A stretch of 51,692 nt of DNA from Chromera velia (taxonomy: Eukaryota > Sar > Chromeraceae). The notes under the pieces are model-generated. The model made no database searches. It was not told the origin of the DNA and saw only the letters and a list, made by a program, of their open reading frames with translations. The DNA lies in NCBI GenBank assembly GCA_018398765.1, contig JAHBMJ010000014.1, positions 1 through 51,692 on the forward strand, written 5' to 3'. Positions 1 through 51,692 of the stretch are shown one piece after another. How positions within the stretch are numbered: the first letter of the stretch is position 1; every line of letters begins with the position of its first letter. A program made the position numbers and the translations under genes.

Positions 1-390
1 CCCCCCCCCCCCCCCCCCCCCCCGGGAACAAACCCAAATTGTTCTCCAGAGAGAAACTCTGGGAAAGACGCGAAGGTCCCTTTCAGCGCAGGAGAGACGC
101 ATCCCCTCAAGGACACGCGGTCATCAGGCAGGGAGGGGGGTACTGTGTCCTCCACGCTAACGGACTGGGACGCCGAGTTCTCATTTCCCGAGCGGTCAGT
201 GCTGACGAATACCCGTTCAACCGTCCCGACTGTACACACCCCGCCCTCAGAAGAAGAAGGAGGGCAGCCGCTGAAGTCCAGTGTGAGGGAGCAGGGCCCC
301 TCAGGCAGGGTACACTCTCCGTCGGCAGACTGGAAGGTCTGGGTGCAGGTCACCAACAGGGCGTCCTCTCCGCACGATTCGTCGTTGTCT

Positions 391-430
<40 letters not shown>

Positions 431-3400
431 GAGAACTGAGTGCCAATCGAGAGGCAGACACGGACCGCCTGACCTACAGAGAGAGAGACAAGGAAAGGGG
501 AACCGGGGCACGGTCTAGCCGGTCGAAGATGAGAAGCACATGAATGAATGAGAAGGGACAAACAATCGAGAAGAAACAACAGCACATGAGCCGAGAGCCC
601 CCTCGAAGGCGGCGGCCGGCAGCAATCAGACAGACGGAATTAATGACTGACTGACTGACTGTGTGGCGACGGAGGCCAGGGGAGGGAGGCTGCCGTCTTC
701 CCCCGGGCTGTCGGCACACGAGGCTGCACCGCTCTCTCCGTTTGCGCATGTCAAGCTGATTGATGGTGGGAGATCATCAAAAATCTGCATGCAGGACGAC
801 GGGCAAGATCGAAAATCAAGATCCTCATGTGGTTGGTGTGGTGAGACAAAACTGCTTCAACTGCGCGATTCACACGGCTGGCTCACCTTCTTTATGGCAT
901 GGGCCATCAATTAAATAAATACAAACAGGAAACAGACAGAGAGGCGGAGAGACAGAAAGATAGGCGGACGGACAAACGCATTCCCAGACACACCCAAGGA
1001 CGGAGAACGCGCTAGCTTCTAAATTGGACGATTGGACGGACGAATTTTCTGCAGACAACGGACCTCAACGGCTTGCGTTCCTGTCGCCCCGTTCCCTGCC
1101 GGGTCTTTTGCCACGAGGAGGAGCGTGGAGGCCTCAATCGCCCCTCTGCAGTCAGGGCACCGAAGTGCAGTGGCCTCGTCGCCCACTGCAGGACAAGGGA
1201 GCGCCTCCGTTGAAGAGACAGAGACGTTCACTTCCCCCCTCCCCTCGTCCACGTCGAAGCAAGGGTCATTGTCGGTCGCTGAGATCCCAACGAGAGTCTC
1301 CAGAGGGGAAGAGAGAAGCTCAGAAGCGTTGACCTGCAGGATCGAGCGCACACATGCACCCGTGAAAAGAGGAGAGGAGAGAAACGTCAAACCTCACGCA
1401 TACACTCTGCCATCTCCACTTCTTATCTTGCCGATTGGACGGCCGTTTTCTGAAGGCCAGGAAGTTCAAATGATTTTCAAGCAAGGGGAGCATCCTGCTG
1501 AACTCCCTTGCGACAGACCAAGCGACGGAAAAAAGAGACCAGAAATTGCAGTAGGGGAGAGGAAGAGAGAGAGGGAGACACAAAGAAAAGCAGCGGACTT
1601 GGATCAACAGAAAGAGAAAGGGAAGCACGCAGCAAACACACACTGTGCAGGAAAGAAAGGAAAAGAAACGCAGGAGTCAGAGAGAGAGAGAGAGAGAGAG
1701 AGAAAGCGGACCCTGAGAGGACCCGGGTCTGTCCCCGTGAAGGTTGGAGGGTTGACGTCCGTCACGACTAGCTGCTGTGTGAAGATGAAGTCGTTCAGCG
1801 CGTACGTCCGGATAGCCACAAAAAGGATCGTCTCGTCTGCATGCAGGAAAGGAACAAGAGGGAGGGAGGGAGGGAGAACACGTATACGTCATGTTATTTC
1901 AATGTGTCGAAACTTGCATTTTTTACGAAGACAGAAAATAATACAAAGGAGACCATCACGTGTTTTGGGAGGGAAAGTGTCATTGAAGGACGGAAGACGA
2001 GAGTATCTTCTTCTGGCACACACGTTTATGCTGCATTCGTCGATTCGTCTCGATCATACGTTGAGACACTGCGCATGGAGAGCCTGTAGGAATCTGTCCG
2101 GGCTATTTCTTTTCTTATCTGCTTTGTTTGATCGGCGGATCTCTGCCTGCATTCCCCCCACGCAATTAATTCAACAAAAGGGCGGCCGTACACCAGTACT
2201 GACTCACCCACTCACTCTGGTCGCATGGAGGAAGGTCGATCTCCAAGGTCGGGTCCACCACAACCTCCCCCCCCGTCTCGTTGGTCAGGATCACCCGCAG
2301 AGGGGGGGGCAGGGTGTATTCTGCTCAGGGCAGGCAGGCAGGCAGGCAGGCAGGAGGGTAAAAGGGGTTAGAAGGATCGGGCGGAAAATACGTATGGCTG
2401 CTGCACCTCAAGTGAGCAATGGAAAGCAGCAGCAACGAGAAAGAAGAGGGGCAGCACAAACTGCCCGAAACATGCAGGCAGAAAAAATGCAGGCATGAAG
2501 GAAGACAGGGCAGCCCCTCTTGGACGCCTGAAGGTGCCTCCCGTTCGGCGTCAACCGACTACCGGAGAGAGAACATAAAATCAGGGAGAGAAAGCAGACG
2601 GATCGAGGCAGAACTGCACATTCTTTTTCTCCGGAATGTCCCCCCCCTCACTTTCTTCCTTCCTTCCCTACCCCCTTAATTGTCTGTCTGTCTTTCTGTC
2701 TGACCTGTTCCGTTGACGTCCACGACCTCCCCGTTCGGGTCCGTCAGGTTGGAGTCGATGGGCACAGTCAGCACAGTCCCGTTCTGCTTGTGTTTGTTTC
2801 GAGCAGGCACGCAGGCAGGCCGGCAGGCAGCCGATGATGGATGATGGAAGTGATACACGAAAAGTTGGGAAGCAGAAGAAAGGAAAGAAAGCAATGACGA
2901 GAGGATGAGGACCCGGTCTGCATTCTTTGTCTGTTGCTTGCCTCGATTGTGCCTGTTGGATCCCTACGAGTGTTTCCATGTGAGGCAGTATGTCTGTGTC
3001 TCTGTATGTGTGTGTGAGAGAGAGAGAGAGAAACAGAGAGAAGACGAAGGAAGGAAGACGGACCGGCACAGGCATTCCCCCCACGTCGACAGAGAAAAGG
3101 ACCGACACGACCTGCACGAACGGCTCGGCCTGGTTCCCCGCGGCGTCTGCCGCAGTGTAGGTGAACGTGTAGTTGACTGCCAGGGAGAATTGCGCATCGT
3201 CCCCGGGAAAGGAGAAGAACTCGGGGGAGCTCGGCATGGACACCGAAGTCGTTGCCTGCACCTCCCGCGTACCTCCATCGACGCATCCCGTCAGGGGGGT
3301 GTCGCAGAAACAGAACACGTCGTTGTCCGTGGCAGTCAGAACAGGGGGCTCGGGGGGGTCCGGGGTGAACGGGAGGAATCTGCAGGCGGGAGGGAAGGAA

Positions 3401-6400
3401 GGAAGGAAGCAGCCATCAGAATGAGACAAAAAACGAGGGGAAAGGGGGGGAAGGGGAGACATCGGCATGACACAAAATGATGCAGCAGTTTGAGACACCG
3501 ACACACATAGAGTGAACGCAAAAACTGCCGCGGTGTGGAAGAATGAAGGGCGGGCGAGGAGACGAAGAACAGTCGACGTACTGACACACATCTGCGTAGG
3601 CTGATCTCCTGAGAGGATCACAGGAGCGATGTCGTCGAGTACCGTGACCTGCTGGGAGCCCTGAAGAAGATTGCCTGCGAGATCGGAGACCTCGAGGGAG
3701 CGCTGTGCGGTGAAGAGGACCCCCGGCTGGCTGGCATCGTCACACTCCCTTATGAGGAGAGTGCCCGGGGTAGACTCGACTTCGAGGACGCAGCCGCTGA
3801 GGTCCTCAACGAAGGGGAGCTGCTGGAGGGGACTGGAGGACACGGGGACTCCTGCATGCATGCATTGCGTGATGATAGACGGAAGGGGGGAAGGAAGTAT
3901 GCGCAGACAGACAGACGGACAGAGGCAGACGACAAAGCAAGAAAAACACTGATCGATGGAGGCGGTGAAGAGAGGAAAGAAGCAAGCGAGACTTGCGAGG
4001 AACCGGATCATGCGAATTGAATCACTGTCCCTTTGTCGGTGGTGGCACTCTTACTGAGTCCTCTTTTACACTTTCCCTTCCTCTTGTTCATTGACATTTC
4101 ATCGTGATCTGTTACGCCTCCATGGGATACTCAGAGATCGCGATGCGCGCACATGCAAGTCAGTTGGGGACTTCCTTCACTCGCGCATGTACGCACATGA
4201 AAACCTTCCCCCTCCGGGTCGCGCGCACTCACCCGCGTTTGTGAAGAGCCCGTCGGAAGCGTTGACTTGAATCTCCCCCTCAAAGTCAACGAACTCGGGG
4301 GGGTCCTCGTCTTTCACGTTGGTGGTCTCTGTGTAGGTCACTGTGTTGTTACCCGGGTCTGTGACTGAGACCGTGCGGACGAGGGAGGCGATGATCTGTC
4401 CGGGCGCGGGGGCGTTCTCAGGGAGGCATTCGAGAGGAAAGTCCTCGGTGGTGTCGGAAATGTCGACGGAGGGGTCGAAGCACTGGTGCCCGTCGGTAGC
4501 GGTGGCCTCTGGGGCCGGGATGGCCCGGGTCTCTGCGGGCAGGTAGAGTGCGATGTCGACCTCGGTCTCCTCCTCTGCACCGTCTGCAACTTCGATGCCC
4601 CCGATGGACAACTGGGGGGGGACGTCGTCTGCCACCACCAACACTACCTTGACAGTCGCCGTATTTCCCGCAAGGTCGCTGGTGCTGTAGGTGTAGGTCA
4701 GGCGGACCGTCTCCTCGGTGGCGTTGGTGCAGTCAGGGTCTGAGACAGTGAAGTCTTCGAGGGCCAGCGGCTGGCTGGCGATGTCCTCGAAGCATTCAGA
4801 GGTGAAGGGGCTCTCGTCGTCTATAGGAAATACTGCGTCGGGGTCGAATCCCGCCTGCTCCTGGATGAGCCGTGGAATTTGATTAGCTGGGGAGTTGCCG
4901 ACTGAAACGGCGGTGAGAGGGATGGTGTTAATAATACCAAGAGAACTAAACGGGACTCTGATGACTCTCTCGTCTCCCTCCTCCTCGAAGGGGGGGATGC
5001 CCGTGAAATCTGGGGGTGTGGTGTCTGTGATAAAGAAGTTCTGGGACACAGTTCCGGTGTTGCCTGCGGGATCCGTGGCGGTCCATTGACGCACGAATAC
5101 CGCCACAAAGTCAACACATTCCGTGAGGGTGGTCATATCGTTGTCCCCGTTTGTCTGCAGTCTGCGTCGTCTCCTTCGCCTGTTCATCTCCTGTCCAACC
5201 CCGCTAAAGATGAATCGATCGGAATTGTTCTGTTGCAGGAGGAACTCTTCTGCAGAGAGAATCGCAGCGTTCTCTACCAGAAGAATTGAGGATTGGTTGA
5301 AGCAGGGGAAGTTATCCACGGCGATGGGGGGGCGATCTGGGAGGGGCTGGCTGCTCGTCCCCAAATCGAAGTCAAACTCACCGCTTGAGAGAATAGCATC
5401 TCCAGGAGGAAAGATAAAAGAGGGGGGCGCGGTGTCCACCGGGTTTGTGTTCTCTGCCGCTTCCGGGTCTCTGCAGTTGAACCGCCCACACGCGGGAGGA
5501 CCGCACTGAAACTCAGGCCGCGTGCACGTGGACGGGCAGCAGTCACCTGCACGCACGCAGACCATGCATGCAGAAAGAACACTCTGGGATCGCACAAGCA
5601 GCAGCCAAACAAGCAGTCAGTCCGATGAGAGACTGACCGATCGACCTACTCACTCAAGCAATCAAAAATGGCTATCAAGCGAAGCGAGTGCTGCAGAAGA
5701 TGACCTGGCCTTTTCACGATACTCTTCAAACCACCCCAGAAGAACAGGAGAGCACGGCAGAGTTAACAGAGTTCAATGCAGCAAAAGGGACATCAGTTGG
5801 ACAGGAAGAGCCAAAGACCCACCCCCATCCCAATCGCAGGGCAGTTCAGGGTAGTTGAGGTCATCGTCGCAGATGCCGTTGCCGATTCGGGGATTCGGTG
5901 CCCCCCCTGCGGTCGCGTTGAGGGGGCAACTCTCGTTGGCTCTGGTCATATCGTTGGAGGCCGTCAGGTTCGTGTACGGGGAGGGCGTCACAATCGCCCC
6001 GCACTCTGTGCCCAGACTCGTCGTCGTCAGCAGCACGGCCTGAAGGAAGGGGAGAGGAGAGGGGGAGGGGGGGGGGAGGCAGAAACATGCACACCCAGAC
6101 TCAGAATCAGAGGGGAGCGATGCAAGGGGCGTACAACCATTTCTTTGAAGGAAGGAAAACTCACAGATCTCATCAGAAGGCAGCGAGAAAAAGAGACTCA
6201 AAGCGACACACGATGTATTCCAATCAAGTGTCCCCACGCTTCATCCGCAAAGCAGAAATCCGCCCAGGTGGGTTGAGACGAACCAATGAAAAATAAATAG
6301 GCCTCTGAAAAGAAATGAGAAATCAATCTGCCTTCCGGTTCTTCGAATTCGCTCCTTACGGTACGGCCTTGATTCGAGTAAATGTGAGACAATATCACAG

Positions 6401-7305
6401 AGACAAGTCATACGATCCCACGCGAACACATCACATAGATACAATAGAGAAGGCGAACGAACAAACGAACGAACACACCTGAGGGTCCTTGCAGACCATC
6501 TGCACAGGGTTGCACGCGAAGTTCACGATTGTGCTCGACTCAGTCTCCTCCGAGACGTTCAGGAACCCTGCAAGCAAGAATCAAGAAGCAGGCAGAAAGG
6601 CAGGCAGATGCATGCAACCGTCGGGAAAGGAAAGGGAGACTCATGTAGGAATGAATGCAAAGGGGCCTCTCGCCCCCCCCAGAGATGAGCACTGGACAGG
6701 CGAGAATCCCGTCTCCGCTAAAGGAAAGAAAGTGCAAGTTGGAGGAACGTTCAGACGAATAGGTCCAAATCTCTCAATACGCATCCACCCTTCAGTGCAT
6801 CTCTCAGAAACATCCAGTCTTCTCCGAGCTGGAAGCCATCCTGCCAGCCGTGCATGCCAGTGTCTAGTGTCTGACCTGCCACGAAGGTACTGTTCACGTC
6901 CTCCTCCATCATCAAGAGGTCCAAGAGCTCTGCCTCAAGGGAGAGGATCTCCTCCTCGGTTTCCGTCAACACCGGAATCTGCAGACGGAAAGACAGACAG
7001 ACAGATAGACAGACAGGCAGGCACGAGGGCCTTGCAGGCATGTCCAGGCATAAGTCTAGCTGGACTGAGCGCGGTAACCAGAGCAGCACGGAGACGAACG
7101 TAGAGAAAGCCCAGCGGAAAAAGCCCGTTTACTGCCCCCAAAGAAGGAAAAAAAGCCCCCCACCGACCGTGCAAGTCTGCGCACAGCAGTCTCCTCCGTC
7201 ATACTGGCACCTGCACTTAGAGGAACACAGACGGAGAAAGAGAAAGAAAAAGAAACTCAACAATCTACTGATCACTTGCCATCGCCCGAGATCGTTCCGT
7301 CCTCG

Positions 7306-7343
<38 letters not shown>

Positions 7344-10300
7344 CTTCTCTTGTACATAAACGTCTATCGATACCTTCCCACTCCTGTCACTCAGGCATTT
7401 CCATCAGACACCTGAACGTCCTCCACCGAGGATCTCAATTGATCAAACGCCCACCATTCAACCAAGTAGCCGACCGACCAACCAACCAAAAGGTGTTGAG
7501 CACCCCGTCCTCACACAGGCCGTTGCCCAGAGACCGTCCACGTGCCTCCTCTGCCGTCCCCCCTGCTGCCACGTCTACTGCGCCCGCAGCAACGAGCAGC
7601 TGATCGCAAACCTGCTCCCTCTCCGCCTCAGATGCCGACAGGACACTCCCCCGAGTGCCCTCAGGGTCCCACAGAGCAGCTCCCTCTGCCTCCCAGTCGA
7701 CAGGGACCGTCTCGGGGATGCACTCGGAGAGGCTCACCGCACCAGATAGGGCTGTCGTCTGCAGGAGACGAGGAAGAGGAGAGCATCAATCAAGAAATAA
7801 GGCAGCCTCAATCAGACGGAGATGGATGAAGACTCGCAGAACTGCATGCAGTGTGACTCGATCGGCATCCAATTTCAAGGAGGGAGCGCTCCGTCCTCTC
7901 TTCACGAAGTAAGTGCGCTTTCTCATCGATGCGTGCTGAATTCTTCGAGCGTGCCTATGGACAGTCTCCCTACTCGCAGAAGAGGTCTTGGAGGCACAAA
8001 GAAGAAGCTGGACGAAAAAAGAGATTCATTGATCCGCAACAAAGTCCCTCCCTCCCGCATGACAGAGAAAGCAGTGGAGAGACCAACCAACCGACCAGGC
8101 CGGCAGGGCACCTGATACAGCACCTCTGACCCTCCTCTTCTTGGTAGTATCTGCACAAAGTTCTCCCACACACAACGACTCCCACAGACTTACATACTAT
8201 TTCTCTCACACAAGCGGAAACACACGCACTCACACACAATCACAGACACCGCAGGAACAGACAACTCACTCAAAGGACAATCACGGAGTGAAGAAGAGAT
8301 TGACACCAAAGAGATTGCGGGACGTGAATGAGCAAGCACGCAAGAAGATGTTCAGAGGCTCTCGGTAGAAGGACAGTGTCAGATAGTGGCTGTTGAAAAA
8401 TGCCCGTTAACTTTCGGCTGATTTACAAATCTGCTGACTCACCCCACACCACAGACTGTGCAGTAGTGCTCCCCTACGCTCGGGTTGGCAGTTCCTGGGG
8501 GACACGGGGTGCACTCCGCGCTGGCCTCCTGGCTGGCGAAGGTGCCTGCATGCGTGCGTGCAAATATGAGATTATGGAGTCTTCGCATCTGAAGCTGCGG
8601 TTTCGCTGGCGAGACAATGATGTGAGTCCGGAACAATTCTGATCGCGCAGAATGCATACAGAATTCTTGGATCAGCGTTTTTGCGACCCCGCCTCCCACC
8701 TGTCACCGACTGTGAGGAAAGGCCTCCCAGGCACGCGCGCGCACACACACATACATACATACATACATACATACAGAGAGAGAGAGAGAGAGGAATGTCA
8801 GGAGAGGTCGCATTTATGGCGAATTGACGCACGCACCTTCAGGACAGAACTGGCAGGTGTCAGGGTCAACCCCAAACGGACGAGCTGTCCCGATTGGGCA
8901 GGGCGTGCACCCGGCAAGCCCCGCAGCTGCATGCACATGCACTCACGGCAACGCACAAAAAAGGGCGGTGGGGGAATCATTCAAGTTGTGCCCATGAGGG
9001 AGACACCCCTCGTGAGGCACAAGAAGTGCCAGCGAGAGAACCGTGGAGTCCCAAAACGAACGTCACAGAACAGCAGAGGAGCAGAGAAATGCTCACGAAA
9101 ACCTCTCTGGTCAACGTATTGACCGATCAGGACGCACAAATTTCAAAACGCCTCCCGCGCTCCTCTTTCCAACCCCGCGAGTTTACCCTCACTGCCCATC
9201 CCTGTGGCTTTCAACCGTCAGCAAAAGCGCATGTGCACCTTTCTATTTGCACAAAAGAAAGAACCGGCGCGATCGATGAGAGATTGACAAAGAGACCGCA
9301 CGCACGCACGCACCCACGCACCTGCCTCAAGGGTTTCGAATCCAGCCTCACAGGGAAAGCAGAAACCGGACCCGGTCGAATTCGCAAAAGACGACAGGGG
9401 GCAGAGCTCACACTCCACGTTGCCCTCCCCTGACGCGAACTGTCCCTCGGGGCACTCCTCGCACCCATTCCCCTCCGTGTCCGAGAACAGGCCCTCGGCA
9501 CACAACGAGCACGACGCGCTGCCCTCCGAGTCTGTCCCTGAACCCTCCGGACAGGGCACGCAGGCGGTCTGGTTGCCGCTCCTGAAGTAGTTCAACTGGC
9601 AGGGGATGCACTCCCTCGCAATAGAGTCAGCCCCCTCACTGCCGGTTGTCGACAGGGGGGCCCTCTCGAAGCCGTCGAGGCATTGGCAGGCCCACTCGAC
9701 CTGCAGGCAGGCAGGCAGGCAGGCAGGCAGCAGCATGGGCAGGGAGGGAATCGGTGGATCCAAGGAAGGAAGGAAGGAAGTGAGGAAGGAAGGTGAAAAA
9801 GGAATCGATGCTACATGAAGACCTGATTGGGAAGATCAGAGACGCTAGGGAAGGAATTACGGGGTGCAGATAATACTCGGCCCATCATTCAATTTAGGTA
9901 AGGGGCTGTTCATTCAGACAGGCAGAGAGGCTCCCAGACATACGGAAGACAACAAGAATGGGCACGTCTGCGTACTTGTCCCCCAAAAAACTCAGCGACT
10001 CAGCGGACGTCCCAATCAATAGAGAGAGGGCCAAAAAAAAAAAAAAGAAAGAAAGAAAGAAAGAAAGAACGAAAGAAAGAAAGAGCATTTGCCTTGTCAT
10101 TCTTTCTTCTACTCACTTTGATGGCCAGAAGGGGTTCTTCGAGAGACACGCTCATCCCATCCGTCCTCACTGCACTCCACAGCCCCTCATAGTCCACAGT
10201 GCAGTTCGAGTTCACACCCTCCTGCCGGGATCCCGCACACGTCGTGAACGCCCGCACCTCCTCAGTTACGTCCACGTTCGCATCAATTCCAAACCCCTCA

Positions 10301-12748
10301 AAGGCCGTCTGCACAAAAAACTCCATTTACAAAACCAATGAACAACAAGCAGCGGGAATCACGAAGGAAACTCTGCTTCCCCCACAACGGAACAAACCCA
10401 GACAGACAGGTCGGGAGGGGAGGCAGAGAGGAAAAGAGTTTCGAAAAACCACAGACGGAAACATCCAGACGGAATCGTATGTCGGGACACACCCATACAC
10501 GCGGACAGCTTGGAATTTCAAAATTGCAACAACACACACTGCAGGCCAATGGACCCACCCACCTGCTCCCCCTGCTTTGCCAGAGAGATCACGGCAACCC
10601 TGTTGGTCGGGCACACGAATTCCCTCTCTGTCTCCGCGCTCGACCTCAGCGTGTTACTGTACAAGAAGGTCGACTGAGGCAGCGCGTCAGGGGCCACACG
10701 GCCCGACCGGATCGTCTGGACGTTCAGGCATGCGGCCTGGAAGAAATAGGGGAAACAGTCGGCGGCGTTGCAAGAGAGGTCGTCTCCGTCGCCTGCGGGG
10801 AACGGTGGAGAGGGGGGGGGCAGAAAATGAGATCCTTACTCTTTGCGTTCCCCAGTTGCGTCTTTATCGTGAAGCAAATCGAGGAGACTTCACTGGCACA
10901 AACACGTACAGGAAAAAAGAAAAAAGAACGTCTGCAGAGACGGAAAAAAACAAAACTCCAGGAAGAGATCGGGAGGGAAGCCACAGAGAGCGCGTGCGCG
11001 CACGAGAGAGAGAGAGAGAGAGAGAGGCACAGAGCGAGAATGAAGACCCAACGACCCTTTCTCTCTCCCCTGCTTGCCTCCCCCGACTCACCCGAGAGAG
11101 CAGGGCATGCCGTCTCGAAGTCTGTGTCGCACGTCGCCCTCTCGGCCTCGTACTGCGCGTCGAAGGTCGCGAACCTCTGCGCAGACGTCTGGTAGTCGTT
11201 CATGAACTGCCTGAGGCTCACGATCTCCTCCACAGAGTCTGCGTTCAGAGAGTTGCCCTCAAAAAGGTTCCCTGGGTTCGTGCTTCCCTGCATACACACA
11301 CACACACACACACAAGCACAAGCAGAAGCAGACGTGTGTAAACACGCAAACCCCCACAGGCAAAAGCAGAGATGCAACACACAGATGCATCCACGCAGGC
11401 ACGTGCGATCGTTGCGCATCGCAAGCTCAAAATCTGACTGTCTCACAAGGAAACACAGAGAACCACAGATTTCTTTGGGCACTTGTCTGCTGCTCGTGTC
11501 TCTCTCTTCCCCCTGCCGATCCACCTGATCGACCAATGAGCCCGTGAGACCGACGTACCGCCAAGAGGTCGCGGCAGAAAGCGGTGCGAAGGGCGAACTG
11601 GTCGAAGAAGTACGGAGCCCTTGTGCACTCCTGGAAGCACTGGCCGGGCTGCACACCGTTGCACTCGGAGTCCACTGTGAACTTGGTGATGGAGCAGTCG
11701 ACTGGCGTGAAGTTGCAGTCGAGACTGTCGGGTCCTGCATCTCTGGTCTCTCTGGTCATGTACACGTCGTCTGCAGAGATGGTGTCGTCAAGTTCCCTGC
11801 AGAAACCGGAACCACTGGTCTCGAAGGTCGTGCGCCTCCGGCACGCGAGAGAAAAGGCCCGACAGAGGGAGACGCCGCCCTGGGCCCAGCACTTACACTC
11901 CGGTGGGGGGAGGACTAAGGGATTGCCCTGATTTCGGTCCCTAAAGTTGTTTCCGTCATCTCGGTAGGCCGCGTCTTGTGCCGCTTCTGTGGAACAAGTC
12001 GCAAAGTCGAAATCGGAGACGAAGGGAGAGAGGGCGGGATCTTCCGTGAGAGTGGTGGGCGCCTTTCTCCAAGCGTCGGTGGTGAAACATCGGTTGTCAA
12101 TAGCGCCGGGGGGGATCTGTATGCCGTCAAAATCAACTACCGTGAACGGGCCCCGCAGGTGGGTCTCCTCTTCCCGACAGGCCTCAGTGGGCCCACCAGG
12201 GAATATGAAGCCATTCAGAAAGCGCCCGTTGACGGGACAGCGGGCCTGCTCGTCAGAGTTCGGATCTCCGATATTCCCCTGAGCGCCCCTGTTGATGTCG
12301 CAGGTCCAGAACTCGTCTGGGCCCACGAAGTTCCGCAAATTCGTGTTCGGAGGGGGCACGTTGCACATGTTCATGTAGAAGTCGGGGAACGCCCTGCCGG
12401 AGCACTCAGCCGGCACTGAGCCGACTGGGTCGACCGTGGGCGTTCTCGTGAGGGTGCCTGGGACGACCTGCTGGGGGTTCGTGATTGCCGGGGAATTGGT
12501 GAGGAATGCCATGCGCCGCCAGCAGAGCTCTCGAGTGGCGTCGTCTGCAGAAGGACGGAAACGAATAAAGACAACAAAGCTGACTGACTCCTTGGAAAAG
12601 CAGTGGAAAGAGAGGCTGCAGAGAAGAAAGAGGAAGAGAGAAAGCCGAATGGTGCGCTCGAAAAAGGAAAAATGCAGGCGACCTGAACGAGTAGAACACG
12701 CACGTGTTCGCAAAATCCACTGCGTGAAAGACAAAACCCGCAGACACC

Positions 12749-12790
<42 letters not shown>

Positions 12791-13227
12791 AAGAGAGAGA
12801 GGGAGAGAGAGAGGACAGACACACACACAGACAGAGAGAGAGAGGCACTGACAGACTGACCACTGAGGCTGGAGACGCGATTGCAGAAATCCCATTGTCG
12901 ACTCGCGTCCACCTGAACGAACGCATGGGGCACAGAAGATCGCAGAGCGAGCACGGGGAAGGTAGGGAAAGTGAGGAAAGTGCGTATTCTTGATGAAAAT
13001 GGAGCCGGGTTTGTCTGGATGTGCCGCAACAGTCCTTTTGCAGCTGACTGGATGACAAATCAAAGGCACAGTGAAAAGCGGCTTCCTGTCTGCCTGACTG
13101 CCCCCCCTTCTCGTGCTAAGGAGTAAAGACGGACGTTGAGTGTCGGATCCTGCTGTTCGCTTCCGGGCTCCCCAAAAGACTTCGAGGTGAAGGGAGGGCT
13201 GAGCGGGCCCTCTGCAATCAGGTGAAT

Positions 13228-13263
<36 letters not shown>

Positions 13264-16200
13264 GCACGTATGCACTCATCCTCTGTTGCGAGAATTCCCG
13301 AAAGACCGAAAACGAATGAATCAGATCGTTCAAAGGAGCACTGTCATGCAAGGATGTCTGCTAAAAAGGAGACACAGTTGGAGCTGCCGTGAAAAGAAAG
13401 TCCGTCAATTCTCCAGACGCGACAAATAGGAGCCTTCCAGTGGCGCAAAAAAAACAAAAACGAACATTTTGTGGCCAGGGAGAGAGACCGAGAGGGCCAG
13501 TGAGTCAGGTCGACAACAAGAAAGTGGGGGATTATGACCAAGACGGTGGAAAGGCAGACAGAAAGAAGAGAATAAAGACGACAAAGAAGACGGAAAGGAA
13601 AGGAAAGGAAAGGACAGGAAGGGAAAGGAAAGAGGAAAGAGACGCTCACGTCCAGCCGCGGCCGCCCTGGAGCGGTCGTGTTGTCGCACACAGCGCCATC
13701 TGGCGCCTCCGTCGTGACCGCGCCCCCCCCTGTCTGTGGGGTGACCCTGACGAAGATGTCGTTATCCCTGAGGGGTCTCTTCGGAAGTTCGTTTTCATGA
13801 GTGGGGGGGCTCTCCGTTCTTGCCAATGGATCGTCTCCCGTGAACTGCCCCTGGTAGGAACGGGAAGAGAAGAGCTCCAGCTGGGGAATAATCTCACCTG
13901 CTGCCGTTTCACTAATGCAGAGGTAGGTGACCCTACCGAAGAATTGGAGCGTGTTGATTCCGAGTTTCTCCGCGACGTCGAAATCATCAGGAAGTCCGAA
14001 TATCTCCTTCATCTCATCTGCCGTCTCGTTGAGGAAGTCGGTGTCAATGGGCGGTGTCCTTCCCTCCCCGCAGCCGTCATTGTCGAATTGCAGTCGAGGA
14101 TCTGTCTCCAGGTTGACTGTGCAGGAAGTGTCACTGCCGCAGGGGAAGGAGATGAGACGGCGGATGTCCACCTGGCAGTCCGTCCGGAAAATCGTGCCCT
14201 CCACCACCACCGGGAACTCTCCGGTTTCGCAGGCGAAGGGAACGTTAAGCTGTTCGTCGCTGAACGCGTTCTTCTGAATGGCAAAGAGAGGATCTGCGGG
14301 GGGGAATCGGACCTGGACCTCGAAGGGTTCCTCGTCGATCCCTGCAGGCAGGCAGGCAGGCAGGAGGAGAAAGAGAGAGAGGAGGGATAAAGCGAGAGAA
14401 GACGGGGGCTGTGGGGGGTAGAAAGAGGTGAGGGAAAGTGAGAGACAGAGGCCGAAAGAAGGCTGTCACACCTTCCTTGTCGTACGGCAGAAATGACGAC
14501 AGGCACCAACGGACAGGCACAATCAGTGAATGAGTGGCAGCAACGGAAGCGGACGATGTGGTTGGGCCTTGTACTGTCCCTTTCCTCCCTTCAGGACAAA
14601 AGCCCACCCCCCCACTGACCCGATCGCAAGCATCCGAGCACGTCCACCTCAATGTTGCTGAACGCCTGGCGCAACTGCAAGGGAATAAAAGAGAACAGAA
14701 CAGAACGTAGGAGGAGCGAAAAGAAAAGAGTACATCGAAGCAAGCGCGAAAGCTGTCTATCCCAGAATCAATCGAGTGATCGATTTCCTGCAAAGAAGAG
14801 AAGCACTTGCTGCAAAACAGCCATCCCACTCCGCTGACGAAGCTTCTCCACTCCCTTCCGAAGCGAATCAAATGGCGACAAAAACAAATGCTCTCCGTCT
14901 TTCACACAGACTGTCTGAAGAGGCATGCAAGCTACGTCAGATGATGTATCGCAACTCTCTCGCGAATGCACGCGAAACTGCAAGGAGAGAAGCTGCCGAA
15001 GGGGACTTCCAAATAGGCAGACCTTCTCTTTGAGGTCGTTGACAATCTCCTCAAGGACTTCCTGAATGACTTCGAGGAAGTCGAGGAAGGTGAAGTCGGG
15101 GAACGGGAGGGGGATGTTGATCAGGTCGTCAGGAAAGTCGAAGACCTCAAGGATGAACTCAATCAAGAGGTCGATCAGCTGCAGCCATGCAAAGCGAGGA
15201 AAGAAATGATGAGGAGAACGAGGCTCCGGGCCTCCCTTTCACAGAACCCGAAGCTGCCCTTCTAGAACGAGAAAAGGAGGGGACGGAGAATTACAACGCG
15301 TCGTTCATTTCCCCTCCCCCAGTGCCATCTCCCCCAATTCGACACTCCGTCACACGAAGATAAATGAATGAATCCACTCGATGATCGCATTCACGTCATC
15401 AGACCCTCCCTACTCAATCAAGCGTCCGGAAGGCCATTCCATCCGACTCCACCGACCGACCTCGCCGCACGTGTTGATCCCGTCAAGTCCCGGGATGAGA
15501 GCGGCGATCAGTTTGCAGACGACGTCCAACAGCTTATCGATCAGATTCCCCAAAAATTCGAGGAACTGGAGGTTCAGGTCCAGCTCCTCCAGCCTCAAGG
15601 TGATCTCGAGGATGAAGTCGATGATCCCGATGTCGAACAGGTTGTCGAAGAACCTAGAGAATCTGCAACTAGCCAGAGACAAGCACTCAATCGATCCGAA
15701 AGAGGACTGACTCATCACAGCATGAGCATTCAGGGACGTTTCAAAAAAAAAAAAAGAGAGAGAAACTCTGCATGAATGCAGAGGGCTGAGCAAGCATGAA
15801 GGGTCCAACAGACCTCGGGAAAGGAAATACACAGTGGTGAAGAAAAAGCGTCAAGAGAGGCCGAGAGAAGCGGATCCAGTCAAGAACGGCATACGAAGAG
15901 CAGGCTGACGTTGCCCACTTCCCCCTCCCCTTTCAACACACTCTTCTGATAGCACACGAACCTTTCAAACCACGCCTCGATGAGCTCGTAGGCCCTCTGG
16001 AGGAATCCGAAATTCAGCGAGAAGATGCTCTTGTACAGGTTGTAGTTGAACTGCAACACGGGCTTGCAAGGCAGGCATGCGTCAGGGCACTCGCCCGCCA
16101 GCGTCTCGACCCGGCATTTTGACGAGCAGCGGAAGCAGAAGCCAACACGTCAACGTCCATACACCTCTCATTCCGAATGAGACGCACGGGACGACTGACT

Positions 16201-19200
16201 GTGTTTTGATGGGTGCATGTCGTGTGGGCACTTCGGTGGGGTGAGGGACTCTTGCACGCACTGACAAATACCAATTTCTTCAATTATCTGTCTGTACATG
16301 TAAACATCTACTTGCAGACAGACCTCCACTCGCTGCAATCATGCAGCCCCCCCCAACGTACCTCCAGGATATCGATCTGCGCGTTCATCACTGGGGCGAT
16401 GCTCGTAGTGCACGGGGACCCTGCAGACTCGGCCTCCAGCTGCGTCACGTTGGCCCTCAACTCCGCGAAGACTGCGATGTTCGGGTCGTCGTCAGTGTTC
16501 TGGAGCATGCGACGGAGAGCCTCCTTGACGGTGGGGACTCCTGCAAGTGCATGGGAGGGGGGAGGGGGGGGGGCAGAAGGAGATCTGTCGACTCATTGCC
16601 TTGGGCACAGCCGGAAAATCTGTGCATGCACGCGTTTGATGTCATCGCATAGAGTGACTGTCTCATGGTGCGAGTCCGTGAGAGGCCAGAGGAGAGGAGA
16701 GGAGAGGAGAAGAGAGGCAGGAGAGGAGAGGAAAGGAAAGGAGAGAAAGGAGAGGAAAGGGTCGAGAGGGAAGAGGCAGGCGTACCCTCAGTGCGACGGC
16801 GTTTCTTCAGCGTTTCTCTCTCGGCGGCCTCCTTGGCCTCCTGCTCGCGGTGAAGTCTGTATAAATGCAGAGAGAAAGGTAGGCAGGCAGAGGGGATGAC
16901 AGGTGAGAGCAGTGAGTGAATCGATACACACGCGACCTGAAGAAAACTGAGTGGAGTGCAAGCAGACAGAAGAGCGGCAAAGTCAGAAAGAAGCGAGAGG
17001 CCGGTCGTTGATTCTTTCATTCATTCTGGCGTGCGTACACATGTTCGTTTTCTCCGTCTGCAATTCGCCCCCTTCCATGCAGAGCCTCCAGCGAGCATTT
17101 TCCGGGGGGCGCTGAATCCTTCCTGCCGTCATTCACGTTTTTGGTTCGGAATCCTGCCTGCCTGGAGATCCCCATGCACTCACCCCTTCCTGGCTCCCTG
17201 CTTGACTGACTGACTGACTGACTCTGCGAGTTTGCGTTTCTCTCCCTCCCACCACTCTTGCTCCTCCTTCTCCCAGTCTGCCCGCGTGGGGAACGGCACC
17301 GCCTCAGAGAGGGTCCGTCCCTTCACAGTGAAGGTCCCATTTGTGTATTTCTCTTTGCCTTCTTCTCTGAGAGAACGGCGGAGGGCCTCCGACCGAGGCA
17401 GAGAGGACCCCTCTGCAACCCCCAGGGAAGCCGCCCGTGCCTCTCTGAAGTCTCTCTGGGCTGTGCGGAGGAGCCGCTTGACCCCCAGCATTTGTGTTCT
17501 CCGAGCGCGCCTCTGAGTCAGTTTGCGCTTCCTGTCGTGGTCCCCCTCCTCCATCTTCTGCATCCTATAGACCTCAAACAGCGAGGGCTCCCCCGTGTCT
17601 GCAGCCCCAAAGTTGACGTTCTCGAACAGCCGTCGGCCAGCATCCTCAAAATCCAATCCACCTGCTGGTCTCGCACTGCTGCCCCCTTTCCCCTTATTCC
17701 CTCCAGGTTCTCCCGTCTCCTTCGAGAGCCGACGACGCCGAGAGCCCCCAAAGATCTGACGGAAGTCAATGAACTCGACGGGCACCGGGAGTCCCACAGG
17801 ATCGGGGGTCACGACGGTGTCTGCACCCGTGCACACACCATTCCTCAATCAAGTTCGTGATTGGGGAGTACCTTAAAACAATGGGATGCATTCATATGTT
17901 CGCAAAACTTTGAGAAACACACGCGCATTGACAGAGGACAAGAAATCAGAAAGTCTGCCGAACAAATTTGCATGTCTGCTGGTGCCATGCCCTTTCCCCC
18001 CTCTCCGCAGTCGTCCAACCCCACTCGTCTCATTCTTCCCTCACCTTAGCCTCTCACTCACTCACTCACTCACCCACCCACCCTCACTCACTCACTCACT
18101 CACTCACAAGCACTTCCCTCTTTCAACTCTCCCTCTTCTAGCTGCCCTCCTCTTCTGACCTGACTCGAAGAACCTATTGGTCCTCTGAGAGAGGTTGTTG
18201 ATTGCGCTGTTGGAGGCTGTGCAGGAGAAGAATCGGAACGCCTGACCGAGGGCGATCTGCTCACAACATCCATGCAGAGAAAGACGAAAGACACAGCTAG
18301 AAGGAAGGCACAACACCCAGATTTGAAAGAGATGCTACACGAGAAGACGAGCAGTCGCTCTGACACGCTGTCAAGGACATCCAGGTGACCTCATGCTTCC
18401 TCTGTTTACTGGACAGCTGTGGACTACAAACGAAACGCGAGAAGAGAGCTAGTGCGACAGTTTGTAACAACGCACGAGAAGCATGCAAAGGCAGGAAGGC
18501 AGCAGAGGCACAGAGAAACAAGAGAGATGAAGCCATCAATGAGGTTCAAAAATATGCGCATGCAGTGGATCAAAGGACGGATGGAAAACGAAAATGCCGC
18601 ACAGCTTTGAGGAGCTCACTCCTTCGGTGTTCGAGCAGACCGACCGTCGCATACCGAATGTACTTGATCAGGTCGCCTGCATGCATGCACCGATCGGCGG
18701 ACGGAGACAAACGGCAGTCCAACGTGAATGAACTCTTCGTGTCTTCCTTTTTTCTTTTTTGCGACTTTTCTTTTCCTGCTTCGTTGAGTTTACGGATGAA
18801 GGGACAGATTGACATGCACACGTTGATTCAAGCAGTGCTGGGTGGGTTCCTCAACGCACATGCAGAGGAAAGGAGAAGAAAATCAGACGAGACGCCACCC
18901 CCATGCAGGTTTAGAGAGCGCATGTAGGAGCTTGAATGAATGTACCTCAGTACAACTCCATTGCTTTTCCGTGTTCTTCTCGCCTGCCTGCCTCCTTGCC
19001 TGCCTGCCGACTGACCAACCGTTGATGAACATGAGGATCTTCACAAACCACCTCCAGAAACCGCTCTGGCAGGCGTTGGCGTACAGCTCCATCACCTGCA
19101 TGGGCGCGTGCACAGAGAGAGGGAGACGGACTCGGAGGCAGGCAGGAAGACAGGAAGGCGAACACTAAAATCTTGGAGCAGAGTGGAAAGACAGCAATAA

Positions 19201-20334
19201 AACCTTTCCGCGAGTGAGGATTGATAGGATGGCTCTCTCTTAACAGAATAGAAGGTAAAACAAACCGTCGATCGATCCCCCTTCTCACATAACATAACAT
19301 GACATGACATGACATTCAGAGAGTGAGAGACCTTCTGATCTGATCTAATCTGATATAGGGAGGTTGCCGCAAGGGGGGGGGGGAGCATCGTTCGTAGTGG
19401 TGCTGCGGAAATCAGGCAAGGCTCTGATAACCCCCTCCACAAAGATTTCTCTGTGTTTTGTCTGTCTTTGTCAGCTCATTCACTCATTGCTCTCTCTCTC
19501 GTTCATCCATTTTGTTCTTCAGGGGCGGGAAAAATTGAAAAAGCCGCATGCATGAGCGGCATTGAAAAATAATTGAATGCATAAAGAAATCACAGAAAAC
19601 AGACAGAGAGAGAAAGAGCGGCTGACATCTTCAGGCGGTACTCGAAGAATTCGAAAGAACCGTGTGAGGGCCTGCGCCACCCTGGACAGTCCCGTCCCGA
19701 CAACCCCAGGAACAAGCCGCGAGAGCCTCCTGAGAGTTACACCCGAGTTAATCAGTCGGCCGATCTCTCTGAATTTACTGTTTTTCTGCATCCATACACG
19801 GGGGGAGGAGAGGTCGATCAGTGAGGAAGTACATGCAGCTGATATGTCAAAGGAGGAAAGGGGGGAAAAGGGAGAAATGGAAAGAAAGGCAACAAGCGGA
19901 CAGGGAGGGGAGGGGAAGGGAGGAGAGGAGAGAGAACCGATCGCATGCAATGGGTTGCGGACGAGACCGAACGAAAGACTGGAAGAGAGAGAGAATGTGA
20001 AAGACGGGGAGCGGACTCGGAGAGAGGGACATGAATTCATTCTGTGCGGCACTTTGCGCGGGGAAAAAAAAAAAAGGTCGGATGAGATGACGCTGTCCCG
20101 CGTGTCGATCGACTGACGCACGCACGCCCAGGCTGCCCGGACGGACCGACTTACCGAGGAGAACGCCGCATTGGTTCCTCTGCTCCTGCTGCTTTCGACG
20201 GTGTTTCCCCTGCTGTTCTGGTTGTTGTACTGGTTGTTGCCGTCCCTGTTCCGATTCTGCAGGCAGGCAGACAGGGAGACAGGCAGGCAGGCAGGGGCAA
20301 CAGCACCACACTCATTCGTTAGACGATCTTCTAC

Positions 20335-20408
<74 letters not shown>

Positions 20409-22006
20409 GGAGAGAGAGAAACGGAGAGAGAGGGGGAAAGGGGCGGTAGAGATCGCCATCTCTTCTTTTCTGATCGCGTCGCTCCCCCTCGAGACAGACC
20501 CCTCCGTTTTGCTCTACCGGCCCTCGGGGGGGTCGTCTCGTCTCGTCTCTTTTCGCACAGAAAGAAAGAAAGGGGACTTTACGAGTGGTTTGATGCAGAT
20601 CGGACATTGGAAGGAAGAGGAAATGAAGACACCGCCGGCCGGAGAGGGAAGGAAGCGGTGGGTTTCACCAGATGTCTGAATTAATTCAACCGAGTCTGTC
20701 TGTCTGTGCATGGGCGTTCTCTCCCTCGGAGGGGAAAATTGAATCCCTCTGAGCTTCTTGCTTGCATGGAATTGCAGTCACGTCTCTCTTTTCAATTGAG
20801 CACCACGAAATCTAGAGCAGGCGAGAGAAGAGAAGAGAAGAAGAGAGGCATGTAACGAAGGTGCTGCATTGCCCCATTCCATTGCAAGCCCTTCCAGGCA
20901 GAGAGCCTGTCCTGCAGTGAACCTGAAAAACTGAGATTATCGACCCGTGCACCGTGGGATTTGTTCTCTTTTGCTTGCGCACTTTTACTCACTTATGTAC
21001 TTACCGAATCTGCGTCGTCGCTCCGAAAGAACCTGCAGAGTCCCGGGCACTTTCGGCCAGAGCCCACCTGAAGCTTTCCCCGTCCGCTGCTCCTGTCCAC
21101 GTTTCTCCCAAATCTCTGCATGCATGCACGCATGCAAGCAGACCGCATCATCCATCCTGTTATTTGCTTTGCTTTGCTTTGCTTTGATTCACCCTGGGGT
21201 TATGAAGGGACTGGAAGGTTCAATGTAGAGTCAACGATCGGTCCGAGCACATGCGCGAGAGGACGGAAAAGCGGGGGGGGTAGCTGTTCGTCCTGCTCGT
21301 CCATCCCTTTCCATGACGATAAATAACTCCGAGTCGACATCCACTTACCGAGACTGAGGTCTTCAGTTGCCTCGCCTGTCCAGGAGTGATGCGAGTAAAC
21401 GTCGCCCCCCCCCCCCCATNNNNNNNNNNATTGTCCCCCTGCAGGCGACGACGGTCTCCAATGTCGGCGTCTCCCTCGGAGAGCCGCCTTGCGATCGTTA
21501 CGACCGTTGTATCCATTTCGGTGGTCGCGTCCTCGATTTGGCCGCTCACGGTGTTCGGCGTGGGAGGCGGATTGGCCATGCAGGGGGGCTGCAGGGAGCA
21601 GCACAACAACATGCAAGCACATGCATGCAGTGGAGCAGAATAGACTCCTTCCGGCCATCATTTGTCAGCGAGAAGTCAGCACGTAAGTAAGTAAGCAGGG
21701 GTGGACGGACAGGACTTCAAACGCCAAAAAAACAAAAAACAGAGAGAGATTCAGAGAGGCAGGCGGATCCAGCCTCAGCCAGGCCCCCAGCTTTTGTTTT
21801 CACACAAGAGAGCGTAAGGAAGTGACTGAGCGAGCTGGTAAAAGGTAGAGAGAGGGACAGAGAGGGACAGGAAGGGGGGGGCAAAAGCAGCGACTCAGAC
21901 AGCGGGGAAAACATACACACTCACACACACACACACACACACAGCAGCACACAGCAGCACACATACACCCATACACTCACACTCACACTCACTCCCACTC
22001 TCACAC

Positions 22007-22038
<32 letters not shown>

Positions 22039-22100
22039 GACACCCACACACACACTCACACTCACTCTCTCACTCACTCACTCACTCACTCACTCACACA

Positions 22101-22134
<34 letters not shown>

Positions 22135-22176
22135 ACACCACACCACACCACACCACACCACACCCACTCACACCCA

Positions 22177-22228
<52 letters not shown>

Positions 22229-23820
22229 ACCAAACACACACACGCACGCGCGGAGAGAGAGGAAGCTATGGAGAGGAGAACAGACAGACAGTTACTGGCA
22301 AAGTATCACCACCAGCATTTTGATTGTTTCCTGTTCTCCCGGCGAGTCTCTGTGCCCGGATCCTCAGTTTGGTAGCGACTTTCCGTGACACCCTTGAATA
22401 AGTTCTCCGAAAGTTGATGAAAGTTGAAACCCCCGGGATGAACGTCCGCACCATCTCGGCGCCCAGGAGGCTGGTAGTGTCAATGTTCGCACCCGCATCG
22501 GGGCAAATATTGAAGGCGAAACCCAACAGCACCAATTCTATGACTGAAGATTTCATCACATGCATGAATGCAGAACACAAACAAACAAACAAAAACGAAG
22601 AGAGTATTCACAGACAAAAACGACACACGGAGGCGCGCAGATTCATTCTCACAATGTCTCTACAGAAGGGAAGGGAAGGCCATCAGAAGGGCAGGAAAGA
22701 GTGCCTGTCGCCTGAACAGAGGGAGGTCTGAAAGGAATGTCTTCCTTCCTTCCATGCAATCGAAAGGAAGTCAGCCAGACATTTCATTTCCAACCAACAG
22801 ACTGAATGAAACATTTATGCATCCCGCCCTCTCTCCCTTCCTGTCTCCTTTTGTGGGCTTTGTCTGAATGTGTGTTAAGCTGAGTCACATTCGGTACAAA
22901 CACCCCTTTATGTGAAGCATTGCAACGATCGGCATTTCGCGGCTACTCCTGCTGCTACTGCAGCTATTATTGAAAGCCACGGCTGATGATCATTGCAACC
23001 GTAGAACCCTTTGCGCACGCGTATCTAAGTACAAACAAACATGGAATGTAAACAAAACGCCTGGATACATGCGAACACACCTACCTACCCTACCTGAGAA
23101 GAGCGTGTTGTATCCGAAAAACCCCCTCTGTGCGAGGTTCGTCTCGAAAGTGGGGCCCAGGGCGTCGAGAAAGTCGTTGAGACTGTCCGTATCCTCCGCC
23201 GTCGACGCCTGCAGGATCGAAGTCACAAAGGACGCCAGCAGCGCCTCCCCAGGGTTTCCGAAGACGGCCCTGTTGAGTGTAAGGAAGATCTGATCTGGCT
23301 CTGTGAACACTTTGCTGATAAACGAACTCGTCCGGCTGAATCCCAAGGCGTTCCTGCATCATCATTGCCAGGGAGGATCCAGGAAGGGTTGAAAAGACCA
23401 CAGAAGAAGAGACAAGACAAGAGAAATGAGGGTGGGTGCCGCACGGAAGCTTCCCTGGGGATGGTGGCTAGCTGTTCTTCAATCCGGGCCTTCTGCGTCG
23501 AACCTGCCGTAGAGAAAAGAACGAGTTCAGCCGGATGCATTAGGAAGGAAACGAATACGCACCGGTCAAATATTGATATGCGAGAAACACACCAGACAAG
23601 GAAACGCTGAGTGAGCTGACTGGAGTCGTTCTTCCACGATGAAGAGATCGCGTCCCCCCGGTGGATCGATGGTTTCTGGAAAGAAACGGTCTCTGCGCTC
23701 ACAGTTGAACAACGCACCCAGAAATTCTTCTGACTGTTCCTCTTCCTGCCCACAACAAAAGCTCAGCAAGCCACTGAGCACAAGAAGAGCTCCGATTACC
23801 AGCCTCTTTATTCGAGTCAT
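1..23820 (-). CDS. Giant secreted multidomain protein with LNR, GCC2/GCC3-like and HYR-like repeats, 3' end missing
   Basis: About 41 exons read right to left and encode about 3.3 k visible residues. The ATG at 23818-23820 opens a signal peptide (MTRIKRLVIGALLVLSG, then a small-residue cleavage region). Exons: 23703-23820, 23445-23503, ~23094-23354, ~22290-22540, 21349-~21583 (with N gap), ~21005-21120, ~20155-20262, ~19622-19775, ~19018-19098, ~18160-18262, 17223-17820, ~16785-16858, ~16361-16543, ~15963-16126, ~15470-15664, ~15024-15186, ~14622-14675, 13650-14341, ~13125-13230, ~12862-12913, 11559-12544, 11092-11287, ~10562-10794, ~10115-10312, 9322-9700, 8837-8926, 8443-8545, ~8106-8152, 7487-7758, 7168-7210, 6876-6978, 6479-6567, 5823-6039, 4233-5546, ~3578-3851, ~3095-3378, ~2705-2793, ~2211-2325, ~1710-1842, ~1060-1338, 1-390. 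Frame was checked join by join from 9700 to 8443 and from 7758 to 3851. The N-terminal half matches no family I know. The C-terminal half is Cys-rich extracellular modules. No membrane anchor is visible, but the end is missing. It could be two adjacent genes; I saw no internal stop or second signal peptide. Confidence 0.7.
394..429. repeat. (CA)n microsatellite abutting a 3' splice site
   Basis: On the sense (minus) strand this is (TG)n ending directly in the CAG acceptor of exon 1-390. Confidence 0.95.
2328..2353. repeat. (GGCA)n tetranucleotide at a 3' splice site
   Basis: Six tandem units. On the sense strand they read (TGCC)n just upstream of the CAG before exon ~2211-2325. Confidence 0.95.
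5480..5889 (-). other. LNR (Lin-12/Notch) module split by an intron
   Basis: Exon 5823-6039 ends in GNGICDDDLNYPELPC followed by DWDG. The next exon (4233-5546) starts with the rest, GDCCPSTC. The phase-1 join (donor GTGGGT on the minus strand at 5822-5817, acceptor CAG before 5546) restores the LNR core C-x-W/Y-D-G-G-D-C-C. LNR modules bind calcium and are found in Notch-type and other extracellular proteins. The following segment (RPEFQCGPPACGRFNC) stays Cys-rich. Confidence 0.8.
7168..7530 (-). other. Second LNR module, split over a 43-base exon
   Basis: Exon 7487-7758 ends with GNGLCEDGVLNTFW. The tiny exon 7168-7210 supplies CQYDGGDCCAQTCT. The phase-2 join uses donor GTTGGT (minus strand, 7486-7481) and the CAG before 7210. 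Together they give a full LNR, GNGxC...C-x-YDGGDCC. The intron falls before the CxYDGGDCC half, a different point and phase from the first LNR, so the two introns are probably independent. Confidence 0.75.
8443..9700 (-). other. GCC2/GCC3 (ephrin-receptor-like) Cys-rich repeats
   Basis: Three exons (9322-9700, 8837-8926, 8443-8545) join in phase 1. They encode repeated CxxC-P-x-G units of the ephrin-receptor-like type: CVPCPEGSGTDSEGSASC, CEECPEGQFASGEGNVEC, CPLSSFANSTGSGFC, CTPCPIGTARPFGVDPDTC and CTPCPPGTANPSVGEHYC. This module is extracellular and disulfide-rich wherever it is known, and is common in large alveolate surface proteins. The array continues into ~8106-8152 (GYYQEEEGQRCC), where the exact splice sites are ambiguous. 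Confidence 0.8.
8743..8793. repeat. (CATA)n then (GA)n microsatellites
   Basis: (CA)n/(CATA)n followed by (GA)n in an intron of the giant gene, between exons 8443-8545 and 8837-8926. Confidence 0.95.
9704..9731. repeat. (GGCA)n tetranucleotide at a 3' splice site
   Basis: On the sense strand, (TGCC)n runs into CTGCAG, the acceptor of the GCC2 exon 9322-9700. Confidence 0.95.
10031..10083. repeat. Poly-A and (GAAA)n tract
   Basis: A run of A followed by GAAA units. On the sense strand it is a long TTTC/T tract inside an intron of the giant gene. Confidence 0.95.
12757..12840. repeat. (CA)n and (GA)n microsatellites
   Basis: A (CA)n tract at 12757-12786 is followed by GA-rich and CA-rich sequence in the intron between exons 11559-12544 and ~12862-12913. 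Confidence 0.95.
13231..13260. repeat. (CA)n microsatellite at a 3' splice site
   Basis: The sense strand reads (TG)nCAG directly before exon ~13125-13230. Confidence 0.95.
14344..14363. repeat. (GGCA)n tetranucleotide at a 3' splice site
   Basis: The sense strand reads (CTGC)n ending in the CAG acceptor of exon 13650-14341. Confidence 0.95.
14622..16126 (-). other. Amphipathic Leu/Ile/acidic helices in the giant protein
   Basis: Exons ~15963-16126, ~15470-15664, ~15024-15186 and ~14622-14675 encode unusually helical, Leu/Ile- and Asp/Glu-rich sequence, for example LEELDLNLQFLEFLGNLIDK and DFPDDLINIPLPFPDF. Single Cys residues and a CxxxCLPCK motif lie at the upstream end. This is unlike the Cys-rich C-terminal part. 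It resembles lipid-binding or oligomerising helices, but I do not recognise a family. Confidence 0.5.
17204..17222. repeat. (GACT)n tetranucleotide forming a 5' splice site
   Basis: On the sense (minus) strand, exon 17223-17820 ends and the intron starts with tandem GTCA units. The first GTCAGT is the donor. Confidence 0.9.
18055..18110. repeat. (CACT)n tetranucleotide array
   Basis: CACT units interrupted by a short (CCCA)n block, in an intron of the giant gene. Confidence 0.95.
20262..20404. repeat. (GGCA)n, (CA)n and (GA)n cluster
   Basis: The sense strand carries (TC)n, then (TG)n, then CTGCC units ending in the CAG before exon ~20155-20262. Three repeat types are stacked upstream of one acceptor. 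Confidence 0.95.
21420..21429. other. Assembly gap (10 N) inside a coding exon
   Basis: Ten Ns follow a C run in exon 21349-~21583 of the giant gene. Reading is open on both sides (upstream ends DRRRLQGDN, downstream starts ATFTRITPGQARQL). The gap length is probably nominal, so frame continuity across it cannot be judged. Confidence 0.95.
21911..22252. repeat. Composite CA/CACT/CCACA/TC microsatellite
   Basis: About 340 bases of nested simple repeats: (CA)n, CACACT variants, (CACT)n, a (CCACA)n pentamer block near 22133-22165, then (TC)n and (CA)n again. It lies in an intron of the giant gene between exons ~22290-22540 and ~21349-21583. On the sense strand it reads TG/AGTG. Confidence 0.95.
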
Positions 23821-24743
23821 GTCAGCAAGCGAGAAATTGAAAGAACAACAAGTGCTGAGAATGGAGACGGCAAACCAAACTGTCGTCTCAGATCTTTTTC
23901 CGATTTCACCCCGATCTGCGTCAGATGCGATGCTCTCCTCTTCTTCCCTTGAAGCTGAAAGCTGCGCGGTGTTTTTTACATTCACAAGACTTTAATACAG
24001 CGGCTCGTCGGGGTCATGACCCAATTAAAGAAGTCTGCCAAGCTACAGGTTACTTCTCCATGCGGGCGATCGAGGGATCTGGTCTCTCTGCCCTCAGATT
24101 CCGCACCTTCAGACGGCTCTAATCGAGGACACAAAGAAAAACTTTTCCGAGCTGACAGGCAAAAAGAGGGATGGCCTCCCGATCAAACAGTCCAGGGGTC
24201 ATGAAATGGCAGAGCAGAGGAGAGCAGATACAGCGACTCAGCATATCTCAGCAACTCTCAGATTTTTTTTTTTTTTACTCTCAGATACTCTCAGCATTGG
24301 GGATCATTGGGGCAAGCCGGGATGCGCGCGTCAGGCCCGCGGGACCTACCAAAAATATTTCGGCCTTAATTATGATTTCACAATTAAGACGGCCGCGCGG
24401 CCCGCGCGGCCTGCGGGACCGACCATGCATGCGGGACGTCAAAGGCTTAGCTCGGTCGGCCGCGCATCTTTCGCGAGACTGCTATAGAAGAGTTGAAGAG
24501 TTGAAATTGAAAAGTCTTTTTACGCTTCAATGTGTAGCAACGCACGGAACTGCTGTTCCTCTTGCCCGCAAATCACATTCATTTCTATCACGATCCCTCC
24601 TTTCTCCTTCGAATTCTCCTGTTACGAAGCATCGCTGGGAACCTGACGCTGCTCCATAGCTTATTGATCAATTAAGACCTTTTCAAGCGACAAGCCGATC
24701 CAGTTCCCTCCTGTGCCAACGATCTTCTCTTGTGACTCCCGAA
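23821..24743. promoter_or_regulatory. Head-to-head spacer between the giant gene and the 312-residue gene
   Basis: This 923-base spacer separates two start codons on opposite strands and must hold both promoters and 5' leaders. It contains a perfect inverted repeat, GGCCGCGCGG at 24391-24400 and CCGCGCGGCC at 24402-24411 with one base between. A TTAATT/AATTAA pair (24366-24371, 24382-24387) flanks it. An ATGCATGC motif lies at 24425-24432. Variants of GCGGGAC recur at about 24338, 24413 and 24431. No TATA box is convincing. Confidence 0.55.
24391..24411. repeat. 10-bp perfect GC-rich inverted repeat
   Basis: Arms of ten bases, all G or C, separated by a single C. It can form a cruciform or bind a dimeric factor. 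It lies about 340 bases before the plus-strand start codon and about 570 bases from the minus-strand one. Confidence 0.9.
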
Positions 24744-26332
24744 ATGAAGGTGTTCAGCGTCATCGCATCGGTCTGTTTGGGCAGTGCGGTTGCTCAACAG
24801 TCGGTTTCCACAATCGACGCCCGAGAGGGCAACCTCTCCCTCGAGCACTCCTGCACGACTGGTGAGCTTATCTCGACCCTCCTTCCTCCCACATCACCAC
24901 CTGCACTCGTATCAACCATGCATCATGCATCCCCGCCCTCCCTGTGTGACTGCTGTGCTGCAGGTGTGAACAACCGTCAGAGCATGGTGGCCTACCTGAT
25001 GCAGAGCCTGCAGGACTTTGAGGAGGGCACCGCCGGACAGCCGTACACCTTTGTCTTCACGTCAGTCACATGCCCTCCCTATCTACGTGGGACATTGCCG
25101 TCTCCCCGTCTCCCTCCCACACAAAGCCTTCAGTCGACTTCCTTCCAACCTTTCAAAATTTCGCTCCATCGCGTGCCTCCTTGACTCCAGACATGAAGTC
25201 ACTTTGGTCTCAGCACACCAAGGCTTCCCTCTTTCCACCTTCTCTTCTTCGTTTCTCTACACACTGGTCTTTCAATTGACTCCGTCTACCAACCCTTTCA
25301 CATTTCCTCGCCAAACTCGACTTCTGTCTGTCTGTCCGTCTGTGCAGGTACGAAAAGGACGGCACTCAATACTGCCCCAAGAGACTCACCGTCGTGGATG
25401 ACAGAGTCGCCGCCGTCTCCAGCGTGTCTTCCTCTACCTCTGACACCCAGACCGACTCCCCCTCTGCTTCCGCGTCCCCTGCCTGCACTGAGCAAGCGGA
25501 CTCCGAGTACATGCAGATGACAGTGCCTGCCATCCTCAACCACATGCTGGCTGCTTCCGAGACCGCCTACAGGGTCTGTTGGGACTCAGCCACCAACGTA
25601 CAGACAGGAGAGAGGTCCTCTCGGGGATTTATCTCCCAGTCCAGCGAGAACGAAAAGGATGCCATCGCATTTGCTATCGATAACATCTCACCTCACACTC
25701 CCCAGAGCCAGGAGGAACAGGGACAGGCAGAAGCCCAAGAGGAGCAACCTGCGTCCGAGCCTCAGGGTACGACTTCAACTTCCACCCCCAATCTGAGAGG
25801 CTCTCCGTCCCCGGCTTCTACTGCGTCGGGCAACAGACGCCGACTTGAGTGGTGGCCTGCCGTTACTGGCGGTGTTGCGGGTGCACGTGCTGGGAATAAC
25901 TCCTACACTACAGCGGGGGGCGCGGCTCGCGGAGCTGCCAGAGGGGCGGCGCGGGGTTGCGTGTCTGGAGCCATCTGGGATGGGACCTGTGGCACCGGTG
26001 CGTTTGTTTTTTTTCTCTGCTGCATTTTTTGTTTCGCCTTGTATATCTTTCAGTGAGTGACGTTCACAACGGTTGGGTCATTGTGTCTCCTGAGTACTTT
26101 CAGAGATCGATCATGTATCATTGTTCCTCACTTCCTTCCTCCCTTTCTTTTCTTCCCTCCTTCCTGCCGCTGTTTTCCCAGTCTCCATCATTCGTTTGTA
26201 TTCCGTACTCTGTTCCTTCCTCTAATCTTCGTCCTGCTGTATCGTTTACTCCCTGCAGGTGCTGCCGAAGGGGCAACGACCGGAGCTGTGGCAGGAGGGA
26301 TCGCTGGAGGGAGTGGGCCCTACTACAGATAA
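24744..26332 (+). CDS. Secreted 312-residue protein with Gly/Ala-rich tail, unknown family
   Basis: Four exons: 24744-24861, 24964-25060, 25348-25997 and 26259-26332 (TAA). The total is 939 coding bases, exactly 313 codons. Donors are GTGAGC, GTCAGT and GTGCGT, and every acceptor is CAG. The first residues form a classical signal peptide (MKVFSVIASVCLGSAVAQ). Residues ~41-200 are a small domain with a few Cys and the segment AILNHMLAASETAYRVCWDS. Residues ~200-245 are a Ser/Thr/Pro/Gln-rich linker. The C terminus is a Gly/Ala repeat (GGAARGAARGAARG, then GAAEGATTGAVAGGIAGG) with GxxxG spacing like a glycine zipper, ending GPYYR. I do not recognise the family. Secretion is well supported; the tail may insert in or pack against membranes (inference). 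Confidence 0.8.
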
Positions 26333-28150
26333 ATGAAGAAGACCTGTTCGCTCATGGAGAGAGACACAGGAATCTGACTTCTGTTGTTGTTGTTGTAAGA
26401 ATGGGGGTTGTTGAAAGGAAAACCTCGAGGGAAAAGGAAAACCGTCACAGAATGACCTGCCGTTTTGGGGGGTGACGCGACTCCTTATTATTATATGCTT
26501 GGTTTTTTTGTCTGCATGCACACGTGTTGCACTGGCACAAGACAGAGCACACGCCGGCGCGCTGTCTCCATGGAGGGTTGAGAAGAGGCTAGCTCGGTTG
26601 GGCTCGGTTAATTTTCCAGTCAGCAAGCAATTGCACGAGGATGTGACCTGGATGTCCGTCCTAGCTGCTGCTGGAAGAAGCGAGCGAAGCAAGTTGCGAC
26701 CTTGATCCAAGCCTGCATGGAGAGAGCGTGTGTGGATGAATCGTGTCAACATTGAGCGGTTGCGTGATCAGGTTGACAGATTCAAGACACATGGTTGATG
26801 AGAGCCTCAGATCAAGAGGAGCAGGGCCATATGCAGAATTGGTGCGGCATTGGTGCCTGCGTCTCTCGATCTTTCGGTCTTCGCCATCTCTCTCTGTGAA
26901 GTTTGTGTGGTGTTTGTGTGTGTTTACATCTTTTTCACGTAGGACTGCGCGGTCGAACCCTGGTTGGAACCCGTTGAGAAACTTGTACAAGCTAAGACAA
27001 GTTAAAAAACACTTTCATTAACTTGAATACATGCGGATGAACAGAAACGACTACATGCCATCATCATTTAGCTCATACCAGTGATACCACTTTAATAAAG
27101 TATTAGTCATATTATTACTTTTTTTTTTGCAATTCAAAAACACTTGTATTTAGTTTTAAACTAATATTATTCAGTTTTTCATACATTTTTTTGTATTACA
27201 TTTTTTTTTATCACAAACCTAGTCATATAAGCTCAGGATTGTATCATACTAAATTTAATTCATTGTAGTAAAATAAATAAAAATAAATTATAAATGCAAC
27301 TAATCAAAATACTTTATACAAACTTTCCTTTTTAAACAAAAAACATAATCAATGAAGTTATAAATCATAGACTGATTCACAGTTTAAAGCTTATAACCTT
27401 AAATTGCTGATCATCTAATTAATTGATAAGAATTAACTCCTAAAGACTTTATCATACAAGCTCTTTCTTAGAAAATAGAAGATATCTATGCACGATAGTG
27501 TACATAACTAAAGGGGGGGGCATTGACTTAAAGTTTGTTCCTAGCATCTGGCCTATGCGTCTTTCGTCTCTTCCTTCTGTCCTGGTTACTGCTCTCGCTG
27601 CTAGCTCTCTCTCTCATGCGCCTCTTACTTGACGTTCCTCCATCCGAATGCCTTCTTCGGCATTTGCTAAGTACTTCCTATCCCTGAGTCATGACCAGCG
27701 CACTGCCTATTCCGTGTACACAACTAAGACTTCAAAATCTAAAAAATCTACCTTCAACTTTAGAAATTTAACTTTAATTTATAATTGGCTAGATAAGTAA
27801 GTATAAAATATTTCCTACCACATGACCATATAAAATTTTTGTTTTTCAAAGTTGACTCTGCGAGTTGATCACAGATCATATCTTCTTTTAATTTCAATCA
27901 TCGGAGAAGGCACTTGCTGGGCGATCCCCGTTTCTTCATTTTGATCAAAGTGGGAGATCTTGACTCCTCCTTCGGTCTCTCTGACGACCTGAGCAGTGGA
28001 GAGGGGCCCTGTGAGACCAGCCACCTTCCCCCATACAGGGTGGAGTCTGTACCTGGCAGCAATACGGAGGCCAAAGTATCGGAGCAGAACATCTCTGCAA
28101 ATAGAGCAAACAGGAAAATCGAGTCTCGGAAAGTCGGATGGAGCCATGCA
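26333..28150. other. Tail-to-tail spacer with an AT-rich island
   Basis: The spacer lies between the 3' ends of the 312-residue gene and the 1,049-residue gene. Bases ~26333-27020 are mixed sequence without a credible gene. Bases ~27020-27520 and 27720-27870 are strongly AT-rich: the 60 bases at 27241-27300 hold only 9 G or C. T and A runs are frequent and there are no usable reading frames. A GC-normal patch separates them at ~27520-27710. An alternative terminal exon for the minus-strand gene (27869-28097) is open and follows a CAG, but it does not fit the frame of the main model. Confidence 0.7.
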
Positions 28151-30096
28151 TCAATACCATGGGTTTCTCGATGCAGCGCAGAATGAATCAAGGAAATAGC
28201 CGTAAGCGCGTAAAGAGACATGCTGCAGCGCTGGAAGAGACACCAATTTAAAGGAAGGAGCAATGAAACCCGACAGAAACGGACACAAAAGCCTGAAAAG
28301 GACAGGACGCTTGACCTTGGAATGCATCAAAGTGCGATAAACGGCCCACATAGAAACGAAGAAAACACCAACTGACCGTACTGTCAGCATTCGAAAGTTT
28401 TGATAGAAAGTTGCATCAAAGCAGCTGAAGACGACGGCCACCATTTCCACCAGCATCGTCAATCTTCGCCACACTTCTTCCAAAGTGAACGCAAATCTGT
28501 ACTCATTCAGAGACATGTGCACCCAAAGAGGCTGCACTACCACCTGACTCTGCGCCCCCCCCGCTTTGGGGAGCAGACTGCTCTTCTCGCGTGGCTGAGG
28601 CACTAACCCGCCCCCTTGTTTTTGGGCGCCTTGCTTTGCCCTTTCGGCAACGTCCATCTTGACTGACAACTGCATTGCAGACCTTCGAGACTTTGCCAAC
28701 CCACCCCCCTGTACAGGTCCAGAGGGCGGTGTGGTCCCACTCGTCGGGGTGTGTTTGCCCTGAATGTGCTGTGCGTCCTCCCCTCCAGAGGTCCTTCGTG
28801 CATTTCCTGCTAACATCGACAACCGTCTACCGATAGAGGACCTCTTCATCACAGAGGGTGTCGGGACGTCCGCCTCTCCTGCAATGTCGCGAATGTGGTC
28901 CATTGTCGCAAAGGAAAATCCCGCTGGCGTCTCCCCTTCTGGCAACACGGTCCGATCAAGCGCATCCTCCCAATAGGAGAACAGAGGGCAATTACAGATC
29001 AGGCAACAGAAGATACCATACACAGCAGCCGCACCGTCATTCCACATCCCCTCCCACTGCTTCTGAAGGGACGACTCGAGCCCCGTCCTGCGAGCCCGCA
29101 GTCCCGGATTGGCCAGTTGAAGCCAGTCCTTGATGGGTAGTCTCTTTCCGGGGCCACTTCCAAAGGCAGACAGTCGGGAAGACATCTGAGCCTCGGTCTC
29201 CTCAGGCACCGACTGACCCCCTCCACCACCCGATGCGGGCCCCCCCGCTGGAGGGCCCTTCCCGGGAGCCCAGATACTCACCTTCCGGGGTGATAGCGCT
29301 CCGGGGGGACGGGGGGAAACACCTCCCCCACCCCCCTCAGTTGCCATGGACCCCCTCGCCGTTTGGATTTTGGGTAGCCCCACTGTGGCCAGACTCTGCC
29401 TTGTCGCTGTGGTCGTCTTTCTCCGATCTGCCAGGGCAGAGGGAGACGAGGGATCGTTGGTGTCGACCCCCTTCGTGTCGTCTTGGGGGGCACCGACGAC
29501 GGAGGCCCTCATTCTCCTGACAGACTTGATGGAGGGCACGCGTCTGCATTCCAGAAGAGAAGAGAGGAAATTCACCCACCCGCATGCACACAAGGACTCA
29601 AGGCGAAAAACGCGAAGTAACAAGGACATTGCGGCTAGTTGTCTGCCTCCTGCTTGGCTTAGCATGAGTTGTAGGCAAATTAAGTGACGAACGGGGAGGC
29701 TGACTGACCGCGTGACTGAGTGATAACAGAAAATAGCCAATCTGCTTAAGTGGCTGTAGGAAAGACTGGCAGACTGACAAACAAACAGGCAGGCTGTCTG
29801 TGTAAGTGTCCGTTTCAATGACGGAGAGACAGACTGACGATCTGGATCCCCTCTGGCCTTCTTCAGTCTCGTCTCCCCCTCCTCCCGACAGTTTGGCTGC
29901 GAAGAACTGGAGTGCCGTTGAGCGTCTGCTCTCCCCTCCGGTGGAGGAGGACCCTCTCTGGCCTGTCTTCTCGGGCTCTTTCTTTCCAGGAGGAAGAATG
30001 TCGATCGCCATCTCTGTCACTGTCCTCTTTGCCTGTGCAACCGTCAGCTTTCTGTACTTGGCGATGCCGTCATGCTCTCGGATCTGAAATTGGACC

Positions 30097-30142
<46 letters not shown>

Positions 30143-30724
30143 CGGGGGACAAATGCTTGACAGAAAGTAAATATCATGGACACTTTTTGTCTAAAGATAT
30201 TCATGAAAAGCTTCAACAGGGGGGGAGCACGTTCAATTGAGGGCAATGAGCACGTCCACCAGGATAGACGAGCGGAGAGGAGCCAATGAACTAAAAAAGC
30301 TGTAACACGATCGTTTCTTTCGAACTTCGACGTTCCCTCCCTGCCCTGCAAGAAAGGACAGGACAGGGCAGGGCAGGAAAAGACAGAGAGACAGACCTGG
30401 ACTGCTGCGAGGACGTCCAAGAGGCCGCACACAACCTCCGAGATGGAGGGAAACGAGGGGCCAAGCTCATCGACCAGAAGTCCCACCGGCTCGCTGTAAT
30501 ACCTGTGTGATCACAAACACATGGTCAGGTGCGGACACATGCATAGGTTGATAGGTGAATAGAATTTCTTTTCCTTCCTTTACTCTCCTTGTCTTCCTCC
30601 TGTCCTGCCTTCCTTCAATCCATCCTTTCCCCCTCCTCGTGTGTCTCACGTTGCCTCTTGATTTGTGCAGAGAAATGGCGAACAGAGAAAGCAGAAGTGA
30701 GGACAGAAGAAAACTTGCTGATTT

Positions 30725-30756
<32 letters not shown>

Positions 30757-33205
30757 CCCCTCTCCCACCCACCTACCCACTCACTTATGTTCTTTCATGG
30801 CCCTGTAGAAGGGTGACCGTCTGAATGCCGCCTTGGCCGAGAACACCCCCAGGGATTGGATCATTCGGATCTTCGCCCACCTCTGCTTCCCTGTCTTCCG
30901 ACGGTTCCGGGCCTGCTGGACCTGGGCCACCACCCACTGGTCAAGTTTCTGCAGACAGGCATTGATCGGCAATTTCTGTCTGTATACGGACAGACATGTA
31001 CAGACACGAAGAGACGAAAGAGGGTGGAGAGACAGTCCGTGTATGCACAGTTGGAGACTGAAATGAAATAGAAGACACTGGCATGCGTGCATTGAAGGAG
31101 ATAAATCTGCGTCTCTTTCAGTGGACCAAACAGAAATTGATCAAACAGCTATTATTCTTATCGCGAACAACCGAGAGACAAACACCCGGCCTGGCTGACC
31201 CACCCACCATCTCACCAACCGACCGACCGCAGGCTTCCATGAGGACTTCACAGTCATCCTCAAAATTCGGACGGGCACCCCCACAGCCGCAGAGGCGAAG
31301 TCGGGCATCCCATCGATGTCGCACCGGGTGCAGTCAAAGAACTTCGAGAGAGTCCCCTCAGCAGAAGCGTCACTGCCTCTTGTGGGCAGACACGCCCAGA
31401 TCTCTGCAGTGCAGGATCAGGTCAGCCCATTAGATTGAATTGTATGAAAATGAAATCTGCCAGCTGGGACAGGAAGGAAAGCACCGTCGAGACAGCGCTT
31501 AACCAATGACGGCTGTATCGGTCGACCAAAGTCCTCAAGTGAATCAGCGGGGGGAAACAGACAAGGTGATCGAAAAAGAACAACCAGAAAGGAAACGTTA
31601 GTTTTTCCCTTTTTTTGAAGAGGCGACGCAGCCAATAAACAGTGCTGTGCACACATGAAATCTTTTGTGAGTTCCCCCGACTGCATGCACCGAATGACAG
31701 AATGACTGACCTGTGTCCTCAGCCACGACTTGCATGAGAGTGATGAGGGTGTTCTTCATCTTCTCTCGGGTTCTCGAAGGATCTGGAAGAAAAATCAGGT
31801 CAAACGCGCCCCTCTCTAGAATCTGTGAGGGGGGCTGGTCCCGTCCTAACCCATCGAGTCTCCAGGGACTTCCACTTCCTCCCCCTGGAGCTCCTGACGG
31901 CGTTCCTCTGTCTTTCCCAGCGTGTCTGCCAGAAAGAGAGTTGGCATTCGATATGGCATTTCTGGGAGTTGTGTGCTCCTTCACGGCCTCTGCGTCCTGT
32001 ATGCTTGTGCCTAGGTCCAGTGCGACTAGTTTCAGAGTCCTAGGATCAACAGACTCCCCCAGGACCTTCGAGTCCTCGTGAAAGTACTCTATGCAGTCTG
32101 CCGTGTAGGGAGCCACCTTCTCATCAACCAGACAGGTCACGATGCCTCCATACACAGCAGCAACGAGGGAACAGAAGGCGGCACCTGTCGAGAAGCCAAG
32201 CACGTTCTTGTGTTCCACGTTCGGAAGAAATCCGTCTGACACCTCTGTGCCTGCCTCGATCACCTTCCCGAGCGCGCGGTCTGCCGGCCAGACCAGGGGG
32301 CACTCGTGGGAGAGCCAGCCGGGGGGACGGAATTCTCTGAATGCAGCATTTGATTGACCAAATTCTTGATGGTTGGTTGGTTCAGAGGAATTAAGGGGAG
32401 TGCATGAGAGGAGGACAGATTCAAGTATGGAGACGGTGGACGGCATTTGAAAGTATTGCCCCCTTGGTCGCCCCACAAGAGAAGCACTGAATGCTCGTGT
32501 CGTCCAGTCATTCACTTCCTCACTCACAGAAAGCCCGTGCTGACAGACAGAGAGCCACGGGGGTTCACACGCATGGATGGGGCATGAGAAGATTAAATCG
32601 GCAGGAAAAATGGGAAAGAAAAGGACAGAGACACATTGATTGAGAGAAGAAGTGACAGGGAATAAAGAAAGAAGCAGGCGATTGGGATTTCTCATCGGTA
32701 AGAACGGCGCATTCATCGATTTGCATACCAACGGCTTCGTGACAAAGCCCCTCCCGTCGACTGACTTAAAATGAAGGCTTCTGCTTGTGCCATGCAGACG
32801 GAAGATAATCGAGACAATGTTCTCCTCAGCCTCCTTCACCTGCTTTTGTTGCTGGGGATCCTCTGTCCCCGGACCTCCCGCATTCGTTCCCTTCCCTGCC
32901 GCCCCACCCGGCATATTTGTCGACAGAAGCGCCCCCGCCCCAGACATTTCTTTCTTCGGGGCCCCAAACCGACTCGTGAGGACACTGGACCAGAAAACCG
33001 AGCCCGGATTCTGCAGAGGCCCCAGTTCCCCTCCGAAGACGCTCATATTCCTGTTTACCCTGGAATCCCATCGCGACCTTGTTTCACGAGAGTGGGAGGA
33101 GGGGCGGGACAGCTCCCCACCCCCTCCTCCTCCGAGGATGGTCTTGTCTGAGGACGCGAAGACAACACCCCGGGGGGGTTTCGTCGGATCCAGAAAGGAA
33201 GTCAT
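28151..33205 (-). CDS. 1,049-residue probable membrane protein, unknown family
   Basis: Seven exons: 32766-33205, 31711-32336, 31228-31403, 30785-30948, 30397-30502, 29839-30083 and 28151-29543. They sum to 3,150 bases, exactly 1,050 codons with the stop. Donors include GTCAGT three times. The ATG at 33203-33205 is the first in-frame Met after a stop. The N-terminal ~80 residues are low-complexity with a Gly run. Hydrophobic stretches are GFSTGAAFCSLVAAVYGGIV in exon 2, AAAVYGIFCCLICNCPLF in exon 7, and VEMVAVVFSCF, GVFFVSMWAVY and LLCPFLSGFIAP near the end. Between them are a basic segment (RNRRKTGKQRWAKIRM) and long Ser/Pro/Gly-rich, probably cytoplasmic linkers. There is no signal peptide. 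I recognise no family, and a channel or organelle-membrane role is only a guess. Confidence 0.7.
30100..30140. repeat. (CA)n microsatellite near a 3' splice site
   Basis: The sense (minus) strand is (TG)n, ending about 17 bases before exon 29839-30083. Confidence 0.95.
30729..30760. repeat. (TC)n microsatellite
   Basis: Lies in the intron after exon 30785-30948. The sense strand reads (GA)n, the opposite polarity to most pyrimidine repeats here. Confidence 0.95.
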
Positions 33206-33914
33206 CGGCTCACGCACGAACAGAATGTAGGGACTGTTTTGTTAGTCTCTGTCTTTTGTATGATCGACTGAATTTCAGAGCTTCCGAAGAAACCCTTGCA
33301 GGAACGTTTGGCGCTGAGTCAGACTGTCTCTATCTGCACAATTGCACTGATTAAACGAGTGAGGAGATTCTTGCTAGAGGTTTACGAAGGCGAAAAAAGC
33401 GACGGCAGGAAAGTGCGCTCCTTTCCGCCGTCGGTGTGTTGCAGACAGAGCGATCCTGTCCACTGAGTGAAATTCGCCTTCGCAGGACGTGCACCTGCAC
33501 AACTCAGTAGAAGTCCACTGCATAAGCTTCGACAAGCTTACATGCAGCTGCTGACAGTTTGGGCGAAACAGACAGTTTAGCCTGATGTAGTTGAATCATT
33601 CTTCAAGGTCAGAAGATATCAGAAGCATGCTGGCGGGTGGTTGGCGTGTCTGTATCGGTGTGAAAAAAAAAAGAACACATGCAAAAAAAATACCGATACA
33701 TGCATGCATGCACACATGCATGCAGACACAATCAATTGACTGACTGACAGATTTAATAGTCGAAGTTCCATTCCACATTCTTCGATCAGTCACCCTTTTG
33801 GACCGTCCCGTCAACTCAGTAGCACAGCAAGTGGCACGTTTCTGTGCATACCTACAGAGCCAAACGTCGGTTGACCTTTTGAACTCCCAGAGAACAGTCG
33901 AGAGTCTCTCCACC
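33206..33914. promoter_or_regulatory. Head-to-head spacer between the membrane-protein and kinase-like genes
   Basis: These 709 bases separate two opposite start codons. At 33701-33724 two overlapping TGCATGCA palindromes lie in tandem (TGCATGCATGCA, then CACATGCATGCA), about 190-215 bases before the plus-strand ATG. The plus-strand start has a strong context (CCACCATGG). No TATA box is clear. Confidence 0.55.
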
Positions 33915-35814
33915 ATGGCGTCTCTGCTCAGGACCGTTGCTGTCACTGCTGCACTCACGATCTGCCTAGCGAGGTCCTCTCCCTCTTCCTCTCCCTATGC
34001 TGGTGATCCTCAGCTCGACGTCCAGGGCCTTTCTCCGACGGGGAGTCTCAAAGATCTTCAACCGCGCATCGCAAAGAAATACGAGTTTTTTGTCAGTCGT
34101 TTCAGTTTGCATGAATCTACATGTATATATATACATATCCATTCGTGCATGCGCTCTGTATGGATACATATGGACTGCGTGGACCGGAGCCAAGAACCAT
34201 CTTGTTACACTGACCGTTTTATGGAAGGACGACTTGGTGTGCGAGAGTTCAAACACACATGCAGCTCACCAACGGAACCTCTTCCGTCATTTCCCGTGCA
34301 ATCTTCTCGAGGCCGGATTTTCCTCCTGCGTCCCCATATATATCCCTTTTTGTTACACCCTTGGTTTCCCTTTATTCTTTGGCCCACCCCTGCTTTTGGA
34401 CTGCATGCATGCTGTTTCCTTCTCCTGGCCTGCCCTTCTTCTGAGACCTCCCCCCCGCGTTTTCATATCCACTTTCCCAAAGCAACCATTCATGCACTTC
34501 TTCACGCATGCGGTACCTGCGCAGGCCCGACTCGGGTTCTCTCCAGAGGAGAGTAGAGCGCTCGTGCTCGCAAGAAGGCCTCACGGAGACCCCTCAGGTC
34601 CCACCTCAGTCGCTGCAGCTGCTGCCGACACTGTGGCCAGAAGCAACCCCTCCCGCTGTTTCTCCACCCCCCCCCCAACGCAGACAATAATCAAAAAGGC
34701 GTCTCTAGGCGAATGCCACCCAGGCCTGGTGGACGAGAGGCAGCTTGGGAAAGGAGCTTTTGGGCACGTATCTGCAGTGAAGCTCTCTTCCGATCCTCCT
34801 CCCGAGGACACAGCGGACCTCTACTCAGGTCTGGAGGAGGGAAGGACCTACGCACTCAAAACCTTTAACGCAGGGGGGTGGATTGCACCCACGGGAGAGG
34901 TCGAATTTCCCGCAGCACTCGCGCTAGAGAGTGCTCTCAGAGAGATCTGCGTGGGTGAAGACGCGAGCAAGGATGGGGTCGGTCCGAAGGTCTATGGCAG
35001 CTGGATTTGCACGGTTCCGCCGCCTCTGCCGAACCAGTCTGAGAAGAATTACGCTTTCATTTTGATGGAAGAGCTTCAAACTTCCTTATTTTCCGCTCTG
35101 CAAGAGGCCGAGCAGAAGAATCTGATTGTGACCCCCGATGCGCAGAAAAGCGTTTTGGGACTGCAGGAAAAATTCTTTGCAGATGGGTACATCCAAGTTG
35201 ACAATCATTTTGGAAATTGCGGCATCGACAAGGAAGGTCGCATGAAGTTGTTGGACTTTGGGATTGTCCTAGATACCAACTGGAAGCCTGAATTACCCTC
35301 GTCAGAGCAAGACTTGGCGGTTCTATCGAAACTGCAGGCATCCCTGAAGTCGTATGCTGGCATTCTATCGTTTCAAATACAGAAAACGCCCTACTATAGG
35401 CACGGAGACCATAGCGAGGACAACATTGCAGAAAGCGTGTATGAAGAGCTGAATAAGTTGGAGAAACTCCGCGGGTACCAGTGGATGGCTCACGCAGCGT
35501 TTCTGCGTCGGGCCGTGTATCCCTTTCCTCCAAACAAACAGATGGGTGGTCGACTCGATTCTGGAAAAGCTGGTCTTGAAGGCTTCTCAACAACAGCAGC
35601 AGCAGAAGAAGAAAGAGAAGAAGAAGAACAACGATTGAATTCAGCCAAACGGCAGGGCGAAGGTGAAGTAGAAGAAGAAAAGTTGGAGCCGATCCAAATA
35701 AAAGTAGAAGTAGAGGAGGCAGTGGAGGAAAAGAAAAAGAAAACTACCCTTCAACTGAGGGGATCATCCGCAGGAGGATTTTCATATGCTTTCGATCACT
35801 TAGTTCATGATTGA
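33915..35814 (+). CDS. Secreted protein-kinase-fold protein with unusual catalytic loop
   Basis: Two exons, 33915-34091 and 34525-35814, joined in phase 0 (donor GTCAGT, acceptor CAG), give 488 residues. The N terminus is a signal peptide (MASLLRTVAVTAALTICLA). A kinase fold follows: Gly-rich loop GKGAFGHV (134-141), Val-Ala-Ile-Lys equivalent YALK with Lys171, a helix-C Glu near 194-199, hinge ILMEEL (238-243), and magnesium loop LLDFG (301-305). The catalytic loop HRDxKxxN is replaced by QVDNHFGN (283-290). Asp285 and Asn290 are kept, but His, Arg and Lys are lost. The loop recalls the D-x-H-x-GN loops of atypical kinases. The C terminus is a Glu/Lys-rich tail. By analogy with apicomplexan secreted kinases it may act in a secretory organelle or outside the cell (inference). 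Activity cannot be judged from sequence alone. Confidence 0.8.
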
Positions 35815-36760
35815 CATATAAACAATAGTCATATATAATACGTGCATATTACCCTTATAGCTTGTATACATTTAGCAATTTTAATAGCAAACAAGCAGAT
35901 TGCATGAGGGAACCCTGGGCTAGAGTCGCTCGACCAATGGCTAGACCCTGGGAAGATACTATTTTTGAGTCAAATTTGGACGAATATTCTGCATCGACTT
36001 TTAGGCCGATGCGGGCCGGTAAATTTGCAGATGTCAAGAATCAAGGGCCAAACAAACATTGGGGTCATTTAAAAAAAATTTTGTGACCGCTCTAGTGACC
36101 GTTCAGGTCGCAAAGTATCTTAGGGGGGGGAGGTTCACCCTGTGACTCACGATTCCTAGCACGATTCAGCCTTCGGATTCAGGTGACTTAACCATGTTCT
36201 TAACCGGCAGTCACACTGCATCGTGCACCGATGGCAAAAAATTGCCAGTGACTCAAATAAAACATAAATAATGATTAAACTTAAATAATTAATTGAGACT
36301 GATCGATCTAGACATTAATTAATATTATAATTGAGTTAATTTATTCCTTAACTTGAAAATTGTTCAAAAAATCAATTTTTTTTTTTAAACTAAGAAAGTC
36401 TGGAGAGACAGTATCTTAAGGATGTGTTTCATAGAAATTGTTTAAATTTGTTTTTTTCTGAATAAAATATTGATGATTATTGATGATGGCTAAGATTTAG
36501 GCTAGGATAATGATGAAGCTCTAGTAGATGACTTCGATGATATGAGATTAAATCTTAAATCTAGCAATACAAAATCTCAAGCCACTAGTAAGATTATATA
36601 GACAACCTATATAACGCATTCATGGCGGAGGGAGGAAGATTAGGAGGAATAATAGTATCTGGGTAAAATGACTTATAAACTGTTTATTGCAGGTTTTTTT
36701 TCTAAATATTGCTCGAAATATTGTAACGCAAAAGTTGCGACAAAATGAACAGAACGCGAC
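35815..36760. other. Tail-to-tail spacer with an AT-rich island
   Basis: The spacer separates the 3' ends of the kinase-like gene and the HNH gene. Bases 36230-36600 are AT-rich, with 13 G or C among the 60 bases at 36241-36300 and many TAAT/ATTA words. A G run lies at 36124-36131. A 74-codon open frame at 35862-36086 has no domain or splice support and I do not call it a gene. Confidence 0.7.
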
Positions 36761-38062
36761 TCACGGTCGGAGTTGATCAATCGATTCGTGTAAAACATAC
36801 TTGCCTACAAATCTGTTGCCCTTTCGAAGATTTTCCTCCGACCACATTGGTTGCAGGTTCGAGAAATGCAACCTTGCAATTTGGGTCTCCGGATTCGGTT
36901 TCTTTCCGTCCGGTCCCGGGAACTTTATGGGTGTGATATGATCGACGTGCCAGTGAGTCCCATAGTTCTCCCACGACATCCCGGGGTTGTTATGAAAGTT
37001 GTTCATCTCCAGGTGCGCCTTCAGCTGCTCAAAGGAACAGCCAATATACTGAACTGTACGTTTTTGATAAGCACTGAGAGAAGGATTCTTTATGACGGAT
37101 AGCTTCTCCCGAATCGAAGAGAGGTGTTTCCAGACGGTCCTTCGAGCTCCGTGAGTCAATCGAAATACTATGTCTTCTTGGTAGCGCAACCTTCTCTGGG
37201 TATTGTAACGCTGCCTTTTCTCTTGAAATGCAGGATTCTCTTTCTGACAGACTGCGCAGTGACCGCGCTGGCGACCATGCTCGCAGATTCCACTCCCTCC
37301 GCAGTCCCTACACTGACTGCGCCTGCGTCTGTGTTCACAAAAATTCTTCCCGCCGCACTCTCTGCAATCACCGTGCCTGCGACCATGCTCACACAGTCCT
37401 TTCCCGCCGCACTCTTTACAATACCTTCGCTGACGGCCGTGTTCGCAAATGCTTTTCCCACCGCACTCTCTGCAAAAACTTCGCTGACGTCCATGCACGC
37501 AAATTCCTTTCCCTCCACAGTCCTTGCACTGGTTACGTTGACGACCGTGTTCACAGATATACTTCCCACCACACTCTCTGCACTGATTGAGGTGGCGCCC
37601 ATGCTCACACAGTCCTTTTCCACCGCACTCGATGCAATACCTTCGCTGGCGGCCGTGTTCGCACATACTCGTCCCACCACACTCCCTACAAAAATTGCGC
37701 TGGCGTCCATGCACGCAAATGCTTTTTCCACCACAGTCCTTGCATTGGTGGCGCTGGCGGCCGTGTTCGCAGATATTTCTACCCCCACATTCCTTGCACA
37801 TGTGACGTTGGCGTCCATGCTCACATATTCCTTTGCCTCCGCAATCTTTGCAGTAGTACGCCTTCTTGCCGTGTATGCAAACGGCCTTTGGTTTTACTGC
37901 AGTTGTCGGAAAGACAGGGGCCGGTCCAGAATTCTGTGCTACATTCCTGCTTTCACCTGCTTCTTTTGCTTTAAATTTCTCCGGATTGTATCCCGGTGTC
38001 AGACACACAGAAGCCACAGGGGAGAACGCACGGCTCTGGAAGGCGGTATGGAGAGCTAACAT
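36761..38062 (-). CDS. Intronless CxHG zinc-repeat protein with HNH endonuclease-like C terminus
   Basis: A single exon of 433 residues from the ATG at 38060-38062 to the stop at 36761-36763. The frame stays open upstream to at least 38425, and an ATG at 38392 is a possible longer start. The N terminus (MLALHTAFQSRAFSPVASVC) could be a targeting or signal sequence. Residues 62-277 are twelve 18-residue repeats of the form CEHGRQRxxCKECGGKxI, each with a C-x-H-x6-C-x2-C set suited to one zinc ion. Residues ~310-421 are an HNH-type nuclease domain: GCSFEQLKAHLE, WENYGTHWHVDHI with His-Val-Asp-His at 372-375, and NLQPMWSEENLRKGN at ~402-416. This architecture is found in algae and large algal viruses (general knowledge). 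Unlike most of its neighbours the gene lacks introns, which suggests transfer or retroposition. Expected role: metal-dependent DNA cleavage, with the repeats binding nucleic acid (inference). Confidence 0.8.
   Translation of the reverse strand: MLALHTAFQSRAFSPVASVCLTPGYNPEKFKAKEAGESRNVAQNSGPAPVFPTTAVKPKAVCIHGKKAYYCKDCGGKGICEHGRQRHMCKECGGRNICEHGRQRHQCKDCGGKSICVHGRQRNFCRECGGTSMCEHGRQRRYCIECGGKGLCEHGRHLNQCRECGGKYICEHGRQRNQCKDCGGKGICVHGRQRSFCRECGGKSICEHGRQRRYCKECGGKGLCEHGRRHGDCRECGGKNFCEHRRRRSQCRDCGGSGICEHGRQRGHCAVCQKENPAFQEKRQRYNTQRRLRYQEDIVFRLTHGARRTVWKHLSSIREKLSVIKNPSLSAYQKRTVQYIGCSFEQLKAHLEMNNFHNNPGMSWENYGTHWHVDHITPIKFPGPDGKKPNPETQIARLHFSNLQPMWSEENLRKGNRFVGKYVLHESIDQLRP
37232..37879 (-). repeat. 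Twelve 54-bp coding repeats (18-residue zinc units)
   Basis: Twelve in-frame units without spacers. Units 3-6 and 7-10 match as blocks in the same order: QCKDCGG unit, CVHG..FCREC unit, RRYC unit, then the GKGLCEHGR unit. This points to a recent duplication of a four-unit, 216-bp segment. Confidence 0.9.
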
Positions 38063-39339
38063 CCAGGCAGAGTGAGGAAAGTTGGCGGTACCCGGGTAAG
38101 TAAAAAGTCCCCGCAGCAGAGAGGCGCGTTTGCTTGACTGAGGGATTGAGACCTCGGGTGAAAGGGAACGAAGGGACGGATACCTGCCTACAACTCCGTT
38201 TCCCTTCCGAAGATTTTCATCCGACAACATCGGCTGCAGGTTCAAGAAGTGCAACCGCGTTATTTGAGTATCCGCCTTTAGCTTCTCTCCGTCTGGTCCC
38301 AGGAAGTTGATTGGTAACCCAATCACACTGAGACACCCTGTACGCCTACAGCTTCTGGTGCTGCGAAGCAGCGTTTGAAGCGCACTCTGCATCAGACCAC
38401 AGATGCGGGCAGCTGTACCAGGCAAATCCTTGCAGTCTCAGTCTGTCAATATCCTGTACAAAGCCGACTTCCTAATGCCGGCAAGGGTTCACGAGGATGC
38501 AAGGACACGTGAGTCAGCGCAGCTTTTTTCATTCTTGTGTGGGGTTTCAGAATGAAATCCAGGGCGGACCCTCTCCAGACTGAATGAGTTGTAACCACTA
38601 CAAATAGAGTCCCAGGTAACAGATCTGTGTAACTTGCATGATCTGTGTAGCTCCCAAGTATATCAGCCTTTGCATTTCAACTGAATGTTGCTGTGCAGGA
38701 CGCCTGCCACCGTTTCTTGTCAGAGTTTGTTGAATCGATACATGCAGGCTGTAGCATTTATATTCGTGTTGAATTGACTGCAACACATGCATGCAATGCA
38801 ACAATGCAACACATGCATGCAAACTTGGACTTTTATTGAGGCGTTGCTTCTCGCGTGGATCACTGCGTGCATGCATGGCTCGGTCACATGCACTGCAATT
38901 CCTTAAAGCATGCGGGGAAGCAGCTATATATAGGCGTGGCTCAGCCTTAGATTTGCAAGCGAGGGAGTCCGAACTCAGCCAAAGCTATCATACGCCAGTA
39001 GCTCGGCAACGCGCTCCTATATATGCCCTCTCGTTCAATCAAGGCTCGGCGATGATCGCGCAGTACGAGTTATGTTACACGGATTGCCAAAAGCGCTCTG
39101 CCACACAGCCTCGGCCCATCTTCCGAAAGCTCTAATGCTGAATCTACACGAAGCTTTCTCCATGCACCTACAACAAACACAACGTGTCGGCAACGTCGGT
39201 GGCCGACCTTTTGAGTTAGCTTGACTTTCTCCTGCATTGATCGCGACGGTCTGTCAGCTCTCCCGGCTGGTGTATCTGCGGAAGTAGTGGATTCTTCAAT
39301 CGACTTTGTAATCGTTGCTTTTGATAGAAGTGGTCTGAA
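38063..39339. promoter_or_regulatory. Head-to-head spacer between the HNH gene and the 190-residue gene
   Basis: The spacer holds the HNH remnant (38180-38320), a cluster of ATGCATGC-type motifs at 38787-38822 and again near 38870, and two TATATA-containing stretches (~38931-38938 and ~39019-39025). The latter lie about 400 and 320 bases before the plus-strand start. No coding sequence is convincing between 38430 and 39339. Confidence 0.45.
38180..38320 (-). pseudogene. Decayed duplicate of the HNH C-terminal half
   Basis: Translated in the same frame as the HNH gene, this stretch gives LPINFLGPDGEK, then QITRLHFLNLQPM, then DENLRKGNGVVGRY. It parallels TPIKFPGPDGKK, QIARLHFSNLQPM and EENLRKGNRFVGKY of the intact domain. 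The DNA also aligns: 38187-38310 against 36799-36930, including a shared GGTTGCAGGTTC-like core. The HVDH motif is missing because the similarity begins just after it, so it cannot be a working nuclease. It may be the tail of an older tandem copy, or part of a longer 5' end of the current gene. Confidence 0.65.
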
Positions 39340-39912
39340 ATGTCTAAGGACACGAAAAGTGTGCAACTGGCGGCGGGCTGCCAGGAGGTGTATATGCTAA
39401 AGCTGTCCCAGGGTTCAAATTCTCATGTTGTGCGAGGCCAAGGTGCCGGGACCGCCATTGGCGCGGGAGTGGGTCTTGCGGTCGACGTTGTCACTCTTGG
39501 ACTGACGGGGGGCCTCGGCACAATGCTCGGAGGGCCTCAGTACTGGGAAGGGCTGAAGGGGAAAAGTTCGGGGGAGATTCGATCAGTGAGGTCCAGTTCG
39601 GCCGGTGCATGCGCAACTGCCTGGGTGAGGGCTGTTAACGAAAGGGCTGTAGGGTGCGAGACTGAACGTGCACTGGATGGGGTGTATGTAAGCTTCACCT
39701 CACCGTCACCTCAGGCCTCCCGTTGCATGGTGTGTATCGACATGCATCGTCGGAATCATTTCGGAATGGCGGCCGGGCTGCAAGCCTTCCTGCATGATGT
39801 TGCCACTGACTTGGTGAGAGCTCCCGGGACTCAATTTTCACGAGCCTTTGGAGTTTCTCTTGAAATCCTCGACTTTCCGGTCTACCATGACTATGCAGAA
39901 AAGTTCTATTAA
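39340..39912 (+). CDS. Intronless 190-residue protein with Gly-rich hydrophobic segment
   Basis: One exon from ATG 39340 to TAA 39912. Residues ~33-66 are Gly-rich and hydrophobic (GQGAGTAIGAGVGLAVDVV, then TLGLTGGLGTMLGGP), with GxxxG spacing that could cross or pack in a membrane. There is no N-terminal signal peptide. The rest is a compact soluble-looking domain with three scattered Cys and several His (CMVCIDMHRRNHFGMAAG), ending DFPVYHDYAEKFY. I recognise no family. It shares the Gly-zipper character with the tail of the 312-residue protein, but not its sequence. Confidence 0.6.
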   Translation: MSKDTKSVQLAAGCQEVYMLKLSQGSNSHVVRGQGAGTAIGAGVGLAVDVVTLGLTGGLGTMLGGPQYWEGLKGKSSGEIRSVRSSSAGACATAWVRAVNERAVGCETERALDGVYVSFTSPSPQASRCMVCIDMHRRNHFGMAAGLQAFLHDVATDLVRAPGTQFSRAFGVSLEILDFPVYHDYAEKFY

Positions 39913-42069
39913 AGAATGGTAGGGGAAATGTTTGCTTTTTCTCTGAAACAATGAGTTTGCAAGCGGTGTGCTTTGAATCTCCAAACAGGGGGACGTTGGG
40001 ATCAAGCCTTTGGAAGAAAAAGGTTTGCGGCCTCCTGAAAAAAAGAGTGATGCAAAAACAAAGGAGGGACCAGAATGACTTTTTGCGTTAAGATTTGCTT
40101 CAGCTCAATACATGACCGCCAGTCTCCAGCTTCATTCCGACAGCATAATTTGGGTTTGAATTTTGGGGCATTCTGCATGAGTGATTTTCCGGGCATTCAG
40201 GTTACGAATCAGGTGTGACTCTTCTTCTTTGGAAGTTTGTTTGCACAGAAAGTAACGTCCAAAGCAATGCGCGAAGCAGTTCACCGGATTGAGGCGTATT
40301 ATACGTACTATTACGTGACGTCCATATACTCTACACGTACGGGAAGAATTATTAATATATGCTACTACTAAGCGTAATCATCACTGTGTAGTGTATAAGC
40401 CGCCCGTTGAAGACCATGCTAGGGACCATGTTAGCTTTATGATAGCCTTCATTCACATTTCATGATTGTTTATTTGACAGATAAAAATCCTATAGTTATA
40501 TAATCTTTAAGCTAGTCTTTAAGTTGGTTTAATTCGATTGTAGCGTCTCTGAACATTCTGAGCTAATTTATCAGAGTTTATCAAAGTTGCGACCCAATAA
40601 TTAAAAAACAAGTTTATAGACGTATGTGGCTGTTTAATTATGTTAAACAGAAGTGGTCAAACGTCTTCCATAAATTTAATGTCTTTATGAGAGCCTTGAG
40701 TCAGATTTTTGGGAGTTTCTTCCCTGTGGAGATTCCAGATTTTCTGTCTAGCCTTCTGTTTTTTATCTTTTTTTATCTTCAGTTGCCAAAGCCGTCTCTT
40801 TCCAGTGTCATTCGTTCTTTGTAGCCCTCTGCTGCCTTGCAATCTAGCTTGCAATGGCAGCTGGCGTTCCTGAAAAACTTGCTCGACTCTTATAGAAATT
40901 GGTATAGAAGGAGATAGATGAAGTTCAACTAGAGTCGCTATTTTGACTCTGGCAGGCTAGCCTAAGGCTCTTCACCTGACTTGAACCAAAAATTGAGAAA
41001 CACAAAAACTAATTTAAACGGGTTGTGATAATTTTTATGATGAGTTCAAATCACAGCAGAAGCAATCAACTAAATAGTTACATTAAATGACTCCAATAAT
41101 ATAATACTAACGGTAAGCCAAAGGAGCTAACCAATTTATTAAATTAGTTGAGAAGCAACTCAGGCTTTGGCGGGTCCTGAAAGTAACGTCTGATACCGTG
41201 ACCCTAGCTTAGGCTAGAGCTTGGGGTAGGGAACACCCTGCAGTTTTAGCTCTGGAGAGTCAGTGAAGACAGATTGTCATTGAGATGAACATCCGGGAAA
41301 AGCCTGGTACTTTGTGTAGAACCAATCAATCACTGGCAATAAATCAATCAACATACAGTAAGTTTCAACTATAGTATATATTATACTAGATATTATAAAG
41401 CCTACTACTCATACCTTTTATGGAACTAATCAATCAACTTTTAAATAAATCACTCAGATTATCACTGGCAATCCACATACAGTAAGTTTGAAGCGACCTC
41501 TATATAATAAAATGGCAACAGTGCTCTAGCTACTAGTAAGCCACCACTAAATCACTTAATAATAATAATAATTATACTTACTCTACAAATTTAAACTTTA
41601 ACTTTAAAATCCCCCCGAACCCTTTACTTTTTTTTTTCTTTTTCAGTCAAACAACCGTGACTGTTGTTCAAGTATTACACAGGTGTTGTTCATATGTATT
41701 GCACAACTGTTGTTAAGTGTTGTTGAAGGTAAAAAAAGTAAAAAGAAAAAAAAAATCTTCTCACATCACTTATTTTTTTTCTTTAGCCGACACTTAGATA
41801 AGACTACAGAACGGTGCAAGTTGGCGCACAGCAGTAAACCTATATAGCACTGGCCTAGGCACTGGCTAGCAGTGGACTACGGAGGAACTTGAAACATAAA
41901 TTATAATCCTAATCCTACTATTACGTATTATGATATATTAAAGTGACACTCTGACGTGACGCTCATGAACTAGCTCATGAATTGATTTAGGAATTGTATG
42001 ATTCAATGTGCTGGATACAATAACAGTATAAACGACCGGTACAGTTGTTATACGTTGTTAGTTACATCG
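39913..42069. other. Tail-to-tail spacer with the longest AT-rich island
   Basis: Gene-free DNA between the 3' ends of the 190-residue gene and the WD40 gene. It is AT-rich from ~40300 to 42069 (12 G or C in 41341-41400) and has no credible reading frame. It includes a duplicated segment near 41329-41489, a short TGTTGTT-based tandem at ~41655-41728, and several T or A runs. No transposase, reverse transcriptase or terminal repeat was seen. Confidence 0.7.
41329..41489. repeat. Short direct repeats in the AT-rich island
   Basis: ATCACTGGCAAT (41329-41340 and 41461-41472) is followed each time by CATACAGTAAGTTT (41352-41365 and 41476-41489). The gap is 11 bases in the first copy and 3 in the second. 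Related ATCAATCAA words lie between. It looks like a local duplication. Confidence 0.8.
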
Positions 42070-44610
42070 CTATTTATTAGTTGATGTGGTGGCAGGCGTT
42101 GCGATGGCACCTTCCATCACCCTCCACAAACGCAAACTCCCGTCTCGCCCTCCGGAAAGGGTCATCCTCCCGTCAGCAGACAACGCACAAGCAAACACAG
42201 GGTCAGACCCCACAACCACAGACGTGGAGCCCGTTGTCCCAGGCTCTCTAGGTCCACTTCCACCCCCCACCGCACCCGACTGCCCCCCCCCGTCGCCACC
42301 CCCCCCCGGAAACGTGACAGTTAATGGGACTTCCTTGCTTCCATAGTGCTGTATCACCTCGCCCCTAAACACATCCCATAATTTCACTACACCGTCTAAA
42401 CCTGCAGACACCAACGCGAGAGGAAGCTCTGAGTCCTCTCCCTCCCGCAAGTCACGCCCCCCTCCCGACAACCTTCCCGCCCCACCGCTGTGAGTACTCG
42501 ACGATGAAGAGAGAGACTGCGGTTGATGCTGCCCCCCTGCCACACTTCCTAAAGAGGCACCGTCGCCCCCCTTCTCCCAATCAACACGCGACACCGTATG
42601 CATTTGATGATCTCTATGCCCCCCCCGATTCTCTCTGCCCCCCCTGACCTCCCCCCCACTCCCAGAAGAGGAAGAGGAGCTTCCTCCCGAATGACCACGG
42701 GGGTGGAGCCTCCCTCCATACCCCTCAAAAAACCGACAACTAGTGACCCAACTCAAATGACCCCCCCCTCCGCCCAACTCACGAACACACCTCCACGGGT
42801 CCCCCCCAATGGTAGTACTGCGCGCGTCCCACAACCGAATAATTCCGTCTGCTCCCCCTGTGGCCAGAATCTGGCAACACGGAGTCCAGGCAAGAGCCTG
42901 CACGGGCGTCCCATCGGGTATTGCCCGCAAGACCTGGTGGCAGTGCCCGTCTGGGAGTCTGTGGATAGACACCATTCCCGTCTGTGTCGCACAGGCCAGA
43001 AGCACAAAGTTATGGGACGGCTTGGCAACTGTAATCTTGGCCGTCCACCACTCATTCAGCAGAGATGGCACGTTCAGGTGATAGTCCTCCACCGTGTTCA
43101 CCTGGGGGCCCTGGGTGGCACCACTGCCGCTGCCAGGGGGGGCAGGCGTGGGCTCTGCCTGCTGATTCGCATGGGGCTGGTTTTTGAGGGACCAGATGCG
43201 AACAGAGTGCCCTGCAGGCAGGTGGCATGGATGCAGTGAGTAAGTCAGTCCGGCAGGCAGAGGGACAGATTGTATGACCTCTTTTTTTCTTTTCTTTTTT
43301 CCTTCTTTTTCCTTTCAGATGGACAGAGAGTGATACAGCAAATATATTTATTTTTGTCCCTGCTTTCCTTCAGATAGACAGGCTATATGGTTTCTTTCCC
43401 TCATTTTCTTCATGTACACAACGGAAAAGAAATAAAAGAAAGCAAGAAAGACAAAAGAACATCACGACAACTTAGACAAAGTGGGAAGGGGCCCGAAGGG
43501 TGAGAGTTAAGCGCCCCTTGCCTTTCAACCTCCCGACAGGACTTCACGTGATCAATTGTTCGTCACACGCTACTATCCTGCTGCTTCCACTCAAGACAAG
43601 AGAGAGAGAGAGAGAGAGAGAGAAGGAAGAAGACAAGAAAAAACAAAAAGAACAGACAGACAGCCAGACAGACAGAGAGACAGGTGCGTGCCAATAAAGG
43701 GGCTAGCAAGATCCATTCTTTTTCCGTTTGGAAGAAGAGACGAGACTAGAGGCTCAATGGGAAGGCCTTGGAAAGGCACCTGCACAGTCTGTCTTCTTTC
43801 TTTCTTTCTTCTTTCCCCCCCCCCCCCCCCCCTCTCTCTCCCCTCCCTCTCTCTCCTACACGCCCGCACCCACCCACACACCCCACCCCCCACCCCACCC
43901 CACCCCCCACACACGCACGCACGGACACTCGATCTATCCCGAGATATCCAAACAGATTCAAACCGGTCGCCCGGTCGTGCAGCTTTCAAAGGATTTGCGC
44001 ACCACCATCGGGGACCCCCTCATTCGTTTCCCTTTCATGAGCCTCTTTCCTTCCCACCCCTCCCTTCTCTCTCCCTCCCCGCCTTTCCCTCATCGCTACC
44101 CCTTTTTCTCTTCGCTTGGCTTCCTCTTGCCAGCTTCTCCCCCTTCTTCTCTTCGGCAAACTTTCTTCCCCCCAAAGTAATGGCTCCACTTTCTTCTCCT
44201 ATCCCACAATCTTTCAAACTGGCACCCTTTCCCCTTATCCCCATACCTTGGGCCGTGATCACGAACAGTCGGTGGACAAAGAAATGAACCGAGGGCGCGC
44301 CAGGGTGGTTGTGGGCCTTCCAGCACGCCACGATGGACCCGAACCCGATCTTCAAGTCGTACACGTACACGGCACCCCCCACAGCACCACACACAATACG
44401 GGTGCCCTCCGGTGCAAACGCCACATACTCCACTGCACTTGTGTGTTTCCACACTCTCTCCGTCTTGCAGGTCTCCACATTCCACAAACGGACGGTGACG
44501 TCTCCGGCAGTCACTATGAAATTCCCGTGGGGGGAGACGTCCAACCACACCAACGAACCCGTGTGCCCCTTCAAATAGTGCTTGTCACTGCGACCGAGGG
44601 CGTTCCCCAT
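42070..44610 (-). CDS. WD40-repeat protein, 501 residues
   Basis: Two exons, 44247-44610 and 42070-43211, joined in phase 1 (donor GTATGG, acceptor CAG), give 501 residues. At least six WD units are visible: HTGSLVWLDVSPHG..VRLWNVE, HTSAVEYVAFAPEG..VYVYDLK, a weak unit ending HSVRIWSLKN across the splice, VQALAWTPCCQI..IRLWDAR, LALVSAGLDGVVKLWDVFRG and FACALSADGRMTLSGGRDG..RLWRV. A Gly/Ser-rich insertion of ~90 residues interrupts the propeller. The start MGNALG resembles an N-myristoylation site (inference). The stop codon overlaps AATAAA, a possible polyadenylation signal. WD40 propellers are protein-binding scaffolds and no specific partner can be named. The gene is head-to-head with the kinesin-like gene. 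Confidence 0.8.
43600..43920. repeat. GA repeat, C run and CCCCACC repeats
   Basis: In the single intron of the WD40 gene: (GA)n near 43600-43622, a run of about 16 C near 43817-43832, then C-rich CCCCACC/CCCACA units up to about 43915. Confidence 0.9.
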
Positions 44611-45229
44611 TTTAAGTTAGGCCCTCACCGCAGGACCACCACCGCACAAACGACCACAGAGACCCACAATCCCCCCGCGACCTCAGAAAAACGTATCGCA
44701 GAGAAAAATGGGCTACATCGCAGCTTTGATTCCAGGAGAAACAGCAGTTCGATTAAGCAAGTCTGTCCCTCGATTTCCAGCAACTCTGACTGGCTGCTGG
44801 TCACTCAATCTGCTTGAAGGTCGTTGACAACGGCTCCCTCCATGGCCGGGTGTCCACAACGCGGAGAATCGCGGAGACGCCCGGGAAAAAATGCGGCGGC
44901 GCGTCCCGTTTTGTTTGGGACACCGGCGCGCCGCCGCGATGCCGCGGAGACGGCCGAGGATTGAATCATTCAGAAGGCGACTCGATCATACTCGATCTAG
45001 CTCGTTTGAGGCGTTGTTCTGTCGTCAGAAACTTTAAAAGAAACCGTCAGCACGCTGACTGGAGCTTTTGTCGGAAGTTTCGGCCCGGAAAAAGTCGAGC
45101 CGTGGACGAGCAAACACGTCCTAACAAGCTGTTGCTCTGGTTGCTGCTGCGGTTCTGTGCTCCCCTCTTGGCGCCCGTGGCTTCTGTCCGCAGCTCCCGC
45201 AGGGTGCTTATTTTTCTGCAGAGGATACA
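44611..45229. promoter_or_regulatory. Head-to-head spacer between the WD40 and kinesin-like genes
   Basis: These 619 bases separate two opposite start codons. A GC-rich imperfect palindrome lies in the middle (44893-44937). No TATA box is evident. Confidence 0.55.
44893..44937. repeat. GC-rich imperfect hairpin
   Basis: Left arm GCGGCGGCGCGTCCC (44893-44907) pairs with GGGAC (44917-44921) plus GCGCCGCCGC (44928-44937). A six-base ACCGGC insertion bulges out of the right arm. It sits in the head-to-head promoter spacer. Confidence 0.8.
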
Positions 45230-46914
45230 ATGGCGGCAGCGCAGCAGTCATGCATCTCTGCAAATTACGCCTGTCTGCACGTAAGTGTCGCCTTCGACTT
45301 TCGACTCTTGTCTCGCGTTCAGAACCGATGCACTTTCAAACAACATACGTGCGCCAACACTTTTTTCCCTTCGTTCTCCTGCAGGTCGCTGACTGGTCAG
45401 ACCGGCGAGGCAGCCTCAATTTTTGTTTCGACGATAACGGTCGAGTGGACTGCTTTTGTCCGTACAGTGAGGAATCGGAACCCCTGAATCTGAGGGACTT
45501 GAGGAGAGAACACTTCGGCGAGTCGGTGCAAGCGGAGGACTCCAGACTGAGTGGTGTTGTTCGGAGAGTTTTCGAACCCTCCAGATTTGTTTCCACAGTG
45601 GACGATGTCATCCTTGCAAGGCCAAGAAATAAAGACACTTCGAGGCACTCACCCAATAGAAACCCTCTCCCAAAGATCGGAGACGGGTGGGCGACGGCGT
45701 TCTTGAGCCAGATCGAGTGGTTCAAGGCCGGGTACAACTGCTCGATGGTCCTTTTGGGGCCCTCAAGTCAGTAATCGCATTCGGCTTCTTCCTTCGTGCT
45801 TTCCGTCCCGTTGAACCCCGTCATTGTTTTCTATTTCAACTCTTTTTTTGGCACGCTGTCTTCTCCGGAATGCGGTCTTTGATGTCTCTCGGGTCTGTCG
45901 CCGTCTCTTTCTGGGTCGCGTTGATGTCACTTTCTGTATTCTTCCCTCTATTGCTGTATTCTTTGTCCCTCCATTCCCAAGTATCTCTGCTCTGCATCTT
46001 TCCACCCCCTGTCGCTGCCTCTGTGGCCGTCCCTCGCACTACGTTGCCGCGCCCGTTTCCCAAGCGACCGTGTACCCGAGTCAGGCCTGCCTGATGCTCG
46101 GGAACCCGCTGCCTCCCGTTTCTCCTTCCTGCACGTGACCCTTTTCTCTCTGTGTGATCCTCTTCCTCTCTTTGCTGTCTTCTGTGCTGATCCGCCCGGC
46201 TTCCTTCTTTTTGTCATCTTGCGTCTTTTTGTATTTCTGTGCACGTGCAGAATCAGAAAAGAGGCAGGTGCTGATGGGGAAAAGCGGTGAGTCCTTTCGT
46301 TTTCTCTCGTCTCTTTTGTTTTTGTAGGCCGCTTTCTCATAGTCGTCTGAGTGTCCTCCATTCAAACCGTCTTTTCTTTCTTTTGTACTTGGTTGTTTTT
46401 TCTTCGGAAAGGAGTCTTTTTTTGCTCTCCAGTGGTTTGAGACTCAACTGGTTGCCTGCTTCTTTCAGTTGGTCGTTCATTCGGGGGTGGATGGACTTTC
46501 TTTCTTTCAATCCTCATTCTCGGTCGCTTCCTCTCTGAACTTCTTTGCAGGAGGTTTCTCTTACGTAGGAGAAATCGCCAAAGGTGAGTTGATATGAAGG
46601 AGCTGGGTTTGGGAAGTCCAAAGGAAAGAAAGGCTGAGATTGTTTTCTCCTTCATGCCCCCATTCCCTTTCCTTTCTTTTTCTCCGCGTCGATGCTCTCT
46701 TTTCCCTTTTGCTTTTGCCTTCGTTGCTCTCAGGTGAAGCTGAATTTCACATGCCTCTCTGCCTGCCTGCAGCTTCCCTGACGGCCTCACCCCCTTCGGA
46801 GCATCACGACCCACGTCCGATTGTTTACGTTTCATTTGTTGAAATCCGGAATAACACGCTCTAGTCAGTTTCGTCTTTCTTTTCTCTCTCACTCGTTCTC
46901 TCTTCCCCCCCCCC

Positions 46915-46950
<36 letters not shown>

Positions 46951-46959
46951 TTCTTTCTT

Positions 46960-47031
<72 letters not shown>

Positions 47032-50000
47032 TGTGTTTGTGTGTGTGCGTCTAACCCAACTGTCGATCTCTGAACACACACGCTCCTTTCCGTGAAACCT
47101 CCCTTCTTCCACCTTCCTCCCACTCTCCCGCCCTCCCTTCCTCCCTGTGTTCAGTGACCTACTCGACGAAGAGTCCCCTGCCGGATCGTCTGCTGCCTCC
47201 TCTGCTGGAGAGAGGGAGAGGGAGAAGAAGAGCCTGCTGCTGCATCTGGAAGGCGGCCCGGAAGTGCCTGATGCATCCAGGGTGGCCGTCTCCTCTGTGG
47301 AGGACGTGCAGAGGGCACTCGACTTTGGCAGACTCAGGAGGGCATGCAATGGTCAGTGAGTGAGTGAGAGAGGAAATAAGAGAGAAATGGAGGGAGGAAC
47401 ACTTGCGTTGACCGGGAGGGGGCTTTGTCAACTTGAGGAACATGCAAGGAGATGGAGTTTTCTCATTGCTTTCTCTCGTTTTTCTTATTCTTCAGTAGAG
47501 GGCCTTCCTTCTCTGCCTTGACACACCCCGTGTGGGTCATTTGAGATCTTGTGCTTTATGTCGCATTCTGTCTGTCTGTGTAGTGTACTCTCACCTTCCC
47601 TCCATACTTCTTTCCTCCCCCTTTCCCTGCCTGCATGCCTGCCTGCAGAATCTCTAATCGAAGGAGCCGACAAGAAGGGACTGCTCAGGTTCTCTGTACA
47701 TCTCGCTTTTGTCAGTCTGTCTCTCTGTCTGTGTGGCTGTGTGGCTGTGAAGTGGCAAGCCGACGAGGCAGAGGGCCAGTCACGGATTTTTTTCTTTTGC
47801 ATACAAGCCTGCTCTCTCTTTCTTTGCGCGTCCCGCCTCTTCATCTGTTCGGTCTTCGAAAAGAAGAGGCAGAACGCGCCCGTGAGCTTTCGTTTGACCA
47901 TTTCTCCCTTTTCAACCTTTCACTTCCGTACCGAGGGCAGCAGCGGTATTCAATTTTTCTCCCTCCCAGTCTGTCTGTATGTGTTATCTGCACGTGAAGC
48001 AAAGCTATCCGTGGAGAACGATCGGTAATGTCCAGTCTTTCCCCCCCTCCCTCCCATACCCTTCAGGGCCTCTGTGAATCTCAACCTGCCCCCTCGACTC
48101 CCGACATGGGGTCTGTAAAGGAACCGCAAGGCACCGGCAGAGCCCAGCAGCAGAAGGGAAGGAAGGAGAAGGAGGGGGGGGGCAAGACAGGGACAGTGCA
48201 AAAGAGGGGAAACAACAGAGCAAGCAGGAGCGATCCCTCCTCCTCGAGTTCTCCCAACTCTCCTCAGGGGTGTGGGAGTGGGGGCGGGCAGTCTCCGAAG
48301 GAAAGGGAAAAGGCTGCAGAACTGCTGAAGCAGATGGGTATCGGTCCCGTGGTGTGTCGGTACGATTTTTTGGAACTTCCTTGCACGGACATTGAAGAGG
48401 AGCACACCGATCTCCAAGCCTGGTGGAATAATTCATGCACGCAGCTGGTCAGTCAGTTAGTTAGTCAGTCAGTCAGTCAGTCAGTCAGTCATGTGGAGAG
48501 CCGAGGCGTCGCTTTTACAGATTGATTTGTGCTTCTGTTCTTTCGTTCTTTCTTTCGTTCGTTCGTTCTTTCTTTCTTTCTTTCTTTCCTATCTGTCTTC
48601 TGTCTTTCTTTCTTTCTGTCTGTCCTTCTGTCTTTCTTTCTTTCTGGGCTGTTGGTCGCTCTCCTAAAAGCAGGGTAGGTATCCTCGCATCCTCCTTCAC
48701 CTCCTGTGCCTCTCCTTTCTTCATCCTTTGGTCCATTCATTCTTATTTATTTTTGTTCTTCTGCTCGTCTCATTTTTTGTTTTTCCTTTCTGACCTGCAC
48801 ACACCTGTGCAGCGTGGGATGTTTGACTCTTCTTCTGGAGAAAGGGAGGAGGCCCAGAGGAGCGAGAGGAGCTTCAGACAGGAACTGAGAACTTACGGGG
48901 CAGATGAGGCGGCGCTGTATGAAGATCCGGCTGTGGGACAGGTGAGGGGGGCGGCAGGGGGACATGAATCTGTGGGCGGAGGATGTTGCGAAGTTCGCGT
49001 ACCCTCTGTGCTCTTGTGTGTTGGTGGGCGCTTGATGGACTGGGAAGATTGCAGCAGCCCTGCGTTTCCAATTGTGCTTGGTGAATCTGTTGTTTCCCGA
49101 CGTGTAGGTGGCTGTGCCTGTGTATGTGCGTCGTGCATGTATGCATGTAATGTATTTACATACATGAGGAGAGTGTACGTAAATGTGTGATGGTGCAGGT
49201 GTTTGTAGCAGCTGCGCGGGTCTTCTCAGAGTTTGATGACGAATCCCTCGCCTACAGGGGAAGGGGGAGTCCTGAGTTCAGGGGATGCGAGTTGTTTCTC
49301 TCGAGTCATTCCAAAACTGTGGGCATTCTCAGAGAGGCTCTCTGTGGGAACTCTGTCAATCTGGTTGGTTGGTCGGCTTTTCCTCCAGCTGTTTGTCTGT
49401 GTGTGCTTTCTGCTCTGTTTGTGTGGGTGCTGGAATGCATTTTGTCTTTTTGTCCGTCTTTCTATCTGCCCGTCGGTCTGCCCAGCAGCGCAGAAGGCAT
49501 CTTGTAGTATCTATTTGGATGAAAACTTCTCGCGCTTCCTCTTTCTTCCCCTGTATCTATGCAGGTGATGGGATTCGTGTCCTGTCGTTCCTCTTCCCAG
49601 TCAGAGGCAGAGAACACAGAGGGGCGTGAGAAGACTGAACAAACGAAGGAGGAGAAAGACAACATTGCGTGCCTTCGGTGAGTCAGCAGATCGTGTGGTC
49701 TTCAACAACACGGAAAGGAGTAAAGAAACAGACGGACATCTGTTTATGTGTGATTGACGGTCGCTTTGTGTATTTTTTGTGTTTTGTGTTTTCTGTTGTC
49801 TGCTCAAGTTGCACAAAGTCACATTCATTGACTGGTCTACAACATGGGCTTCTGAAGTTGTGATGTTCTTCTTGTCTGTGGAGACTTCTTAGAGACCCTC
49901 CGTGATTGGCTTTTCCTCCTTTGTCCACCTCTCTCACGTTCCAAAAGCTCTCCGTGCTTTTCGGTCCATCTGCCCCACTCCACCCATCTGGTTCAAGTGA

Positions 50001-50463
50001 TGTCCGAGGCGGAAATTTCGGCTCTGCAGGGAGGTTCATGGAAGTCTTCTTTCTCTCCCTGCCTATCTGCCTGCAGACTTTTGGAGAGAATCGGGTCCCT
50101 CATCTCCAAACCCAGGCAGAACGGGCTGGGGGTGTGGTTGCAGGGACTCGCAGGGCCTCATGAGGAGGTGAGGGGGGAGGGAGGGGGTAGGCCTGGCTGC
50201 GTGCTCTTTTGCTTTTGGTACTCGTTCATTTTCCCCAGTTTGCTTCTCCAGCGTCTTTCCATTTCCCCCCCCCCCCCCTCTCTCTCTCTCTCTCTCGCTC
50301 GCACGCACGCACGCACGCGCGCGCGCTCCTTTTCTTAACCGCCCTCTCCGTCCCTGCCTCTGTCACTGTGTGGGATTGAATCTCTCTATGGCCGTCCGCT
50401 CAATTGGCTTCCCGTCTCTCTCTGCTTCTTATCTTCGGTTGTTTGTGTGGACGCGGACGCCTC

Positions 50464-50494
<31 letters not shown>

Positions 50495-51692
50495 GCGTCT
50501 GCAGAGCATTCGGGTCATCTCACAGGAACTGGAACGAGAGAAGGCGAAGGAGAGACAGAGAGAGATGGCGGGGGGGTCTTCCAACAATCTCTCAGCGAGA
50601 GGGCCGAGATTGGAGGTTGGTTCCTTTTTCGGAGCGTTTCATCTCATCTGACCTCATTAGAAGGGATCGGGCGAGTGGCGCAGAAAATGGGATGCGGGCA
50701 AAAACAAAAGAGGGGGAGAGAAATTGAATTTCGACGTGAAGCGGGTAAACAAAGGATGTTTTGAAAGCGAAAAAACACGAATCCCTCAGCGGTCTTCCCT
50801 CCTGGGTTTACCTCTCTTCTGAATTCATTGATTCAGCCGGTCTGTGTTTGCGAACGTCCTCGCGCGGTGAGTGTGTCCGTGGTTCTTCCCCCCGCCCCTT
50901 TCTTCCCTCTCTGATTTTTCCCTGCCTCTTCTGTTCCCGCCTCGTTCCTGCAGGAGCTCCAGGAGGCCCTCCAAGAGAATCACTCTGCCCTGACTCACCT
51001 ACGACGTCACGTGACGCCCTCCCTGTACGCCCAGGACCTGCGATATGAAAACTCCAAGGGGTGGCACAAGAGAAGCGAGACACTGCGAAGAAGCGCCTCC
51101 CTCCTCTCCATCACCCCCACGGCTGCAGCAGCAGCGTCGTTGAGCAGCAGCAGCGGGCAGCAGGAGCTCACGAGCTTCATTCCTTTTCTGGAGAACGTCA
51201 CGGCAGTCAGCCCTTTTTCTTTTCGCCCTCTCCGCACCAACATTTCCCCTTCGTCTTCCCGCCGCCCTCCCCCCCTTCCTCTCTGTTCTGTTTCGTGTGT
51301 GCATGCGTGTGTTTGCGTCCTCGCCTCGGATCCGTTCTACGTTGTGGGTTTGAACGATCGAATGAAGGGAGGAAGCCACATTTGGGGGTCCACAGAGTGG
51401 TTCATTGTGGTGATGATTTGCAGCAGCATCTGGGTTCCTTCTTTCCGTTTGCCTGTCTACCTTTTTGTCGGTCTTTGTCTGTACATGTCCATCCACAACT
51501 TCTCTCGATCCTTCCATCAGGACCCATCAACCGACGGCATCCAGCGACTTCCGATTTTTCCGGGCAGAAGGGTGACTGTGGGGTCGGACCCCGAGAGGGC
51601 AGATTCGTTCGTGGGGGGGTTGGGGGTCCGGCGTAAACATTTTTCTGTGTGGCAGTCGGAGAGGGAGAAGGAAAATGAGGGGGAGGGGGGGG
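45230..51692 (+). CDS. Divergent kinesin-3-like protein with degenerate motor and FHA domain, 3' end missing
   Basis: Fifteen exons keep one frame: 45230-45280, 45385-45766, 46251-46286, 46551-46583, 46773-46863, 47155-47351, 47649-47710, 48067-48447, 48813-48941, 49199-49363, 49565-49677, 50077-50167, 50505-50615, 50954-51205 and 51521 to the edge. Kinesin landmarks come in the right order. AGYNCSMVLLGPSKSEKR (132-149) sits at the P-loop, YVSFVEIRNNTLYDLLDEE (186-204) at the SFVEIYNE...YDLL strand, and VSSVEDVQRALDFGRLR before switch I. SKTVGILREALCGNSVNL (492-509) matches SKLTxLLxxSLGGNxxT. Walker A has lost its second Gly and its Thr (GPSKSEKR). NxxSSRSH and DLAGSE are not recognisable. 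Exons 13-14 are coiled coil. Exons 14-15 (FLENVTADPS, then VTVGSDPERADSF, then RRKHFSVW) fit an FHA domain as in kinesin-3. It is probably a non-hydrolysing microtubule or cargo adaptor (inference). Confidence 0.75.
46913..47046. repeat. (TTTC)n, (TC)n and (TG)n cluster
   Basis: A continuous pyrimidine then TG array in the intron between exons 46773-46863 and 47155-47351 of the kinesin-like gene, in the sense orientation. Confidence 0.95.
48448..48491. repeat. (GTCA)n tetranucleotide forming a 5' splice site
   Basis: Exon 48067-48447 is followed at once by GTCAGTCAGT and further AGTC/AGTT units. The first GTCAGT is the donor required by the reading frame. Confidence 0.9.
48537..48650. repeat. 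(TTTC)n/(GTTC)n pyrimidine array
   Basis: Tandem TTTC, GTTC and CTGT units in the sense strand of the intron after exon 48067-48447. Confidence 0.95.
50264..50330. repeat. C run, (TC)n and (CGCA)n array
   Basis: A run of C, then TC units, then CGCA and CG-rich units, in the intron between exons 50077-50167 and 50505-50615. Confidence 0.95.
50464..50492. repeat. (TG)n microsatellite near a 3' splice site
   Basis: Sense-strand (TG)n ends about 12 bases before the CAG of exon 50505-50615. Confidence 0.95.

Follow-up and report, generated by a model that had tools for sequence, protein, structure and literature searches.

The window, as we call the whole 51,692-nucleotide stretch of Chromera velia DNA analysed here (GenBank assembly GCA_018398765.1, contig JAHBMJ010000014.1, positions 1 to 51,692), carries on its minus strand a gene that joins a tandem array of 18-residue cysteine-histidine units to an HNH nuclease domain. 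This gene belongs to a large family that has kept its catalytic-type residues under purifying selection and that has array-bearing relatives on viral contigs. A tempting reading, which we favour only tentatively, is that a virus-type nuclease was captured and then expanded into a set of mitochondrion-targeted, sequence-directed nucleases; the import, nucleic-acid binding, cleavage, target and direction of transfer that it entails are predictions from sequence.

Results

The gene of the window and its probable start

An earlier note on this DNA had described twelve 18-residue CxH-x6-CxxC units fused to an HNH domain with an intact HVDH motif, and we recovered all of these in a single minus-strand open frame (Table 1). 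With its stop at 36761, the frame stays open up to 38437; the coding of the array is uninterrupted, and the "one exon" of the note is read from the open frame. The twelve units are all in register at 18 residues each, and the frame contains 12 copies of the exact motif, whereas 1000 codon shuffles gave 0.008 copies on average and never more than 1. Judging from the Cys/His pattern, the units would bind zinc. The DNA of the array has a period of 54 nt together with higher-order periods of 108 and 216 nt, so that the array seems to have expanded partly as four-unit blocks. An NLQP...EENLRKGN part lies downstream of HVDH in the HNH region.

Table 1. Features of the array-HNH gene in the window
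Feature	Position	Strand	Basis
Coding sequence, most likely full, 543 aa	36761..38392	-	ATG 38392, stop 36761-36763; open frame; predicted start codon
Stretch described in the earlier note, 433 aa from the downstream ATG 38062	36761..38062	-	
N-terminal 25 residues, presequence-like: basic, without Asp/Glu	38318..38392	-	Composition of the N-terminus
Relic of a first HNH domain: its C-terminal part, without the HxDH part	38171..38314	-	DNA repeat and amino acid match
Twelve-unit array, 18 residues per unit, mostly CxHGRxRxxCxxCGGxxI	37232..37879	-	Motif, DNA periodicity
HNH (His-Me finger) region	36764..37231	-	PHROG matches, alignment, genome search
HVDH motif, catalytic-type	36938..36949	-	Frame translation, family conservation

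For the window protein Pfam returned only DUF7895 (E 0.017, under the model cut-off), and NCBIfam only matches far under the cut-offs. The Pfam HNH model, PF01844, is absent from the protein's Pfam matches up to E 1 and has no match across its own genome. Weak matches were obtained with phrog_28061 (E 4.3e-5) and with phrog_1035 (endonuclease VII; E 7.3e-4), both of which are also matched by the viral loci L157 and L162.

The gene probably starts upstream of the ATG chosen in the earlier note, at ATG 38392. The 3' part of the HNH region (36797-36932) recurs as a 136-nt direct repeat at 38180-38315, 79% identical and on the same strand, which places it past ATG 38392 in the open frame of the gene. 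Searching the genome with the HNH part also picks up this upstream repeat, with 65% amino acid identity over 48 residues (query residues 104-151). The N-terminus read from ATG 38392, MQSALQTLLRSTRSCRR, is basic, free of acidic residues and of the kind seen in the paralogues.

Similar traces occur in other copies. When the N-terminal region was compared with the HNH tail in single-module copies, 1, 0 and 6 of 500 shuffles did as well for L009, L011 and L018, and the match did not stand out in this way for L016 (500/500), L012 (173/500) and L027 (57/500). The first 125 residues of the window protein were likewise compared with these regions, with a less clear outcome: the shuffles as good, out of 500, numbered 7 for L009, 13 for L011 and 74 for L018, and also 25 for L027 (469 for L016, 424 for L012), and there was no useful alignment with L019 and L030, the other near relatives of the window. 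Support for placing the window together with L009, L011, L018 and L019 is weak in its turn (89/31 in the HNH tree). From these likenesses we infer that the ancestor of the window subgroup had two modules and that its first array and most of its first HNH domain were lost without breaking the frame; in the window copy one module looks intact and the other, the first, would survive as a relic.

A large family with mostly paired HNH matches

In the 177.8-Mb genome, alveolin-type matches at 11 places and matches to chlorophyll-binding proteins at 58 places indicate an alveolate alga; the alveolin model is not wholly specific, its control being positive in Caulobacter, and the control for the chlorophyll-binding proteins was positive in Synechococcus. 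Copy number, which the earlier note had proposed as a check, proved high. Searched with the HNH part, the genome yielded 126 matches, located on 70 contigs (129/129 candidates scored), of which 106 are near full length without internal stop and 14 hold an internal stop. These make up 72 clusters: 52 consist of two pieces, one of three and 19 of a single piece, the pairs taking in clusters, the window's included, whose second piece is a fragment only, and at least one, C2406, whose two pieces belong to one domain. In 34 neighbouring pairs the reported frame lengths are equal, which we take as the same open frame; such frames, with two modules each, run to about 560-2490 codons. None of the titles listed by literature searches names this family, which may be described elsewhere.

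Sixty loci (L008-L067, two of them overlapping) were fetched and yielded 102 distinct HNH domains, after HNH pieces of at most 105 model positions and two identical domains from the overlapping loci had been set aside. In the tree of these domains, many forks of which are open, the first, second and single modules cluster by label, with 20 label changes against a shuffled mean of 41.8 (0/200 shuffles as few), and the first and second modules are mutually nearest in L030, L034, L039, L042, L059, L062 and L067. On this pattern, duplication in most of the family seems to have taken in the entire two-module gene, followed here and there by copying or conversion inside single genes. The most diverged two-module member, L059 (contig C1800), sits on a long branch and has a presequence-like N-terminus; it may be the oldest form of the family.

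Constraint on the HNH domains and on the arrays

The HxDH residues are kept in nearly every domain (H98 and D100 in 101/102, H101 in 100/102), as are the distal Asn residues (N128 in 99/100, N137 in 97/98), and HxDH and the distal Asn residues are also invariant in an alignment with phage rows. The median dN/dS of the HNH domains is 0.19 (1334 non-independent pairs, dS 0.1 to 1.5), the highest value, 1.0, belonging to the second modules of L010 and L029. The arrays are constrained as well, with dN/dS of 0.04-0.40 in 11 pairs (13 of 14 chosen pairs were usable, and the ratio was not computable in two).

Within the unit, variability is greatest at positions 9, 6, 8 and 16 (3.76, 3.02, 2.99 and 2.80 bits; 464 units from 30 loci, in whole-frame translations, with stop-holding units dropped and some units counted twice through the overlapping L034 and L037). 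Even at position 9, the most variable of the array, pN is 0.48 of the array-wide pS. In 10 chosen pairs of close paralogues, identity at positions 6, 8 and 9 is 0.80 between homologous units (n=80) against 0.13 between non-homologous ones (n=803); part of the former value is owed to common descent, and the pN/pS figures of the arrays imply that selection adds to it in conserving the arrays unit by unit. The strings read at these three positions differ in 99 of 99 arrays, that is, in all of the 102 domains with a detectable array in the same peptide. Tandem units whose variable positions are held unit by unit are thus found here as in TALE and PPR proteins, and such register-specific variable positions lend indirect support to the idea that the arrays may bind nucleic acid in a sequence-specific manner.

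Presequence-like N-termini

Mitochondrial presequences are basic, amphipathic and poor in acidic residues, and import into complex plastids needs a signal peptide. In 44 genes the first 25 residues differ from the remaining pre-array region in mean net charge (3.45 vs 1.16), in acidic residues (0.64 vs 2.07) and in maximal hydrophobic moment (0.40 vs 0.29), with 0/5000 resamples as extreme for each. These 44 come from 58 first or single modules, 14 having failed a length or Met rule that was set after the listing had been viewed, and their N-termini begin at the first Met of the open frame, the predicted start. A common type of start is M[KR]RIAATLSRRASG. By eye, nothing resembling a plastid-type signal peptide was seen among the N-termini of the family. 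By composition, the N-termini are basic, amphipathic and acid-poor, as expected of a mitochondrial matrix protein, and look like mitochondrial presequences.

Flanks and mobility

The mobility that the earlier note had thought plausible was not supported by a comparison of about 1.5 kb of flank from the 30 best-scoring loci. Downstream, similarity was confined to 3 pairs, all among L009, L011 and L019 (27 usable flanks); upstream it was seen in 16 pairs (30 flanks), with N-terminal coding sequence included and some stretches of only 26-65 nt. No ends common to the family appeared in these 30 loci, and there are no recent near-identical copies among the 102 domains, the lowest pairwise HNH dS being 0.107 and the next 0.198. 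With so little common flank, diverged copies and purifying selection, a mobile element was rejected as the main reading; retroposition may have been a route of dispersal. Because the domains are diverged, under purifying selection and in possession of their catalytic residues, and the flanks have little in common, we see the family as probably made of old host genes and not of active mobile elements.

Two short stretches came to light in the flanks. Directly behind the stop codon, L009, L011 and L019 have 43 identical nt despite an HNH dS of 0.47-0.62; these might be either a 3' element under constraint or an overlooked extension of the coding sequence. A 19-nt stretch, GGTTTTTGTTATGCATGCC, is common to the otherwise unlike upstream flanks of L024, L028, L035 and L037, and might be either promoter-like or a genome-wide repeat.

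Viral, phage and bacterial relatives

Relatives of the HNH part were found in 80 phage records (tblastn, E 1e-5, with the whole protein as query), in 2 plasmids and in viral contigs, where at least 492 were confirmed and 80 kept. The CxH-x6-CxxC motif was absent from all 83 of the HNH-relative ORFs read (88 loci). Bacterial contigs searched with alignment A1 gave 7 loci, of which 6 were read and none had the array motif; a first search of the contig collection gave no confirmed match, and in the phage collection the array alone had no match at E 1e-5.

Searching viral contigs with the array itself gave 11 loci on 9 contigs. Two contigs from a single metagenome, those of L157/L158 and L162, combine the array with the HNH subtype of the window; by PHROG matches the array is joined to HNH types in L159 and L165 and to an endonuclease VII type in L164, so that 5 of 8 viral array loci (L157, L159, L162, L164 and L165) match PHROG nuclease families. 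In the other three (L160, L161 and L163) the array is followed by a domain that we take by eye to be endonuclease VII, for which PHROGs gave no endonuclease VII match. Two further loci, L155 and L156, coincide with an ORF of L002/L003: there, at 4977-5204, a 75-residue ORF of a viral contig consists of three such units and lies upstream of an 886-residue ORF, presumably a DNA polymerase. Among 175 viral, phage, plasmid and bacterial HNH loci (183 given), arrays occur in 4 loci from 2 contigs.

In an HNH-only tree of 86 rows, built from 16 of the 102 algal domains and 70 of 152 distinct viral or bacterial ones (the best-scoring, of at least 90 residues), the algal rows form one clade (support 100/96). 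Its sister, with moderate support (92/53), is the pair of viral rows that bear arrays. The contig of L157 has a match to the Pox_A32 packaging ATPase over the cut-off (E 1.8e-18) at two mirrored places, and the contig of L162 a weak one below the cut-off; the control was positive in 14/14 genomes at the loose limit, 2 of them over the cut-off, and hence only the strong match of the L157 contig counts. The algal genome has no match to this ATPase at E 0.001 (2/2 candidates scored). The L157/L158 contig (34,654 bases) is mirror-like, with the array-HNH gene and the ATPase each present twice in opposite orientation, and is either an inverted dimer or an assembly artefact. The link to viruses suggested in the earlier note is supported by two viral contigs with array and HNH subtype, one of them with a Pox_A32-type ATPase, and by their sister position in an HNH phylogeny, a check that the note had proposed. 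Capture from a small eukaryotic DNA virus would be the simplest reading, transfer in the opposite direction, from alga to virus, being also conceivable.

A probable second family with the same array

The array alone is found in at least 216 places in the genome (150 of 684 candidates scored). At L249 two divergent genes (1831-3882, minus; 5343-7478, plus) each encode a CBM20 domain, a linker and an array, with no HNH domain; of their CBM20 matches, one falls short of the cut-off (E 0.0018) and the other passes it (E 2.3e-7). L250 and L251 resemble L249 in DNA, and their contigs have CBM20 matches at corresponding places. By eye, opposite array pairs about 5 kb apart were seen on about a dozen contigs among the matches listed. 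CBM20 itself matches 59 places on 57 contigs, of which 35 are among the 103 contigs of the listed array matches, a correspondence at the level of contigs; of these 103, 39 have HNH, 35 CBM20 and 32 neither, with some overlap. Many of the array matches thus seem to belong to a second expanded family, which would combine the zinc array with a starch-binding domain, CBM20, often in divergent pairs.

Position 9 carries 2.59 bits in CBM20-type arrays (three loci, 71 units) against 3.87 bits in HNH arrays (841 units; lowest of 200 subsamples 3.43), the CBM20 sample being small and non-independent and all units coming from whole-frame translations without screening for stops. The occurrence of the array with CBM20 as well as with HNH indicates that the 18-residue unit is a general building block in this genome and, given this second family, the ligand of the arrays may not be nucleic acid.

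Discussion

If the reading that we favour is right, the ancestor would have been an array-HNH nuclease of the kind found in small eukaryotic DNA viruses, which gave rise to a large nuclear family. Its basic, amphipathic N-terminus would probably direct import into the mitochondrion, where every zinc unit of the chain would contribute its residues 6, 8 and 9 to the recognition of a particular nucleic-acid sequence, next to which the HNH domain would nick or cut; in two-module genes, two arrays would position two HNH domains. In PMC9550989, chromerid mitochondrial DNA is described as fragmented and duplicated, that of Chromera as encoding only two proteins, and the rRNA as fragmented in this lineage. 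The probable work of the family would be the processing, recombination or quality control of this shattered mitochondrial genome or of its transcripts. Against this stand the occurrence of the array with CBM20 domains in a family that lacks this HNH, the number of loci, about 70, which is many for a two-protein mitochondrial DNA, and the support of only 92/53 for the viral sister rows. In its full form, the proposal is of some seventy sequence-directed nuclease loci, many of them two-module, which would recognise a target encoded by residues 6, 8 and 9 of the 18-residue zinc unit, would have been captured from a small DNA virus and would manage the shattered mitochondrial DNA; this seems to us doubtful.

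Other readings draw on much of the same evidence. The genes might be selfish homing-type nucleases, each copy cutting a site set by its array and spreading into the break; this would fit an HNH type known from phages, plasmids and many viral contigs, the arrays on free-standing viral nuclease-type genes, the 72 dispersed clusters on 70 contigs and the uninterrupted frames, and is made unlikely by the little flank that 30 loci have in common, by diverged copies with purifying selection on both HNH and arrays, and by presequence-like N-termini. The CBM20-array family in the same genome, with 35 of the 57 CBM20 contigs among the 103 listed array contigs, brings in another possibility, that the array is a scaffold binding protein or polysaccharide and the HNH domain a general nuclease or structural part. 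Position 9 is less varied in the CBM20 arrays, so that the two sets may differ in use; the viral arrays precede nuclease-type domains (5/8 by PHROG matches, 3/8 by eye), the units are basic, and the constraint on variable positions is register-specific, all of which count against a scaffold and leave us giving it a low probability.

That a captured virus nuclease was diversified for defence against giant or polinton-like viruses of the alga would be in line with the viral sister sequences and with the many distinct arrays. We find it quite improbable, as the N-termini are of mitochondrial type and the variable positions are under purifying, not diversifying, selection (pN at most 0.48 of the array-wide pS). 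A sequence search of the PDB with the window protein returned only mL89, which we take to be a trypanosome mitoribosomal protein, at a non-significant E of 0.39-0.41, and a profile search returned two unrelated chains only, mL89 being gone. That weak match of the HNH part, together with the fragmented rRNA of the lineage (PMC9550989), would suit structural proteins of the mitoribosome type that arose from an HNH nuclease and hold the rRNA pieces. Nearly all domains read have kept HxDH, with which a purely structural protein could dispense, and this last reading is in our opinion very improbable.

Among known systems, the nearest in architecture are the proteins of viral contigs IMGVR_UViG_3300037485_001433 (L157/L158) and _001253 (L162/L166), in which seven CxH-x6-CxxC units precede the HNH subtype of the window and the RLHxxNxQ...NxxKGNxFxG tail of its family. 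They are 43% and 42% identical to the window protein, respectively, and differ in having a single module and a short CxxC stretch where the algal family has its presequence-like N-terminus. HNH nucleases of the phrog_1035/phrog_28061 type have W-x-N-x-G, W-H-x-D-H, P, N-L-x-P, N and K invariant with the family (17 rows), whereas the phage and bacterial enzymes are, unlike the window family, without the CxH-x6-CxxC motif (83 ORFs). The CBM20-array proteins of the same genome are like the window family in their 18-residue unit, large number and long open frames, and unlike it in their N-terminal starch-binding domain, their lack of HNH and their divergent gene pairs. If a virus nuclease was indeed captured and expanded by its host, the family would document such a case. 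Should the arrays read sequence, 99 naturally different arrays would form a data set for a new compact repeat code and offer a handle on how myzozoan algae process, recombine and maintain broken mitochondrial genomes.

TALE and PPR/OPR proteins are expanded nuclear families with short tandem repeats and variable positions, PPR proteins being targeted to organelles. RAP proteins, organelle RNA-binding families expanded in alveolates, are comparable too: according to PMC8190603, the RAP and HPR proteins of apicomplexans combine an expanded nuclear family with organelle targeting, like the family of the window. The latter differs from TALE, PPR, OPR and RAP proteins in its 18-residue CxH-CxxC unit and in carrying HNH in place of RAP, DYW or SMR, any base code of the CxH-CxxC unit being hypothetical. 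If our reading holds true, the array-HNH proteins would be a further kind of repeat-coded reader alongside TALE and PPR proteins.
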